From Stenotrophomonas raiganjensis (SeqCode) (GTDB taxonomy: Bacteria; Pseudomonadota; Gammaproteobacteria; Xanthomonadales; Xanthomonadaceae): 64,000 nucleotides of DNA. The number at the start of each line of letters is the position of its first letter. The stretch's first letter is position 1. This document shows positions 1-64,000 of the stretch, in pieces. The notes under the pieces are model-generated. The model was not told where the DNA came from and made no database searches. It was given only the letters and a program-made list of their open reading frames with translations. Both the position numbers and the translations under genes were made by a program. The stretch is from positions 31,977-95,976 of the forward strand of contig NZ_JAUTXR010000118.1 of assembly GCF_030658505.1 (NCBI RefSeq), written 5' to 3'.

Positions 1-1
1 G

Positions 2-1822
2 GGCTACCCGTACCAGTCGACCAAGTTCGGCACGCCCCTGGACGCAACCAGCGTATTCAATCCGCTCGACCACAGCATCGCGTTCAATCGCCGCCTGTGG
101 GAAGTGCCGCGCACGACCGAAAGCAAGCTGAAGTCGCTGCGCATTGCACCAAGCCTGTCCGGCTACTTCGAACTGGGCGCCAAGACGTACGACTGGGAAG
201 TCGGTGCGCTGTTCAACCGCAATGAAGTCACAAAAACAGGCCGTGGCGACATGAGCCTGATCGCTTCCCGGCAGGCATTGGGGCCCTCCTACCTCGATGC
301 CAACGGTGTGGCCCGGTGTGGCACGGCGGCATCGCCGGTCACGGGCTGCCTGGCCTGGAATCCTTTGCTGCCATACGGTGTCGCAGGGGCTGGCTCTCTC
401 TCCGACCCCGAACTGCAGCGCTTCTTGTTCCCGACGTTCAACGATACCGGCATCACCAAGACCCGCAGCTACTTCGCCAATATCTCCGGGCCAGTGATCG
501 AACTGCCTGCCGGTGACCTGTCCGTCGCTCTGGGTTACCAATACCGCAAGGAAGAAGGCCGCTTCGTGCCCGACGCCTTTGCCCAGTCGCGCCAGAGCAC
601 GGCGCTGGGCGCGTCCACCACCTCGGGTGAGTACAGCCTCAATGAGTTCTTCGCCGAAGTGAACGTTCCGGTGCTGCGTGACCTGCCGTTCGCCAAGGAA
701 CTGACCGTGAACCTGGCAACGCGCTATTCCGACTACAGCAATTTCGGCAATACCACCAATTCCAAGGCGAGCTTCGCCTGGCGCCCGATCGAGGAATTGA
801 TGATCCGCGGCACCTTCGCCGAAGGCTTCCGCGCACCGAGCATCTCCGACCTGTATGGTGGAATGGGGACCAGCTTCGAAACCTATGTCGATCCCTGCGG
901 CACCGGCGCCACCAACAGCGTCAACGGCAACGCTGCCTGCAACGCTGCCGGCGTCCCGCTGGGCTACCAGCAGCTGAACCAGAGCCTGAAGCCCTGTGCC
1001 AGCTATCCGTGTGCCACGCCCGACGAATTCACCACCGGCTCCAACGCGAAGCTGCGACCGGAGGAGTCCAAGAGCAAGACCGTGGGCGTGGTCTGGAGCC
1101 CGCGCTGGGTCGATGGCCTGGACATCAACCTCGACTGGTACAGCTACAAGATCACCAACATGATCATCGAGGACAGCGTCGACCGCATTCTGCGTGACTG
1201 CTACGTGCTGGGCAATTCCTCGCGCTGTGGCAGCATCAAGCGCGCTGGCGATGGCCACATCACCAGCATGTTCTACGGCCTGGCCAACCTGGGCTCGATG
1301 GAAACCGAAGGCTGGGATCTGGGCATCCACTACCGCCTGCCCGAGTTCTCCTTCGGCCGCTTCACCCTCGACCTGCAGAACAGCTATGTCTCCAAGTACG
1401 ATGAGGAGAACCAGAACTCGGCCGGCGACACCATCATGATGGGCCGGATCGGCCGGCCGGGCATCTTCCGCCTGCGCTCGAACCTGGGTGTGAACTGGCA
1501 GCTTGGCAACTTCAGCACGCAGTACACGGTGCGCTACTACTCCGGCATGGCCGAAAGCTGCGTGCCGAACCGTCCGTGCTCGCTGCCCGATCGCTACGCC
1601 TACGGAGAACCGGATGCCCTGCGCAAGGTGGGCTCCAATGCCTTCCATGACATCCAGGTCAGCTACAAGCTGCCGTGGGACGGTACCGTGGCGCTGGGTT
1701 CGAACAACGTGTTCAACCACCAGGGCCCGATCATGTTCTCCAAGCCGTCCAGCTCCTTCCCCTACTACGGCGGCTTCGATATCGGCCGCACCGTGTACGT
1801 GAAGTACTCCCAGCGCTTCTGA
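2..1822 (+). CDS. TonB-dependent receptor, C-terminal part (5' end outside window)
   Basis: The frame is open from the first base of the window, so the start, signal peptide and plug domain lie upstream; 606 codons remain. The protein is the C-terminal beta-barrel of an outer-membrane TonB-dependent receptor: alternating aromatic/polar strands, the family-typical EGFRAPS motif, an N-x-K-L-R-P-E-E-S segment near the middle, and a terminal Phe (YSQRF) that serves as the outer-membrane insertion signal. Cys residues in two extracellular-loop-like stretches suggest loop disulfides. Such receptors import siderophores, vitamins or oligosaccharides; the substrate cannot be told from this part. A perfect hairpin follows the stop. 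Confidence 0.93.
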   Translation, partial: GYPYQSTKFGTPLDATSVFNPLDHSIAFNRRLWEVPRTTESKLKSLRIAPSLSGYFELGAKTYDWEVGALFNRNEVTKTGRGDMSLIASRQALGPSYLDANGVARCGTAASPVTGCLAWNPLLPYGVAGAGSLSDPELQRFLFPTFNDTGITKTRSYFANISGPVIELPAGDLSVALGYQYRKEEGRFVPDAFAQSRQSTALGASTTSGEYSLNEFFAEVNVPVLRDLPFAKELTVNLATRYSDYSNFGNTTNSKASFAWRPIEELMIRGTFAEGFRAPSISDLYGGMGTSFETYVDPCGTGATNSVNGNAACNAAGVPLGYQQLNQSLKPCASYPCATPDEFTTGSNAKLRPEESKSKTVGVVWSPRWVDGLDINLDWYSYKITNMIIEDSVDRILRDCYVLGNSSRCGSIKRAGDGHITSMFYGLANLGSMETEGWDLGIHYRLPEFSFGRFTLDLQNSYVSKYDEENQNSAGDTIMMGRIGRPGIFRLRSNLGVNWQLGNFSTQYTVRYYSGMAESCVPNRPCSLPDRYAYGEPDALRKVGSNAFHDIQVSYKLPWDGTVALGSNNVFNHQGPIMFSKPSSSFPYYGGFDIGRTVYVKYSQRF

Positions 1823-1838
1823 CGGGCATGTCCGTGCT

Positions 1839-1871
1839 CGTGGCCGGCGGAAGGGGAGTCCGCCGGCCACG
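1839..1871 (+). terminator. 13-bp perfect hairpin after the TonB receptor
   Basis: The arms at 1839-1851 and 1859-1871 are perfectly complementary around a 7-nt loop, 17 bases after the receptor stop codon. No T-run follows, so it may act as an mRNA 3'-end stabiliser rather than a strong intrinsic terminator. Confidence 0.6.
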
Positions 1872-2080
1872 ATGCACACCACCTCCACCCAATCTCCATC
1901 GTTTTTCGACGGAATCTCCAAGGTTCCCGGCAACACTTGATGTCATGACGGCTGAGGAGCAGGACCGCATGGATGGCCACGCGCCCCGACACTGCACACC
2001 CGTCTCCAGGTTCACCACTGAATGTGGCGATGTGGCCGGGTTCCGACTCTCCGGACGTGCCGCCGCAAGGGAAGTACGAG

Positions 2081-3109
2081 ATGACGACGGCAGTTCGCAC
2101 CGGCCTGACCGACCTGGTCGCTGACGCGCAGCGGTACCTGCGCAGGATTCTCCCCGGGCTCGCCTCGGCAGTGCATCCACTTGCTTCATTGCATGCCATT
2201 CCCCACGCAATGGCATCGCGCTACCACCTCGCCGGACTGATGCTGTACGGGGAAACCCCCGCCATGCTCGCCGTGGCCCGCGAGCCCAGCGAATCCAGCA
2301 CCCGCGTGATCCAGGATGTACGCTGCCTGCGCTCTGCTGCGAATGCACTGGTGCTGTACGTCTCGCCCTATCTCACGCCGACCCAGCGCCGCTTCCTGGT
2401 CGAGAACCACATCGACTTCGTGGTCCCGCACACCCAGTTGTTCGCGCCCAGCCTGGCCATTGAGTTCCGCGACGCCCCTGATCATGAGAAGAAAGCCATC
2501 TCGCTGCTGCCTTCGGCGCAGGCTGTGCTGATCCACGTACTGCTGAGCGGCAAGTCGCGCTGGTGGTCACCACGCGAGATCAGTGCCGCCGCCGGCTACA
2601 CCTCGATGACGGCGTCGCGCCTGTCTGCCGAACTGGTTGGTCGCGGCCTGGTTGAACGCTCCACCGGTGGCCGCGAGCGCTTCCTGAAGCTCGCCGGCAA
2701 CCGCGACGAGGTCTGGGCCAGGGCACAGCCGTTCCTGCGTTCCCCCATCCTGAAGGAAGTGGATGTCTGCTGGGGCCCGGCCGCCGACGCGCTCCGCGAT
2801 GCCGGGCACCCGGCGCCGACGGCGGGCCTCGATGCGCTTGCTGACACGTCACCGCCCGCGATCGGCGGCACCCGCGCGCTGCACATCGATGCGTGGCGGT
2901 TGCTGGGTGTACTTCCCATGCCCGGCCCAGACTGCGCCCAGAGCGCACGGCTGCAGATCTGGGCCTATCCGCCGGCATTCACCAGCATCGGCGATGTGGT
3001 TGACCCGCTTTCGCTGTATCTCAGCCTGCAGGGCAAACGCGGCCATGATGCAGACGCGCTGGAACAGCGCGTGGAACAGGCGCTGAGCGGAGACACATAC
3101 CCCGCATGA
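2081..3109 (+). CDS. Winged-helix (MarR-like) regulator of unknown role
   Basis: The 342-residue protein starts at an ATG preceded by AAGGGAAG seven bases upstream; the frame runs further up but has no better site. A helix-turn-helix lies at about residues 155-190 (WWSPREISAAAGYTSMTASR). It is preceded by a hydrophobic alpha/beta region containing YLTPTQRRFLVENHIDFVVP. This two-part layout resembles a family of MarR-annotated proteins known mainly from Gram-positive bacteria, in which a Rossmann-like or nuclease-like N-terminal half precedes the wHTH. No transmembrane segment or ligand motif is visible. It could be an AbiEi-like antitoxin relative, but no toxin gene is adjacent. Confidence 0.7.
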   Translation: MTTAVRTGLTDLVADAQRYLRRILPGLASAVHPLASLHAIPHAMASRYHLAGLMLYGETPAMLAVAREPSESSTRVIQDVRCLRSAANALVLYVSPYLTPTQRRFLVENHIDFVVPHTQLFAPSLAIEFRDAPDHEKKAISLLPSAQAVLIHVLLSGKSRWWSPREISAAAGYTSMTASRLSAELVGRGLVERSTGGRERFLKLAGNRDEVWARAQPFLRSPILKEVDVCWGPAADALRDAGHPAPTAGLDALADTSPPAIGGTRALHIDAWRLLGVLPMPGPDCAQSARLQIWAYPPAFTSIGDVVDPLSLYLSLQGKRGHDADALEQRVEQALSGDTYPA

Positions 3110-3117
3110 CCGAAGCC

Positions 3118-4011
3118 CTATGCGGGCTGCTCGCTGGGCACAGCAGCGGCGCGCCTGGCACTGTACTCGGCGAACACCACGCCGGACACCGCCAGCAGGC
3201 CACCGCCCAGCACCCAGCCGCTGAGTGATTCATCCAGCAGCAACACGGCCAACGCAGCGGTCACGATCGGCACCAGATTGAAGAAGCCCGAGACGCGCGC
3301 GGCGCCCAGCCGTGACAGCCCGGTCATCCAGGTCAGTGGCGCCAGGATCGACGCACAGACCGCCGCGAACCCGATGCAGCCGACCGCAGCCAGGTTGTTC
3401 ACCCCGCTGCCAACCCACAACTGCACCGGCAACAGGATCAGCGAGGCCGCCGTGGCCTGCAGGAACAGCGATTCCAGCACCGACAACGGAATCTTCCAGC
3501 GCTGCATCAGCACGTTGTAGGCAGCAAAGGCCAAGGCACCGATCAGCATGATGGCATCGCCGCGGTTCAGGCCCTGCGCTGCCAACCGCGCCAGGTCGCC
3601 CTGCGAGACCACCGCCACCACGCCAGCGGTGGAGATCACCGCGCCGACAATGGCACTACCGCGTATGGGATGGCCCATGAACACGCGGGACAGCGCCAGC
3701 GCGATCAGTGGAATCAGTGCCTGGATCACGCCCATGTTGGTCGCCGAGGTGAAGTGCGCCGCGTAGTAGGCCAGGCACTGATACATCACCCCACCCAGGC
3801 ACCCCAGCACCAGGAAGCGGCCAAGGTTGGCGCGCACGGTCTGCAGGTTGTTGCGCAGCCGCGGCAGCGCGAAGGGCAACAGCACGATGGCCGCCACCAG
3901 CCAGCGGAAGAAGCCAATATCGATGGGACCGACCGCGCCCGAGGCCAGCTTGGTCACGATGGTGTTCGCGCCCCACAGCAGGCAGGCGAGAATCGGGAAG
4001 AGATAGTTCAC
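3118..4011 (-). CDS. EamA/DMT-family exporter
   Basis: This is a 297-residue integral membrane protein of the drug/metabolite transporter superfamily, with ten hydrophobic helices arranged as two EamA repeats. The second repeat contains LTWMTGLSRLGAARVSGFFNLVP, split here only by reading, a characteristic EamA stretch. I chose a GTG start at 4011 because translation from it begins directly with the first membrane helix and gives the usual family length. An ATG at 4068 would add 19 residues. It is divergent from the AraC regulator at 4076, and the short shared intergenic region suggests that regulator controls the exporter. Substrate unknown. Confidence 0.85.
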   Translation of the reverse strand: MNYLFPILACLLWGANTIVTKLASGAVGPIDIGFFRWLVAAIVLLPFALPRLRNNLQTVRANLGRFLVLGCLGGVMYQCLAYYAAHFTSATNMGVIQALIPLIALALSRVFMGHPIRGSAIVGAVISTAGVVAVVSQGDLARLAAQGLNRGDAIMLIGALAFAAYNVLMQRWKIPLSVLESLFLQATAASLILLPVQLWVGSGVNNLAAVGCIGFAAVCASILAPLTWMTGLSRLGAARVSGFFNLVPIVTAALAVLLLDESLSGWVLGGGLLAVSGVVFAEYSARRAAAVPSEQPA

Positions 4012-4075
4012 GAGGGTGGGTGTACGTGGGGGAATGGCCAGCGTACGCTTGGCGTATATCGAGGACATCCTGAAA

Positions 4076-4879
4076 ATGCGCCACACCGACCCCGGGTTGC
4101 GGCAACCGATGGAGCCCATTCCCACCTTCCGCCAGCTGCCCGGGCCCATCTACTTCCGGCAGGGTGCAATGGAACCCACCGACTGGGGCACGCACAGCCA
4201 TCCCTGGGGCCAGTTCAACTTCGTCGCGCAGGGCGTGATGGAAATGAAGATCGACGGTGAGTGGATGGTGTCCCCGCCCCACTACGCGATCTGGATTCCG
4301 CCCGGAATGGCGCACTATTCGCGCAACCGCTCGCAGCTGGCCTATCGCTCTGCCTACCTGTCACCGGCCTTGTCGCGCCGGCTGCCCGATCAATGCCGCG
4401 CACTGGAAGTCAGCCCGCTGCTGCGCGAACTGCTGCACGAGCTGGCGCGACAGGGCGTGACCGATCCCCGGACGCCCGCCCAACGGCGCATGGCCGCCGT
4501 GGTGATCGACCTGATCGTCAATGCCGCCGTACTGCCCAGTTTCCTGCCGATCGCCAGCAGCGAAGCACTGAAGCAGGTGATGGCCTATATGGAAAAGCAC
4601 CTCTCGGCCGCCGAATCGGTCGCCGAGATCGCGCAGCGGCATCACATGAGCGTGCGCAAGCTGGAGCGCCTGGCACGCAGCGAACTGGGCATGTCACTCG
4701 GTGACTGGCGTGGACGCGTGAAGTTCGTTCGCGCCACCGACGCACTGTGCACTCGCAAGCCGATCAGCCGGATCGCCGAGGAGCTGGGCTACTCCGGCGT
4801 CAGTGCTTTTGCCGAGATGTTCAAGCGGCACGCGCAGTGCACACCGGATCAGTACCGGAAGCTGCATCGGGCGGGCTGA
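4076..4879 (+). CDS. AraC-family transcriptional regulator
   Basis: The 267-residue protein has an N-terminal cupin-like sensing domain (about residues 20-95, with H-S-H-x-W-G-Q-F and a W-I-P-P-G-M-A-H metal-binding-like strand). The C-terminal AraC DNA-binding domain (about 165-265) has two helix-turn-helix motifs, the second ending in the canonical GYSGVSAFAEMFKR and TPDQYR. I chose ATG 4076 because upstream codons overlap the divergent exporter gene; ATG 4109 is an alternative. Its position back to back with an EamA exporter suggests ligand-dependent control of export. The ligand is not identifiable. Confidence 0.88.
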   Translation: MRHTDPGLRQPMEPIPTFRQLPGPIYFRQGAMEPTDWGTHSHPWGQFNFVAQGVMEMKIDGEWMVSPPHYAIWIPPGMAHYSRNRSQLAYRSAYLSPALSRRLPDQCRALEVSPLLRELLHELARQGVTDPRTPAQRRMAAVVIDLIVNAAVLPSFLPIASSEALKQVMAYMEKHLSAAESVAEIAQRHHMSVRKLERLARSELGMSLGDWRGRVKFVRATDALCTRKPISRIAEELGYSGVSAFAEMFKRHAQCTPDQYRKLHRAG

Positions 4880-4964
4880 GGGGCGCGCCTGGCGTTGTCG
4901 ATTTCCCGCCCTGTCGTTCGTCGGAACAGGAGAGACAGGCCTTCCCGCCTGCAGGAGCGTCCCG

Positions 4965-5621
4965 ATGCCCCCCATCCTCACGGCCTTCGCCACCCCCCCC
5001 GACCGCGGCCAGGGCCTGGACCGTGACATGCGCGTGCGCTGGGCACTGGAGGAACTGGGCGTAGCCTATGACGTGCAACTGCTCAGCTTCAGCGAGATGA
5101 AGCAGCCTGCGCACCTGGCCCGCAATCCCTTCGGGCAGATTCCTACCTGGCAGGAGGGCGACCGGCTCCTGTTTGAGTCCGGCGCGATCGTGCTGCACCT
5201 GGCCGAACAGCACCCTGGCCTGCTGCCAGCCGATCCGGATGCGCGCATGCGTGCGATCATGTGGGTGTTCGCTGCGCTGAACACGGTGGAACCACCCATC
5301 GTCGAGCGCTCGATGGCCTGGGTGCTGGAGCGCGAGCAGCCGTGGTATGCGCAGCGCCTGCCGATGCTGGATGAGCGGGTTCGGGCGCGACTGGCGCAAC
5401 TGTCGACATGGCTGGCCAAGGCGCCGTGTCTGGACGGCGATTTCAGCGTGGGCGACCTGATGATGGCCTCGGTGCTGTTGCGCCTGAAGAGCAGCGGCCT
5501 GCTCGACGAGTATCCGCAGGTGGCCGCCTATGTGGCCCGGGCCACCCAGCGGCCCGCCTACCAGCGCGCGTTCGCCGCGCAGTTGGCGGTGTTCCAGAAC
5601 GCCACGCGCTGCGCGCCGTAG
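4965..5621 (+). CDS. Glutathione S-transferase family protein
   Basis: The 218-residue cytosolic protein has a thioredoxin-like N-terminal half (about 1-85), including the cis-Pro region N-P-F-G-Q-I-P and the glutathione gamma-glutamyl-binding E-S-G-A-I motif. A helical C-terminal half follows. ATG 4965 has AGGAG seven bases upstream, so the longer upstream frame is not used. It lies downstream of the AraC gene with an 85-bp gap and may be transcribed separately. A detoxification role is inferred from family only. Confidence 0.87.
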   Translation: MPPILTAFATPPDRGQGLDRDMRVRWALEELGVAYDVQLLSFSEMKQPAHLARNPFGQIPTWQEGDRLLFESGAIVLHLAEQHPGLLPADPDARMRAIMWVFAALNTVEPPIVERSMAWVLEREQPWYAQRLPMLDERVRARLAQLSTWLAKAPCLDGDFSVGDLMMASVLLRLKSSGLLDEYPQVAAYVARATQRPAYQRAFAAQLAVFQNATRCAP

Positions 5622-5628
5622 CCGCCCA

Positions 5629-6036
5629 TCAGTGCAGGCTGCGGCGACACGCGGCCTGCACCAGCATCAGCTGCGCCACCAGGATCAGCATCGCGCAGCC
5701 TGACAGCAGCCACGGATCGATGTACCACTGCGCGTTGATACTGAAATCACCGCCGGAAATGCGCTTCCAGCCGTTGAAGTGCTGCATCGCTGCGACCACG
5801 AACGCGAAGCCACCCGCGGTGTACGACAACCAGGGCACGATGAGACTCCCCGGTCGCGCGAACAGCGTCAGCAGGCCCAGCACGCCGATCACCGTGCGTT
5901 GCACGCGGCAATACGGGCAGACATAGGCCATCCCGCTCCATTCCACCGTCCAGGCCAGCAGGCTGACCAGCACGGCCGCGCCTGCGGCTGTGTACAGCAC
6001 TTTCGGCGTGATCGTCATGCCACCTTCGTGTGCCAT
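5629..6036 (-). CDS. DsbB-like four-helix membrane protein with one CxxC
   Basis: The 135-residue protein has four hydrophobic segments and the motif C40-P-Y-C43-R-V-Q-R. This corresponds to the CxxC plus Q/E-R quinone-side site of DsbB-type disulfide oxidases. A second periplasmic Cys pair, required in DsbB for exchange with DsbA, is not visible; only a lone Cys occurs, in the last helix. It may therefore act on a different partner or be a vitamin K epoxide reductase-like or DsbB-derived protein. GAGGAG sits six bases before the ATG. The stop is 7 bp from the convergent GST stop. Confidence 0.65.
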   Translation of the reverse strand: MAHEGGMTITPKVLYTAAGAAVLVSLLAWTVEWSGMAYVCPYCRVQRTVIGVLGLLTLFARPGSLIVPWLSYTAGGFAFVVAAMQHFNGWKRISGGDFSINAQWYIDPWLLSGCAMLILVAQLMLVQAACRRSLH

Positions 6037-6085
6037 CCCGTGCTCCTCGGTTGAAAGACCCGGGCAGGGTAGCAGTGCCGCAGCC

Positions 6086-6505
6086 TCATCCCTTCTTGAT
6101 GACGGTCCGCTTGCCGATGGTGCTGGTCTTGCCAGCGGTCGGCCTGGCCAAGCCAGGAATCAGGAAATCGGTGGCCTTGTGGCCCATCGACACCTTGGAC
6201 GCCAACCAGCGCGGCATGCGCCCGCGACCGGTCCAGGTCAGGCGCTTGTATTCCGGGTCGCGATACTTGGGCGCGACTTTGCCGGATTTACGGCGGGCGG
6301 ATTTGCGGGCGGGCGCAGGTGTTTCCGAGGCTTCGCCACCGAAGAGTTCTTCGAGAGTGTAACCGGCTTCGGCCGCGGCGGCCTTCAACATCCGCCGCAC
6401 CGCGCTGGCCGGGCGGCGGCTGGAAATGAGCTGTTTCCGCTGTTCAGCGGCAACCACCAAGGCGCCCAGCTCCCGAAGGCTGAGCGATTCAATATCAATC
6501 GTCAT
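6086..6505 (-). CDS. H-NS family nucleoid-associated protein
   Basis: The 139-residue protein starts at ATG 6505 (AGGAGA upstream). It has an N-terminal coiled-coil-like oligomerisation region (residues 1-45), a basic linker rich in Lys/Arg (66-80), and the H-NS DNA-binding core at residues 81-101 with Y-R-D-P and T-W-T-G-R-G-R-x-P-x-W. This matches Xanthomonas H-NS-like proteins such as XrvA. A further basic tail (K-T-S-T-I-G-K-R) follows the core. Role: binds AT-rich DNA and silences or organises chromatin. It is divergent from the doxX gene, so a shared control region lies between 6505 and 6624. Confidence 0.88.
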   Translation of the reverse strand: MTIDIESLSLRELGALVVAAEQRKQLISSRRPASAVRRMLKAAAAEAGYTLEELFGGEASETPAPARKSARRKSGKVAPKYRDPEYKRLTWTGRGRMPRWLASKVSMGHKATDFLIPGLARPTAGKTSTIGKRTVIKKG

Positions 6506-6623
6506 GGGAGAAAGGTCTCCTGCGGGCGCCCAGCTGTCAAGGCGCCTTGCCCGGCGCGTAGACACGGGCTTCACAGCCGGTGGGCTCCGATCGCCTTCGC
6601 CAGCCATCTCCGAGGGCCTCGAC

Positions 6624-7016
6624 GTGAGCAACTCATCGCATTCGCTCGCCTACCTGCTTGCGCGCATCCTGCTGATGGCGCTGTTCCTGGTATCCGGCAT
6701 CGGCAAGCTCGGCGACCTCAACGGTACCCAGGGCTACATGGAAGCCATGGGGGTACCCGGCATCCTGCTCTGGCCGACCATCGCTTTCGAGATCGGCAGC
6801 GGACTGTGCATCCTGCTGGGCTTCCAGACCCGGCTGGTGTCGGTCGTGCTGGTGGGTTTCAGCCTGGTCACTGCCTTCATATTCCACCACAACTTCGCCG
6901 ACCAGACCCAGCAGATCATGTTCCTGAAGAACCTGGGGTTGGCCGGTGGCTTCCTGCTGCTGGCCTGCACCGGGGCGGGGCGCTACAGCATCGATGGGCG
7001 TGGGCGGCGCGGATGA
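6624..7016 (+). CDS. DoxX family membrane protein
   Basis: The 130-residue protein starts at a GTG (6624) with GAGG upstream; no ATG in frame gives a family-like N-terminus. It has four hydrophobic helices and the DoxX signature of the first helix pair (L-F-L-V-S-G-I-G-K-L) followed by a G-Y-M-E-x-M-G-V-P segment. DoxX/SURF4-like proteins sit in the inner membrane and some link to redox or thiol stress; no specific function can be assigned. It is convergent with the downstream serine hydrolase. Confidence 0.85.
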   Translation: MSNSSHSLAYLLARILLMALFLVSGIGKLGDLNGTQGYMEAMGVPGILLWPTIAFEIGSGLCILLGFQTRLVSVVLVGFSLVTAFIFHHNFADQTQQIMFLKNLGLAGGFLLLACTGAGRYSIDGRGRRG

Positions 7017-7034
7017 GCACGCGGCATGCCGCCA

Positions 7035-8747
7035 TCACCCCAAGGGCGCGACGCGCTGCAGGCGCAGGTTGCGCCATGTCGGCTGGGAGCCGCGAAAATC
7101 CACCGCTTCGCCATCGCTGGTGAACAACAGGCCTGGTTCCACTTCAGTAACCAGGCGGATGCCATCGATGTACAGCCAGCCCTGTCGTTGCTCCAGCACA
7201 ACGGACATCGACGGCTTCCCCCATTGGTCGACGCGATAGCGTCCCAGCCAGGGTTGCCAATGGGGCGCCTGCGGCCCAGTGGCCCCATCGATGGCATCGT
7301 TCTGGTCCAGGCCATCCTCGCCGTTGCTGCATTCCAGGTGCGCCGACAGCAAGTCCGTCGCCGCATGGTAGCGGTACGTCGCAACCTCTCCATCGGTGTC
7401 CACGGTGAACAACTGATCGCCGTCGATGGCCGCAAAACGGCTGCCCACAGCTTGCGCCGCGCGATGCAGTTGCAGTTCGCCGTGTCCGGCAACCACGATC
7501 TTCGCCTTGCCGCTGCGCCCTATCCAGTCTCCCGCCATCTGCTGCATCTGGTCCTGGTTCAACCTGATCGGCGCCAGGGACGATAGGGGCACACGCGGCT
7601 GACGGGGCCCGAAACGCGCCGACAGCAATTGATCGAGCAGACGCTCGCCGATGCCGTACCCCGCAGACGTCGCGCGGTTGAACATCGCGGCAAATCCAGC
7701 GTTGGCCTGCCTGCAGTAGGTGAACACGCACCCGAATCCGAATCCTCCGCCGCGATGGTGCAGCAGCCGCACCGGTGTACTACCGTAGAGGCGTTCGCTG
7801 CGCATTACACCGAGCCCGTAGTCACCGCCCAGGCCGAAACCATGCATCTCGTCCCAGAAACGGGGCTCAAGCAACTGCTGCGCACCGGCTTGGCCGCCGC
7901 CGAGAAGGAAGCCAAGATACTTCGCCATGTCGGCGGCACTGGTCCAGACGCCTCCCGAAACCACCAGCGGTGTCACTGGCGGCACCTGCGCATAGCCCTC
8001 CTGGGTTCCCAGTGCCCGACCCTTGCTTGCCAGGTAGACCGACGCATCGGCCGTACTGTCGTGCATTCCCAGCGGCTCGAAGATCCGGCGTTGCAGCCAT
8101 GCCGGATAGCCAATGCCCGCAACCTGCTCAAGGACATGACCGGCAAGGTCGAAGCCCAGGTTGGAGTAGCGATAGCGCGTACCCACCGGAAAGCGCAGCC
8201 ATGTCTGCGAGATGCTGCGGACGTGCGCATCAAAGCCCGGCGACGCCGGTTCGTAGTTGTTGCCCAGGGGCGCCTCGTGCGTGAATCCCGCGCGATTGGC
8301 AAGCAGCAGGCGCAGGCTGATGCGCTCCTGTGGAGCATGCTCGAAGCGGCTGCGCACCGTGAACGACGGCAGATAGCGGGTAATGGGCGCGTCCAGATCA
8401 AGGATGCCGTCCTGCACGGCCAACAGCACCGCCACCGCCGCGAAATTCTTCGAGGTGGACTGGATGCTGAACATCGTGCTGGCGTCTACGGGTACGCTGC
8501 CCTGGCCTGATGCGTGACCGAAGCCTTCAGTCCAGCGCACCTGCCCGCCTTCGACCAGGCAGACGGCAGCGGCACCGATGCCGCTGCCTTTCATGGCGGA
8601 GCGGATCACGCCGCGTTCCGCGTCGATCAGGCTCCCGGTGGTGACGGTTGGCTGCGCCACCGTGGCAGCGCCGGTGGGCAGGAGCGTGGCCGCCGGAACG
8701 GCAGCGGCATTGGCCAGGAAGGTGCGACGACTGAGCGTACCAGGCAT
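7035..8747 (-). CDS. Tat-exported serine hydrolase (class C beta-lactamase fold)
   Basis: The 570-residue protein starts at ATG 8747 (GGAG seven bases upstream). The N-terminus is a twin-arginine signal (S-R-R-T-F-L at residues 6-11) followed by an Ala-rich hydrophobic stretch to about residue 31. The penicillin-binding-protein fold is shown by the nucleophile motif S97-T-S-K100, Y194-S-N and a glycine-rich H-R-G-G-G-F-G in place of KTG. The C-terminal ~190 residues form an extra beta domain common in large esterase or peptidase members of this family. Substrate unknown: D-amino peptides or esters are more likely than antibiotics. Confidence 0.87.
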   Translation of the reverse strand: MPGTLSRRTFLANAAAVPAATLLPTGAATVAQPTVTTGSLIDAERGVIRSAMKGSGIGAAAVCLVEGGQVRWTEGFGHASGQGSVPVDASTMFSIQSTSKNFAAVAVLLAVQDGILDLDAPITRYLPSFTVRSRFEHAPQERISLRLLLANRAGFTHEAPLGNNYEPASPGFDAHVRSISQTWLRFPVGTRYRYSNLGFDLAGHVLEQVAGIGYPAWLQRRIFEPLGMHDSTADASVYLASKGRALGTQEGYAQVPPVTPLVVSGGVWTSAADMAKYLGFLLGGGQAGAQQLLEPRFWDEMHGFGLGGDYGLGVMRSERLYGSTPVRLLHHRGGGFGFGCVFTYCRQANAGFAAMFNRATSAGYGIGERLLDQLLSARFGPRQPRVPLSSLAPIRLNQDQMQQMAGDWIGRSGKAKIVVAGHGELQLHRAAQAVGSRFAAIDGDQLFTVDTDGEVATYRYHAATDLLSAHLECSNGEDGLDQNDAIDGATGPQAPHWQPWLGRYRVDQWGKPSMSVVLEQRQGWLYIDGIRLVTEVEPGLLFTSDGEAVDFRGSQPTWRNLRLQRVAPLG

Positions 8748-8865
8748 CAGATCACTCCACTTCAGGATGCCGCCATCTTCCCGCCAGCAGAAATGGCGGG
8801 GCATGTGTCATTCGGCACAGAGTGCGGTGATCGATGGAGCTGCGCCTTCGCTGGCTGAGCAGGCC

Positions 8866-9507
8866 TCAGCCCGGAGGGTCCGGCAAGCGGATTCCCTGCG
8901 CCGAAACAAAGGCGCGGGACTCGCTCCAATAGGCCTGTGACGGTTCCCGCAGCTCTGGTCGTGACCAGTAATCGTTGCCATGCAATGCGCTCATCACATG
9001 GCACCAGCCGTCACGCGGATCGTGAACCTGAAGTCGTCCGCGATGATGGCGCGGATGATACGCGTAGTGACCAAGCGCCTCCTGGCGCGCTTCGTCCGGC
9101 GAACGACCCGCCTGATGGACCAGCGTCCATGCACGCATGTGGCGCGCATGCGCGAGCGCGCCAAGGTACTCGTCCTCATCCAGCAGTGGCACCTGCTCAC
9201 CGCGGGCCAGGCACAGTGCGTCCGATTCGGCTTCATAGTGCAGCGACGGCTGTGCAAGCTCCGGGCGCCGGTGCCAGTAGCCTTCACCCTCCACCTGCAG
9301 CATCGCCCAATGCCAGGGCTCGTCGTGGAAGATCAGCGCGTGTTCGTATTCGCGGCCGGGGCTCTGGTCGGGATAGCGCTTCCGTGCCTGTTCGAGCGCC
9401 TGCGCCTCGGGCACCTGGCCATAGTGGACCAGGCACCAGGCGAACAGGTGCCGACTGTCTTCGATTTCGGTGGTGAAGTCTTCCACCGGCGTATCGGTGT
9501 TGGGCAT
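8866..9507 (-). CDS. Hypothetical protein made of two ~85-residue repeats
   Basis: The 213-residue acidic soluble protein is not recognised as a named family. Start ATG 9507 has AGGGA upstream. It carries an internal duplication. Residues about 18-103 (RHLFAWCLVHYGQ ... YWHRRPELAQPS ... ALCLARG) align with residues about 121-205 (RHMRAWTLVHQAG ... YWSRPELREPS ... AFVSAQG). Conserved features are A-W-x-L-V-H, the W-x-x-x-M-x-x-x-x-G-x-x-Y-W core and R-P-E-L-x-x-P-S. There is no signal peptide or membrane segment. The product is probably cytosolic; function unknown. Confidence 0.7.
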   Translation of the reverse strand: MPNTDTPVEDFTTEIEDSRHLFAWCLVHYGQVPEAQALEQARKRYPDQSPGREYEHALIFHDEPWHWAMLQVEGEGYWHRRPELAQPSLHYEAESDALCLARGEQVPLLDEDEYLGALAHARHMRAWTLVHQAGRSPDEARQEALGHYAYHPRHHRGRLQVHDPRDGWCHVMSALHGNDYWSRPELREPSQAYWSESRAFVSAQGIRLPDPPG

Positions 9508-9602
9508 GGTCGATCCCTGTGTGCGGATCAGATGGTACCGACGCTGCAGGTCGCGCGGGGGGCGGGGGCAATGAGACCTGCGACCGGTCATGCGAGGTCG
9601 GT

Positions 9603-9678
<76 letters not shown>

Positions 9679-9718
9679 TGCGCAGCGCCACAGTGTAGTG
9701 GAGGCCACGCTCGATCGG

Positions 9719-10030
9719 CTACCCGGCAGCAGCAAGAGCCTCAGCAACACGCCCCAACCGTTTCTCCGCCACGTCCGCGAACCACATCTGCCGCCGCAGA
9801 TGTGCCTGGAACAGCGCCACCGTCCGCCTGGCCTCTTCCAGTGCCTTCTGGTTGCCGCCGTCAAAGCCCTCGACCAGTTCCGCACCAGACAGCGTCAGCA
9901 ACGCATACGTCGTGCGGCGGGCAAACCACAGCCGATCCTCACGCTCATCCTGCATCACCTCATCCCAATCAAGCAGCGACGAAAAATCAGTCTCCCGGGA
10001 ATCAGACAGATCGTGCTCCACATCATTCAT
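9719..10030 (-). CDS. Small hypothetical protein
   Basis: The 103-residue protein starts at ATG 10030, preceded by GGAG seven bases upstream. The N-terminus is acidic (residues 1-35), and the remainder is predicted to be amphipathic helix (T-T-Y-A-L-L-T-L-S-G-A-E-L and the E-E-A-R-R-T-V-A-L-F-Q-A-H-L repeat-like stretch). No signal or membrane segment is seen and I do not recognise a family. It lies between tRNA-Ile2 and the rpoD terminator and appears monocistronic. Confidence 0.6.
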   Translation of the reverse strand: MNDVEHDLSDSRETDFSSLLDWDEVMQDEREDRLWFARRTTYALLTLSGAELVEGFDGGNQKALEEARRTVALFQAHLRRQMWFADVAEKRLGRVAEALAAAG

Positions 10031-10242
10031 GGCGTTACTCCGGATGCATGGCAAATCAGTGCCGCAGGCCGCATGTGATGTACGTGACCTGCTGCGCGCT
10101 TGCATCAGCGCCGATGGAGACCGGCCTGCCTACGCGATGTGTTGAGCATCTGCACGGTCAGCGCGCGGCCACCGCAGGAAGTAATCAAATGGCGGACGCG
10201 ACATCGTCAGGATCCGACCAGCATGGCTGGGAACGACCAAAG

Positions 10243-10269
10243 AAAAACCCCGCACCAGGCGGGGTTTTT
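10243..10269 (-). terminator. rpoD intrinsic terminator
   Basis: AAAAACCCCGC / GCGGGGTTTTT stem with a 5-nt loop. On the minus strand it gives a GC hairpin followed by TTTTT, 27 bases past the rpoD stop. It can also work in the plus direction. Confidence 0.85.
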
Positions 10270-10295
10270 CTCAACGCTTCAACAGCCGCTGGCTA

Positions 10296-12149
<1,854 letters not shown>

Positions 12150-12192
12150 GTAGTGCTCGCGCCACCGGCTAGGGAGAAATAGGGAACGTAGC

Positions 12193-12201
12193 ATTATACC
12201 A
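12193..12201 (-). promoter_or_regulatory. rpoD promoter, extended -10
   Basis: On the minus strand TGGTATAAT is a perfect -10 with the TGn extension, 44 bases before the rpoD start codon, predicting a 5' UTR of about 37 nt. No good -35 is visible, consistent with an extended -10 promoter. Confidence 0.6.
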
Positions 12202-12239
12202 GCCCGGGGCCCCGCCTGCCGGGCGGTGGTCCCGCAGGC

Positions 12240-12680
12240 TCAGGGCCGGAGAAGGAAGGTCACGGGACCGTCATTGACCAGGCTGACGACCATATGGGCA
12301 CCAAATCGGCCCGTTTCCACCCCGGGTGCGTGATTTTCACGGCAGATCTCGACAAATCGATTGAACCCGCGTTCAGCCTCCTCCGGCGGTGCGGCCGTGG
12401 TGAAGCTGGGGCGCATGCCCGAACGGGTGTCGGCGGCCAGGGTGAACTGGCTGACCAGCAGCAGGCCGCCGCCGGTGTCGCGCAGCGAGCGGTTCATCTT
12501 CCCGGCCTCGTCGGCAAATACCCGGTAGCCCAGCAGGCGCTCGGCCATCCGTCGCAGCTGGGCCTCGGTATCGCCCGGTTCCATGCCGACCAGGGCCAGC
12601 AGGCCGGGGCCGATCTGCCCCACGGCGGCGTCGTCGACATGGACAGCGGCCTGGCTGACGCGTTGGATCAGGACAAGCAT
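12240..12680 (-). CDS. dtd: D-aminoacyl-tRNA deacylase
   Basis: The 146-residue enzyme hydrolyses D-aminoacyl-tRNA (and Gly-tRNA-Ala), protecting translation. It begins [13 protein letters not shown] and carries the two Dtd signatures: S-Q-F-T-L-A-A-D-T near residue 80 and a C-terminal N-D-G-P-V-T-F (the gly-cisPro-type motif region is L-V-N-D-G-P-V-T). Start ATG 12680 is set by family length. The divergent acyltransferase begins 61 bp away. Confidence 0.95.
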
Positions 12681-12741
12681 CGTGGGCTTCCAATGAACGG
12701 GGCCGGCCACGATAGCAGCGCCCTTGGCTAAACTGGCGCCG

Positions 12742-13662
12742 ATGAATCCGCAACGCAAAGCCCGGCTGGTCTACCGCGCCACCACCCTGTTCGCCCGCCT
12801 GCCCTGGCCATTGCTGCGGGGGTTCGCGCGTGCGCTGGCGTGGGCGTGGATCAATCTCAATGCCCGTGAGAGTCGCGTCACCCGGCGCAATCTGGAACTG
12901 GCCTATCCCGAGCTGGATGGGGCGGCGCGCGACCGCCTGCACCGCGAACTGCTGCGCTCCACCGCCCTGCAGGCCATCGAGACCCTGCGGCTGTGGAGCC
13001 AGAGGCCGGCTGACAACCTGCGCCTGCACCTGAAGCAGCGCCACGGCGAAGCCCTGTACGACGCCGCCCTGGCCAGCGGCAAGGGCGTGATCGTGGCCGC
13101 ACCCCACTTCGGCAACTGGGAGCTGCTGAACCAGTGGCTGGCCTCGCGCGGGCAGATCGCCATCGTCTACAAGCCACCGGAGGACGAGGCCAGCGATGCC
13201 TTCCTGCAGCTGGTGCGGGGCGGCCAGAACGTGCAGCAGGTGCGCGCCGAAGGCCCGGCCGTGCGCCAACTGTTCAAGGTACTCAAGGACGGCGGCGCCA
13301 CCGGCATCCTGCCCGACCAGCAGCCCAAGGCCGGCGACGGTGTATTCGTACCGTTCTTCGGCGTGCAGGCACTGACCATGACCCTGGTCAACCGCCTGGC
13401 CGAGCGCACCGGCGCCACCGTGCTGTACGGCTGGTGCGAGCGCATCGGGCCGGACATGGAATTCGCCCTGCACATCGAGCCGACCGATCCCGCCGTGGCC
13501 GACCCCGACCCGCAGGTGGCGGCGACCGCGCTCAACGCCGGCATCGAGCGCATCGCCCGCCGCGATCCCGCGCAGTACCAGTGGACCTACAAGCGCTATA
13601 CGCTGCGCCCCCCCGGCAGCGGCGAAGAAGACCCCTACGCCACCGAAGAGCATCCGCACTGA
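12742..13662 (+). CDS. LpxL/HtrB-type lysophospholipid (lipid A) acyltransferase
   Basis: The 306-residue inner-membrane protein has one N-terminal hydrophobic helix (about 15-38). The catalytic H-x4-E motif appears as H-F-G-N-W-E near residue 121, and G-I-L-P-D-Q-Q-P lies further on, both typical of late lipid A acyltransferases. It probably adds a secondary acyl chain to lipid A or acylates another lysolipid; the acyl-chain specificity cannot be read. ATG 12742 gives the standard start; ATG 12724 is in frame but less typical. Confidence 0.88.
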
Positions 13663-13749
13663 CGGTCGCACCACGCAGGCCCGTCCGGCCCCTGCGACCG
13701 GCGGCCGCACCACGTTGAATACGACGCCGGCGCCCCCATAGAGACTGCG

Positions 13750-14886
13750 ATGTCCGCCTCCCCCGGTCCTGCCATGCCTGCTGCTTCTTCCCTGTTCGGC
13801 GACCCTGCCGCGATCCGCTGCGAGCGCGCGGTGGCCGAACTGCGTGCCGGTCGCCCGGTACTGCTTCACGATGGCCAGGGCCAGCGCCTGGCGGTGATCG
13901 CGCTGGACAGCGCCACCGCCAGCAGCTTCGCGGCCTTCGCCACTGCCGCGCGTGAACGCCATTACCTGTTCCTGACCGCCACCCGTGCCCGCGTGCTCGG
14001 CGTGGAGGCCCCCGAGGGCGCGCGCCTGCCGCTGGCCGGCATTGCCTTCGATGCCCTGCCCTCGCTGGGCTACCTGCGCGAGCCGGGCCCGATGCCAGAG
14101 GGCTGGAGCGCCGGTGACGCCTTCGATGCCGGCGCAGTGGAACTGGCCCGCCTCGGCCTGTTGCTGCCGGCGATGGTGGCGGTGCGCCTGGACGCCGGTG
14201 ACACCACCTTCGACGGCGCCGCCGACGTGGCCCTGTGCGACCTCGCCGAGGGCGCCGCGCATGCGGCCCACGATTACGAACTGGTGGCGCGCTCGCCAGT
14301 GCCGCTGCGCGACGTGGGCATGACCACCTTCGCGGTGTTCCGCGGCGGCGTGGCCCAGCGCGACCAGGTCGCGATCATCGTCGGCGAACCGGACCTGTCG
14401 GCGGTGGTACCGGTACGCGTGCACTCCTCGTGCCTGACCGGCGACCTGTTCGGCTCGCTCAAGTGCGACTGTGGCGACCAGCTGCGGCGCGGGTTGCGCA
14501 AGCTGAAGGAACTGGGCGGTGGCGTGCTGCTGTACCTGGACCAGGAAGGCCGCGGCACCGGCATTGCCGCCAAGATGCGCGCCTACGGCTACCAGCACGA
14601 CGGCCTGGACACCATCGATGCCGATGCACAGCTGGGCTTCGGTGCCGACGAGCGCCGCTACGGCAGCGCGGTGGCGATGCTGCGCGGCCTGGGCATTTCG
14701 CGCGTGGCCCTGCTCAGCAACAACCCGACCAAGGCGCAGCGCCTGCGCAATGCCGGCATCGAAGTGCTGGACTGCATTCCGGTCACCGGCGAGATCACCG
14801 CCGAGAACGAGAACTACCTGCGCACCAAGGCCGACCGCGCCGGCCATCTGCTGGATGTGGACGCGCTGATCCAGGCTGCGCAGTAA
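13750..14886 (+). CDS. ribA: GTP cyclohydrolase II with degenerate RibB-like N-terminus
   Basis: The C-terminal half (about 185-375) is a complete GTP cyclohydrolase II, the first step of riboflavin synthesis. It has R-V-H-S-S-C-L-T-G-D and K-C-D-C-G-D (three zinc-binding Cys), D-Q-E-G-R-G-T-G-I, D-E-R-R-Y-G and N-N-P-T-K-A. The N-terminal ~180 residues follow the RibB (DHBP synthase) layout (E-R-A-V-A-E-L-R-A-G-R-P-V-L-L-H-D) but lack the acidic E-D-R-E-N-E-G-D metal/catalytic motif. This half is therefore probably inactive and structural, and the protein is not a bifunctional RibBA. Confidence 0.88.
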   Translation: MSASPGPAMPAASSLFGDPAAIRCERAVAELRAGRPVLLHDGQGQRLAVIALDSATASSFAAFATAARERHYLFLTATRARVLGVEAPEGARLPLAGIAFDALPSLGYLREPGPMPEGWSAGDAFDAGAVELARLGLLLPAMVAVRLDAGDTTFDGAADVALCDLAEGAAHAAHDYELVARSPVPLRDVGMTTFAVFRGGVAQRDQVAIIVGEPDLSAVVPVRVHSSCLTGDLFGSLKCDCGDQLRRGLRKLKELGGGVLLYLDQEGRGTGIAAKMRAYGYQHDGLDTIDADAQLGFGADERRYGSAVAMLRGLGISRVALLSNNPTKAQRLRNAGIEVLDCIPVTGEITAENENYLRTKADRAGHLLDVDALIQAAQ

Positions 14887-14961
14887 CGCAGCCGACCTGC
14901 TACCGTCGGCGCGGTGCGGCCACGGCCACCACCGCCCGCCCTGCCGCCTGACGGAGCCCGC

Positions 14962-15462
14962 GTGACTGAAGCCCCCCTGACCTCCCCACCCAGCGATGCC
15001 TGGCAGTCCCTGCCGCAACGCGCCGCCCGCCTCGCTGCGCTGGAAGGCGCTTTCGGTGGCCTGTTCGTGCCGGGCCTGCCACTGGCCGCGGCCGCCTGGT
15101 TCTTCGATCTTCCCGGCGACCTGTGGACCGCTGCCCTGGGGTTGCTGACCGGCATCGCCTTCGGTGCGTGGCTGGGCCGGCGGCGCATGACCCGCACCCG
15201 CTGGCGGTTGGATGCACAGGGCCTGGGCCTGCGCCGTGACCTGATGTGGCAACTGGAAACGCGCATCCCCATTTCGCGCGTGCAGCACCTGGATCTGCGT
15301 CGCGGCCCGCTGGAGCGCCGCGCCGGGCTGGCTACGCTGATCGTGCACACCGCCGGTACCCGCATGAGCGCGGTCACCGTCAGCGGCCTGGATGAAGCCG
15401 ACGCCGAACGCCTGCGTGACACCCTGTCCCATCAGCTCGACCAGGACGCCGACGCCCTGTGA
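14962..15462 (+). CDS. Bacterial PH-domain membrane protein (YdbS-like)
   Basis: The 166-residue protein starts at GTG 14962. It has two adjacent transmembrane segments (about 30-70) followed by a bPH_2 domain (W-R-L-D-A-Q-G-L-G-L-R-R-D and R-I-P-I-S-R-V-Q-H-L-D-L). In Bacillus and Enterobacteria ydbS and ydbT form a pair; here the stop overlaps the next start by 4 bp, so the pair is translationally coupled. Function unknown in detail; PH-domain pairs are membrane proteins, and some protect against class II bacteriocins or other envelope stress. Confidence 0.85.
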   Translation: MTEAPLTSPPSDAWQSLPQRAARLAALEGAFGGLFVPGLPLAAAAWFFDLPGDLWTAALGLLTGIAFGAWLGRRRMTRTRWRLDAQGLGLRRDLMWQLETRIPISRVQHLDLRRGPLERRAGLATLIVHTAGTRMSAVTVSGLDEADAERLRDTLSHQLDQDADAL

Positions 15463-17003
15463 GCCTGCCACCGCCCCTGCCTGCATCGCTGCCCGCCAGT
15501 GGCGAGGACCATCGCCTGCACCCGTGGTCGTGGCTGTTCGTGCTGCTGATGCAGCTGCGCCACTACTTCCTGCCACTGGTCGCGCTGCTGGTGTTCGGCC
15601 AGCGCGGCGATCGCGATCCGATGTGGGCACAACTGGTCCCGCTGCTGGCGGTTGCGGCCCTGGTACTGGTATCGGTGCTGCAGTACCTGAGCTACCGCTA
15701 CCGCATCGGCAAGGATGCGATCACCGTGCGAAGCGGCCTGTTCGCGCGCAACCGGCGCGAGATCCCGTTCGCCCGCATCCACAACGTGGAGGTCCGGCAG
15801 AATCCGCTGCACCGCCTGTTCGGCGTCGCCGAACTGCGGCTGGAATCGGCCGGCGGCGTGCGTCCGGAAGCCGAAATGCGGGTGCTGAAGCTGGACCAGG
15901 CGCTGGCACTGGAACGATTGGTGCGCCAGCGTGGGCAGGCAGCGGACGCTGCCGGCAGCATCGCCGCGCCCTCGATCACCGATACCGATATCGACGCCGG
16001 GCACGTGCTGCTGCGCCTGTCGAGCTGGGACGTGGTGCGCATGGGCCTGCTTTCAAACCGCGGCTGGGCACTGGCCGTGGCCGCCATCGGTGTCCTGTTC
16101 CAGACCGTGCCACGGTCGATCATGGACGATGCCCTGCAGCGCGGTGGCCGCGAGGCCTTCGGCTACGCCAGCCACCTGCACCCCGGCGTGGCGGGCGCGG
16201 TGCTGCTGCTGGCCGCCGCCCTGCTGCTGGGCTGGCTGGCGCTGCGCGTGTTGTCGGTGGTGCTGACCCTGCTGCGCTATCACGGCTTCATCCTCAGCGA
16301 GCAGGAACGCCGCCTGACCGTCTCGGCCGGTCTGCTCAGCCGAACCCGCAGCAGCGTGGCGCGTCGTCGCATCCAGGCGTGGACACTGCGCGAAGGCACC
16401 CTGCATCGCTGGTTCGGCCTGCGCCAGCTGGGCGTCGACAGCGCTGCCGGTGGCCCCTCACGCGAGGCGGAGCGCGCCCTGCGCGAACTGGCGCCGCTGG
16501 CAACCCGGGAGCGTTGCACGCAGCTGGTGCAGCACCTGGTGCCACACCTGCAATGGCCACCTCCGCAGTGGCACTCCATTCCGCAGCGCGGCCGATGGCG
16601 GTTGTGCCTCGGCGCACTGGTGCTGGTGCCGCTGCTGGCCGCCGCCGCGTACTGGCGCTGGGCATCGTGGGGGCTGCTCGTGCTGGCCTGGCTGCCGGTC
16701 GCACTGTGGGTCGCACACCGGCAGATGGCACGCATGGGCTGGTACCTGGACGACCACTACGTAGCGGTGCGGGGCGGCTGGTGGAAACGCTGGTGGCGCT
16801 GGGCCGAACTGGACAAAGTGCAGGGGCTGCGCCTGCAGCGCTCGCCGCTGGACAAGCTGCTCGGCACCAGCAGCCTGCAACTGGATACCGCGGGTGCGCA
16901 CGGCGACGTGGCGCTGACCCTGCACTACCTGCCGCAGGCACAGGCCCAGCAGGTGATGGAGCGGCTGGCCGCGGCGCTGGCACGGCGCAGGCTGCGCTGG
17001 TGA
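15459..17003 (+). CDS. Bacterial PH-domain membrane protein (YdbT-like)
   Basis: The 514-residue partner of the preceding gene starts at a GTG overlapping the preceding TGA. It has several hydrophobic helix pairs (about 25-75, 200-275, 385-430) and three bPH_2 domains. The repeat hallmark is R-R-E-I-P-F-A-R-I-H-N-V-E near residue 105, R-R-R-I-Q-A-W near 305 and W-A-E-L-D-K-V-Q-G-L near 450. Family length about 490-520 matches. Acts in the inner membrane; biochemical role unknown. Confidence 0.85.
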   Translation: MSLPPPLPASLPASGEDHRLHPWSWLFVLLMQLRHYFLPLVALLVFGQRGDRDPMWAQLVPLLAVAALVLVSVLQYLSYRYRIGKDAITVRSGLFARNRREIPFARIHNVEVRQNPLHRLFGVAELRLESAGGVRPEAEMRVLKLDQALALERLVRQRGQAADAAGSIAAPSITDTDIDAGHVLLRLSSWDVVRMGLLSNRGWALAVAAIGVLFQTVPRSIMDDALQRGGREAFGYASHLHPGVAGAVLLLAAALLLGWLALRVLSVVLTLLRYHGFILSEQERRLTVSAGLLSRTRSSVARRRIQAWTLREGTLHRWFGLRQLGVDSAAGGPSREAERALRELAPLATRERCTQLVQHLVPHLQWPPPQWHSIPQRGRWRLCLGALVLVPLLAAAAYWRWASWGLLVLAWLPVALWVAHRQMARMGWYLDDHYVAVRGGWWKRWWRWAELDKVQGLRLQRSPLDKLLGTSSLQLDTAGAHGDVALTLHYLPQAQAQQVMERLAAALARRRLRW

Positions 17004-17012
17004 GCCCTGCAG

Positions 17013-17038
17013 GTAGTGCCGGCCGCGGGCCGGCACTG
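17013..17038 (+). repeat. SMAG-type GTAG palindrome
   Basis: GTAG head followed by an inverted repeat TGCCGGCC...GGCCGGCA, 9 bp after the PH-domain gene stop. The same arm sequence recurs at 44297 and 50597, so it belongs to a dispersed family. Confidence 0.8.
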
Positions 17039-17061
17039 CCGCGAGCGGGATCAGCGAGGCA

Positions 17062-18117
17062 TCAACGTCGCGAGGGGCCCCAATACCCCAGGTCCTTGCG
17101 GATCTGCAGGTCGCGTACCCAGCTGCCGAACGGCTTGCGCCGCAGCGGGCCCATTTCACCGGCCAGGAAGTCCTCGGTCGCCGCGATCACCCGCTCGCTG
17201 GACCGGCCATCGCGATACGGATGGATGGCATCGGCGTAGCGCACGATCTCCGCCTGCAGCGTGGCATCCGGGTGCAGCGCGCGCTGCAGCATCGCCGGCA
17301 GCTGCACCGGGTCATCGAAGTCGATCATGTGCGGTTTCGGCACGCGGTTGCGGAAGGTCACCACCGGCTTGTGCTGGACGATGAACTCCGAAACGATCGA
17401 CGAGGTGTCCGACAGCAGCACATCGGCGGCGCGTTGCGCGGCCATCACCTGCTCCGGCTCGATGAAACGGGCATTGGCACCGGCCAGCGCGCGATAGCGT
17501 TCAAACAGTTCCGGCGGGCACTTCGGATGCAGGGTCAGCAACCAGTAATGGTTGCCGGCGGCGATATCAGCGGCAATCTGCGCATGCAGGTGCGGGGCCG
17601 CACTGAGCCGCTCGGTGAAGGTGGAGCCGAACAGGATCACCGGGCGTCCAGCGGCCGGTGCACGCAGCGTGGCACTCTCTCCGCCGTCATCGCGGAACAG
17701 CGGGTCCAGCTTCGGCCAGCCGGTCTCGGCCACTGCGAAGTGGCCCTGCAGCGCCGCGATCTCGCGGAACGGTGCGGTGGTGGCCGGGCCCTGCGTGCAG
17801 TACAGGTCGAACATGCCACGCACCCGGAAGTGGCCGCGCGCACTGTCCCGCTTCTCCACGTTGAAGCCGTGGAACAGCTGCACCTTGGCCCCCGAAAGGA
17901 AGGTCGGCACCCAGTTGGCGGCGCTGAACACCGCCCGCGGGCGCATTGCCAGGGCCTGCTTGAGGCCGGCATTGGGCACCCCCGGCAGGCTGCTGCCGGC
18001 CGCGCCACCCTCGAACCAGGCCGCCACCTCCTGCCCGGAGGCGTGCAAGGCCTGCGCCAACGGGGCGAGAATAGGCAGCGCATAGCGCTCCGTCGCAAAC
18101 AACAGGTACCCGGCCAT
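17062..18117 (-). CDS. CDP-glycerol glycerophosphotransferase-like protein
   Basis: The 351-residue protein has a GT-B-like fold. The conserved motif region is G-S-T-F-T-E-R-L (about 185), L-T-L-H-P-K-C-P, and A-D-V-L-L-S-D-T-S-S-I-V-S-E-F, followed by F-R-N-R-V. This matches the CDP-glycerol:poly(glycerophosphate) transferase family used in teichoic-acid or surface-glycan synthesis; in Gram-negatives it usually modifies LPS core or capsule. ATG 18117 has GGAGG five bases upstream (ATG 18120 immediately before it is possible). It starts one base from the divergent GT2 gene. Confidence 0.8.
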   Translation of the reverse strand: MAGYLLFATERYALPILAPLAQALHASGQEVAAWFEGGAAGSSLPGVPNAGLKQALAMRPRAVFSAANWVPTFLSGAKVQLFHGFNVEKRDSARGHFRVRGMFDLYCTQGPATTAPFREIAALQGHFAVAETGWPKLDPLFRDDGGESATLRAPAAGRPVILFGSTFTERLSAAPHLHAQIAADIAAGNHYWLLTLHPKCPPELFERYRALAGANARFIEPEQVMAAQRAADVLLSDTSSIVSEFIVQHKPVVTFRNRVPKPHMIDFDDPVQLPAMLQRALHPDATLQAEIVRYADAIHPYRDGRSSERVIAATEDFLAGEMGPLRRKPFGSWVRDLQIRKDLGYWGPSRR

Positions 18118-18118
18118 C

Positions 18119-18937
18119 ATGTCCTCCACGACCGCTCCCATCGAACGGCCTCGCATCTCGGCGTGCATTATCGCGTTCAACGAGGCCGGCTGCATCGGCG
18201 ACTGCCTGGCCTCGCTGGCCTTCTGCGATGAGATCGTGGTGGTGGACTCGCATTCCACCGACGCCACGGTGGCCATCGCCGAGGCTGCCGGCGCCCGCGT
18301 GCTGCAGCGCCGGTTCGAGGGCTTCCGCAGCCAGAAGGCATTCTGCGTCGAGCAGGCCAGCCACGACTGGGTGCTGTGCCTGGATGCCGACGAGCGGATC
18401 AGCCCAGAGCTGCGCACGGCCATTGAACAGGCACGTGACGGTGGCTTCGCCGGCCACGCCGGCTACCGCTTCGCCCGCCTGTCGGAGTATTTCGGCAAGT
18501 TCCTGCGCCACGGCAACGCCTACCCGGACCGGGTAATGCGCCTGTTCGACCGCCGCCAGGGAGGCTGGCGCGGCAAGCGCGAGATCCACGAGGCGGCCAG
18601 CGTCGACGGCAGCGTGGGCACCCTGCGCGGTGACCTCATCCACTACCCCTACCGCTCGCTGCAGCAGCAGCTGGCCAAAACCGAGAAGTACGCTCGGATG
18701 ATGGCCGAGCACGAGTTCGCGCGCGGCAAGCGGGCCACGCTGGGCAAACTGGTGCTGGCCCCGGCCTGGCGATTCTGGCGCGGCTTCGTGTTCCGGGGCG
18801 GATTCCGCGACGGCTGGCATGGCCTGGTCTATGCCTATGTGCGCGCCAACTATGTGCGGCAGAAAACCATCATGCTGTGGATGCTGGGCAACGGCCAGGC
18901 GGTGGCGGACCCGACGGCGCCTGCGGAACGGTCCTGA
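18119..18937 (+). CDS. Glycosyltransferase family 2 (WaaE/KdtX-like LPS core)
   Basis: The 272-residue GT-A enzyme has S-A-C-I-I-A-F-N-E at the N-terminus, a V-V-V-D-S-H-S-T-D nucleotide-binding strand, and the metal-binding D-A-D-E-R (DxD) near residue 90. The layout matches WaaE/KdtX glycosyltransferases that add glucose to LPS heptose. The C-terminal region has an amphipathic W-R-F-W-R-G-F-V-F-R-G-G-F segment that probably binds the membrane. The only in-frame ATG is 18119; its ribosome site would lie inside the divergent gene. Confidence 0.87.
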   Translation: MSSTTAPIERPRISACIIAFNEAGCIGDCLASLAFCDEIVVVDSHSTDATVAIAEAAGARVLQRRFEGFRSQKAFCVEQASHDWVLCLDADERISPELRTAIEQARDGGFAGHAGYRFARLSEYFGKFLRHGNAYPDRVMRLFDRRQGGWRGKREIHEAASVDGSVGTLRGDLIHYPYRSLQQQLAKTEKYARMMAEHEFARGKRATLGKLVLAPAWRFWRGFVFRGGFRDGWHGLVYAYVRANYVRQKTIMLWMLGNGQAVADPTAPAERS

Positions 18938-18980
18938 GCCGGCTGTGTCACACTGACCGCGCGGTGCCCGAAGATCCCCC

Positions 18981-20102
18981 ATGAAAATCCTGTACACCAA
19001 CTTCCACTACGGCGACGGTGGCGGCCACACCACGTACATCGTGTCCCTGGCGCGTGCGCTGCATGGCCGGCACACGCTGCACGTCGCGGCCCCCGCCGAC
19101 AGCCGCCTGCTGCGCACCGTTGCCGAAGAGGGCATCGCGACCGTGCTGCCGATGGCCTTCGGCAGCGGCCTGCCGACCCTGCCGCAGCAGCTGGCCGAAC
19201 AGCGCACGCTGCGGCGCCTGGTGCGTGAGGAGGGCATCGACCTGGTCCATGTCAACGGCGCGCGTGATCACCGCTTCGTGATGCAGGGCCTGCTCGGCAT
19301 GCACCATCCGCCGATCATCCTCACCAAGCACAACAGCAAGCCGACCAACACCCTGGGCAACACCTTCCGTGCCCGCTTGGCCACCGACCGCGTGATCGCC
19401 GTGTCGGCCGATACCCGGCGCCTGCTGGAACAAGGTCCGTACAGGCGCTGCCCCATCGATGTGGTGCGCAACGGTGTCGACCTGGGGCACTACTCGCCGT
19501 TGCCGGCCGGCAGCGGGCTCGCACTGCGGCGGCAGTGGACGCAGGATCCACAGGCGCTGGTGCTGGTAAGCAATGCCGGCACCGACGATTACAAGGGCTG
19601 GATCGATCTGGCCCGGGCCATGTCGCGGCTGCCGGCGGACGTACGTCCGCACGTGCACATGGCCGTGGCCGGCCACCCGCCCAGCGAGCAGCAGCTCGAA
19701 CAGGTGCAGGCGCTGGGAGAGGTCGCCACACGGGTTCACTTCACCGGCCTGCTGGAAGATACCCGCGTGCTGATCGCCGCCGGCGACGCCGGCTTCGTGT
19801 TGTCCCACGACGTCGAGACGATCTCCTTCGCGTGCCGGGAAATGATGGCCAGCGGCAAGCCGATGCTGGTCAGTGACTATGCCGGCCTGCCGGAGAACAT
19901 CGAACAGGGCGTCGACGGCTGGGTGGTCGCCACCCGTGACATCGACGCCATTGCCCGGCAGGTAGCGGCGCTGTACGCACAGCGCGATGTGTTGCCGGAA
20001 TACGGCCGCGCGGCACGGCTGCATGCCGAGCGCGAGTTCGGCCTGCAGACGTTCGCCGAAGCCACTCTGGCCAGCTACCAGGCAGCACTGGCCGGGCGCT
20101 GA
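18981..20102 (+). CDS. Glycosyltransferase family 4 (GT-B)
   Basis: The 373-residue retaining GT-B glycosyltransferase starts M-K-I-L-Y-T-N-F-H-Y-G-D-G-G-G-H-T, the N-terminal glycine loop that receives the acceptor. In the C-terminal half are V-S-N-A-G-T-D-D-Y-K-G-W (donor phosphate region) and the EX7E-like element R-E-M-M-A-S-G-K-P-M-L-V-S-D. It follows the GT2 gene in the same direction (43-bp gap), so both likely act on LPS core or another surface glycan. Confidence 0.87.
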   Translation: MKILYTNFHYGDGGGHTTYIVSLARALHGRHTLHVAAPADSRLLRTVAEEGIATVLPMAFGSGLPTLPQQLAEQRTLRRLVREEGIDLVHVNGARDHRFVMQGLLGMHHPPIILTKHNSKPTNTLGNTFRARLATDRVIAVSADTRRLLEQGPYRRCPIDVVRNGVDLGHYSPLPAGSGLALRRQWTQDPQALVLVSNAGTDDYKGWIDLARAMSRLPADVRPHVHMAVAGHPPSEQQLEQVQALGEVATRVHFTGLLEDTRVLIAAGDAGFVLSHDVETISFACREMMASGKPMLVSDYAGLPENIEQGVDGWVVATRDIDAIARQVAALYAQRDVLPEYGRAARLHAEREFGLQTFAEATLASYQAALAGR

Positions 20103-20120
20103 GCTCCGCTTTCCGCGCGT

Positions 20121-21842
20121 TCAGTCGACAAAGTCGGGCCCCTGCAGGCGGCGCTCGCGCTCACGTTCCGCCGCCGACGGCTGGCAGCTGCCGACGACCG
20201 CATCGGCGGGCACCAGCCACCAGCGGCGACGATTGGAAATGCCCGCCATCCCGGCCCGCGCACGATCAATGCAGGCCAGCATCGCATCCTCGTTCACCAG
20301 CAGCCAGCGCCGCTGCGGCACCAGGCGCTGCCAGCGCACAGCGGCCTGCAGCTGCTCATGCCAGCGGTCCTCGAAACCGAAGGTGGCCGCCGGGCGATCA
20401 GCCATCAGCAGGTTCTGCTCTTTCCACGCCACCAGCCCCAGCTCGGCGTCCGGTCCGATGCGCTCGCTGACTTCACGCATCAGGCCACGGGCCGAACTCG
20501 AATCATTCAGCAACGGATATCCGACCAGGCCGTACAGCACCCAGACCACGCTCAGGGCCGAGGCCAGTGCAAGATGGCTGCGACGCCGCCCAGCCACCCA
20601 CAGGGCCAGCGCCCCCCAGAGCCCCATTGCCAGGATCGCCCAGGCCAACGCGTCGGTCGCACCCGGCGGCAACCCACGGCCATGGGTGAGGTTCACCTCG
20701 AAGTGCGGATCGCCCAGCAGCGCAAGCACCCCGACCAGGCTCAGCCCCCCTGCCAGCACAGCGGCGAATCCCCACAGAACCCCCTGCACATCCCTGCGCT
20801 TCAGCAGACCGGGCAGCAGGGGCGCCAGCGCCAGGCAGAACATCGGCAACGCTGGCAGGATGTAGACATCGCGCTTGCCCTGCGGAATCGAGAAGAACAG
20901 CACGACCAGCCCCCACCAGGCCAGCGGCAGCAGATAGCGGGGATCACGACGGCGCAGGCGCCGGCGCCATGCCGGAATCGCCCACGGCAGCGCCAGGAAC
21001 GCCGGGATCCACATCGACGGCATCACACCGAAGAAGTACCACCACGGCTGATGATGATCCCAGGAGTGCGTGTAGCGACGCGCCGTCTGCCGGAACAGGA
21101 TGTCGTTGATATAGGCACGGTACTCTTCCGACCCGGTGCCCAGTCCGGCCAGCAGCATCGGGGCCAGCCACAACGACACCGCCAGCAGGAACGCCAACGG
21201 CGCAAGCCAGAACCGGGCATCGCGCACATGCAGGCAAACACGGGGCCACTGCAGGGCCGCAGCGATGGCGGCCGGCACGATCATCAGCAGCGCCAGCATG
21301 CCCACGCCCTTGGTGATCACTCCGATGCCCGCGAAGAACCAACCCAGCCACCACCAGCGCCAGGCAGGGCCCAGCAACAGGTGGCGCAGCAGGCCATAGT
21401 TGGCCAGGGTGATGAACAGCACCAGCAGCGGGTCGATCTGCGCCTTCTTCGCCTGGAAGGTGAACTGCAGCGCGAACAGCAGCGTCCATCCCGCGTACAG
21501 CCCCACCTGCCGCGTCCACAACCGGCGACCGAGATCGACCACGCACCACAGCGTGCCCAATGCCGCCAGCAGCGATGGCAGCAGGAAGGCTACGCGCCAG
21601 TGGCCGATCACGCCGTACAGCGTGGCCTGCCACCACATCAGCATGGGCGGCTTGTCCGAATACAGCTCGGTGCCACGGTGCGGGAACAACCAGTACCCGC
21701 TGTCGACCATCTGCTTGGCCACCAGCGCGAAGCGTGGCTCGTCCGAAGGCCACGGATCGCGGAGACCGAGACCGGCCCCCAGCACCAGCAGGGCCATCAC
21801 CACGAACAACCACGTCTGGCGCGACGCGTGGGTTTTCAGCAT
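20121..21842 (-). CDS. GT39/ArnT-like polytopic membrane glycosyltransferase
   Basis: The 573-residue inner-membrane protein has about 11-12 hydrophobic helices. The first extracytoplasmic loop carries D-P-W-P-S-D-E-P-R, the acidic catalytic motif of PMT/ArnT-type, dolichyl- or undecaprenyl-phosphate-sugar-dependent transferases. It is followed by Y-S-D-K-P-P-M-L-M-W-W, also characteristic. A soluble C-terminal domain of ~130 residues follows. It probably transfers a lipid-linked sugar to LPS or lipid A on the periplasmic side. It is convergent with the GT4 gene and 23 bp from rsmB. Confidence 0.86.
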   Translation of the reverse strand: MLKTHASRQTWLFVVMALLVLGAGLGLRDPWPSDEPRFALVAKQMVDSGYWLFPHRGTELYSDKPPMLMWWQATLYGVIGHWRVAFLLPSLLAALGTLWCVVDLGRRLWTRQVGLYAGWTLLFALQFTFQAKKAQIDPLLVLFITLANYGLLRHLLLGPAWRWWWLGWFFAGIGVITKGVGMLALLMIVPAAIAAALQWPRVCLHVRDARFWLAPLAFLLAVSLWLAPMLLAGLGTGSEEYRAYINDILFRQTARRYTHSWDHHQPWWYFFGVMPSMWIPAFLALPWAIPAWRRRLRRRDPRYLLPLAWWGLVVLFFSIPQGKRDVYILPALPMFCLALAPLLPGLLKRRDVQGVLWGFAAVLAGGLSLVGVLALLGDPHFEVNLTHGRGLPPGATDALAWAILAMGLWGALALWVAGRRRSHLALASALSVVWVLYGLVGYPLLNDSSSARGLMREVSERIGPDAELGLVAWKEQNLLMADRPAATFGFEDRWHEQLQAAVRWQRLVPQRRWLLVNEDAMLACIDRARAGMAGISNRRRWWLVPADAVVGSCQPSAAERERERRLQGPDFVD

Positions 21843-21865
21843 GGGACTCGAAACGGCAGCGGGGG

Positions 21866-23197
21866 TCAGGCTGCTTTTATCAGACGGGCGTAGAAGAAAC
21901 CGTCAGCATCGTTGTCACCCGGCAGTCGCTGGCGTGCCACACCCTCGCAGTCCACGCCGAATGCGTCGCCCAGCGGCTGCGCCACGGCGTCCGGATGCCA
22001 CTTCAGGAACGCCCGCACCTGATCGATGTTCTCGGCACGCAGGATCGAACAGGTGGCATACAGCAGCACGCCGCCCGGGCGCAGCATCGACCAGCAGGCT
22101 TCGAGCAGGCGCGCCTGCACACCGACCAGTGCATCGATGTCTTCTGCGCGACGGTGGAACATCACATCCGGTTGGCGACGGATCACCCCGGTAGCCGAAC
22201 ACGGTGCGTCCAGCAGGATCGCGTCGAACGGCACACCGTCCCACCACGAACCCGGATCGCTGGCATCAGCGGCCAGCGTCTGTGCCTGCCCCCCCACGCC
22301 GGTACGGGCGTAGGTGTCGCGTGCCCGGGCCAGCCGGCGCGCGTCGATATCCAGCGCCAGCAGGCGCAGGCTGGGGTCGCGCTCCAGCAGATGGGCCGAC
22401 TTGCCACCGGGTGCCGCGCAGGCATCCAGCACGCGTGCGCCGGGCACCGGCGCCAACGCGTCGGCGGCGCACTGTGCAGACAGGTCCTGCACCGACAACG
22501 CCCCCTCGGCGAAGCCGGGCAGCTGGTTCACGGCGATCGGCGCCGCCAGGCGCAACGCGTCAGCGCACAACGCGCTGGGTTCGGCGGCAATGCCGGCCTC
22601 GGCCAGCGCCGCCAGCGCCTTGTCGCGGCCACCGTGCTGGCGGTTGGCGCGCAGCCACAGCGGTGCCGGCTGCAGGCTGGCGTTGAAGATCGCCTCGGCC
22701 TGGGCGGGCCAGTCGTGCTCGATGGCGTCGGCCAGCCATTCGGGGAAGGCCTCGCGCGCGGGCTGCTCCGGGAAACCTTGGCGCTGCGCACGACGCAGGA
22801 TCGCGTTGACCAGGCCGGCCTGGCGCTCGCGGCCCAGCGCGCGCGCGGCATCGACCGTGGCCGACAGCGCCGCGTGCGCCGGCAGCGCCAGCACATCCAG
22901 CTGGGCGAAGCCGACCATCAGCAGCGTGCGCAGGTCGGCGTCACGCGCCGACAGCGGCTTCTGCATCCACGACTGCAGCGCAGCGTCATAGGTGCTGCGA
23001 CGACGCAGCACCGCGAAACACAGTGCCTCCAGCAGCGCACGGTCGCGGCTGTCGGCCAGCTTGGGCAGCGCCCAGGCCAGTTCGGCCTTCAGCGAACGGC
23101 CACGGGTGAACACCTGAGCCAGCACGCGTGCAGCCAGCATGCGCGTCGCTGCGCCCGGCGCCGCCTTTGCAACGGAGACATCATTCTGCTTCGACAC
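21866..23197 (-). CDS. rsmB: 16S rRNA (cytosine-967-C5)-methyltransferase RsmB
   Basis: The 443-residue protein has an N-terminal NusB-like domain (about 20-150: [13 protein letters not shown]). A Rossmann methyltransferase follows with SAM motif [10 protein letters not shown], catalytic P-C-S-A-T-G-V, and the second motif Y-A-T-C-S-I-L, the Cys pair of m5C RNA methyltransferases. It starts only 3 bp after the fmt stop, so it is cotranscribed with fmt, as in E. coli fmt-rsmB. Confidence 0.96.
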
Positions 23198-23200
23198 CGC

Positions 23201-24124
23201 TTACGCTCCTGCGCGCAGATCGCGGCGGGCATTGAGGTAGTCGGCGGCGGTGATCGCCTTGCCGCCTTCACGCTGCAGCGTACGCAGGCGCAGCGCGCCC
23301 TGCCCGCAGGCGATGTCGATGCCATCGCGGCCGGCGGCCAGTACGGTGCCCGGCGCTTGGCCATGGTCCGCCTCCAGCGCCACCGCGCCGTGGATGCGCA
23401 CGCGTTCACCGGCCAGCATCGCCTCGGCGATCGGCCACGGATTGAACGCGCGCACGGTGCGCGCCAGCGCGCCCGCGTCCTGCGCCCAGTCCAGCTTCGC
23501 TTCGGCCTTGTCCAGCTTGTGTGCGTAGGTCACGCCCTGCTCCGGCTGCGGCCGTGCGATCGGCTTGATGCCGGCGCGCAGCAGGCCCAGGCCATCGGAG
23601 AGTACCTGCGCGCCCAGCTCGGCCAGCTTGTCGTGCAGCTGGCCACCGGTATCGGTGGCAGCGATCGGCAGCTCCTGGTGCAGCAGCACCGGGCCGGTGT
23701 CGAGGCCGGCCTCCATCTGCATCAGGCAGACTCCGGTCTTCGCATCGCCGGCCTGGATCGCACGCTGGATCGGCGCGGCACCGCGCCAGCGCGGCAGCAG
23801 CGAGGCATGCACGTTCCAGCAGCCGTGGGTCGGAATGGCCAGCACCGCCTTGGGCAGGATCAGGCCATAGGCCACCACTACCATCAGGTCCGGCTGCAGG
23901 TCGCGCAGCTGCTGCTGCGCAGCGTCGTCCTTCAGCGACTCCGGCTGGTAGACCGGAATGCCACGGGCCACGGCTTCGAGCTTGACCGGCGACGGTGCCA
24001 GGCCGCGACCACGGCCGGCCGGGCGGTCAGGCTGGGTGTAAACGGCCACCACCTCGTGATGGCGCGCCGCTGCGCGCAGCGATGACACCGCGAACTCCGG
24101 CGTACCGGCAAAGACAATCCTCAT
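23201..24124 (-). CDS. fmt: Methionyl-tRNA formyltransferase
   Basis: The 307-residue enzyme formylates initiator Met-tRNA. ATG 24124 gives [12 protein letters not shown]. Signatures are the formyl-THF site [15 protein letters not shown] (about 110-125) and the catalytic Asp in D-T-G-P-V-L-L. A C-terminal OB-like tRNA-binding domain covers about 205-305. The gene sits between def and rsmB; a hairpin terminator precedes it, so expression may need an own promoter or readthrough from def. Confidence 0.97.
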
Positions 24125-24158
24125 GGCTACCCCACTTGCAGGATGGATTCGTGCAGGA

Positions 24159-24187
24159 AAGAAAACGGCGCCGTCGGCCGGCGCCGT
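24159..24187 (-). terminator. Terminator between def and fmt
   Basis: The 9-bp perfect stem ACGGCGCCG/CGGCGCCGT has a 5-nt loop and is followed on the minus strand by TTTTCTTT. It lies past the def stop and upstream of fmt. A second GC palindrome lies just before it (about 24192-24210). Confidence 0.75.
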
Positions 24188-24242
24188 ACAGCCCGCGCGC
24201 CGCGCGGGCACGGGCCACCCCGAGGGCGGCCCGGATGGGCGA

Positions 24243-24755
24243 TCACGCCACGTGCTTGCGCTGCTTGGCCAGCTTCTTGCGCACCATCTCGCGCTTGAGC
24301 GGCGACAGATAGTCGATGAACAGCTTGCCGTCCAGGTGGTCCATCTCGTGCTGGATGCAGGTGGCCAGCACTTCGCCGGCCTCCAGCTGCTGTTCCTGGC
24401 CGTTGCGGTCCAGGTACTTCACGGTGATGGTGTCGGCACGGGTCACGTCGGCGAAGATGCCCGGGACCGACAGGCAGCCTTCCTGGTACACCCGGCCCCC
24501 GTCCTTGGCGACGATTTCCGGGTTGATGAACACATGCGGTTCATTCTTTTCTTCACTGACGTCGATGACCATGAAGCGCTTGTGCACGTCCACCTGGGTG
24601 GCGGCCAGGCCGATGCCCGGGGCGTCGTACATGGTCTGGAACATGTTGTCGATCAGTTCCTGGAAGGCCGGCGTGGTGACTTCGGCAGCTTCGATCAACG
24701 CGGCCTTGGTGCGCAGGCGCGGATCGGGGAACTCGAGAATGGGGAGAAGGGCCAT
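24243..24755 (-). CDS. def: Peptide deformylase
   Basis: The 170-residue metalloenzyme removes the N-formyl group from nascent proteins. All three motifs are present: G-I-G-L-A-A-T-Q (motif 1), E-G-C-L-S-V-P (motif 2, metal Cys) and Q-H-E-M-D-H-L (motif 3, HEMDH metal ligands and catalytic Glu). ATG 24755 gives the family-typical M-A-L-L-P-I-L. It is divergent from the LysM gene, forming the conserved def-fmt / dprA-smg neighbourhood. Confidence 0.97.
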
Positions 24756-24815
24756 GGCTGTTTCCGGATAGGGGGCCGGCACGCCGGCATACGTCGCAGA
24801 TTCTAGCTCCAACGC

Positions 24816-24846
24816 TTGCCTTGCGCCCCGGTTTCTGGACTATAGT
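24816..24846 (+). promoter_or_regulatory. Candidate sigma-70 promoter for LysM gene
   Basis: TTGCCT at 24816 and TATAGT at 24841 are separated by 19 bases, slightly longer than ideal. The -10 lies 35 bases before the LysM ATG. Confidence 0.45.
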
Positions 24847-24881
24847 GCGCGGACCTGTTGGGGAATCAGGGCTTCACACCT

Positions 24882-26015
24882 ATGTTGCTTCGTTTTCGTA
24901 CGGTCGTCGCCGCGGCGATGCTGACCGTGGCTGCCTATGCTACCGCCGTGGAAGTGAATGGCGGGCACCCGGACACCTATGTGGTCCGAAAAGGGGATAC
25001 GTTGTGGGACATCGCCGCACGTTTCCTGCAGAAGCCGTGGCTGTGGCCGGAGATCTGGCAGGCCAATCCGCAGATCGCCAACCCACACCTCATCTATCCC
25101 GGTGACGTGCTCAGCCTGGCCTATCTGGACCGGGTGACCGTGGCGGCCCAGCCTGGCCCGCGCCAGGAAGCCCCGATCGACGCCATTCCGCTGGCCCAGG
25201 TCGAGCCGTTCCTGAAGCAGCTGAGCGTTGTCGACAGCATCAAGCAGCTGCCCTACGTGGTCGGCCTGGAGGACAGCCGCCTGCGTGCGTCCGGCGGCGA
25301 TACCGTCTACGTGCGCCTGGCCGAGGCCCAGGTCGGCCAGCGCTGGGCCGTGGTCCGGCCGACCGTGCGCTATGCCCAACCCAAGCCGACCGAGGACCTG
25401 ACCGCCAATGGCGACGTCACCCCGGGCAGCGGCAACCTGTGGAAGGCCTACAACGCGCCCAACGCGCGCCGTGGCGTGCTCGGCTACGAGCTGGCCCAGG
25501 TCGCCACCGGCACCATCACCCGGATCGCCGGCGGCAAGGTCGAGGCATCCACGCTGGTGCTGGACAAGAACGTCGGCGGCCGCGAAGTGCGCGCCGGCGA
25601 CCGCCTGGTGCCGGTAGAGGCCAGGCCCTACGACCTGCAGTTCGTACCCCATGTGCCCGCCGCGGGTGTCGAGGGCGTGGACGTGCGCGTGCTGGCGGTC
25701 ACCGACATGTTCACCGCCGGTGGCCCGCGCGACGTGATCGCAATCTCGGCCGGCCGTGCCCAGGGCGTGGACAACGGCACCGTGTTCTCGTTGTGGCGAC
25801 CGGGCCGCCATGTGGCGCACCGCATGAAGTACCCGACCTCCTCGCGCATGGACGACGCGCTCGGCACCGGGGCTGGCCGGGTCTCGCTGCCGGACGAGTA
25901 TGCCGCGCACGCGATGGTGTTCCGCACCTTCGACAACGTCAGCTACGCGCTGGTGATGCAGGGCGTGAAGCCGGTACGCGTGGGCTACAACGCCCTGCAT
26001 CCGGACGCGAAGTAG
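24882..26015 (+). CDS. LysM-domain exported protein
   Basis: The 377-residue protein has a signal peptide (about residues 1-22, ending A-Y-A-T-A). One LysM domain lies at about 28-75, with V-V-R-K-G-D-T-L-W-D-I-A and N-P-H-L-I-Y-P-G-D-V-L. A long periplasmic region with beta-rich repeats follows (G-D-R-L-V-P near 240). It is the LysM protein conserved next to dprA/def in gammaproteobacteria and probably binds peptidoglycan. ATG 24882 is followed directly by the signal peptide. Its TAG stop is part of a GTAG palindrome. Confidence 0.9.
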   Translation: MLLRFRTVVAAAMLTVAAYATAVEVNGGHPDTYVVRKGDTLWDIAARFLQKPWLWPEIWQANPQIANPHLIYPGDVLSLAYLDRVTVAAQPGPRQEAPIDAIPLAQVEPFLKQLSVVDSIKQLPYVVGLEDSRLRASGGDTVYVRLAEAQVGQRWAVVRPTVRYAQPKPTEDLTANGDVTPGSGNLWKAYNAPNARRGVLGYELAQVATGTITRIAGGKVEASTLVLDKNVGGREVRAGDRLVPVEARPYDLQFVPHVPAAGVEGVDVRVLAVTDMFTAGGPRDVIAISAGRAQGVDNGTVFSLWRPGRHVAHRMKYPTSSRMDDALGTGAGRVSLPDEYAAHAMVFRTFDNVSYALVMQGVKPVRVGYNALHPDAK

Positions 26016-26036
26016 AGTCGACGGGCAGTCGACTCT
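26012..26036 (+). repeat. SMAG-type GTAG palindrome containing LysM-gene stop
   Basis: GTAG, then AGTCGAC...GTCGACT arms. The TAG at 26013-26015 is the LysM gene's stop codon. Confidence 0.7.
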
Positions 26037-26063
26037 GCAGCGGCCGGCTCCGGGAAAACCTGA

Positions 26064-26110
26064 CAATCACATGCGAAGGCGCCCTAGGGCGCCTTTGTTG
26101 CATGTGATTG
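26064..26110 (+). terminator. Nested palindrome / terminator before dprA
   Basis: The inner stem AAGGCGCCC/GGGCGCCTT (26076-26095), followed by TTGTT, looks like a terminator. It is enclosed by perfect outer arms CAATCACATGC (26064-26074) and GCATGTGATTG (26100-26110). It ends 10 bases before the dprA start. Confidence 0.7.
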
Positions 26111-26120
26111 ATAGTGGGGA

Positions 26121-27248
26121 ATGACCAAGCAAGCTGATGAGGCGCTGCTGCGCCTGGTGATGGCAGGCGGTGCGCTGGCGCCGCGACGGGCGCTGCTGCA
26201 GAGCGCCGGTAGTGCACAGGCTGCCATCGCCCAGGGCGTAGCAAACTGGCGCGCGCAGGGATGCACGCCGGAGCAGTGCGCTGCACTGGAGCGCACTGAT
26301 GCCCGCACATCGGCGGCCGCATGGCGCTGGCTGGAAGACGACAACCACCATCTGCTGGCCTTCACCGACCCCGCTTTCCCCCCACCCCTGCTGGAAGTGC
26401 CCAACCCACCGCTGGCGCTGTTCGTCGCCGGTGATCCAAGCCAGGCCTGGCGCCCGTCGGTGGCGCTGGTCGGCAGCCGCTCACCGACGCCAGGTGGGCG
26501 GGCACTGGCCGCCCGCTTTGCCAGCTGTTTCGTCGAAGCCGGGCTGGCCGTGACCAGTGGGCTGGCCGCAGGCATCGACGCAGCGGCCCACCTGGCTGCG
26601 CTGGAGGCCGGCGGAAGCACGGTGGCGGTGATCGGCACCGGCCCGGACCGCGCCTATCCGGACAGCCATGCCCGCCTGCAGGCCCGGATCGCCGCCGACG
26701 GCGCGGTGCTCAGCGAGTACCTGCCCGGCACTGCGGCCCGCCCCGGCCACTTCCCTGCCCGCAACCGGCTGGTTGCGGGGCTGGCCCTGGCCACGGTGGT
26801 GGTCGAGGCGGCCCAGCGCTCGGGCGCGTTGATCACGGCACGCCTGGCGGCCGAAGCCGGTCGTGAGGTCTGTGCCCTGCCCGGCTCCGTGCTCAACCCA
26901 CGCGCCGCGGGCTGTCATCGGCTGATCCGTGAAGGCGCCGCGCTGGTCGAGCGTCCCGAGGAGGTGCTGGAACTACTGGCCCCGGCCCTTCGCCAGCAGC
27001 TGCCGGGCTTGCAATCACGGCTGGCCACCCCCACTGAACAGGCACCGCCGGCGCTCCTGCCGGCGTGTTGGGCCAACGACCCTGACTACCAGTGCTTGTG
27101 GCAGGCCCTGGACCACAACCCAAGCGGTATGGATTCACTGATCACGCGCTGCGGATTGACGGCGCCCCAGGTGTCCTCCATGCTGCTGGCCATGGAACTG
27201 GCGGGAATCGTGGTGTGCGTACACGGCCGCTACTGTCGAACTCCCTAG
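26121..27248 (+). CDS. dprA: DNA-processing protein DprA (Smf)
   Basis: The 375-residue single-strand DNA-binding protein loads RecA onto incoming DNA during natural transformation. The Rossmann core has [13 protein letters not shown] (about 115) and [21 protein letters not shown] and G-A-L-I-T-A. The C-terminal winged helix (about 310-375, [18 protein letters not shown]) is complete. GTGGGGA precedes ATG 26121. It lies upstream of smg, the usual gammaproteobacterial order. Confidence 0.96.
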
Positions 27249-27291
27249 TTTCTTCACCTCCACAGCGTCGCGCGACGCAGGCCGAGGGGCA

Positions 27292-27765
27292 ATGAAAGAG
27301 AGCATCCTGGACGTACTGCTGTACCTGTTTGAACACTATTTCAGCGAAGACGCGGACCTGATCCGTGACCGCGATTCGCTCCAGAACGGCCTGATCCAGG
27401 CCGGTTTCAGCCCAACCGAGATCAACAAGGCATTCGACTGGCTCGATGCCCTGGCCGCGCAGCGGCCGAGCGTGGCCCAGGCAAGGGTCGATGGCCCCGT
27501 GCGCGTCTACCACGGCCCCGAGCTGGACAAGCTGGACGTGGAATGCCGCGGCTTCCTGCTGTACCTGGAACAGCACGGCATCCTCGATGCCGACCAGCGC
27601 GAGCTGGTGCTGGACCGGGCGATGGCCCTGGACCAGGACGAACTGGACCTGGACGACCTGAAGTGGGTCGTGCTGATGGTGCTGTTCAACCAGCCCGGCT
27701 CCGAAGCGGCCTATGCCTGGATGGAGACGCAGATGTTCATGGACGAGCCAGAACCCCTGCACTGA
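27292..27765 (+). CDS. smg: Smg family protein (DUF494)
   Basis: The 157-residue protein starts [17 protein letters not shown] and contains the A-F-D-W-L-D-A-L motif of the Smg/DUF494 family. It is acidic and helical, with no membrane segment. It is always found beside dprA; function unknown. 43 bp after dprA, likely same transcript. Confidence 0.93.
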
Positions 27766-27804
27766 CCGTACACTTGGGGGCATAGCGCATTCAGGAGCGT
27801 CCCC

Positions 27805-28563
27805 GTGAGCGAGTGGTTCCATGCAGAAGGCAACCGGCAGCAGGGTCCGCTGCCGGCGGAACAGTTGGTCGAGTTGTTCCGCAACAACCAGATCTCCCTG
27901 GACACCCTGGTCTGGCGCGACGGCCTGCCGCAATGGCAGCCGTTGCGCACCGTCGTCGACGAACTCGGCCTGATCGTACCCGCGCTCGACGCTCCCGCAG
28001 CGCCAGCCGAACAGGCACCCGAACCGGAACCGCTGGCCCCGCCTCCGCCGCAGCCGCCGGTGCTGCCGCCGTCCACGCCCTATGCCACCACTCCGTCGGC
28101 CGGCGTGCTGCCCCCACCGAAGAAGAAACTGTCGGGCTGCGCCCTCACCGCGATCATCGCGGGTGGCTTGCTGCTGGTGCTGGTGCCGATCCTGGCCATC
28201 CTGGCCGCCATTGCGCTGCCGGCCTACAAGGACTACACCGTGCGCGCCCAGGTCTCCACCGCGGTGAATGCCCTGCAGCCGCTGAAGGAACAGGTGCAGC
28301 ATTTCGCCGATGACGAAGGCCGCTGCCCGGGCGCCAACGATGCTGGCTTCCCCGCCCCGGGCGACTTCACCCAGGCTGGCCTGTCGGCGGTGAACATCGG
28401 CCGCTTCAACAACGGCCACTGCGGCATCGAGGCCACCCTGGCCGCACCCGGCAAGAAGCTGGATGGCGACCTGCTGTGGCTGGAATACGACCGCGACAGC
28501 GGCCGCTGGGAATGCAGCGGCGAAAGCGACGACAAGTACCTGCCGCCGTCGTGCCGCGGCTGA
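27805..28563 (+). CDS. GYF_2-domain protein with pilin-like membrane segment
   Basis: The 252-residue protein starts at GTG 27805. Residues 1-50 form a GYF_2 domain (E-W-F-H-A-E-G-x-x-Q-Q-G-P-L-P, then D-T-L-V-W-R-D-G-L-P-Q-W). Residues 55-105 are a Pro/Glu-rich linker. A hydrophobic helix at about 112-138 leads into A-L-P-A-Y-K-D-Y-T-V-R-A-Q-V-S, typical of type IV pilin N-termini. A globular region with two pairs of Cys follows. The prepilin cleavage site (G-F-T-L-I-E) is absent, so the pilin-like part is probably a fixed membrane anchor exposing the C-terminus to the periplasm. Confidence 0.78.
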   Translation: MSEWFHAEGNRQQGPLPAEQLVELFRNNQISLDTLVWRDGLPQWQPLRTVVDELGLIVPALDAPAAPAEQAPEPEPLAPPPPQPPVLPPSTPYATTPSAGVLPPPKKKLSGCALTAIIAGGLLLVLVPILAILAAIALPAYKDYTVRAQVSTAVNALQPLKEQVQHFADDEGRCPGANDAGFPAPGDFTQAGLSAVNIGRFNNGHCGIEATLAAPGKKLDGDLLWLEYDRDSGRWECSGESDDKYLPPSCRG

Positions 28564-28612
28564 ACCGCGCACACACCGGCACCTCCAAGGAAGACCCAAC
28601 AGGGAACATGCA

Positions 28613-29545
28613 ATGACTGAGTGGTATTACGCCGAAGGACAACAACGCCAGGGCCCGCTGCCGGTCCAGGAGATCCGCCAGCGCTTCCAGCGCGGCCAAC
28701 TGAACCTGGACACCCTGGTCTGGCGCGAAGGCATGGCGCAGTGGGCTGCGCTGCGCCAGGTGGTCGACGAACTCGGACTGCAGACACTGGCTGACGCCAG
28801 CACGGCCACCGCCAGCGGCGGCTTCGACCTGCGTGGCGACTATGCCGCCATCGACAACGGCACCGCCCCCCTGCCGGGCACCGGCGCCCTCAGCAGCTCG
28901 CCCTACAGCGCCCCGGCGGCGCTCGGCGGCGGCGGCCATGCCCAGCCGGTGATGGGGGGCGAGGTGGTCTACGCCGGCTTCTGGAAGCGCGTAGCGGCCT
29001 ACATGATCGACTACTTCGTGCTGGTCATCCCGGGCAGCATCATCGGCGCCATCCTCGGCGTGGTGCTCGGCGCCAGCATGGGCGCGGTGGGCAGCGGCGA
29101 ATCGGCCATCGAAGTGGTCGCCCAGCTGTCCAGCGCACTGATCAACTTCGCCATCGGCATGGCGTACTACACCTGGTTCCATGCCTCGAAGGGTGGCGCC
29201 ACGCTGGGCAAGATGGCGGTCGGCATCAAGGTCGTGCGCAGCAATGGCGAACGCCTGACCAAGGGCCGCGCATTTGGTCGCTACTGGGCCATGCTGCTGA
29301 GCAGCTTCACCCTCGGCATCGGCTTCCTGATGGCGGCCTTCACCGAGCGCAAGCAGGGCCTGCACGACATGATCTGCGACACCCTGGTGGTCGACCGCTG
29401 GGCCTACACCGACCAGCCGCAGCTGCAGCGCCGCGAGCTGGGAACGGTCACCGTGCTGGTGCTGGTGCTGACCGGCCTGCTGTCGCTGGTGGGCCTGGCG
29501 CTGCTGGTGTTCGCGGTCGGCTTCATCGCCAAGATGGCCTCCTGA
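28613..29545 (+). CDS. GYF_2-RDD membrane protein
   Basis: The 310-residue protein starts at ATG 28613 (AGGGA seven bases upstream). The N-terminal GYF_2 domain closely resembles that of the preceding gene (E-W-Y-Y-A-E-G, D-T-L-V-W-R-E-G-M-A-Q-W). After a Gly/Ala/Ser linker comes an RDD domain (about 118-265, with G-F-W-K-R-V-A-A-Y-M-I-D-Y and G-K-M-A-V-G-I-K-V-V) with three to four helices and a last helix near the C-terminus. RDD proteins are inner-membrane transporters or channels of unclear substrate. The two adjacent GYF genes probably arose by N-terminal duplication. Confidence 0.83.
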   Translation: MTEWYYAEGQQRQGPLPVQEIRQRFQRGQLNLDTLVWREGMAQWAALRQVVDELGLQTLADASTATASGGFDLRGDYAAIDNGTAPLPGTGALSSSPYSAPAALGGGGHAQPVMGGEVVYAGFWKRVAAYMIDYFVLVIPGSIIGAILGVVLGASMGAVGSGESAIEVVAQLSSALINFAIGMAYYTWFHASKGGATLGKMAVGIKVVRSNGERLTKGRAFGRYWAMLLSSFTLGIGFLMAAFTERKQGLHDMICDTLVVDRWAYTDQPQLQRRELGTVTVLVLVLTGLLSLVGLALLVFAVGFIAKMAS

Positions 29546-29613
29546 ACGGCCATCCTCACGCCTGGCTGCTTGACAGGGGCTGGCCGGGCGTGATTCCTCT
29601 AGCAAGGTGAAAC

Positions 29614-29648
29614 CTGAACGCCCGGCACATTACCGGGCGTTCAGTTTA
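29614..29648 (+). terminator. Intrinsic terminator downstream of GYF-RDD gene
   Basis: The perfect 12-bp stem CTGAACGCCCGG/CCGGGCGTTCAG has a 7-nt loop and is followed by TTTAT. It separates the GYF genes from topA. Confidence 0.85.
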
Positions 29649-29738
29649 TGGATTTGCCCGTGGCCGCTTCACTAATGCGGCCGTTTGCTCCACCCTAGCG
29701 GCCCCTTCCCCACGGTTCGCCCCACAGACCCTGCTGCC

Positions 29739-32219
29739 ATGCCCAAGCACCTGCTCATCGTCGAATCGCCGGCCAAGGCCAAGACGATCAACAAATACCT
29801 CGGCAAGGACTACACTGTCCTGGCCTCGTATGGGCATGTGCGTGACCTGATTCCGAAGGAAGGCGCAGTCGACCCGGACAACGGGTTCGCCATGCACTAC
29901 GACGTGATCGACAAGAACGAAAAGCACGTCGATGCGATCGCCAAGGCCGCCAAGGGCGCCGACGACATCCTGCTGGCGACCGACCCGGACCGCGAGGGTG
30001 AGGCGATCAGCTGGCATATCGCCGAGATCCTGAAGGAACGCGGGCTGGTCAAGGACAAGCCGATGCAGCGCGTGGTGTTCACCGAGATCACCCCGCGCGC
30101 CATCAAGGAAGCGATCAGCCAGCCGCGAGCGATCGCCAGCGACCTGGTCGATGCCCAGCAGGCACGCCGCGCGCTGGACTACCTGGTCGGTTTCAACCTG
30201 TCACCGGTGCTGTGGCGCAAGGTCCAGCGCGGCCTGTCCGCTGGCCGCGTGCAGAGCCCGGCGCTGCGCATGATCGTCGAGCGCGAGGAAGAGATCGAAG
30301 CCTTCATCGCCCGCGAGTACTGGTCGATCGCCGCCGAGTGCGCGCACCCCAGCCAACACTTCAACGCCAAGCTGATCAAGCTGGACGGGCAGAAGTTCGA
30401 GCAGTTCACCGTCACCGACGGCGACACCGCCGAGGCCGCCCGCCTGCGCATCCAGCAGGCCGCGCAGGGCTCGCTGCACGTCACCGACGTGGCCAGCAAG
30501 GAGCGCAAGCGCCGCCCGGCACCGCCGTTCACCACCTCCACCCTGCAGCAGGAGGCCTCGCGCAAGCTCGGCTTCACCACCCGCAAGACCATGCAGGTGG
30601 CGCAGAAGCTGTATGAAGGCGTGGCGATCGGCGACGAAGGCACCGTCGGCCTGATCTCGTACATGCGTACCGACTCGGTGAACCTGTCGCAGGACGCGCT
30701 GGCCGAGATCCGCGACGTGATCGCCCGCGACTACGGCATCGCGTCGCTGCCGGACCAGCCGAACACTTACCAGACCAAGTCGAAGAACGCCCAGGAAGCG
30801 CACGAAGCCGTGCGCCCGACCTCGGCCCTGCGTACGCCGGCCCAAGTCGCACGCTTCCTCACCGACGACGAGCGCCGCCTGTACGAGCTGATCTGGAAGC
30901 GCGCGGTGGCCTGCCAGATGATTCCTGCCACGCTCAACACCGTCAGCGTCGACCTGTCGGCCGGCAGCGAGCACGTGTTCCGCGCCAGCGGCACCACCGT
31001 GGTGGTGCCCGGCTTCCTGGCCGTCTACGAGGAAGGCAAGGACAACAAGAGCGCCGAGGACGAGGACGAAGGCCGCAAGCTGCCGGCGATGAAGCCCGGC
31101 GACCGCGTGCCGCTGGAACGCATCCTGGCCGAACAGCATTTCACCCAGCCACCGCCGCGCTACACCGAAGCGGCGCTGGTGAAGGCGCTGGAAGAGTACG
31201 GCATCGGCCGTCCCTCGACCTACGCTTCGATCATCCAGACCCTGCTGTTCCGCAAGTATGTGGAAATGGAAGGCCGCAGCTTCCGTCCGTCCGACGTCGG
31301 CCGTGCGGTATCCAAGTTCCTGTCCAGCCATTTCACCCAGTACGTGGACTACGACTTCACCGCCAAGCTTGAGGACGAGCTCGATGCCGTCTCGCGCGGC
31401 GAGGAAGAGTGGATCCCGCTGATGTCGCGCTTCTGGGAACCGTTCAAGGAACTGGTCGAGGACAAGAAGGAATCGGTTGATCGCGCCGAGGCCAGTGGTG
31501 CGCGCGAGCTCGGCACCGACCCCAAGACCGGCAAGCCGGTCAGCGTGCGCCTGGGCCGTTTCGGACCCTATGCCGCCATCGGCAGCACCGCCGAGGACGC
31601 CGAGGAGAAGCCGAAGTTCGCCTCGCTGCGCCCCGGCCAGTCGATGCACACCATCACCCTGGAAGACGCGCTGGAACTGTTCCTGATGCCGCGTGCGCTG
31701 GGTGAGGACAAGGGCGAGCCGGTCAGTGTCGGCATCGGCCGATTCGGCCCGTTCGCCAAGCGCGGCAGCACCTATGCCTCGCTGAAGAAGGAAGACGACC
31801 CGTACACCATCGACCTGGCCCGCGCGGTGTTCCTGATCGAAGAGAAGGAAGAGATCGCGCGCAACCGGATCATCAAGGAGTTCGAGGGCAGCGACATCCA
31901 GGTGCTGAACGGCCGCTTCGGCCCGTACATCAGCGATGGAAAGATGAACGGCAAGATCCCCAAGGATCGCGAGCCGGCCTCGCTGACCCTGGCCGAAGTG
32001 CAGCAGTTGATGGAAGAAACCGGCAAGCCGGTGCGCAAGGGCTTCGGTGCCAAGAAGGCTGCGGCGAAGAAGGCGCCGGCCAAGAAGGCGGCAGTGAAGA
32101 AGGAAGCCGCGCCGAAGAAGGCTGCAGCAAAAAAAGCACCGGCCAAGAAGGCGGTGAAGAAGGCTGCCGCGAAGAAGGCACCGGCGAAGAAGGCTGTAAA
32201 GAAGGCCGCCAAGAAGTAG
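29739..32219 (+). CDS. topA: DNA topoisomerase I with Lys/Ala-rich tail
   Basis: The 826-residue type IA topoisomerase relaxes negative supercoils. The TOPRIM domain starts at residue 1 (K-H-L-L-I-V-E-S-P-A-K-A-K and D-P-D-R-E-G-E-A-I). The catalytic Tyr is in G-L-I-S-Y-M-R-T-D-S (about 315). The C-terminal domain has three G-R-F-G-P-Y/F repeats without any Cys, so the zinc fingers of E. coli TopA are missing. The last ~55 residues are (A)AKK(A)PAKK-type repeats like a histone H1 tail. ATG 29739 is followed by the conserved N-terminus. The TAG stop belongs to a GTAG palindrome. Confidence 0.96.
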   Translation: MPKHLLIVESPAKAKTINKYLGKDYTVLASYGHVRDLIPKEGAVDPDNGFAMHYDVIDKNEKHVDAIAKAAKGADDILLATDPDREGEAISWHIAEILKERGLVKDKPMQRVVFTEITPRAIKEAISQPRAIASDLVDAQQARRALDYLVGFNLSPVLWRKVQRGLSAGRVQSPALRMIVEREEEIEAFIAREYWSIAAECAHPSQHFNAKLIKLDGQKFEQFTVTDGDTAEAARLRIQQAAQGSLHVTDVASKERKRRPAPPFTTSTLQQEASRKLGFTTRKTMQVAQKLYEGVAIGDEGTVGLISYMRTDSVNLSQDALAEIRDVIARDYGIASLPDQPNTYQTKSKNAQEAHEAVRPTSALRTPAQVARFLTDDERRLYELIWKRAVACQMIPATLNTVSVDLSAGSEHVFRASGTTVVVPGFLAVYEEGKDNKSAEDEDEGRKLPAMKPGDRVPLERILAEQHFTQPPPRYTEAALVKALEEYGIGRPSTYASIIQTLLFRKYVEMEGRSFRPSDVGRAVSKFLSSHFTQYVDYDFTAKLEDELDAVSRGEEEWIPLMSRFWEPFKELVEDKKESVDRAEASGARELGTDPKTGKPVSVRLGRFGPYAAIGSTAEDAEEKPKFASLRPGQSMHTITLEDALELFLMPRALGEDKGEPVSVGIGRFGPFAKRGSTYASLKKEDDPYTIDLARAVFLIEEKEEIARNRIIKEFEGSDIQVLNGRFGPYISDGKMNGKIPKDREPASLTLAEVQQLMEETGKPVRKGFGAKKAAAKKAPAKKAAVKKEAAPKKAAAKKAPAKKAVKKAAAKKAPAKKAVKKAAKK

Positions 32220-32276
32220 CTCCACGCCATGCGTGGATGAGGGTCAGGGTGTGCGGACCAACGGTCCGCACCTACC
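32216..32276 (+). repeat. Paired SMAG-type palindromes after topA
   Basis: The first element has GTAG at 32216-32219 (supplying the topA TAG stop) and arms TCCACGC/GCGTGGA. The second has arms GTGCGGACC/GGTCCGCAC and ends in CTAC at 32272-32275. Together they could serve as a 3' end for topA. Confidence 0.7.
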
Positions 32277-32346
32277 GTCCGCACCCACCACCCCATCTGC
32301 ACGCGGCAGGGGGATAATGGAGGCCCACGCCGGGCCGGTCGCCACC

Positions 32347-32907
32347 ATGAAAGAACTCACCCTGGACTCTGCAGTCACCGCGCTCCGTGCGGGCGGCGTG
32401 ATCGCCTACCCGACCGAAGCGGTCTGGGGCCTGGGCTGTGATCCCTCGCATGAAGCGGCCGTGCACATGGTGCTGCGGCTGAAGCAGCGCCCAATCGAGA
32501 AGGGCATGATCCTGGTGGCCGCCGAGCTGCCCCAGCTGGAAGGCTGGGTGCGCATGCAGGCGCTGCCCGATGCGCGCCAACGCGCGGTGCTGGCCAGCTG
32601 GCCGGGCGCCAACACCTGGATCCTGCCGGCCGGCCCCCGCGCGCAGCCCTGGGTCACCGGCGAGCACAGCGGCATCGCGGTGCGCATCAGCGCCCACCCG
32701 CTGGTGGCCGAACTCTGCCGTGCCTGGGGCGGTCCGCTGGTCTCCACCAGTGCCAACCTGGCCGGTGAACCGCCGGCCCGGAGCCGCGAGGAACTCGACC
32801 CACGCCTGCTGCGCCTGCTCGATGGCATCCTCGACGGCCAGACCGGTGGCCTGGCCCAGCCCACCCCGATCCGCGACGCACTCAGCGGCAACGTGCTGCG
32901 TTCCTGA
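32347..32907 (+). CDS. tsaC: L-threonylcarbamoyladenylate synthase TsaC
   Basis: The 186-residue YrdC-domain enzyme makes threonylcarbamoyl-AMP for the t6A tRNA modification. The YrdC fold signature is Y-P-T-E-A-V-W-G-L-G-C-D (about 20-31), followed by L-K-Q-R-P-I-E-K-G-M-I-L-V, typical of short-form TsaC, and S-T-S-A-N-L-A-G. ATG 32347 has no strong Shine-Dalgarno but gives the family-length product. Its stop is 43 bp before the DUF4124 gene. Confidence 0.95.
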   Translation: MKELTLDSAVTALRAGGVIAYPTEAVWGLGCDPSHEAAVHMVLRLKQRPIEKGMILVAAELPQLEGWVRMQALPDARQRAVLASWPGANTWILPAGPRAQPWVTGEHSGIAVRISAHPLVAELCRAWGGPLVSTSANLAGEPPARSREELDPRLLRLLDGILDGQTGGLAQPTPIRDALSGNVLRS

Positions 32908-32950
32908 GCCGGCGATTGCGCTGCCGCGGACAATCACGCACCCTGCCGCC

Positions 32951-33646
32951 ATGAACCTGCTGCGCACCTCGCTGGGCCTGTGCCTGTTGCTGCCGTGGAC
33001 GGCACCCGCCGCCGAGGCCGAGGACGTGCGTGTCTACCGCTGCGTCGCCAGCAATGGTGCCGTCGCCCTGCAGGACAAGCCCTGCAACAGTGGCCGCCAG
33101 GAAGTGCGGGACCTGCAGCGACCGCGCGATCCAGCCCCCCGGGTGGTACGCAGCGACGCCACGCCTCCCCCGCCCAGCGAAACGCCGGTCATCCGCGAAC
33201 GCGAGATCCGCCACGTCTACATCCAGCCGCCGCAGCCGTTGTACGAGTGCGTCAGCGACGACGGTCGTCGCTACACCAGCGACAACAACGAGGGCAATCC
33301 GCGCTGGGTGCCGTTGTGGACCAGCGTCTGGCTCCCGCACGGGCACCACGGCCCGGTCCATCCCGGCCCACGCCCGGCCTTCGGCACGCCGGTCGGCACC
33401 CCCATCGGTGAAGGAACCGGCTACCGGCCGCCCGCAGTGGGTGTCGGTGTGCAGGTTCCGGCCGGCAGCGTGCTGGTCCGCGACAGCTGCCATGCGCTGC
33501 CGCCACAGGAAGTCTGCGCCCGCCTGCGTGACCGCCGCTGGGAACTGGACCGCCGTTACAACAGCGCGCTGCAGAGCGAACGCACCGCCATCAGCAACGA
33601 ACAGCGTGGCATCGACGCCCGCCTGTCGCGGGACTGCGAACGCTGA
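32951..33646 (+). CDS. DUF4124-domain exported protein
   Basis: The 231-residue protein has a signal peptide (about 1-23, ending A-E-A). The N-terminal DUF4124 motif V-Y-R-C-V-A-S-N-G-A-V-A-L-Q-D-K-P-C has a Cys pair that probably forms a disulfide. A proline-rich segment follows, then Y-E-C-V-S-D-D-G-R-R-Y-T, a second degenerate copy of the DUF4124 core, and a C-terminal helix rich in Arg/Asp. Function unknown; probably periplasmic. Confidence 0.82.
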   Translation: MNLLRTSLGLCLLLPWTAPAAEAEDVRVYRCVASNGAVALQDKPCNSGRQEVRDLQRPRDPAPRVVRSDATPPPPSETPVIREREIRHVYIQPPQPLYECVSDDGRRYTSDNNEGNPRWVPLWTSVWLPHGHHGPVHPGPRPAFGTPVGTPIGEGTGYRPPAVGVGVQVPAGSVLVRDSCHALPPQEVCARLRDRRWELDRRYNSALQSERTAISNEQRGIDARLSRDCER

Positions 33647-33680
33647 GCGCAGTGCCTGCCGTGGCATGTACGCTGTGCAC

Positions 33681-34391
33681 ATGAAGAACCTGATCTGGCT
33701 GGCCCTGGGCCTGTTCACCGGCAACGCAGTGGCCGACGACGGGGTGATCTACCGCTGCACCTCCAGCAACAGCGATGTGCCCACCCTGCAGCGTACGCCC
33801 TGCCCTGCTGGCAACAAGCAGCAGGTGGTGCGGATTCCGGCGGCCGCCAGTGCGCCACCTGCGCCGGCCACACCGGACCCGGCGCCTTCGCCATCCGAAC
33901 CTGCGACGACAAGTACACCGCCTGCTTCCGCGCCCAGCCCCCGTCGCCCCGGCGAAGGACGCACGATCATGGAAGCCGGCATGGTCGAACGCGAAGGCGG
34001 CGATCTGATACTCGACAGTGCATCGCTGCCACGCCAGGCCGATGCCATGCCGGACAGCAATGCGCCGCCGCTGCCGCCGATCTTCCAGTGCACCGACAGC
34101 CAGGGCGGTGGCTATCTGCACGAGTACGAAGCCGCCCCCGGGCGCTGCGAACTGATGACCGTGCAGGGCCTGGGCGGCGCCACGCCGGTCAATGCCGCCG
34201 GCTGCGAAGTGGTACGCGACCGCTGCGAGGAACTGCCTGAAGCACAGCGCTGCGGCAGCTGGCAGCAGCGCTTCCGCGATGCACGCGGCCGAGAGCGCTT
34301 CGCATCGCCGGAAAACCGCGACAACGCCCGTGGCGAACGCGAACGGCTGCAGGGCGTGCTGGAGGCCAGCAGCTGCCCTGTGCCGGAGTGA
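33681..34391 (+). CDS. DUF4124-domain exported protein, paralog
   Basis: The 236-residue protein starts at ATG 33681; the longer in-frame extension to 33666 is less likely. It has a signal peptide (1-20, G-N-A-V-A-D) and a DUF4124 core I-Y-R-C-T-S-S-N-S-D-V-P-T-L-Q-R-T-P-C. A Pro/Ala/Ser-rich linker and a second F-Q-C-T-D-S-Q-G-G-G-Y segment follow. It is parallel to the preceding gene and probably arose by tandem duplication. Unknown function; periplasmic. Confidence 0.8.
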   Translation: MKNLIWLALGLFTGNAVADDGVIYRCTSSNSDVPTLQRTPCPAGNKQQVVRIPAAASAPPAPATPDPAPSPSEPATTSTPPASAPSPRRPGEGRTIMEAGMVEREGGDLILDSASLPRQADAMPDSNAPPLPPIFQCTDSQGGGYLHEYEAAPGRCELMTVQGLGGATPVNAAGCEVVRDRCEELPEAQRCGSWQQRFRDARGRERFASPENRDNARGERERLQGVLEASSCPVPE

Positions 34392-34433
34392 CAGCGGCGG
34401 CATAGCCGCATCTGCCCATGGGGTGGATCTGTT

Positions 34434-34496
34434 GTAGAGCCGAGCCATGCTCGGCTGCCGTTGGCGGAATGCAGCCGAGCATGGGCTCGGCACTAC
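34434..34496 (-). repeat. SMAG dimer, inverted
   Basis: GTAGAGCCGAGC at the left and GCTCGGCACTAC at the right form two mirrored GTAG units around a 10-nt centre. The arms match those at 46519. It lies between the DUF4124 gene and the SDR stop. Confidence 0.85.
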
Positions 34497-34506
34497 AGCA
34501 GAGCGC

Positions 34507-35283
34507 TCAGAACCCGTAGCGCAGGAAGCCGCCGTCGACGGCGATGCACTCGCCGGTGACATAGCTGGCCGCCGGCAGGCACAGGAAGGCCACGGCAGCA
34601 GCCACTTCCTCCGGTTCACCAATGCGGCGCATCGGCGTGCGGTTGATCACTTCCTCGTAGTAGTCCGGGTCCGACAACGGCCCTGACGTGCGCCGCGTGC
34701 GGATGTACCACGGCGCCACCGCATTGACCCGGATGCCATCCTCTGCCCACTCGACGGCCAGGTTGCGGGTCATCTGGTGCATCGCGGCCTTGGTCATGCC
34801 GTAGACCACGCCACTGCGCACGTGGGTCACCCCGGACACGCTGCCGACATTGACGATCGAGGACGACGCGTGGCGCGCCAGCAGCGGATGCGCGTAGCGC
34901 GACAGCTCGAACGCCGAGAACAGGTTGGTCTCGAAGATCTTCCGCCATTCGTCCTCGGAATACTCCGTGGCCGCCTTGGTGACGTTGCCACCCGCGTTGT
35001 TGACCAGGATGTGCAGTCCGTCGCTGTGGTCTTCCACCCAATCCAGGATCTGGCGGCGGTCCTCGTCGTCGGAGACATCGGCAGCCAGCGCGTGTACCTG
35101 CATCTGCGGATGCACATCCAGCAGTTCGTCGCGCGCCGTCTCCAGCATGTCGATATCGCGGCCGACGATCATCAGGTCAGCGCCGAGTCCGGCCAGTTCA
35201 TGCGCGATGGCCAGGCCGATGCCGGCACTGGCGCCGGTGATCAGGGCAGTCTGGCCGTCCAGGCGCCACCGTTGCTGGGTCAT
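34507..35283 (-). CDS. SDR family oxidoreductase
   Basis: The 258-residue classical short-chain dehydrogenase/reductase has the NAD(P) motif T-G-A-S-A-G-I-G (about 15-22), N-N-A-G-G, and a catalytic Ser-Tyr-Lys triad in V-G-S-V-S-G...G-V-V-Y-G-M-T-K. Sequence resembles tropinone reductase-like members, and R-x-D near the first domain suggests NADPH. Substrate not identifiable. It is divergent from the small lipoprotein gene. Confidence 0.9.
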
Positions 35284-35394
35284 GTGTCCTCCGGGGCCGC
35301 GCCCACTGTGTCTCGATGCGGCAAGGATACGCGCTCACGGCAGCGCCCTGCCGGGGATGAGACACTGCACGCACGCCCACCGCGGAGAGCCGCC

Positions 35395-35607
35395 ATGCGC
35401 ATCCTGATCCTATCCTCGTCCCTGCTGGCCAGCGTGCTGCTGCCGGCCTGCCAGCGACCACCGACGCCGGATCCGGAGAAGCCACCGGCACCGCAGGCAA
35501 TGGCCCGCGCGTTGCATGAACCGTTGGACCGCGCCAAGGGCGTACAGAAGACCGTGGATGAAGCCGCCGCACGCGAACGCAAGGCCGAGGCCGACGCGAC
35601 GCAATGA
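35395..35607 (+). CDS. Small lipoprotein
   Basis: The 70-residue protein starts M-R-I-L-I-L-S-S-S-L-L-A with lipobox L-L-P-A-C19, so residue 19 would be lipidated. The mature part is proline-rich, then a charged helix (D-R-A-K-G-V-Q-K-T-V-D-E-A-A-A-R-E-R-K). There is no known domain. It is likely anchored in a membrane. Confidence 0.75.
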   Translation: MRILILSSSLLASVLLPACQRPPTPDPEKPPAPQAMARALHEPLDRAKGVQKTVDEAAARERKAEADATQ

Positions 35608-35618
35608 CGGGTGGCCTG

Positions 35619-35659
35619 TGGGGTCAGAGCCTTTTGCGAAGCAAAGGGATCGGACCCCA
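35619..35659. repeat. Imperfect inverted repeat TGGGGTC...GACCCCA
   Basis: Arms TGGGGTC (35619) and GACCCCA (35653) flank TTTTGCGAAGCAAA. It is a stand-alone palindrome between the lipoprotein and sppA stops and may be a dispersed repeat. Confidence 0.6.
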
Positions 35660-35670
35660 TGAACGAGAAT

Positions 35671-35693
35671 GCCCGGCCGAAGCCGGGCGTTTC
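35671..35693 (+). terminator. Hairpin with GTTT tail between lipoprotein and sppA
   Basis: GCCCGGC-CGAA-GCCGGGC followed by GTTTCC. It serves convergent transcripts (lipoprotein forward, sppA reverse). A further short palindrome ATCCACGC/GCGTGGAT follows at 35699-35718. Confidence 0.65.
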
Positions 35694-35728
35694 CAGTACA
35701 TCCACGCCCTGCGTGGATGGCGCTCCGA

Positions 35729-37651
35729 TCAGAACCCGCAGAAGCAGTACGCCAGCGCCTTCACCGGTGCGCCGTTACCCTTCTCGCGCGCCGCGTTCTC
35801 GACGAAGCGCAGCTGCGTATCCACTTCCGGCATCGTGCGCGCCAGCATCATCCGCGCGATGCCCGAGTCGGACAGCATCCACGCACCGGCACGGCTGCCA
35901 GCGAAACCACTGACGAACTGCGCGAACGGCGTCGCCGCCTTCTCGATGTAGCGCACGCGGTAGGCGTCGGCCTTGCCCAGCTTGGCGCGGCTGGCGGCAT
36001 CGGCCACGGCATCCTTCAGGCCACCGAAGGCATCGACCAGGCCACGTTCCTTGGCCTGCGCACCGCTCCATACGCGGCCACGGGCCACTTCGTCGACAGC
36101 CTCGACCGGCTTCTTGCGGGCATCCGCCACGCGACCGGTGAAGTCGGCATAGCCCTTGTTGATCACCGTCTGGATGACCTGGCCCACGGCCGGGTCCATC
36201 GGGCGGGTGACGTCGAAGGCGCCGGCGAAGCGGGTGGTGCCGACACCGTCGGTGTGCACGCCGATCTTGTCCAGCGCGCGGCTGAAGTTGGGAACCATGC
36301 CGAAGATGCCGATCGAACCGGTGATGGTCGACGGATCGGCATAGATGCGATCGGCGTTCATGCTGATCCAGTAGCCACCGGAAGCAGCCAGGTCGCCCAT
36401 CGACACCACCACCGGCTTGCCGGCGGCCTGCAGGGCCACGACTTCGCGACGGATCTGCTCGGAGGCGAACACTTCACCCCCCGGCGAATCGACGCGCAGC
36501 ACCACCGCCTTCACGTTCTCGTCGTCGCGCGCGGCGCGCAGCAGTGCCGAGGTCGATTCGCCACCGATGCGGCCGGCCGGCAGGTCGCCGCCGCTGATCT
36601 CGCCCTCCGCCACCACCACGGCCACCTGTGGACGCGAGTCCACCGGGTTGCGGCGCGCATCGAGCTGGCCCAGGTAGGTGCCGAAGTCGACGTTGCGGAA
36701 ACCGCCGTCGGCATCGTCGTCGGCCACGCCGCGCTCGATCATCAGATCCTCGAACTCCTCGCGGGTCTTCAGTGACGTCACCAGCTTCTGCTGCAGGGCG
36801 AACTTGGCCAGGTCACCACCGGCGGCGGCGATGCCTTCCGGCAGCGTGTCGATACCGGCGGCCAGCTGAGCCGGATCCAGGCGGCGCGCCTTGGCGATGT
36901 CGCCCAGGTAGCGCTGCCACACGTCGTTCATCCAGAACAGGTCGGCTTCCTTGGAGGCCGGCGAGGCAGCATCGAGTACGTACGGCTCGGCCGCGGACTT
37001 GTACTCACCCACCTTGAACAGGTGCACGTCCACGCCCAGCTTGTCCTGCAGGCCAGTGCGGAAGTACTGGCGGTAGCGGCCGAGGCCCTCGAGCACCACC
37101 GACCCCATCGGGTCCAGGTAGACCTCGTCGGCCTGTGCGGCCAGCAGGTACTGCGACTGGCCCATGCTTTCGCTGTAGGCCACCAGCTGCTTGCCGGACG
37201 CACGCAGGTCCTGCAGTGCGGCGGCCACTTCACGCAGCGAAGCGAAGCCGGATGGCTGCAGCTTGTCCAGCTCCAGCACCACGCGCTCGATCTTCTTGTC
37301 GTCCTTGGCCGACTCGATCACCCGCAGCAGGTCGCGCAGCTGGATTTCCTCGGCACCGTTGTCACCCATCGCCTTGGCCAGCGCGCGGCTGACCGGATCG
37401 GCGCTGAACTGCTCGACCAGGCGGCCTTCCGGCGCGATCACCAGGGTGGTGCGGTCCTGCAGCGACTTGCTGGCACCGGCCCCCATGCCGGCAGCAATGA
37501 CAAACATCACCAGCAGCAGGAACAGCAGGCCGAAGAACACCAGGTTGAGGATCAACCGGCGGGTGAAGTTCATGACGTCCCACAGCCCGATGAAGAAACT
37601 GGCGACGGGATTGCGACGCGCCGGGGGCAGCGGGGGCACGGGTTGATTCAT
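35729..37651 (-). CDS. sppA: Signal peptide peptidase SppA, 67K type
   Basis: The 640-residue inner-membrane protease degrades cleaved signal peptides. ATG 37651 has GGAG six bases upstream. A single N-terminal helix lies near residues 35-60. Two tandem S49 domains follow: the catalytic Lys region V-G-E-Y-K-S-A-A-E-P in the first and the nucleophile D-L-A-A-S-G-G-Y-W-I in the second, together making the Ser/Lys dyad. Length matches the duplicated E. coli-type enzyme. Confidence 0.96.
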   Translation of the reverse strand: MNQPVPPLPPARRNPVASFFIGLWDVMNFTRRLILNLVFFGLLFLLLVMFVIAAGMGAGASKSLQDRTTLVIAPEGRLVEQFSADPVSRALAKAMGDNGAEEIQLRDLLRVIESAKDDKKIERVVLELDKLQPSGFASLREVAAALQDLRASGKQLVAYSESMGQSQYLLAAQADEVYLDPMGSVVLEGLGRYRQYFRTGLQDKLGVDVHLFKVGEYKSAAEPYVLDAASPASKEADLFWMNDVWQRYLGDIAKARRLDPAQLAAGIDTLPEGIAAAGGDLAKFALQQKLVTSLKTREEFEDLMIERGVADDDADGGFRNVDFGTYLGQLDARRNPVDSRPQVAVVVAEGEISGGDLPAGRIGGESTSALLRAARDDENVKAVVLRVDSPGGEVFASEQIRREVVALQAAGKPVVVSMGDLAASGGYWISMNADRIYADPSTITGSIGIFGMVPNFSRALDKIGVHTDGVGTTRFAGAFDVTRPMDPAVGQVIQTVINKGYADFTGRVADARKKPVEAVDEVARGRVWSGAQAKERGLVDAFGGLKDAVADAASRAKLGKADAYRVRYIEKAATPFAQFVSGFAGSRAGAWMLSDSGIARMMLARTMPEVDTQLRFVENAAREKGNGAPVKALAYCFCGF

Positions 37652-37767
37652 GGAGCGCTCCGGATGGCTTCTTGCCGTGGTACCAGCATAGCCGGTGCCG
37701 CGTGATGCGGCATCGGACACAAGTCAGGGGATCGCCCGCCACAGGTGACCAGGGCGGGCGCGGGAGG

Positions 37768-39132
37768 TCAGGACAGCATCGACTGGCCGATGCGCAGGCT
37801 GCTGCGGCGCAGGCGCCAGCCCATCAGGATGGCGGCGGCGGTCAGGCCAACGATCAGGCCGATCCACATGCCCTGCGGGCCCATGCCCAACCCCAGGCCG
37901 AGCCCGGCGCCGAGCGGCATGCCCAGGCCCCAGTACGCGAACATGGCGATGAACATCGGCACGCGGGTGTCCTTCAGGCCGCGCAGCGCGCCGGCCGACA
38001 GCACCTGGATGCCATCCGGGAACTGGAAGGTGGCTGCGTACAGCAGCAGCGTCGAGGCCAGGCCAGCCACCGCCAGATCGTTGGTGTAGACACCGACGAT
38101 GGCATCGTGGCCGAACAGCAGCACCGCCGCCGACAGCGTCTGCGTGCCCATGATGATCGCGTAGCCGGCCCAGGCCGCACGGCGCACGCCGAAACCATCG
38201 CCGCGGCCGACCGCATGGCCGACACGCACGGTAGTGGCCTCGGCCACGCCCATCGGGATCATGAAGCACAGCTGGGCGACGTTGATCGCGATCTGGTGCG
38301 CGGCCGCTTCATTGGCACCGAGGCGACCAATCAGCAGCGCGGTGACGATGAACAGTCCACCTTCCATCAGCACGGTGATGCCGATCGGCAGGCCGGTACG
38401 CAGCAGCTCCCAGATCGCCCTCCAGCGCGGCCCTTCGAAATGCGAGAACAGCTGCAGGTGGGCAAAGCGCTTGGTGAACCACAGATAGGTAGCGAAGGCG
38501 ATCGCCTGCAGCCACATCATCACCGCCGAGGCGATACCGAGGCCTTCGGCGCCCAGTTCGGGGAAGCCGAGCTTGCCATTGGCCAGCACATAGCCCATCG
38601 GTGCCAGCACCAGCAGGCCACCGAAGCCGAGCAGCATGGTCGGCAGCGTCCAGTGCATGCCCTCGCTCAGATAGCGCATGCAGAAGTACAGGGTCAGCGC
38701 CGGGCCGCCCCAGCGCACCGCATGCAGGAATGCGGTCGCCCCCGGCACGATGTCCGGCGCGATGCCGAAGGCCGGCAGCAGCGGCGGCACCACGGTGAGG
38801 AAGGTGAACATGATCAGGCCCAGGCCCAGCGCCAGCCACAGCGCCTGGCGGAACAGCGGGCCGATCTCGCGCTCGCGGCCGGCGCCATGCAGCTGCGATA
38901 CCGAGGCGGTCAGCGAGATCAGGGTGCCGATCGGGATCAGCATCGGCAGCCACAGCAGGGCGGTACCGATGGTCACCGCGGCCAGGGTCGCAGTGGCGTG
39001 GTGGCCGGCAATCACGTTGTCGACGAAGGAGATCAGACCGGTGGACACATGCCCGAGCACAAGTGGCAGGGCGAGCAGACCGGTCGCGCCGACTTCCTTG
39101 CTGAAGCGCGGCGTGGAGGTTGCAGTAGACAT
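37768..39132 (-). CDS. MATE family efflux transporter
   Basis: The 454-residue protein with 12 hydrophobic helices has two homologous MATE halves. Typical features are the N-terminal P-L-V-L-G-H-V-S-T-G-L-I-S-F-V-D-N-V and, in the second half, G-L-P-I-G-I-T-V-L-M-E-G-G. NorM-like proteins export cationic drugs using Na+ or H+. ATG 39132 fits the family start. Upstream lies a long inverted repeat (39282-39369). Confidence 0.93.
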   Translation of the reverse strand: MSTATSTPRFSKEVGATGLLALPLVLGHVSTGLISFVDNVIAGHHATATLAAVTIGTALLWLPMLIPIGTLISLTASVSQLHGAGREREIGPLFRQALWLALGLGLIMFTFLTVVPPLLPAFGIAPDIVPGATAFLHAVRWGGPALTLYFCMRYLSEGMHWTLPTMLLGFGGLLVLAPMGYVLANGKLGFPELGAEGLGIASAVMMWLQAIAFATYLWFTKRFAHLQLFSHFEGPRWRAIWELLRTGLPIGITVLMEGGLFIVTALLIGRLGANEAAAHQIAINVAQLCFMIPMGVAEATTVRVGHAVGRGDGFGVRRAAWAGYAIIMGTQTLSAAVLLFGHDAIVGVYTNDLAVAGLASTLLLYAATFQFPDGIQVLSAGALRGLKDTRVPMFIAMFAYWGLGMPLGAGLGLGLGMGPQGMWIGLIVGLTAAAILMGWRLRRSSLRIGQSMLS

Positions 39133-39281
39133 AAGGTGCTTGACGCGAACTACGGTTGCGCGCGAAGGGCACAGGCACCGGGTTGCGGCCGGTCATCTTA
39201 CGCGTGCAGCGCGCGCATTCCCATGACATCGCGTGAATGCTGGGTTCCGGCAGCCCCGGTATTCCGCGTTGCGATCGGGTT

Positions 39282-39369
39282 ACCCACGAAAAGGGGACGG
39301 AAGGGATTAAGTCGTTTCGGGACCGACCGTGCCGAATACGGCTTAATCCCCTCCGTCCCCTTTTGGGTT
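39282..39369. repeat. Large inverted repeat with AAAAGGGGACGG arms
   Basis: Left arm (39282-39312) and right arm (39341-39369) are near-complementary and contain AAAAGGGGACGG and GGGATTAAG. The right arm reaches the DUF3106 TAA stop. It looks like a dispersed REP-type element and can act as a terminator for DUF3106 transcripts. Confidence 0.7.
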
Positions 39370-39947
39370 TACTGCCCGGCCTGGCGCTTGAGCCAGGCGT
39401 CGCGCTCGGCGGCCGGCACGGCCAGGAACGCGCTGCGTACCGTGTCGCGTTCCTGCGGTGGTGTGCGTTGCGCGACCAGGGTCAGCTGCGCCAGCTGCGC
39501 TGGGCTGAGCTGGCGCAGCACGGCCAGGGCGGCCTCGCGCTGCTCCGGTGGCACGAAGCCGAACAAGCCGTGCAGCTTGGGGAATTCCAGGCCCAGCTGC
39601 GGGCCCAGCCTCCAGCCTTCGCGGAACGCCTGGTCCTGCGCCTGGAACTGCTGGCGCATACGTTGCTGTTGATCAGCCGGCAGCGCATTGAAGCGTGCCG
39701 CGGCCTGGCGGATGCGCTCACGCTCCCCTTCCGGCAGTGCGCGCCAGGCTGCGTAGTCGGCGCGGCGCTGGCGCTGCTGCTGGGCGTCGAGCTGGTTGAA
39801 CGCAGCGGGCGTCGTGCTTGTGGTGGGCGGGGCCGTCGGTGAACTGCCCGGCACTGGCGGCGGCAACGGCACGTTCAAGGTCTGCGGCGCGGCGGACAGC
39901 GACAACGGCAGGGCCAGCAGCAGGCTGGCGAACAGGGTCTTATTCAT
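39369..39947 (-). CDS. DUF3106 protein
   Basis: The 192-residue protein has a signal peptide (about 1-20, ending S-L-S-A-A), a proline-rich linker and a DUF3106 region. In it, W-R-A-L-P-E-G-E-R-E-R-I and related W/L-P-x-x-Q-R/E-R turns recur. The start overlaps the upstream gene by 8 bp. In other proteobacteria DUF3106 follows an ECF sigma factor and a DUF3619 membrane protein. Function unknown; probably periplasmic. Confidence 0.83.
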   Translation of the reverse strand: MNKTLFASLLLALPLSLSAAPQTLNVPLPPPVPGSSPTAPPTTSTTPAAFNQLDAQQQRQRRADYAAWRALPEGERERIRQAAARFNALPADQQQRMRQQFQAQDQAFREGWRLGPQLGLEFPKLHGLFGFVPPEQREAALAVLRQLSPAQLAQLTLVAQRTPPQERDTVRSAFLAVPAAERDAWLKRQAGQ

Positions 39948-40944
39948 CGGCAGCAGCGGTTTCCAGCGTGGCGCTGGCCGGCTCCGGCCGGCTCGGCCTG
40001 GATTGCGATTCGTCCACCGGCAGCGGGCCGCCCGCGGCGGTCCACGCATACAGATCAGCATCGGCCACCAGCGGATAGTCGCGGTCGGCCAGCATCGTGG
40101 CGTCGTCCGTAGCCTGGGCAGGGGTCGCATCCGGCGTGGCGTTGACCGTGCTCGGCGGCAGCGCTTCCACCGTGACCGGACCCGCTTCACCGACCACGCC
40201 TTCCGGCAGAGCGGCGTCGCTGCCGGATGAATGCCCCTGCCAGTAGCGCCAACCCAGTGCAGCGGCCAACAGCACCGCCACCGTCACCAGCAGGATCACC
40301 GGGCCGCGCCAGCGCGGCCTGGCATTCGTACGGCGACGCTTGCCGTTGGCTGCCGTACGCTCGTCCCGCTGCGGTGCACGCCAGCTGGAGGTCGGCAGCT
40401 CATTGTTCGCCGCCGGTGCGGCCGGTTGCTGCAATTGCTGCAGGCGCTTGGCCGGCAGGTCGCGGATGCGCAGCTGCACCTGCTCGGCCAGCTGGCGCCA
40501 GGCCGATGCATCAGGCTGGCCGTGCGCATCGCGCGGGCAGGCATCGGCCAGCAGGCGCTGGTAGCCGGCTTCGTCCTGGTCGAGCACACGCATGGCGATG
40601 CCCTCGTCCAGGCTGCCGCCTACCCGCAGCAGCAGCGCCAGGCGCGGCAGCGGCCCCATCCCGCCCAGCGCAGCCAATGGCGGCGCCCACTGGCCGCCCA
40701 CCGGTTCGCGCAGTACCTGGCGCTGACCCAGCAGGGTCCAGAAGCGAGTCGGCCATTGCGCCATCGGCAGGTCGCTGGCGACCGCCGCAAACGCGCGCAT
40801 CACCGCCACCAGGGTCTGCTCGGCACGCGCGGCATCGCCGCACTGCAGTTCAGCCACCACCAGGGCGCGGCGTTCGACGCCACGCAGGAACGCCGACAGC
40901 GCGCCGGCCGCGGTCGAGGAAACAGGGGCGGGCACAGCCGTCAT
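39940..40944 (-). CDS. Membrane protein with degenerate ECF sigma-like N-terminus
   Basis: The 334-residue protein has one transmembrane helix near residues 215-235 (P-V-I-L-L-V-T-V-A-V-L-L-A-A-A-L-G) after a basic K-R-R-R-T-N-A-R-P-R stretch. The N-terminal 150 residues resemble ECF sigma factors. F-L-R-G-V-E-R-R-A and the P-x-x-F-W-x-L-L segment fit region 2, and L-P-R-L-A-L-L-L-R-V-G-G-S-L-D-E-G-I fits region 4, but core DNA-contact residues appear lost. The C-terminal ~95 residues are acidic and low-complexity. Position before DUF3106 matches the sigma/DUF3619/DUF3106 locus, so it may be a fused, repurposed sigma/anti-sigma protein. Confidence 0.65.
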   Translation of the reverse strand: MTAVPAPVSSTAAGALSAFLRGVERRALVVAELQCGDAARAEQTLVAVMRAFAAVASDLPMAQWPTRFWTLLGQRQVLREPVGGQWAPPLAALGGMGPLPRLALLLRVGGSLDEGIAMRVLDQDEAGYQRLLADACPRDAHGQPDASAWRQLAEQVQLRIRDLPAKRLQQLQQPAAPAANNELPTSSWRAPQRDERTAANGKRRRTNARPRWRGPVILLVTVAVLLAAALGWRYWQGHSSGSDAALPEGVVGEAGPVTVEALPPSTVNATPDATPAQATDDATMLADRDYPLVADADLYAWTAAGGPLPVDESQSRPSRPEPASATLETAAADE

Positions 40945-41030
40945 CGATCACTCCAAAGGTCTGCCGGCATGATAGCGGCAGCCCATCGGCACCCGTAGGA
41001 CTTGCGCCCACAGGCACTTCGTGCTGCAGG

Positions 41031-41039
41031 TTGTGCACA
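41031..41039 (+). promoter_or_regulatory. DnaA box, TTGTGCACA
   Basis: Matches the relaxed DnaA-box consensus TTNTNCACA. It lies about 180 bp from the paired boxes upstream of priA. Confidence 0.4.
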
Positions 41040-41084
41040 GCACCAAGGCCCTGCGGCGGAAAACTGGGGCATCCAGCTGAATTC

Positions 41085-41160
41085 ACTCTGTTTCAGCATT
41101 GTTTCACACTTAAGTTGTTGATTTTGAATGTTTTTACTATGTGGCGATTTTTTGACCAAC
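41085..41160 (+). other. AT-rich segment upstream of priA
   Basis: Unusually AT-rich for this genome, with T-runs such as GATTTTGAATGTTTTTAC. It lies in the 411-bp gene-free region 40945-41355 between the DnaA-like box at 41031 and the inverted DnaA boxes at 41221. Confidence 0.6.
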
Positions 41161-41220
41161 CCGAGTGTGAGGCCGTCGCCATCGGCCTTCTGCGTTTCCG
41201 CTGACCGTTAACGCACAACG

Positions 41221-41243
41221 TTATCCACAGAACATGTGGATAA
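41221..41243 (+). promoter_or_regulatory. Inverted pair of perfect DnaA boxes
   Basis: TTATCCACA at 41221-41229 and its exact reverse complement TGTGGATAA at 41235-41243 are separated by GAACA. They form a perfect 9-bp inverted repeat 113 bp before the priA start. Both halves are exact R-type DnaA boxes. Confidence 0.7.
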
Positions 41244-41355
41244 GACTGAATCTCCAATGGACACCGATATTTAGGTGACATTTATGATTCAACGGGCGTC
41301 GCCCGGCCACGCCCACCCCGCCATTCGCGCCCGCATGGGCCGTTACACTGGCCCG

Positions 41356-43533
41356 ATGCTTTCACCGATTCCGACCCTGCAGGTCGCCCTGCCCGTCCCC
41401 CTGCCCCGCCTGTTCGACTACCTGTCGCCGGAGGGCGAGGCCCCCACGGCGGCGGTCGGCTGCCGTGTGAAGGTGCCGTTCGGCAACCGCGAACTGGTCG
41501 GCGTGGTGGTCGGCCACGGCCAGGCCGACGACGGTCAGGGCCTGCGCCAGGCGCTGGCCTGGTGCGATCCGCAGCCGCTGCTGCAGGGTGAGCTGTGGCA
41601 GAGCCTGCAGTGGCTGGCACGCTACACCCATGCCCCTCTCGGCGAGGTGCTGAGCACCGCCCTGCCCGGCCCGCTGCGCCATGGCGACGCCTTGCCCGAC
41701 ACTCATCACTGGGGTTGGCAGCTGACCACCGAAGGCCACGCCCAGCGTGAGAAGCTGCGCGCCGGCAGCCGCCCACGGCAACTGGCCGAGCTGCTGGCCG
41801 AGGCGATCGTGGATGAGGACGTGCTCGGCGAACGCATGGACGACTGGCGCACCGCTGCACGCAGCCTGGCCAAGCGCGAGCTGGCCGAACGTGTCGCCCT
41901 GAGCGTGGCACCGCAACATGCGCAGCCACTGCCCGGTCCAACGCTCAATCAGGACCAGGCCGAGGCGGTGGCCGCGATCAACGCCGCCGAGGGCTTCCAG
42001 CCCTTCCTGCTGGATGGCGTGACCGGCAGCGGCAAGACCGAGGTTTACCTGCAGGCGATCATCCATTGCCTGGCGCAGGGCAGGCAGGCATTGGTGCTGG
42101 TGCCGGAAATCGGCCTGACCCCGCAGACCCTGGCACGCTTCCGTGGCCGCCTCGGCATCGCCGTGCACGCACTGCACTCGGGATTGAACGACAACGAGCG
42201 CGCGCGCGTCTGGGCGGCGGCCTCCCGCGGCGAAGCGCGGGTCATCGTCGGCACCCGTTCGGCGGTGTTCACGCCGTTGCCGCAGGCCGGCCTGCTGATC
42301 GTCGACGAGGAACATGACGGCAGCTACAAGCAGCAGGATGGCATCCGCTACCACGCGCGCGATTTCGCCCTGGTCCGGGCCAAGGCGCTGGGCATTCCGG
42401 TGCTGCTGGGCAGCGCCACGCCCTCCCTTGAAACACTGCACAACGCCTACGCACGGCGCTACACCCACCTGCGCCTGAAGCAGCGCGCCGGTGATGCACG
42501 GCCGCCACGCGTGCGCATCCTCGATGTGCGAAAGCGGCCGCTGCATGACGGTCTGTCGGCCGACGTACTGGCCGGCATCGGCGAACATCTGCAGCGCGGC
42601 CAACAGGTACTGGTGTTCAAGAACCGCCGTGGCTACGCGCCGGTGCTGCTGTGCCACGACTGCGGCTGGACCGCGCCGTGCAACCGCTGCGATGCACCGA
42701 TGACCGTGCATGGCGGCGGCCGTCGCCTGCAGTGCCATCACTGCGGCGCGCGGCAACCGGCGCCGCTGGCATGCCCGGCCTGCGGCAGCCTGGCGCTGCA
42801 ACCGCAGGGCATCGGCACCGAACGCCTGGAAGAGCATCTCACCGCAGCCTTCGCCGACTTCCCAGTGGTGCGCATCGACCGCGGCACCACTTCACGACGC
42901 GACGCGCTGGAACAGCAATTGGCGAGACTGGGCGACCAACCCGGCATCCTGGTCGGCACGCAGATCCTGGCCAAGGGCCACGACCTGCCGAAGCTGACCC
43001 TGGTGGTGGTGGTCGGCATCGACGAAGGCCTGTTCTCCGCCGACTTCCGCGCCAGCGAGAAACTGGCGCAGCAGCTGATCCAGGTGGCCGGCCGTGCGGG
43101 CCGTGCACGTGATCCCGGCGAGGTCTGGCTGCAGACCCATCACCCTGGGCATCCGTTGCTGGAAACCCTGGTGAGTGGCGGCTACCACCCGTTCGCGCAG
43201 GCCGAATTGAACCAACGGCAAGCCGCAGGGTTCCCCCCATTCGCGCACCTGGCGCTGATGCGTGCCGAAGCGCAGCAGGTCGAGCACGCCAATGCGTTCC
43301 TGCTGGCTGCGCGGCAGTTGCTGGGCGAGCAGAACGTGGTGGAGGCGTATGGCCCGATGCCGGCGCCCATGCCGCGGCGGGCCGGCTACCAGCGCACGCA
43401 GCTGTTGTTGTCTGCCGCGCAGCGGCCACCGCTGCATGGCGTGCTTTCGCAGCTGGTGCCGCAGCTGTACGCGCTGCCGGAAGCGCGCAAGGTGCGCTGG
43501 TCGCTGGATGTGGATCCGACGGATCTTTATTGA
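41356..43533 (+). CDS. priA: Primosomal replication-restart helicase PriA
   Basis: The 725-residue 3'-5' helicase reloads DnaB at collapsed forks. Start ATG 41356. The N-terminal 3'-DNA-binding domain is followed by Walker A G-V-T-G-S-G-K-T-E-V-Y (about 220), the DEAH-type box V-D-E-E-H-D, and the zinc-binding region C-H-D-C-G-W...C-N-R-C and C-H-H-C-G...C-P-A-C (eight Cys, two zinc ions). Helicase C-terminal motifs G-T-Q-I-L-A-K-G-H-D and Q-V-A-G-R-A-G-R-A follow. It is full length. The region upstream contains DnaA boxes. Confidence 0.97.
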   Translation: MLSPIPTLQVALPVPLPRLFDYLSPEGEAPTAAVGCRVKVPFGNRELVGVVVGHGQADDGQGLRQALAWCDPQPLLQGELWQSLQWLARYTHAPLGEVLSTALPGPLRHGDALPDTHHWGWQLTTEGHAQREKLRAGSRPRQLAELLAEAIVDEDVLGERMDDWRTAARSLAKRELAERVALSVAPQHAQPLPGPTLNQDQAEAVAAINAAEGFQPFLLDGVTGSGKTEVYLQAIIHCLAQGRQALVLVPEIGLTPQTLARFRGRLGIAVHALHSGLNDNERARVWAAASRGEARVIVGTRSAVFTPLPQAGLLIVDEEHDGSYKQQDGIRYHARDFALVRAKALGIPVLLGSATPSLETLHNAYARRYTHLRLKQRAGDARPPRVRILDVRKRPLHDGLSADVLAGIGEHLQRGQQVLVFKNRRGYAPVLLCHDCGWTAPCNRCDAPMTVHGGGRRLQCHHCGARQPAPLACPACGSLALQPQGIGTERLEEHLTAAFADFPVVRIDRGTTSRRDALEQQLARLGDQPGILVGTQILAKGHDLPKLTLVVVVGIDEGLFSADFRASEKLAQQLIQVAGRAGRARDPGEVWLQTHHPGHPLLETLVSGGYHPFAQAELNQRQAAGFPPFAHLALMRAEAQQVEHANAFLLAARQLLGEQNVVEAYGPMPAPMPRRAGYQRTQLLLSAAQRPPLHGVLSQLVPQLYALPEARKVRWSLDVDPTDLY

Positions 43534-43540
43534 GGAGTCA

Positions 43541-43563
43541 GAGCCCACCCGTCGGGTGGGCTC
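43541..43563 (+). terminator. priA-GST convergent hairpin
   Basis: The 11-bp stem GAGCCCACCCG/CGGGTGGGCTC with a single-base loop as written (so a 3-5 nt loop in reality) lies 7 bp past the priA stop. No T-run. Confidence 0.6.
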
Positions 43564-43582
43564 CGGCCCCGAACGATTTCGC

Positions 43583-44203
43583 TTACGTCAGCGGCGACAT
43601 CACACCACGCTGGTAGGCCGGGCGCTCGCGCAGGCGAGCGTACCAGTCGGCCAGGTGCGGCAGTTCCGGGCGCTGGATCGGCAGTTCGAACCAAGCGTAG
43701 ATCAGCGAGCCCAACGGGATGTCGCCCATCGCGAACGTCTCGCCCGACAGCCACGGTTGTCTGGCCAGCGTGGCGTCGGCCATCGCCAGGTAGTCGCCGG
43801 CGCGGACGATGGCAGCATTGATCCGCGCTTCGTCGCGGTCGGCCGGGGCGGTGCGCATGATGCCCCAGATCAGGTCGGTGTACAGCGGCGCCATCCGCGA
43901 GGTGCTCCAGTCCATCCACTTCTCGGCCTGGGCACGTTCCATCGGGTCTTCGGCGTACAGCGTGCCCAGTGCGTAGCGCGCGCTCAGGTAACGCACGATG
44001 GCATTCGATTCCCACAGCGGCAGGCCGTGGTCTTCGATCACCGGCACCAGGCTGTTGGGATTCATCGCCTGGTACTCCGGCGTCTGCGTGCCGCCGTGGC
44101 TGCCACCGACCTCGATGGACTCATACGGCAGGCCGATTTCCTCGGCGCACCACAGCACCTTGCGGACGTTGCTGGAATTGCGGCGGCCCCAGATCTTCAA
44201 CAT
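43583..44203 (-). CDS. Glutathione S-transferase family protein
   Basis: The 206-residue protein starts M-L-K-I-W-G-R-R-N-S-S-N-V-R-K-V. The thioredoxin-like N-terminal half has N-P-N-S-L-V-P-V-I and the glutathione-contact motif W-E-S-N-A-I-V-R-Y. The C-terminal helical half includes the A-D-W-Y-A-R-L-R-E-R-P-A-Y-Q family ending. It is a second GST of the window, distinct from that at 4965. Substrate unknown. Confidence 0.9.
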   Translation of the reverse strand: MLKIWGRRNSSNVRKVLWCAEEIGLPYESIEVGGSHGGTQTPEYQAMNPNSLVPVIEDHGLPLWESNAIVRYLSARYALGTLYAEDPMERAQAEKWMDWSTSRMAPLYTDLIWGIMRTAPADRDEARINAAIVRAGDYLAMADATLARQPWLSGETFAMGDIPLGSLIYAWFELPIQRPELPHLADWYARLRERPAYQRGVMSPLT

Positions 44204-44296
44204 GCGGGTTTTTCCTTGCTGGCAATGCGAGCGGCAACGATACGCCTGATCGGGTGGTGATGTGCGTGCCGGATGCAGGATCTGGCATCTGGGGCT

Positions 44297-44319
44297 TGCC
44301 GGCCAGCGGCCGGCACTAC
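44297..44319 (-). repeat. SMAG-type palindrome containing NYN-gene stop
   Basis: On the minus strand GTAG then TGCCGGCC...GGCCGGCA. The TAG at 44316-44318 is the stop of the NYN gene. Confidence 0.8.
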
Positions 44320-45095
44320 CGGTTCTTCTTTGGCAGCGCGCGCACGTAGGAGGACTTGCCATCCTTCTTCAGCTCGAACAGGCCGATCGCCGCCAGCAGA
44401 TCGCTGAGCTTGCCGTAGCCATAGTTGCGCGGATCGAACGACGCCTGGTTGCCGATCTGGCTGCCGACCGGGCCGAGGTGCGACCAGCCATCCTCGCCCT
44501 CGGCCGAGGACACCGCGCGGCGCAGCATCTTCACCAGCCGCGTATCGCTGCGCATTTCCGCACCGCTCTTGCGCGGCCGTGCATCATCATTGGCGACAGG
44601 TTCGTTCGATGCCTGCTCGCTGGACGCCTGTTCGGTATCCGCCACGCTGGCATGGGTCTGGCCCAGCGCTTCCAGATAAGTGAATTTCGAGCACGCGTTG
44701 ACGAACGGTTCCGGCGTTTTCTTCTCGCCGAAGCCATACACCTTCACGCCATCGGTCAGCAGGCGCATCACCATCGGGGTGAAGTCCGCATCGCTGGAAA
44801 CGATGGCAAAGCCATCGAGGTTGCGCGCGTACAGCAGGTCCATGGCGTCGATCACCATCGCCATGTCCGAGGCGTTCTTGCCCTTGCTGTAGGCGAACTG
44901 CTGGATCGGGCGGATCGCGTATTCGTGCAGCACGGCTTCCCAGCCCTTCAACCGCGGGCTCTTCCAGTTGCCGTAGGCGCGGCGGACGTTGGCCACGCCG
45001 TAGCGGGCCACTTCGGCCAGCACTTCGTCGATCTTCGAGGCCGGCGCATTGTCGGCGTCGATCAACAGGGCGATGCGCTTTTCCGGTTCGCTCAT
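44316..45095 (-). CDS. NYN-domain (LabA-like) nuclease with OST-HTH-like domain
   Basis: The 259-residue protein has an N-terminal NYN/PIN-like domain (about 1-130) with acidic metal-binding residues in L-L-I-D-A-D-N-A-P, S-D-M-A-M-V-I-D-A-M-D and V-S-S-D-A-D-F. A Ser/Asn linker follows, then a C-terminal OST-HTH-like winged helix (about 185-255, L-S-D-L-L-A-A-I-G-L-F). This layout suggests an RNA-directed endonuclease. ATG 45095 has GAGGAG upstream. It is divergent from ndh. Confidence 0.88.
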   Translation of the reverse strand: MSEPEKRIALLIDADNAPASKIDEVLAEVARYGVANVRRAYGNWKSPRLKGWEAVLHEYAIRPIQQFAYSKGKNASDMAMVIDAMDLLYARNLDGFAIVSSDADFTPMVMRLLTDGVKVYGFGEKKTPEPFVNACSKFTYLEALGQTHASVADTEQASSEQASNEPVANDDARPRKSGAEMRSDTRLVKMLRRAVSSAEGEDGWSHLGPVGSQIGNQASFDPRNYGYGKLSDLLAAIGLFELKKDGKSSYVRALPKKNR

Positions 45096-45218
45096 GGACT
45101 CCTCGCGGGCGGTTGCCTGAACCCGAGTATCGCCGATCCACGTGGGCGCTGACGTGACAGGCGGTCGCCGTGCGAAGATGCCAGGCGCTTCCCCCAATGC
45201 CCCCACTGGAGTAAGTCG

Positions 45219-46499
45219 ATGAGTCGCGAGCGCGTTCCCCACCTGGTCGTTGTCGGCGGCGGTTTTGCCGGCCTCTGGGCCACCCGTGCCCTGGCCCGCG
45301 AGCGCATACGCATCACCCTGGTCGATCGCCGCAACCATCACCTGTTCCAGCCGCTGCTGTACCAGGTGGCCACCGCCGGCCTGTCCGCGCCGGACATCGC
45401 CGCGCCGCTGCGCCACATCCTCGGCCACCAGCGCAATGTGGAAGTCCGCCTCGGCGAAGTGGTGGCCATCGACAAGCAGGCCCGGCAAATCCGCATGGCC
45501 GATGGCAGCACGCTGGACTACGACAGCCTGCTGCTGGCCACCGGCGCCACCCACGCCTACTTCGGCAACGACCAGTGGGCCGATGATGCCCCCGGCCTGA
45601 AGACGCTGGACGATGCCATCGCGCTGCGCCGCAAGCTGCTGCTGGCATTCGAGCGCGCCGAGGCCGAACCGGACCCGGCGAAGAAGGCGGCGTGGCTGAG
45701 TTTCGCGGTGGTTGGCGGTGGACCTACCGGCGTCGAACTGGCCGGCACCCTGGCCGAGATCGCGCGCCACACGCTACGCAACGAATTCCGCCACATCGAC
45801 CCGGCCAGCGCCAAGGTGCGGCTGGTCGAGGCCGGCCCGCGCGTGCTGTCCTCGTTCCCGGACGTGCTTTCGCTGAAGGCACGCCGGCAGCTGGAAAAGC
45901 TGGGCGTCGAAGTGCTGACCGGCACCCCGGTGAGCGACATCGACAGCCAGGGCTTCAAGCTCGGCGATCAGTTCGTACCGGCCCGCACCGTGGTCTGGGC
46001 CGCCGGCGTGGCCGCTTCACCGCTGGCGCGCACGCTGGACGTGCCGCTGGATCGCGCCGGCCGGGTGCCGGTGCAACCGGACCTGACCCTGCCCGATCAC
46101 CCGGAGCTGTTCGTGGCCGGTGACCTGGCCGCACTGAGCCAGGCCGACGGCAAGCCGGTACCCGGCGTGGCACCCGCTGCCAAGCAGATGGGCAAATACG
46201 TGGCCGAGGTGATCCGCGCACGCCTGCATGGCAAGCCCGAGCCCGGCCCGTTCAAGTACGCCGACTACGGCAACCTGGCCACCATCGGCCGCATGGCCGC
46301 GATCGTGCACCTGGGCCGGCTGCAGCTGTCCGGCGTGCTTGCCTGGTGGTTCTGGCTGGCCGCGCACGTGTTCTTCCTGATCGGTTTCCGCAACCGCATC
46401 GTGGTGCTGCTGAACTGGGCGGTCGCGTACTGGAGCTACCAGCGCAGCGCGCGCATCATCTTCGGGGATGACCAGGAAGACCGGCGGCCGAGGCGCTAG
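45219..46499 (+). CDS. ndh: Type II NADH dehydrogenase-like oxidoreductase
   Basis: The 426-residue flavoprotein has FAD-binding G-G-G-F-A-G-L-W near residue 12 and an NAD-binding V-G-G-G-P-T-G-V-E-L-A-G (about 167). D-L-A-A-L near residue 300 is the FAD ribityl contact. A C-terminal amphipathic, partly hydrophobic tail (F-W-L-A-A-H-V-F-F-L-I-G-F-R-N-R) anchors NDH-2 to the inner membrane. It transfers electrons from NADH to quinone without proton pumping. Confidence 0.9.
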   Translation: MSRERVPHLVVVGGGFAGLWATRALARERIRITLVDRRNHHLFQPLLYQVATAGLSAPDIAAPLRHILGHQRNVEVRLGEVVAIDKQARQIRMADGSTLDYDSLLLATGATHAYFGNDQWADDAPGLKTLDDAIALRRKLLLAFERAEAEPDPAKKAAWLSFAVVGGGPTGVELAGTLAEIARHTLRNEFRHIDPASAKVRLVEAGPRVLSSFPDVLSLKARRQLEKLGVEVLTGTPVSDIDSQGFKLGDQFVPARTVVWAAGVAASPLARTLDVPLDRAGRVPVQPDLTLPDHPELFVAGDLAALSQADGKPVPGVAPAAKQMGKYVAEVIRARLHGKPEPGPFKYADYGNLATIGRMAAIVHLGRLQLSGVLAWWFWLAAHVFFLIGFRNRIVVLLNWAVAYWSYQRSARIIFGDDQEDRRPRR

Positions 46500-46518
46500 G
46501 ACCCGCGCGCAAGTTCCT

Positions 46519-46583
46519 GTAGCGCCGAGCCATGCTCGGCTGCACTTCGCGCGGAGTGCAGCCGAGCATGGGCTCGGCTCTAC
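46519..46583 (-). repeat. SMAG dimer overlapping NTF2-like gene stop
   Basis: GTAG at 46519-46522 and CTAC at 46580-46583 enclose two mirrored arms (CGCCGAGC...GCTCGGC). The TAG at 46580-46582 (minus strand) is the stop of the next gene. Confidence 0.85.
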
Positions 46584-47011
46584 GGCGTCTTGGGCTTCGG
46601 GTACCACAATGCGTTGACGATGACCCAGCGCTGGTCGAAGCGTCCCATGTGGAAGTAATCGACGAACCACGGGGTTTCCAGTCGCACCGAGGCCGCATTG
46701 CCGGTCACGTCCAGCACCGTGCAGCGGCGGTCCCATTGATCCTTCGGGGTCTTCAGCGCGCCCTGTTTCGTCAACGAGACCAGCTCTTCCTTCGACATGC
46801 GGCGCAGGCCCAGGCGTTCGTCCGGCGTATCGCCGAGGACCGCGCGCTTGGCCAGGTCCGGGTGCAGGGAGCGGGCGACGCGCTGCGGGTCGGCCTCCAG
46901 CTGGCCGTCGACGTAGTCGTGGCAGGTGGCTTCGATGGCCGCGAGGGTGGCCGGGTCGGCGGCAGGGCTCGTTGCTGCGGAAAGAGCGAACAGCAGGGCG
47001 ATCATGGACAT
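46580..47011 (-). CDS. NTF2-like (lumazine-binding type) exported protein
   Basis: The 143-residue protein starts M-S-M-I-A-L-L-F-A-L-S-A-A (signal peptide to about residue 19). It has an NTF2-like cone fold: C-H-D-Y-V-D-G-Q-L-E-A-D then H-P-D-L-A-K-R, and W-F-V-D-Y-F-H-M-G-R-F-D-Q-R-W. This matches the putative lumazine-binding (PF12893) group. Likely periplasmic; ligand or enzymatic role unknown. Confidence 0.8.
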   Translation of the reverse strand: MSMIALLFALSAATSPAADPATLAAIEATCHDYVDGQLEADPQRVARSLHPDLAKRAVLGDTPDERLGLRRMSKEELVSLTKQGALKTPKDQWDRRCTVLDVTGNAASVRLETPWFVDYFHMGRFDQRWVIVNALWYPKPKTP

Positions 47012-47063
47012 CCGGGTCTCCAGCGCTGAGGGCTGGGCGATCATGGCATGGGCAGCGCACCCC

Positions 47064-47123
47064 ATCCACGCGTGGCGTGGATCTACGGCGACGTTGTGGC
47101 GCCGAGCGTGGGCTCGGCGCTAC
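47064..47123 (-). repeat. Two SMAG-type monomers, one containing GIY-YIG stop
   Basis: Arms ATCCACGC/GCGTGGAT end in CTAC at 47083-47086. Arms GCGCCGAGC/GCTCGGCGC end in CTAC at 47120-47123, which is the TAG stop of the GIY-YIG gene. Confidence 0.75.
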
Positions 47124-47395
47124 AGAAGTGCGGGATCCGGCGCCTGCAGCCAGGCCAGCTTGCGTTCGCGCGGCTGCTGCTTGAGTTGCCACTCGGCCCG
47201 CGAGGCTGCGGCCCGGTCCGGGTACTCGCGCACGGCCAGCACGCGCAGCGGTGGCCGCGCCCGGGTGTAGCGCGCGCCCTTGCCGGCCTGGTGGGCAGCG
47301 AAACGCGCGTCCACGTCGGTGCTGATGCCGGCGTAATAGCTGCCATCGCGGCATTCGAGCAGGTACAGGAACCACGGGCGAAGAGACGGGGTCAT
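47120..47395 (-). CDS. GIY-YIG nuclease family protein
   Basis: The 91-residue single-domain protein has the GIY-YIG catalytic core as [17 protein letters not shown] near the N-terminus (YLL...YAG variant), the R in D-A-R-F-A-A-H and a distal E in R-A-E-W-Q-L-K. It is close to the small YhbQ/UPF0213 type. Nucleic-acid endonuclease activity is inferred from family. Confidence 0.9.
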
Positions 47396-47427
47396 GCCCG
47401 GATTATGCCGTGCTGCACTGCAGCGGA

Positions 47428-47433
47428 TATACT
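47428..47433 (+). promoter_or_regulatory. -10 element upstream of glycine riboswitch
   Basis: TATACT lies 15-20 bases before the first aptamer. No convincing -35. Confidence 0.4.
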
Positions 47434-47445
47434 GGCGCCCGAATG

Positions 47446-47645
47446 CAGGAGAGAGGCGCCGCGCTGGCGTCCGCCGAAGGCGCAGGCTCCCATGATCGCT
47501 CAGGCCGGTGGGCTGGAATCCCACCAACCATGCATTCGACTCGCCGAGCTGGAGAGAGGTCACCGGGCATGCCCGGGACGATCCGCCGAAGGGGCACGCG
47601 GCCCATGCCGCTGAACTCTCAGGCAAAAGGACAGCGGGAGCGGCA
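47446..47645 (+). promoter_or_regulatory. Tandem glycine riboswitch
   Basis: Two consecutive aptamer copies are visible. The first runs from GGAGAGAGGCGCC with GCCGAAGGCGCAGGC and GCTCAGGC. The second runs from CTGGAGAGAGGTCACC with CGCCGAAGGGGCACGC and AACTCTCAGGCAAAAGGAC. These are the conserved glycine-binding cores, and the paired layout is the classical one. The downstream gene is the TRIC channel at 47727, so glycine probably turns on this gene. Confidence 0.9.
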
Positions 47646-47726
47646 CCGGTCATCGTCATCCCGTCATTGCGCAGGCAGTGGCGGTATAGGCGCATGGCCG
47701 GCCCCACCGCGCCCGGAGCCTGCCCC

Positions 47727-48344
47727 ATGCTGCTGTCCATCATCTACCTGATCGCCATTTCCGCCGAAGCCATGACCGGCGCACTGTCCGCCGGCCGCCG
47801 CCGCATGGACCTGTTCGGGGTAGTCATGATCGCCTGCGTCACCGCCCTCGGTGGCGGTTCGCTGCGCGACATTCTGCTCGGCCATTACCCGCTGGGCTGG
47901 GTGAAGCATCCCGAGTACCTGGGCTTCACCGTGTGTGCGGCGCTGATCGCCACCTGGGTGGCACGCTGGATGCACCACTTCCGCCGCACCTTCCTGGTGC
48001 TCGATGGCCTGGGCCTGATCGCCTTCACCCTGATCGGCTGCTCGATCGCGCGCGAGGCAGGCCATGCAATGCCGATCGTGCTGATCGCCGGCATGCTGAC
48101 CGGCGCGTTCGGCGGCGTGCTGCGCGACATCCTCTGCAACGAGGTGCCGCTGATCTTCCAGAAGGAGCTGTACGCGATCATCGCGCTGCTGACCGGCGCG
48201 GCCTACCTGTTGCTGCTGCACTGGGGCGTGGCCGACGCCACCGCGATCCTGTGCTGCCTCGGCGGCGGCTTCGCGCTGCGCCTGCTGGCGATCCACTACC
48301 GCTGGGAAATGCCGAAGTTCGTGTACCACGACGAAGTGCATTGA
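47727..48344 (+). CDS. TRIC/UPF0126-type cation-channel membrane protein
   Basis: The 205-residue protein with about seven hydrophobic helices has the duplicated TRIC motif: [13 protein letters not shown] in the first half and [12 protein letters not shown] in the second. Trimeric intracellular cation-channel homologues (also YadS/YicG) conduct K+ or amino acids. Its control by a glycine riboswitch suggests glycine transport. ATG 47727 is placed by fit to the first helix; an ATG at 47695 is also possible. Confidence 0.9.
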
Positions 48345-48371
48345 GGTTCGCGCGGCGGAATCCGCACCACC

Positions 48372-48424
48372 CCGGCGATGTACCTGGCGCTGTCGCTCAT
48401 GCGCAGCGCCAGGCGCATCGCCGG
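48372..48424. terminator. Long interrupted hairpin between convergent genes
   Basis: Outer arms CCGGCGATG/CATCGCCGG and inner arms CCTGGCGCTG/CAGCGCCAGG are separated by 2-nt bulges. It lies between the TRIC gene stop and the DAHP synthase stop and can form on both transcripts. Confidence 0.6.
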
Positions 48425-48431
48425 TGCAGAT

Positions 48432-48458
48432 GGGCCGGTCTCCAACTCCGACCGGCCC
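48432..48458. terminator. Second hairpin between TRIC and DAHP synthase genes
   Basis: GGGCCGGTC/GACCGGCCC with a 9-nt loop. No T-run. Confidence 0.5.
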
Positions 48459-48512
48459 TGATCGCGGCCGCACCCCCGCAGGCGCTGGCCGCCATCCACA
48501 CACGTGCCGCAC

Positions 48513-49586
48513 TCAAGCGGCTTCGGACACCTTCACTTCGCGACGGGCGCGCACGGCCGCGGCCAGTCGCTCCAGCACCGTCACGGTGGTGTCCCAGTCG
48601 ATGCAGCCATCGGTGATGCTCTGCCCGTAGACCAGCGGCTGGCCTTCCACCAGTTCCTGGCGACCACCGACCAGATGGCTCTCGATCATCACACCGACGA
48701 TGCGCTGTTCACCGTCTTCCAACTGAACGGCGATGTCCTCGATCACCTTCGGCTGGTTGTCCGGGTTCTTCAGGCTGTTGGCATGGCTGGCGTCGATCAT
48801 CAGGCGCGTCGGCAGCTTGGCCTTGGCCAGCGCCTGGCAGGCCTCGGCGACACTGCCTGCATCGTAGTTCGGCTGCTTGCCGCCGCGCAGGATCACATGG
48901 CAGTCCGGGTTGCCGGTGGTCGACACGATGGCGGTGCCACCCTGCTTGGTGACCGACAGGAAGTGATGCGGATTGGACGCCGCACCCACCGCGTCAGCGG
49001 CGATCTTCACGTTGCCATCGGTGCCGTTCTTGAAGCCGACCGGGCACGACAGCCCCGAGGCCAGTTCGCGGTGCACCTGGCTTTCGGTGGTGCGCGCACC
49101 AATGGCGCCCCAGGCCACCAGATCGGCGATGTATTGCGGCGAGATCACGTCGAGGAACTCGACGCCGGCCGGCAGGCCGAGCTTGTTGATGTCGCGCAGC
49201 AGGCCACGGGCGATGCGCAGGCCCTTGTCGATCCTGAAGCTGCCGTCCAGGTCCGGATCGTTGATCAGGCCCTTCCAGCCCACCGTGGTGCGCGGCTTCT
49301 CGAAGTACACGCGCATCACGATTTCAAGTTCCCCGGCCAGCGCGTCACGCAGCGGCTTCAGGCGCTGGGCGTACTCGATGGCGGCCTTCGGGTCGTGGAT
49401 CGAGCATGGGCCAACCACCACTGCCAAGCGGTCGTCACGGCCATGCAGGATCTGGTGCAGGGCCGCGCGCGAGGCGCTGACGGTGTCGGAGGCTTCATCG
49501 TCACACGGCAGCATCGCCAGCAGCTGGGCAGGCGGTGTCAGCGGTTCGATGGTGCGGATACGCAGGTCGTCGGTGTGCGGGGGCAT
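48513..49586 (-). CDS. DAHP synthase (class I, AroG/F/H type)
   Basis: The 357-residue enzyme condenses PEP and erythrose-4-phosphate, the first step of the shikimate pathway. Conserved elements are V-G-P-C-S-I-H-D, R-V-Y-F-E-K-P-R-T-T-V-G-W-K-G, G-A-I-G-A-R-T-T-E-S-Q and the metal/substrate loop I-D-A-S-H-A-N. The N-terminal ~25 residues form the regulatory arm of the E. coli-type enzymes; which amino acid inhibits it cannot be read. ATG 49586 follows GGAG. It is preceded by an aromatic-codon leader peptide and terminator. Confidence 0.95.
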   Translation of the reverse strand: MPPHTDDLRIRTIEPLTPPAQLLAMLPCDDEASDTVSASRAALHQILHGRDDRLAVVVGPCSIHDPKAAIEYAQRLKPLRDALAGELEIVMRVYFEKPRTTVGWKGLINDPDLDGSFRIDKGLRIARGLLRDINKLGLPAGVEFLDVISPQYIADLVAWGAIGARTTESQVHRELASGLSCPVGFKNGTDGNVKIAADAVGAASNPHHFLSVTKQGGTAIVSTTGNPDCHVILRGGKQPNYDAGSVAEACQALAKAKLPTRLMIDASHANSLKNPDNQPKVIEDIAVQLEDGEQRIVGVMIESHLVGGRQELVEGQPLVYGQSITDGCIDWDTTVTVLERLAAAVRARREVKVSEAA

Positions 49587-49632
49587 TGCAGGAGATCTCC
49601 GGAACGTTGGGGGTCCCCAGCGTGGCGGCATG

Positions 49633-49662
49633 AAAAAAGCCGCCAGGTTCGCTGGCGGCTTT
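49633..49662 (-). terminator. Attenuator terminator upstream of DAHP synthase
   Basis: The 8-bp stem GCCGCCAG/CTGGCGGC has a 5-nt loop and six T's on the minus strand. It lies between the leader peptide stop (49686) and the DAHP synthase ATG (49586), inside the mRNA leader. Confidence 0.85.
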
Positions 49663-49685
49663 CGGGAATGCGTCTGAAGCTTTCT

Positions 49686-49763
49686 TCAGGGTGAGCGCAG
49701 TCCTTCCTCCGCCAGTGGCTTCGGAAAGTAATACCAGTAAAAGCGGGTGGCGGCTGCGTTCAT
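49686..49763 (-). CDS. Aromatic-rich leader peptide of the DAHP synthase attenuator
   Basis: The 25-codon open frame, too short for normal gene prediction, has residues 8-13 F-Y-W-Y-Y-F: six consecutive aromatic codons covering Phe, Tyr and Trp. A TGA stop follows, 24 bases before the attenuator hairpin begins. Ribosome pausing at these codons would report scarcity of any aromatic amino acid. No Shine-Dalgarno is visible. The -10 candidate is 7 bases from the ATG, so the leader may be translated from a leaderless transcript. The peptide itself is probably without further function. Confidence 0.85.
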   Translation of the reverse strand: MNAAATRFYWYYFPKPLAEEGLRSP

Positions 49764-49770
49764 GGGTTGT

Positions 49771-49799
49771 ATTGATAGCACAGCTTTTGCGCAGTGCAA
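49771..49799 (-). promoter_or_regulatory. Candidate promoter for the aro leader
   Basis: On the minus strand TTGCAC (49794-49799) and TATCAAT (49771-49777) are separated by 16 bases. The predicted start site falls at or within 2 bases of the leader ATG. Confidence 0.5.
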
Positions 49800-49881
49800 A
49801 ATGTTTCATCCGCAACTGGGGACGCGGTTCAGCGATGTGCGCACGCAGGTCCCGCTTGGAGCGGAACGCAGGTGAAGTCGC

Positions 49882-50139
49882 TCATCTGCCATGCACTTCC
49901 ACATCCAGCAGCAGGCCTTCGTGGATGTCGGCCCAGCGCTCCAGCACGCGGCCCAGCTCCTGCCGCGCCTCATCCAGCTGCTCTGGATTGAGCAGGGAAC
50001 GGGCGGTGTAGAGATCGGACACCAGCCGCCGCAGGACGGGCTCAGGGATGGCCACCGACGGCCCTTCCACCTGCGGCAGCTGCAGTGCCGGCGTATCGCC
50101 CTGCGGGCCGTACAGCATTACCTGGAGCGTGCTCTGCAT
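49882..50139 (-). CDS. Small hypothetical protein
   Basis: The 85-residue protein starts at ATG 50139 (MQSTLQVMLYG). A beta-like N-terminal half has a Pro-rich P-Q-V-E-G-P-S-V-A-I-P-E-P segment. The helical second half is L-L-N-P-E-Q-L-D-E-A-R-Q-E-L-G-R-V-L-E-R-W. No signal peptide and no recognised family. Confidence 0.6.
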   Translation of the reverse strand: MQSTLQVMLYGPQGDTPALQLPQVEGPSVAIPEPVLRRLVSDLYTARSLLNPEQLDEARQELGRVLERWADIHEGLLLDVEVHGR

Positions 50140-50229
50140 GGTCGACTTCCGTGCGGATGGACAGGGGCAATGCACTGTTTACCGTGTTCGGGTGACAGGC
50201 GCATGTGCCATGCGCGTCCGGAGGCGCTG

Positions 50230-50568
50230 CTACAAGGCGGCCAGATCGGCAAGGTGCTTTCCCATCCCATCGTCTGCGCCGACGGCATTGGTGGTGGCGA
50301 AGTACTGATGCCAGCCGGTGGCGGCAATGCCATCCACCAGGGCGTCGGCGTCTTCCCGGCTCGCGCATCTCCAGACAGCGTAGAACTGCTCGCTGCCGCC
50401 GTGCGCTGCGCCCGCCGCAACACGGCCCATCGCCACCGGTGTGATGCGGGCCGGATCGAACTGCTGCATGCCTGCACCGATGCGGGCGAAGAAGGCGGTG
50501 CGCTGGTCAGGCGGAAGCGCAGTCCAGGCCGGGGTGGCGGTGTAGAGCTCGATGAGGATGTGGGACAT
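50230..50568 (-). CDS. DUF6616-like small protein
   Basis: The 112-residue protein starts M-S-H-I-L-I-E-L-Y-T-A-T-P-A-W with GGAAG upstream. Features I associate with the DUF6616 group are P-A-W-T-A-L-P-P-D-Q-R-T-A-F-F-A and the W-R-C-A-S-R-E-D-A-D-A-L segment that suggests a dimeric alpha/beta (ABM-like) barrel fold. Function unknown. It precedes the HEAT-repeat gene's 3' end by 47 bp and could be part of the same transcript. Confidence 0.65.
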   Translation of the reverse strand: MSHILIELYTATPAWTALPPDQRTAFFARIGAGMQQFDPARITPVAMGRVAAGAAHGGSEQFYAVWRCASREDADALVDGIAATGWHQYFATTNAVGADDGMGKHLADLAAL

Positions 50569-50596
50569 GGAAGTTCTTCCTTGAGGTTGATGGGAT

Positions 50597-50619
50597 TGCC
50601 GGCCAGCGGCCGGCACTAC
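50597..50619 (-). repeat. SMAG-type palindrome containing HEAT-gene stop
   Basis: The same GTAG-TGCCGGCC...GGCCGGCA element as at 44297. The TAG at 50616-50618 ends the HEAT-repeat gene. Confidence 0.8.
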
Positions 50620-51356
50620 CGCAGCGAGCGCGTCGCGCGTTTGCGGATGTAGGCATTGGCGTCGCTGCGGTGTTCGCACTGCCAGCGCGCGCACAGCGCC
50701 TGCAGCCACTGCGGTTGAGTCTTGCCGGCATCATTGAGCCAGTTCCCCACCGAGTCCTGCACATAGCGCTCCGGGTCGTTGGCCAGTGCTTCCAGCATCG
50801 GCAAGGCATGTTCCGGGTGCTGCTTGAACAGCGCGATATGGGTCGCCCAGACGCCACGCGGGCGCAGCGCCTCGCAGGCGAAACGACGCAGATAGGGCGA
50901 TGCTTGCTGCGTCCATGGCTGCAGGCATTCCAGCGCCTGCAATGGCGCGGCAACGACATCAGCACGCAGCGCCAGCCACGCCCACTCACGCACGCCGAAG
51001 TGCGGATCATCGGCGAGCGGTCGCATCGCACGCAGCTTGGCCGGCAACGTTGCGCCGACATCGCCGCCAATCAGGTAGCAGGCCCAACCACGCACGGAAT
51101 CGGACGCATGGTCCTGCCATTGCGCAGGATCGCCCTGCCCGCTCTCACGCAGCAATCGGGCAGCCAATGCCATGCGCTGGGTGATGCCCGCGCCTTCGGC
51201 ATCACGCATGCGGTGCAACGCGTCCGCATGAAGTGCAGGCGCCACCGCGTGCAGCAGCGCAGCGAAGTCCACCGCCAGGCATTCGGCCAGATGGGTCGCA
51301 GCAACGCTGCCATTGTTGAGTGCCTGCAATCGCTCGGCCGGCAGGATCCTGCTCAT
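50616..51356 (-). CDS. HEAT-like repeat protein (AlkD-like)
   Basis: The 246-residue all-helical protein starts M-S-R-I-L-P-A-E-R. The helices repeat in the DNA alkylation-repair (AlkC/AlkD-like) pattern: S-D-S-V-R-G-W-A-C-Y-L, P-H-F-G-V-R-E-W-A-W, P-Y-L-R-R-F-A-C-E-A-L-R-P-R-G-V-W, Y-V-Q-D-S-V-G-N-W-L-N-D, N-A-Y-I-R-K-R-A-T-R. Catalytic Asp and Trp positions are conserved in style, so an alkyl-DNA glycosylase-like role is plausible but unproven. It overlaps the MarR gene by 4 bp. Confidence 0.75.
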   Translation of the reverse strand: MSRILPAERLQALNNGSVAATHLAECLAVDFAALLHAVAPALHADALHRMRDAEGAGITQRMALAARLLRESGQGDPAQWQDHASDSVRGWACYLIGGDVGATLPAKLRAMRPLADDPHFGVREWAWLALRADVVAAPLQALECLQPWTQQASPYLRRFACEALRPRGVWATHIALFKQHPEHALPMLEALANDPERYVQDSVGNWLNDAGKTQPQWLQALCARWQCEHRSDANAYIRKRATRSLR

Positions 51357-51847
51357 GCCCCACGACCTGTATCGGTGTGCTGCCAGACCTTGTGCAGCAG
51401 CTGCGAAAACTGCTGCTGTTCTTCCGCGTCCAATCCGCTGAACAAGCCGCCTATCCATTGCGTGTGCTGGTTGAACAGCGCCTCGGCCAGGCGTTTCCCC
51501 TGTGTGGTAAGCACGATCTGCAGGCGCCTGCCGTCTTCGGCGTCACTGCGCCGCTGCAGCAGCCCTTCGCGCTGCAGGCCATCGATCAGGCCACTGATCG
51601 TGGCGCGGGTGACACCTGCGCGCTCGGCCAGTTCATGCGGTGGCAGCGTGCCACCGGCACCGTGCAGCAGGAAAAGCACGATGAATCGCCCTTCACTGAG
51701 CCCGTGCGGCGCCAGGCGTGTGGCGCAGTCGCGATCGATGGCCGATGACAGCGACAGCAACTGCAAACACAGGCGCAGCTGCGCGACGCCAGTATGGCCG
51801 CGCCGTTGCGCTTCATCCAGCAGGGCACTGTGCTTGGCTTCCAGCAT
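51353..51847 (-). CDS. MarR family transcriptional regulator
   Basis: The 164-residue protein has a dimerisation helix region (1-35) and a winged helix with E-L-A-E-R-A-G-V-T-R-A-T-I-S-G-L-I-D-G-L-Q-R-E-G-L-L, where the wing has D-G-R-R-L. I chose ATG 51847 because GGATGGAG precedes it. ATG 51862 would lie inside the operator. Its stop and the next ATG overlap (ATGA). A 20-bp palindromic operator over the promoter suggests autorepression, with the HEAT protein under the same control. Confidence 0.87.
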   Translation of the reverse strand: MLEAKHSALLDEAQRRGHTGVAQLRLCLQLLSLSSAIDRDCATRLAPHGLSEGRFIVLFLLHGAGGTLPPHELAERAGVTRATISGLIDGLQREGLLQRRSDAEDGRRLQIVLTTQGKRLAEALFNQHTQWIGGLFSGLDAEEQQQFSQLLHKVWQHTDTGRGA

Positions 51848-51860
51848 GGCTCCATCCAAC

Positions 51861-51880
51861 ATAATTAGGCGCCTAATTAT
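51861..51880 (-). promoter_or_regulatory. Perfect 20-bp palindromic operator
   Basis: ATAATTAGGC followed by its exact complement GCCTAATTAT, directly upstream of the MarR gene and overlapping its -10. Size and symmetry match MarR operators. Confidence 0.85.
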
Positions 51881-51906
51881 ATTTTGGAGCATAGGCATTA
51901 CGTCAA
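51876..51906 (-). promoter_or_regulatory. MarR gene promoter
   Basis: A perfect TATAAT (51876-51881) and TTGACG (51901-51906) on the minus strand, spacer 19 (slightly long). The operator covers the -10 and start site. Confidence 0.65.
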
Positions 51907-51919
51907 TATCCCGGTGATA

Positions 51920-53254
51920 TCAGGAAACCGGCCCCAGCAGCAGGCGTGCGATCAGTCCGCCGCCATCACGCTGCAGCAGCAGAAGCTCGCCGCCATGCCG
52001 TCGTGCGACGTTGGCCGCCACCGCCAGGCCCAGGCCGGTCCCACCCGTGGCGCGACTGCGCGAGCTCTCGCTGCGCTGGAAGGGCTGCAGCAGGCGTGCG
52101 CGATCGTCCTCGGCGATGCCCGGGCCGCGGTCCATCACATCCAGCTGCATCCGATTGCCTGCCATGGCGGCGTGCAGGTCGACCGCACCGGCGTAGCGGT
52201 CTGCGTTGTCGATAAGGTTGTCGATCGCCCGCCGCAGCAGGAGCGCGTCACCTTGCCACGGCAGGGTATCCGGTCCCTCGATGGAGATTTCGACGCCGCG
52301 CAGCAGGGCTGCGTGCACGCATTCCTCCAGCAACGCTGCCAGATCCAGCGGCCGCAACTGCAGTGGTTGCAGTTCGCCGCGTGCGTAACCGAGCACCTGC
52401 TCGATCATCGTATCCATGCGTTCGATGTCAGCCACCATCCGCGCGGCCTGTGCCGGCGGTGCGAACTCCGCGCGCAGGCGCAGGCCGGTCAACGGCGTGC
52501 GCAGGTCGTGCGCTACTGCGGCCAGCATGCGCGTCATGTCCTGGGCCTGTTCGCGCAGGCGCTCGCGCCCGGTGCTGATCGCTGCGGCCAGCATCTGTAC
52601 TTCGCGTGGACCGTCGTCCGGCAGCGGTGTGCCGTCCTGCAGTTCGACCTGTGCACTGGCCTCGGCCAGCCGCCGCAGCGGCCGTCCCAGGCGGACCGAT
52701 GCCCAGGCGGCAAGGGGTGCCAACAGCACGGTCCCCGCTACCAGCGCCAGCACGACCTGCCGGCGCCACGCCGCCAGATCGCTGTGGTCGCTGCCGACCA
52801 CCTGCCATCGGCCATCAGCTTGGCGCACCGCCAGTTCAAAGGGTGACCATTGCATCTTGGTCAGCACTGACACCTGCGCCTGCAACGCGTCCGTCCGTGC
52901 ATTTCCATCGAGTTCCATGCCGCCTTCGATGACCTTCACATCAGGCGCCTTGCCGCGGCCACCCCAGACCAACCGCACGTGTTCCAGCGGCAGGCCCATC
53001 TGCGACGCAACCAGGTGGGTGAGCCAGCCATTGCTGCTGCCCTGCGGCGGCGACGCACGGGTTTCGAGATGCAGCCCCAGAGGCTTGGCGGGCCGTTCGC
53101 CACGAACGACCTGCATGGCCTGGTCCAACCGCATGGGGGGCGGTGCGGGTCGTGGCATCCAGCCCACCACCGCGACGCTGACCAGCGTGGCCAGCAGGAG
53201 GCTGGCCAGGGCCACCATCGCGATCCAGCGTGCAGTGGACCAACGAGCCCTCAC
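51920..53254 (-). CDS. Two-component sensor histidine kinase
   Basis: The 444-residue protein has two transmembrane segments (about 12-33 and 165-190) flanking a periplasmic sensor domain, a HAMP-like region (about 190-240), HisKA with A-V-A-H-D-L-R-T-P-L-T-G-L (His near 255), and HATPase motifs N-L-I-D-N-A-D-R-Y (N box), D-R-G-P-G-I-A (G1) and G-G-T-G-L-G-L-A (G2). It overlaps the response-regulator stop by 4 bp. It resembles the EnvZ/QseC-type histidine kinases; stimulus unknown. Confidence 0.95.
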   Translation of the reverse strand: MRARWSTARWIAMVALASLLLATLVSVAVVGWMPRPAPPPMRLDQAMQVVRGERPAKPLGLHLETRASPPQGSSNGWLTHLVASQMGLPLEHVRLVWGGRGKAPDVKVIEGGMELDGNARTDALQAQVSVLTKMQWSPFELAVRQADGRWQVVGSDHSDLAAWRRQVVLALVAGTVLLAPLAAWASVRLGRPLRRLAEASAQVELQDGTPLPDDGPREVQMLAAAISTGRERLREQAQDMTRMLAAVAHDLRTPLTGLRLRAEFAPPAQAARMVADIERMDTMIEQVLGYARGELQPLQLRPLDLAALLEECVHAALLRGVEISIEGPDTLPWQGDALLLRRAIDNLIDNADRYAGAVDLHAAMAGNRMQLDVMDRGPGIAEDDRARLLQPFQRSESSRSRATGGTGLGLAVAANVARRHGGELLLLQRDGGGLIARLLLGPVS

Positions 53255-53958
53255 AGCACATGCACCTCGGCGCCGAAGCGATAGCCTTCGCCGCGCAGCG
53301 TCTGCACCAGCGCCTCGGCACCGGGAGACGCCTGGCCCAGTTTGCGGCGCAGCCGGCTGATCGCCAGATCGACGGCGCGGTCGACGCTGTCGCTGTCTTC
53401 GCCATGGGTCAACTGCAGCAGCTGCTCCCGTCCCAGCACGCGACCGGGGCGCTCGGCCAACGCCAGCATCAGGGCGAACTCCCCCCGACTGAGCGCGAGT
53501 TCACGGCCATCGGGTGTGAACAGGCGGCGCTGATCGGGTAGCAATCGCCAGCCGGCAAACCGCAGCTCGCTGGCGACCTGGGCGCGCAGCTTGTCCTGCC
53601 GGCGCAGCAGGGCACGCATCCGCGCCAGCAGTTCGCGTGGATCGAAGGGCTTGGCCAGATAGTCGTCCGCTCCCATTTCCAGGCCGATCACGCGGTCCGG
53701 TGTGGCTCCCATCGCCGACAGCATCAGGATCGGGATGGCCCGCGCCTGCAGCCGGCGGCACACCGACAGGCCATCCTCGCCCGGCATCATCCAGTCCAGG
53801 ATGATGGCGTCCGGACGCTCGTTCAGCAGCAGCAGATCCAGGCCTGCAGCGTCGGCTGCCACGCGCACCTGGAAGCCATGCAGCAGCAGGCAGTCGGCGA
53901 TGGCGTCACGGATGCTGGCATCGTCATCGACGACGATGACCCGGGCAGGAGTGTTCAT
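53251..53958 (-). CDS. OmpR-family response regulator
   Basis: The 235-residue protein has a receiver domain (about 1-120) with V-D-D-D near residue 11, phospho-acceptor Asp in I-I-L-D-W-M-M-P, and Lys in Y-L-A-K-P-F-D-P. The C-terminal OmpR-type winged helix (about 140-230) has R-L-R-R-K-L-G. It is the first gene of the RR-HK operon. It is divergent from the aspartic protease gene, with an inverted repeat (TATCCCGC/GCGGGATA) in between that could be its site. Confidence 0.95.
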   Translation of the reverse strand: MNTPARVIVVDDDASIRDAIADCLLLHGFQVRVAADAAGLDLLLLNERPDAIILDWMMPGEDGLSVCRRLQARAIPILMLSAMGATPDRVIGLEMGADDYLAKPFDPRELLARMRALLRRQDKLRAQVASELRFAGWRLLPDQRRLFTPDGRELALSRGEFALMLALAERPGRVLGREQLLQLTHGEDSDSVDRAVDLAISRLRRKLGQASPGAEALVQTLRGEGYRFGAEVHVL

Positions 53959-53966
53959 GCAGCCAG

Positions 53967-54017
53967 TATCCCGCAGGCGTGTATCAGGACGATATCAACG
54001 CCGATATTCGCGGGATA
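53967..54017. promoter_or_regulatory. Inverted repeat between response regulator and protease
   Basis: TATCCCGC at 53967-53974 and GCGGGATA at 54010-54017, separated by 35 bp that contain GATATC. Candidate binding site shared by two divergent promoters. Confidence 0.45.
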
Positions 54018-54064
54018 GGCCGATGCGCGCCAATAGGCCTCCACTTCTACTCCGGAGATCCAAC

Positions 54065-54994
54065 GTGCGCCTGTCCGTTCTGCCCCTGCTTGCCGCTGCA
54101 TTCCCCGTGCTGGCCGCCGCCCCGCCTGTACACGTGCTGCCGATGTGGATGCAGGGCAACCATCCGGCAGTGGCCGTCTCACTGAACGGAAGCGCCGAAC
54201 CGCTGCGCTTCGTGGTCGACAGCGCGGCCGGGGCCACCCTCGTCGACAGTCGGGTAGCCCGCCGCCATGGGCTGGAGGATGCCAGCGCGGCCACCACGCA
54301 TGCGCAGGGGGCCAGCGCCCAGAGCGCGCCGCTGCAGCGCATGCACACGACCTCCTGGAAGATCGGTGGGTGGCAGCTGCGCGTCAGCGGTGTGCAGGCC
54401 GACCTGTCCAATCTGCAGAAGGACGATGATCCCGCCGTCGACGGCCTGATCGGCAACGACCTGACCGGCCGTTGGGATACCCGCTGGGACTTCAGCCGTG
54501 GTGAGCTGTCGCTGTGGAAGCCCGGGCAGCTTGGCGTCGATGGTCGCCAGTGCCAGGCCAATGCACTGCCTGATCGGCGCGATGGCCTTGAACACTTCGC
54601 CTTCATTACCGTGAAACTGGGTGAGGCGGGAGTGGAAGCCATCGCGGTGGTCGACACAGGTGCCGCGCAGACCGTGCTCAATGCCGAAGCCGCCCGCGCA
54701 CTGGGCCTGCGCATCGACGGCAGCGATGAGCGCCTGCGGGTGCGGGAGAAAGGCACGCAGGGCCTGGGGGGCCAGCCGCAGGCGACGTGGTTGTACACCC
54801 TGTCCGGCATGTCCGGCACCGGTTGGCAGCACCCGGCGATGGAGGTCAGGATCAGCGAACTGTCGGTGTTCAGGTCCATCGGACTGGAGGCTCGCCCAGC
54901 GCTGATCCTCGGCGCCGACGCCATGGTCGCCAGTCAGGTGGACATCAGCGCTGGCGCCGCCCGGATCTGCCTGCGCCAGCCGGCGGTGACCTGA
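54065..54994 (+). CDS. Retropepsin-like aspartic protease with two half-sites
   Basis: The 309-residue protein starts at GTG 54065 (CGGAG upstream) with a signal peptide (about 1-20, ending V-L-A-A-A). Two retropepsin-like halves are visible. The first has F-V-V-D-S-A-A-G-A-T-L, a D-S-A variant of the D-T/S-G active site, followed by V-D-G-L-I-G-N-D-L. The second has V-V-D-T-G-A-A-Q-T-V and A-L-I-L-G-A-D. In this family both halves supply one Asp, so this could be a single-chain periplasmic protease. It shares a divergent region with the two-component genes. Confidence 0.8.
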   Translation: MRLSVLPLLAAAFPVLAAAPPVHVLPMWMQGNHPAVAVSLNGSAEPLRFVVDSAAGATLVDSRVARRHGLEDASAATTHAQGASAQSAPLQRMHTTSWKIGGWQLRVSGVQADLSNLQKDDDPAVDGLIGNDLTGRWDTRWDFSRGELSLWKPGQLGVDGRQCQANALPDRRDGLEHFAFITVKLGEAGVEAIAVVDTGAAQTVLNAEAARALGLRIDGSDERLRVREKGTQGLGGQPQATWLYTLSGMSGTGWQHPAMEVRISELSVFRSIGLEARPALILGADAMVASQVDISAGAARICLRQPAVT

Positions 54995-55064
54995 CCCCGG
55001 TGGGTCATGACGCGGCCGGCGGGCTGGCGTAGCATCGCGCCACGTCCCGCCAGGAGGTCCACGC

Positions 55065-56228
55065 ATGCGCCGTGCTGCCCTGTTGTTGTTGACGCTGTTG
55101 CCGTTGGCGGTGCTGGCCGCGCCGCCGCCGCTACCCTCGCCCGCGCGCATCGACGCCGAAGCACAGCGCCTGATGCATGCCGCCCACGCGCGCGGCATGG
55201 CGCTGGCAGTGATCGATGGCGGCAAGGTGGTGCACGTCGCCGCCTACGGTGAACGCAACGCCGCAGGTGCACCGCTGCGCACCGATACCGTGATGTACGC
55301 CGCCTCGCTGACCAAAATGGCGTTCGGCCACCTGGTCGCACAGCTGGCGCAGGACCGGAAGATCGAGCTGGACGCCAGCATCGCCACGGCGCTGGACAAG
55401 CCGCTGCCGGACTACCCGCCGGAGCCCAAGAAGTACGCCGACTACAGCGTACTGGCCGATGATGCGCGCTGGCGCCAGCTCACCCCGCGCCTGCTGCTCA
55501 ACCATTCCAGTGGCTTCGCCAACTTCGGCTTTCTCGAACCGGATGGCCGGCTGAGGTTCCACTTCGATCCCGGCCGCCGCTACGGCTATTCCGGCGAGGG
55601 GCTGATCCTGCTGCAGTTCGTGATCGAACGCGGCCGGCTGCACCAGGACGTGGGCGCGTTGATGCAGCAGCAGGTGTTCGGGCGTTTCGGCATGACCCGC
55701 ACCAGCATGACGTGGCGCGAGGATTTCGCTGGGAACCTGGCCGACGGCTGGACCGCCGAGGGTACCGCCGAGCCCCACGATGAACGCAGCCGCGTGCGTG
55801 CGGCCGGTTCGATGGACACCACCATCGCCGACATGGCCCGCTTCGCTGCGGGCTATATGCGAGGCGATGGGCTGTCAGCAGCGATGCGCAGGGAGCTGGT
55901 GCGGCCGCAGTTGCCGATCACCACGGCCAGCCAGTTCCCCACCTTGCAACCGGAGTTGCCGAAGGCGCAGCAACGCAAGGATCTGGCGGCAGGCCTGGGC
56001 GTGGTGACGTTCCTCGGCCCTCAGGGCGCAGGCTTCTACAAGGGCGGTCATGACGATGCGGTGGGCAATACGCTGGTATGCGTGGAGCGGTGGCAACGCT
56101 GCCTGGTCATCCTGGGCAACGATGTGCGCGCAGAGGCCACCTTCCCGGCGCTGGTGACGTACGTGCTGGGCGATACGGGCGTGCCTTGGGAGTGGGAATA
56201 CGGCACGGACAAGGCCTTCGTGCGCTGA
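55065..56228 (+). CDS. Periplasmic serine hydrolase (class C beta-lactamase fold)
   Basis: The 387-residue protein has a signal peptide (1-19, V-L-A-A-P). The PBP-like catalytic set is S81-L-T-K84, Y175-S-G and K-G-G-H-D near residue 325. There is no extra C-terminal domain, so it is shorter than the hydrolase at 7035. Substrate unknown. It lies 70 bp after the aspartic protease in the same direction and may share its transcript. Confidence 0.9.
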   Translation: MRRAALLLLTLLPLAVLAAPPPLPSPARIDAEAQRLMHAAHARGMALAVIDGGKVVHVAAYGERNAAGAPLRTDTVMYAASLTKMAFGHLVAQLAQDRKIELDASIATALDKPLPDYPPEPKKYADYSVLADDARWRQLTPRLLLNHSSGFANFGFLEPDGRLRFHFDPGRRYGYSGEGLILLQFVIERGRLHQDVGALMQQQVFGRFGMTRTSMTWREDFAGNLADGWTAEGTAEPHDERSRVRAAGSMDTTIADMARFAAGYMRGDGLSAAMRRELVRPQLPITTASQFPTLQPELPKAQQRKDLAAGLGVVTFLGPQGAGFYKGGHDDAVGNTLVCVERWQRCLVILGNDVRAEATFPALVTYVLGDTGVPWEWEYGTDKAFVR

Positions 56229-56262
56229 CCCCGTCGACTGCTGGCGGCGCACGGCACACAAG

Positions 56263-56290
56263 AAAAAACCCCGCCTTGCGGCGGGGTTTT
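56263..56290 (-). terminator. groEL terminator (bidirectional)
   Basis: The palindrome AAAACCCCGCC...GGCGGGGTTTT with loop TTGC has a T-run on both strands. It lies 24 bases after the groEL stop and also ends the serine hydrolase transcript. Confidence 0.85.
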
Positions 56291-56313
56291 CGGTGCATCG
56301 GTAGAGCAGGAAC

Positions 56314-57990
<1,677 letters not shown>

Positions 57991-58046
57991 TCATACCCGG
58001 CGGCTGGGTGTTGGAATCAGGGGGATGGAACAGGTCGCGCCGAGGC

Positions 58047-58334
58047 TCAGCCGATGACGGCGAGCACGTCGTCTTCGCGCAGGACCTTGTACTCGACGCC
58101 TTCGCTCTTGTACGAGCTGCCGGCGTACTGGCCGTAGATGACCTTGTCGCCGACCTTCAGCGACGGAGCGCGCACGTTGCCGTTGTCCAGCGGCTTGCCC
58201 GGGCCGACGGCCACGACTTCACCCTTGGTGGACTTTTCCTTGGCCGAGTCGGGGATGACGATGCCACCGGCGGAGATTTCGTCGGCTTCGATCGGCTTGA
58301 CCACAACGCGGTCGTGCAGCGGCTTGATGCTCAT
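58047..58334 (-). CDS. groES: Co-chaperonin GroES
   Basis: The 95-residue co-chaperonin starts [13 protein letters not shown]. The mobile loop (S-A-G-G-I-V-I-P) and the family C-terminus [10 protein letters not shown] are present. It is the first gene of the groESL operon. The leader contains a CIRCE-like element and a hairpin. Confidence 0.99.
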
Positions 58335-58380
58335 GAGAGACCTCTTAAGTTATTGATTGGTCTGAAAAAGTCCGGCGATG

Positions 58381-58407
58381 TTAGCAGTCACACCAGGCGA
58401 GTGCCAG
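58381..58407 (-). promoter_or_regulatory. CIRCE-like HrcA operator
   Basis: TTAGCAGTC, 9 bases, GAGTGCCAG matches the HrcA-binding CIRCE consensus TTAGCACTC-N9-GAGTGCTAA at 15 of 18 positions. It lies 47 bases before the groES start, inside the predicted mRNA leader. Confidence 0.75.
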
Positions 58408-58417
58408 CAACGCGCGT

Positions 58418-58439
58418 GAAAAAGCCCGACAAGTCGGGA
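58418..58439 (-). other. Hairpin with T5 in groES leader
   Basis: CCCGAC/GTCGGG followed on the minus strand by TTTTT. The loop is only 2 nt when fully paired. It would sit at the very start of the sigma-32 transcript. Confidence 0.5.
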
Positions 58440-58448
58440 GCACGACAG

Positions 58449-58476
58449 AGATGGAGACCTCCACAGGCCTTTCAAG
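58449..58476 (-). promoter_or_regulatory. Sigma-32 heat-shock promoter for groES
   Basis: On the minus strand CTTGAAA (58470-58476), 13 bases, then CTCCATCT (58449-58456), close to the sigma-32 consensus CTTGAAA-N11-16-CCCCATNT. Predicted start near 58442 gives a leader of about 108 nt. Confidence 0.8.
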
Positions 58477-58598
58477 GGCCGATCCCGAAATTTTTCTCCG
58501 GACCCGGAAACCTCCTTCCCTGCGTGGACGCCTGTATAGGGATGCAACGCGGCAAGCCAAGGGGGGAACGGGTGACATTTGGTGACCAATGTCCCACT

Positions 58599-58612
58599 GT
58601 CAGATATCTGAC
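58599..58612. promoter_or_regulatory. 14-bp perfect palindrome upstream of endonuclease gene
   Basis: GTCAGATATCTGAC, 74 bp before the endonuclease ATG. Possible operator; could also be chance. Confidence 0.35.
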
Positions 58613-58685
58613 GTTCATTTACGACAAAGTGTCACTGGATCGGCCTTAGGCTCGGCCGCGCATTCCCAATCACAAGGAGTAGTCG

Positions 58686-60476
58686 ATGCGATTGCTGTCC
58701 CCGCTTGCCGCCGCCTGCCTGCTGGCGCTGGCCACCGCGCCGGCCCAGGCCGAGGTCTTCATCAACGAACTGCACTACGACGACAGCACCGCCGCCGGTG
58801 ACGTCGGCGAAGCGATCGAAGTCGTGGCCACTGCCGGTGAGGACCTGTCCGGCTACCGCCTGTACCTGTACAACGGCGCCAACGCCTCGGCCGCCGTGGT
58901 CTACGCCAACAACCCGGTCCCGGCCGGCACCGCCGCCGGCTGCGGCAGCGCCAGCATCGCCGTGGTCAACTATCCGACCAACGGCATCCAGAACGGCCCG
59001 AACGACGGCATCGCCCTGGTCGATGCCAGCGGCAAGGTGGTCCAGTTCCTCAGCTACGAGGGCGCCATCACCGCCTCCGGTGGCCCCGCCGCCGGGATGA
59101 CCAGCCAGAACATTCCAGTGGCCGAGACCAACAGCACCGCCCCCGGCACCTCGCTGCAGCTGACCGGCAGCGGCAGCCAGTACGCCCACTTCACCTGGGC
59201 CGAATCGGCCAAGCAGACATTTGGCAGCTGCAACAACGGCCAGACCTTCAGCGGCGGTGGCACTCCGGGCCCGAACACGCCGCCGTCCGTCTCCACCACC
59301 ACCCCGGCGCAGGGCAGCAGCACTTTCCCGGCCGCCGCCGATCTGGAAGTGGTGTTCAGCGAAACCGTGAACCTCGCAAGCGGCGCCTTCGCGCTCAGCT
59401 GCGGCACCTCCGGCAGCGTGCCGTTGAGCCACCCGGCCAGCGGCCGCAGCGTGAAGCTGTCCACCAACACCGCGCTGGTGGCCGGTGAAGCCTGCCGCTT
59501 CGACATCCGCGCCGCGCGCATCACCGACCTGCAGGGCGCACACCCCGCGGCCGACAGCCGCATCGCCTTCACCGTGGCCAGCACCGGCGGCAATCCCGAC
59601 CCGGGCAACCCGGGCGTGCCGGCCGGCTATTACTCGAAGGTGAACACCTCCAGCCCCAGCCAGCTGCGCTGCTCGCTGCACGCCACCATCAAGGGCCACA
59701 CCGCCTACCCGTACAGCGGCTCGGGCACCAGCACCTGGACCATCCTGGAGATCGCCGACGAGGATCCGAACAACAGCGGCAGGATCCTGGATGCGTACCG
59801 CAACCGCAGCTACGCCAAGGTGACCGATCGCGCCGGCAGCGGCAGTGGCCTGAAGTACAACCGCGAGCACACCTGGCCGAACTCGCTGGGCTTTGCCAGC
59901 ACCACCGGTGACAAGGGCCTGCCGTATGCGCCGTACACCGATACCCACATGCTGTACCTGACCGACGCGCAGTGGAACGCCGACCGTGGCAACAAGCCGT
60001 TCGGCAAGTGCGACGCCAGCTGCGGCGAACGCGCCACCGAAGCCAACAACGGCCAGGGCGGCGGCAGCGGCGGCTACCCGGGCAATTCCAACTGGGTGCG
60101 CACGCCGGACGGCAACACCGGCACCTTCGAGGTGTGGGGCAAGCGCAAGGGCGACATGGCGCGTGCGGTGATGTACATGGCGATCCGCTACGAGGGCGGC
60201 AAGGATGCGGCCACCGGCCAGTCCGAGCCGGACCTGGAGCTGACCGACGACCGCAGCAAGATCGTCAAGACCAGCAGCTCGCCGGCCTACATGGGCCTGC
60301 TGTCGACCCTGATCGACTGGCACCTGTCCGACCCGCCGGATGATGCCGAGCGCGCCCGCAACGACGTGGTCTACAGCTTCCAGGGCAATCGCAATCCGTT
60401 CATCGACCATCCCGAGTGGGCGACCCCGGCCCTGTTCACCTCGGCCAAGCCAGCCAGCTGCCAGCTGGCCAACTGA
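58686..60476 (+). CDS. Secreted endonuclease I family nuclease with N-terminal lamin-tail and Ig-like domains
   Basis: The 596-residue protein starts M-R-L-L-S-P-L-A-A-A with a signal peptide (1-22). An AAGGAG site precedes ATG 58686. Residues about 22-180 form a lamin-tail-like beta domain (E-V-F-I-N-E-L-H-Y-D-D). Residues about 195-300 are an SbsA/Big_5 Ig-like domain (S-T-T-T-P-A-Q-G). Residues about 310-595 are the endonuclease I (EndA/NucM) catalytic domain with K-Y-N-R-E-H-T-W-P-N-S, D-T-H-M-L and R-N-P-F-I-D-H-P-E. It degrades extracellular DNA or RNA; metal-dependent by family. Confidence 0.93.
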   Translation: MRLLSPLAAACLLALATAPAQAEVFINELHYDDSTAAGDVGEAIEVVATAGEDLSGYRLYLYNGANASAAVVYANNPVPAGTAAGCGSASIAVVNYPTNGIQNGPNDGIALVDASGKVVQFLSYEGAITASGGPAAGMTSQNIPVAETNSTAPGTSLQLTGSGSQYAHFTWAESAKQTFGSCNNGQTFSGGGTPGPNTPPSVSTTTPAQGSSTFPAAADLEVVFSETVNLASGAFALSCGTSGSVPLSHPASGRSVKLSTNTALVAGEACRFDIRAARITDLQGAHPAADSRIAFTVASTGGNPDPGNPGVPAGYYSKVNTSSPSQLRCSLHATIKGHTAYPYSGSGTSTWTILEIADEDPNNSGRILDAYRNRSYAKVTDRAGSGSGLKYNREHTWPNSLGFASTTGDKGLPYAPYTDTHMLYLTDAQWNADRGNKPFGKCDASCGERATEANNGQGGGSGGYPGNSNWVRTPDGNTGTFEVWGKRKGDMARAVMYMAIRYEGGKDAATGQSEPDLELTDDRSKIVKTSSSPAYMGLLSTLIDWHLSDPPDDAERARNDVVYSFQGNRNPFIDHPEWATPALFTSAKPASCQLAN

Positions 60477-60544
60477 CCGCGCAACGCAGCGGTCCACAGC
60501 CGCCGCCGGACCCTGACCCGGCGGCGGCCCTATACTCGACGGTC

Positions 60545-60883
60545 ATGCCGACCGTCGATCCCGTCCTGCTGCTGTTGACCACCTGCCCGGACCGGGCCAG
60601 TGCCGAGCGCATTGCGCACGCGCTGGTCGGCGAGCGCCTGGCCGCGTGCGTGACCCGCCTCGAGGGCGCGCAGTCGACCTACCGCTGGCAGGGCGAGGTG
60701 ACCACCGACGCCGAGCTACAGCTGCTGGTGAAGACCACCGCAAGCCGCGTCGATGACGCGATTGCCCGGATCGTCGAACTGCATCCGTATGAACTCCCGG
60801 AGTGCATCGCGGTCGAAACCCGGGCCGGCCTGCCGGCGTATCTGGACTGGATCCGGGCACAGACCCGGGAGGACACTGATTGA
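60545..60883 (+). CDS. cutA: Divalent-cation tolerance protein CutA
   Basis: The 112-residue trimeric CutA1 family protein has L-L-L-T-T-C-P-D-R-A-S-A-E-R-I-A at the start, A-A-C-V-T near residue 33, Y-R-W-Q-G-E-V and H-P-Y-E-L-P-E-C. It is associated with copper/divalent cation tolerance. Its TGA overlaps the TTG start of dsbD by 4 bp, the classical cutA-dsbD coupling. Confidence 0.95.
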   Translation: MPTVDPVLLLLTTCPDRASAERIAHALVGERLAACVTRLEGAQSTYRWQGEVTTDAELQLLVKTTASRVDDAIARIVELHPYELPECIAVETRAGLPAYLDWIRAQTREDTD

Positions 60884-63261
60884 AGACTCTGTTTGCGCGT
60901 GGCGCTGCCTTGTGCGCCCTGTTGTGGCTCTCGCTGCCAGCCTTTGCACTGGATGAGAAGGACCTGCTGCCGGTGGACCAGGCGTTCGCGCTGACCGCCA
61001 CCGCCCCCGAACGTGGCCAGGTGCAACTGCAGTTCAAGATTGCACCGGGCTACTACCTGTATCGCCACCGCACCAGCGTCAAGGCGGATCCGGCCTTCAA
61101 TGCCGGCACGCTGCAGATGCCCAAGGGTGACAGGCACCACGACGATTTCTTCGGCGAAGTCGAAACCTATCGCGAGCGCCTGCAGGCCACCCTGCCCGGC
61201 ACGCCGACCGACGCCGCTGGCACCATCAGCCTGGAAGTACGCTACCAGGGCTGCGCCGATGCCGGCGTCTGCTACCCGCCGCAGAAGCGCGTGGTGCAGG
61301 TCACGCTGCCCGGCGGCGGTACGCAAACGGCTGCGCCGGCCGTGCGTACCGGCGCAGCCAGCCCGTTCAACAACCCGCTGGCCGGCGCTGGCAACAGCGG
61401 CCTGCGCCTGCCGGGCGCGGCCAGCAACAGCCAGGCACTGCCGCTGCCATCCGAGCAGGCCTTCGGTTTCGATGCCATTGCCAGCGACGGCAACACCCTG
61501 CTGCTGCGCTTCAGCCCGGCGCCCGGCTACTACCTGTATCGCGACCGCACCTCGCTGAAGCTGGAGGGCAGCACCGGCGTGCTGGTGGACAAGCCGCGCT
61601 GGCCGGCTGCGCAGTCACACCGCGACGAGCACTTCGGCGATGTTTCGGTGTACTTCAACCAGGTGGAAGTGCCGCTGCCGCTGCGCCGCTCGGTCGCCGA
61701 CGCCGTCGACAGCACCCTGGTGGTGACCTTCCAGGGCTGCCAGACCGATGGCATCTGCTACCCGCCGATGACGCGCCGGGTAAAGCTGTCGATCCCGGCC
61801 GGCAACGTCACCGCCAATGCCGGTCAGGTGCCACCGCGCAGTGAGATGATCACCCCGTTGGCCGGTGCCTCCAATGCGCCGCGCGAGGCCGCCAATGGCG
61901 CCCCGCTGCGCCTGCTGCCGACCGTGCCCAACGACGACGCGGCGGCACAGGCGACCGTCGGCAATGAGGGCGCACGCAATGAATTCGCCGCCGACGCGCG
62001 CGGCGACAACGCGCTGCGCACGCGTCCGCCGGCAAGTACGCCGAATCCGGACCGTTCATTCGTCTGGGTTCTGCTGCTGGCGCTGGCCGGTGGCCTGGTG
62101 TTGAACCTGATGCCGTGCGTGCTGCCGATCCTGTCGCTGAAGGTACTGAGCCTGGCGCAGAGCGGCGAAAGCCCGCAGCGCGCGCGCAGCCATGCACTCT
62201 GGTACACGCTGGGCGTGCTGGCTGCATTCGCGGTGATCGGTGCCTTGATGGTCGGCCTGCGCGCGATCGGCAACGCCGTCGGCATCGGCTTCCAGCTGCA
62301 GCACCCGGGCGTGGTGGCCGCGCTGGCCTACATCATGTTCGCGGTGGGCCTGAGCCTGTCCGGCGTGTTCACCCTTGGCGGTGGCATCGGCAACCTCGGC
62401 CAGTCGCTGGCCAGCCGCAGTGGTCCGGCCGGTGACTTCTTCACCGGCGCACTGGCCTGCGTGGTCGGCAGTGCCTGCGTCGGTCCGTTCATGGGGGGCG
62501 CGATCGCCTACGCCTTCATTGCCCCGCCGTTGAAGGCGATGACCGTGTTCCTGTTCCTCGGCCTGGGCCTGGCGCTGCCGTTCCTGCTGATCGGCTTCGT
62601 GCCGGCGCTGGCGCGCCGCCTGCCCAAGCCGGGCCCGTGGATGGAAACGCTCAAGCACGTGCTGGCCTTCCCGATGTATGCCACTGCGCTGTGGCTGCTG
62701 TGGGTGCTGGGCAAGCAGCGTGGCGTGGACGGCATGGCGCTGGTACTGGGCGGCCTGCTGCTGCTCGCCTTCGGCCTGTGGTTGTTCGAACGCCATCGCT
62801 GGACCGGCTCGCGCGCAGTGACACTGCTGGGTGTGCTGCTGGCGATCGGCGCACTGGTGCCCGCCTGGGGCGTGACCCAGCTGGCACCACCCGCACGCGC
62901 CGCGCAGGCGGCCACTGACAACGTGGTCGAATATTCGCCGCAGTTGCTGGACCGCCTGCGCGCCGACAACCGCGTGGTGTTCGTCAACATGACCGCCGAC
63001 TGGTGCGTGAGCTGCAAGGCCAATGAACGCGCCGTGCTGTCGCGGCCGGAGTTCAAGGAACTGCTCAAGCGCACCAACGCGGTGTACATGCGCGGTGACT
63101 ACACCAATGTCGACCCGCAGATCACCACGTTCCTGGAAGAACACAAGGCCGTGGGCGTGCCGCTGTACGTGGTGTATGGCCCCGGCGCCCCACCGACGGT
63201 GCTGCCGACCCTGCTGACCCAGGCAGTGGTCGAGGAAGCACTGCTGCGCACCGCACGATGA
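60880..63261 (+). CDS. dsbD: Thiol:disulfide interchange protein DsbD with two N-terminal alpha domains
   Basis: The 793-residue protein is longer than E. coli DsbD (about 565). TTG 60880 starts a signal peptide (1-21). Two DsbD-alpha-like domains follow, each with P-G-Y-Y-L-Y-R and G-C...C-Y-P-P redox Cys (about 40-145 and 190-305). The membrane domain has eight helices, with M-P-C-V-L-P and A-C-V-V-G-S-A-C-V-G as its Cys pair. The C-terminal thioredoxin domain has W-C-V-S-C. It passes electrons from cytosolic thioredoxin to periplasmic proteins. Confidence 0.96.
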   Translation: MKTLFARGAALCALLWLSLPAFALDEKDLLPVDQAFALTATAPERGQVQLQFKIAPGYYLYRHRTSVKADPAFNAGTLQMPKGDRHHDDFFGEVETYRERLQATLPGTPTDAAGTISLEVRYQGCADAGVCYPPQKRVVQVTLPGGGTQTAAPAVRTGAASPFNNPLAGAGNSGLRLPGAASNSQALPLPSEQAFGFDAIASDGNTLLLRFSPAPGYYLYRDRTSLKLEGSTGVLVDKPRWPAAQSHRDEHFGDVSVYFNQVEVPLPLRRSVADAVDSTLVVTFQGCQTDGICYPPMTRRVKLSIPAGNVTANAGQVPPRSEMITPLAGASNAPREAANGAPLRLLPTVPNDDAAAQATVGNEGARNEFAADARGDNALRTRPPASTPNPDRSFVWVLLLALAGGLVLNLMPCVLPILSLKVLSLAQSGESPQRARSHALWYTLGVLAAFAVIGALMVGLRAIGNAVGIGFQLQHPGVVAALAYIMFAVGLSLSGVFTLGGGIGNLGQSLASRSGPAGDFFTGALACVVGSACVGPFMGGAIAYAFIAPPLKAMTVFLFLGLGLALPFLLIGFVPALARRLPKPGPWMETLKHVLAFPMYATALWLLWVLGKQRGVDGMALVLGGLLLLAFGLWLFERHRWTGSRAVTLLGVLLAIGALVPAWGVTQLAPPARAAQAATDNVVEYSPQLLDRLRADNRVVFVNMTADWCVSCKANERAVLSRPEFKELLKRTNAVYMRGDYTNVDPQITTFLEEHKAVGVPLYVVYGPGAPPTVLPTLLTQAVVEEALLRTAR

Positions 63262-63821
63262 AGTGGCAACGGCCAGCGCTGCTGTGGACAGCGGTGCTGG
63301 CCGCCGGCCTCGGCCTGTGGGCCGGGCATCGTTTGTCACCCGGCCCGTCTGCACCGGCCGCACCAGCGACGGCTTCCACGGCGACGGCCGTGACGCCCAC
63401 GCTGCAGGTGGGTGATCCCTTGCCGGCGCTGACGCTGCCGGACCTGGCGGGACAGCCGCTGGACCTGCGCGCTCGCTTCGCCGGCCGCCCGCTGCTGATC
63501 AACGTATGGGCCAGCTGGTGTGCGCCATGCGTGGAAGAGATGCCCGAGCTGGCCCGCTTTGCCGGTGACCAGGGCAACCAGGGCGTACAGGTGCTGGGGC
63601 TGGCGCTGGATACGCCGGAAGACGTGCGCCGCTTCCTGCAGCGGGTGCCGGTGGACTATCCGATCGTGATCGAGACGCCCGGCCCACGCGATGCCAGCGT
63701 GCAGCTGGGCAACGCGCAGGGCCTGCTGCCCTACAGCGTGCTGTTCGATGCGCAGGGGCGAATGGTGAAAGCGAAGCTGGGACCGTTCGCCCACGGCGAG
63801 ATCGACCGCTGGGTGAAGTGA
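63258..63821 (+). CDS. TlpA/ResA-type periplasmic thioredoxin
   Basis: The 187-residue protein has one N-terminal membrane anchor (about 8-25) and a thioredoxin fold with W-A-S-W-C-A-P-C near residue 90. V-G-D-P-L-P-A-L-T-L lies before it and L-P-Y-S-V-L-F-D (cis-Pro) after it. The start overlaps the dsbD stop by 4 bp, so DsbD probably reduces it; role in cytochrome c maturation or disulfide reduction is inferred. Confidence 0.9.
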   Translation: MKWQRPALLWTAVLAAGLGLWAGHRLSPGPSAPAAPATASTATAVTPTLQVGDPLPALTLPDLAGQPLDLRARFAGRPLLINVWASWCAPCVEEMPELARFAGDQGNQGVQVLGLALDTPEDVRRFLQRVPVDYPIVIETPGPRDASVQLGNAQGLLPYSVLFDAQGRMVKAKLGPFAHGEIDRWVK

Positions 63822-63830
63822 GGGTGTTGT

Positions 63831-63851
63831 TGCAGGGCTTGCAGCCCTGCA
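63831..63851 (+). terminator. 9-bp hairpin after the tlpA-like gene
   Basis: TGCAGGGCT-TGC-AGCCCTGCA, 9 bp past the stop. No T-run. The remaining bases to the end of the window hold a small hexamer repeat and no gene. Confidence 0.55.
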
Positions 63852-63874
63852 CCCTGCTCAATGCAACGGCAACA

Positions 63875-63900
63875 GCCAAAGCCAAAGCCAAAGCCAAAGC
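63875..63900 (+). repeat. (GCCAAA) tandem hexamer
   Basis: Four uninterrupted GCCAAA units plus GC. No CDS covers it. Confidence 0.9.
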
Positions 63901-64000
63901 GGGCATTTCGTGGGATGGCGGGGCACTGTGGGTGGTCAGGACACGCCGTAAACCCGTCCATGGGGGCTCGATGGCGCCATCCATGGCGCCAACGGTCCTG

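Follow-up and report, generated by a model that had tools for sequence, protein, structure and literature searches.

A conserved attenuator-like leader with codons for three aromatic amino acids upstream of a class I DAHP synthase gene in Stenotrophomonas raiganjensis

The class I DAHP synthase gene of Stenotrophomonas raiganjensis is preceded by a leader that very probably constitutes a ribosome-mediated transcription attenuator of the trp/phe/his type, setting the level of the enzyme by the supply of charged Phe-, Tyr- and Trp-tRNA. Its features are collected in Table 1, in positions of the window, by which we mean the whole 64,000-nt stretch of DNA that was analysed. A first-pass annotation had described a 25-codon frame with a run of aromatic codons, four pairing segments and six T's; every one of these positions holds on direct reading, and the observation was confirmed as real. 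The anatomy of the element, its conservation, covariation within the 3:4 stem, a possible 2:3 fold and the geometry of the codon run were all observed. The element has the features of a ribosome-mediated attenuator, namely a leader ORF with product codons, an intrinsic terminator and a mutually exclusive 2:3 pairing.

Table 1. Features of the leader and of the downstream gene, in window positions and in the order of transcription
Feature	Position	Strand	Remarks
-35-like TTGCAC	49794..49799	minus	16 nt upstream of the -10; read from sequence
Extended -10 TGC-TATCAAT	49771..49780	minus	Hexamer TATCAA at 49777-49772, with TGn extension; 8 bases to leader ATG
Leader ORF	49686..49763	minus	25 codons and TGA, reads MNAAATRFYWYYFPKPLAEEGLRSP; ATG at 49763, TGA at 49688-49686; without a Shine-Dalgarno-like motif
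Segment 1, CCGCCA	49748..49753	minus	Neither sequence nor register conserved
Candidate sensor codons, Phe-Tyr-Trp-Tyr-Tyr-Phe	49725..49742	minus	TTT TAC TGG TAT TAC TTT
Segment 2, CTGGCGG	49709..49715	minus	Within leader ORF; core GGCGG
Spacer hairpin, CTGAAG-AAAG-CTTCAG	49674..49689	minus	Between segments 2 and 3; overlaps leader stop codon
Segment 3, GCCGCCAG	49652..49659	minus	3' arm of antiterminator, 5' arm of terminator
Segment 4, CTGGCGGC	49639..49646	minus	3' arm of terminator
Terminator T run, six T	49633..49638	minus	Read from sequence
GGAG, likely ribosome binding site of DAHP synthase gene	49597..49600	minus	32 nt past T run
Class I DAHP synthase gene (AroF/G/H type)	48513..49586	minus	357 aa; start ATG at 49586

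Spacer hairpins resembling that of the window were seen by eye in many family sequences. An in-frame upstream start for the DAHP synthase, ATG 49631, was rejected, as many relatives have no ATG there (by eye). Translational control through a hidden ribosome binding site was likewise rejected; direct hiding of the GGAG in the terminator stem is unlikely because 32 nt separate it from the T run, which places it outside the terminator. Immediately upstream of the attenuator promoter lies a small ORF (49882-50175, minus strand), with an 86-residue stretch that has no NCBIfam match.

The leader stood out clearly against shuffled sequence. The aromatic pattern TWYTWYTGGTWYTWYTWY, with its central Trp, matched once in the window and in none of 100 shuffles, and the same was found for the terminator hairpin pattern (one match; 0 in each of 100 shuffles). 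Across the whole 4.7-Mb genome this six-codon pattern gave a single match, and a backwards-pattern control gave none. The 140-nt leader RNA had a folding z-score of -4.65, with 0/200 shuffles as low. A pattern of five Phe or Tyr in a row revealed no further leader in this genome: it occurred at three places (backwards control, four), two of them inside frames of 208 and 207 aa and the third without a leader. A generic consensus scan, which requires T as the sixth base of the -10 and at least five T's after the stem, listed neither a promoter nor a terminator at the attenuator. The terminator stem here can itself absorb part of the T run.

For relatives, the element was called where at least four of seven codons were aromatic and a terminator lay in range. 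On shuffled upstream regions this rule made 3 calls in 1768, the aromatic ORF alone appearing in 91/1768, and a stricter rule of five aromatic codons in seven made 0/1200 and 1/1768. Since 3/1768 shuffled regions are called, a single isolated case could be an accident, with an ordinary intergenic terminator lying behind a chance aromatic frame. The element is, however, conserved in relatives across Xanthomonadaceae, Burkholderiales and rhizobia, with synonymous codon changes; together with the shuffles, these comparative data refute a chance origin, the probability of which we consider negligible.

Leader and terminator were called upstream of DAHP synthase in 60/60 Stenotrophomonas homologues read, in 56/57 homologues from other genera of the family (39/40 and 17/17), in 52 of 80 named DAHP synthase homologues, in 23/24 close phylum homologues taken from among the matches listed, and in 12/40 distant homologues, likewise chosen from among the matches listed. 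The five-in-seven rule called 60/60 Stenotrophomonas, 38/40 and 17/17 other family, 48/80 named and 21/24 close phylum homologues. The 28/80 named homologues called without the element included enterobacteria and vibrios. One of them, L047, has it by eye; this sequence and L207 were counted as misses, as a leader and hairpin are visible by eye in both but the T run is broken. The Stenotrophomonas sample comprised the 60 upstream regions read out of 90 homologues, the remainder being mostly 97-99% identical, and the other-genus sample comprised 57 of 60 homologues (G300, G322 and G168 were left out). A few places were seen twice (L004/L165, L005/L162 and L200/L215), and the named and phylum sets overlap the family set by a few. 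The first-pass annotation had pointed to homologous upstream regions as the place where its reading might fail; these regions retain the aromatic run and the terminator, as well as segments 2 and 3. Two sequences, L141 and L142, carry an extra stretch of about 70 nt between terminator and gene, which contains a GGCGCACA...TGTGCGCC hairpin and has a copy of TTTTTTCATG on either side. This stretch looks like a small repeat-element insertion.

To describe the codons read by the leader, identical sequences were collapsed and counts were made on non-redundant sets. Phe and Tyr codons occurred in 162/162 leaders and Trp codons in 141/162; among the Xanthomonadaceae, 93 of 94 leaders held all three. 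In one leader (L214) the script picked the wrong start codon. Within the family, 37 distinct nucleotide versions of the aromatic run were found in 115 rows, which had been selected with a peptide pattern in which the last Phe is fixed. TGG was kept in 35/37 of these versions, and the Tyr that follows it in all 37, with a synonymous change in 16 of them. The last Phe, fixed as an amino acid by the pattern, was written TTT in 37/37. Other columns were freer: the second Tyr was non-aromatic in 6/37 versions, and the first column in 12/37. Over 91 loci, Phe was written TTT in 242 leader codons and TTC in 47, whereas the downstream DAHP synthase genes had 68 TTT and 466 TTC. This preference for TTT fits an unstructured or slowly read codon run. 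The comparison among Xanthomonadaceae that had been proposed as a check for conserved aromatic codons gave aromatic codons kept with synonymous changes.

These counts bear on which amino acids are sensed. The same attenuator may mainly read Phe, or Phe and Tyr, with the single Trp codon contributing little. Trp is missing from 21/162 non-redundant leaders, while Phe and Tyr are missing from none, and the Corynebacterium aroR leader (Phe-Tyr-Phe) is described, in passages of a review, as answering to Phe limitation and not to Tyr (PMC11802643). The retention of TGG in 35/37 run versions of the family, and of all three aromatic amino acids in 93/94 Xanthomonadaceae leaders, argues against this narrower sensor, which we consider possible but doubtful.

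The cores GGCGG, CCGCC and GGCGG of segments 2, 3 and 4 were present in 188/204 matches. The terminator stem 3:4 covaried at two positions, which paired in 85/85 and 82/85 sequences compared with at most 71 and 75 in 300 shuffles. A pair flanking 2:3 covaried weakly (53/85, against up to 52 in shuffles). Rows without the three cores were excluded from these pair counts, and the cores are invariant, so that 2:3 can show little covariation. The GGCGG core of segment 2 was mostly in one codon frame; it took the other two frames in six leaders and was absent from eight.

Folding predictions agreed with a 2:3 antiterminator. When segment 1 was masked and the RNA ended before segment 4, the window RNA was predicted to fold as 2:3, and so were 158/158 non-redundant sequences with cores. 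Shuffling segment 2 is a weak control, as some pairing with segment 3, scored by a looser criterion, was still predicted in 125/158. For the full naked RNA, 3:4 was predicted in the window and in 155/158 sequences, with segment 2 paired upstream in 91/158. In naked RNA before segment 4, segment 2 paired with segment 3 in 70/158 and with the region before the run in 44/158. At equilibrium, the masked full-length RNA still preferred 3:4 in 140/158 sequences, so the switch must be kinetic. For masked RNA that ends before segment 4, taken with the conserved run, segments 2 and 3 and terminator, the 2:3 fold predicted under these conditions supports the trp/phe-type reading.

Segment 1 fared less well than the other segments. 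CCGCCA does lie where the first-pass annotation placed it, but it is not conserved, being found before the run in only 20/60 Stenotrophomonas leaders; it also occurs in 14/17 Burkholderiaceae leaders of the MSAK type. The nearest named relative, an uncultured Stenotrophomonas with 98% DAHP synthase identity, has CCCCCA in its place, and in the minimum-energy fold of the window leader segment 2 pairs with the adjacent CCGCU instead of CCGCCA. Complementarity between 1 and 2 exceeded that of shuffled leaders in three groups, none of 100 shuffles matching it in any group; related rows inflate this result, and the register drifts.

The spacing of the codon run and segment 2 was assessed against the size of the ribosome footprint. 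In four lineages measured, the core of segment 2 starts 10-17 nt past the last aromatic codon, and it lies at 10-14 nt in all 119 family matches having the core there. The core would thus start roughly where a ribosome stalled on that codon has its leading edge. In the window, the core ends 20 nt upstream of the stop codon, and a ribosome at the stop codon probably would not cover segment 2. In this the leader would differ from the textbook trp attenuator, where the ribosome at the stop covers segment 2.

A leaderless leader had been suggested as a possibility, and the family comparison points the same way. In 113/116 family matches a TGNTAWCW motif stood with its hexamer 7-9 nt from the start codon, compared with 25/5800 mononucleotide shuffles of the 26 bases, and a Shine-Dalgarno-like motif in the 18 nt before the leader start was found in 0/116. 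Because the start codon follows the extended -10 by 7-9 nt and has no Shine-Dalgarno-like motif, the leader is probably leaderless, and this spacing would put the transcript start at 49767-49763, at or within about 4 bases of the leader AUG. Leaderlessness is not universal, since all 17 MSAK-type leaders of Burkholderiaceae have their best -10-like hexamer at least 12 nt away. GTG leader starts occurred in several members of one genus, and in L214.

From this anatomy we infer where the transcript starts, that the ribosome stalls and transcription terminates, and how each amino acid is answered. Transcription would begin at or within about 4 bases of the leader AUG, and a ribosome would load without a Shine-Dalgarno sequence and then trail the polymerase. 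Should charged Phe-, Tyr- or Trp-tRNA be scarce, the ribosome would stall in the aromatic codon run, keeping the region before the run from segment 2 and leaving segment 2 free. Free segment 2 could then pair with segment 3 before segment 4 exists; no terminator would form and the gene would be transcribed. With all three plentiful, the ribosome would pass segment 2 to the stop codon, 3:4 would form and transcription would end about 46 bases before the gene.

Stalling might instead come from TnaC-like arrest of the nascent chain by a free amino acid rather than from codon starvation. The peptide is indeed conserved past the run too (PKPLAEEGLRSP and kin). This tail is partly due to the RNA core GGCGG, which in six leaders is in another codon frame with different residues; in other orders the leaders have the aromatic run and the RNA segments in common, whereas their peptides are little alike; and none of five leader peptides tested had an NCBIfam or Pfam match. 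Arrest by the peptide is therefore highly improbable as the basis of an attenuator that appears to read codons.

Presence of the leader was clustered on the tree of the enzyme. On a tree of 90 DAHP synthases, from which 19 near-copies had been removed beforehand, leader presence needs 10 changes, where shuffled labels need 24 on average; after 25 more rows had been removed, it needs 8 on a careful tree of the other 65. The DAHP synthases of Xanthomonadales and rhizobia, with two from another class (L217 and L220), all with leaders, formed one branch with support 100/96, the genes from other classes lying beside or within the Xanthomonadales group. This grouping of Xanthomonadales, rhizobia and the other class differs from the accepted tree of the organisms. 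Because the DAHP synthase branch departs from that tree, the data suggest that gene and leader may have moved together between classes. A further-reaching proposal would treat the DAHP synthase gene and the three-amino-acid attenuator as a mobile unit that spread between proteobacterial classes, its leaderless leader using a single codon run to integrate the supply of Phe, Tyr and Trp such that a shortage of any one opens the common pathway, and its released RNA perhaps also acting in trans; we hold this as speculative and, as a whole, rather unlikely. That the element works mainly in trans, through its terminated RNA of some 130 nt or through the peptide, with attenuation secondary, in the manner of Sinorhizobium rnTrpL/peTrpL, is very unlikely. 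The S. meliloti trpL attenuator RNA is leaderless and has trans activity according to passages of two papers (PMC7298713, PMC10117765), but the clustering of leader presence on the DAHP synthase tree argues against such a role here.

The gene downstream of the leader encodes a first-step enzyme of the shikimate pathway. The product of 48513-49586 scored 535.5 bits against TIGR00034 (cut-off 173.2), and the best-scoring solved chains for the 357-aa enzyme are DAHP synthases, one Phe-regulated among them. The first-pass annotation was correct in naming the gene, but not in so far as it implied the only enzyme of the first step, as the genome also holds a class II DAHP synthase gene at another place (G000:C150:2587-3891, L289). 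Class II enzymes were found in 245/247 family genomes, this one included, and class I in 73/247, which rules out a sole DAHP synthase sensing everything. Since a class II enzyme is also encoded, the gene behind the leader belongs to a pair of isoenzyme genes and may be the adjustable member. In this genome and six others, the 600 bases preceding the class II domain contained no leader with terminator; one of the six other upstream regions had an aromatic frame without a terminator. A TrpR-family protein is encoded at G000:C176:247202-247456, above the Pfam cut-off, and a search of this genome with the TyrR model found nothing. In a genome without a TyrR-model match, one isoenzyme gene thus appears to be governed by codons for all three end products. 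For E. coli, passages of PMC5343134 describe three isoenzymes at the entry to the aromatic pathway, with genes under the control of the repressors TyrR and TrpR.

The passages of PMC2965389, PMC1262725, PMC7298713, PMC2659441, PMC11802643, PMC5343134, PMC4046766, PMC12125101 and PMC10117765 do not describe this proteobacterial family of DAHP synthase leaders. At the window locus, Rfam gave Phe_leader RF01859 at 21.3 bits (gathering threshold 55) and sroD at 21.4 (threshold 50), and at 16 representative loci no family reached threshold, Trp_leader RF00513 included; a known Rfam element was therefore rejected. The comparison gives an annotation for a peptide and an RNA unnamed by the libraries scanned, and points to a simple putative sensor of amino-acid supply with several inputs, which is kept in much of the Pseudomonadota sampled. 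Among the matches listed in the open-licence literature, no title or opening of an abstract named a DAHP synthase leader peptide in Xanthomonas, Stenotrophomonas, Burkholderia or rhizobia; an earlier prediction is possible, for example by Vitreschak et al. 2004, reportedly a survey of attenuators in proteobacteria.

In E. coli, trpL and pheL each read one amino acid and govern a terminal branch. The leader described here resembles them in its product-codon peptide, alternative pairing segments and 3:4 terminator. Enterobacterial ilvGMEDA and thrABC leaders each combine, in one leader, codons for several amino acids of a branched pathway; those are branched-chain or Thr/Ile codons, whereas here they are aromatic. 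Neshat et al. 2014 are said to have described aroR, the leader of the DAHP synthase gene aroF in Corynebacterium glutamicum. This is the closest precedent, an aromatic leader peptide (Phe-Tyr-Phe) upstream of a DAHP synthase gene (passages of PMC11802643 and PMC4046766), at which ribosome stalling raises transcription according to part of a review (PMC11802643). Compared by description alone, aroR differs in being actinobacterial, in its Phe-Tyr-Phe run and in answering to Phe and not to Tyr.

Among gammaproteobacteria, the aroF and aroH genes of Shewanella are listed with predicted cis-regulatory RNAs in passages of PMC2659441, aroF as 'Attenuator sensing tyr-tRNA' with a 1980 E. coli reference and aroH with the table note 'Possible transcription termination'. 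Because aroF is annotated there with an attenuator, the novelty of attenuation at a proteobacterial DAHP synthase is lowered. The likeness, again by description, is that of a predicted regulatory RNA before gammaproteobacterial DAHP synthase genes; those passages give no leader peptide, and the enterobacterial and vibrio homologues here were without a called element. The S. meliloti trpL leader ORF begins at the first AUG of its transcript (passages of PMC7298713 and PMC10117765), as is probably so here, but it carries Trp codons and lies upstream of trpE(G). E. coli trpL and pheL serve one amino acid each, at a terminal branch (passages of PMC11802643), whereas the present leader carries codons for three, before DAHP synthase. 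The mechanism, of the trp/phe type, is already known, and the element would form a new family within it.
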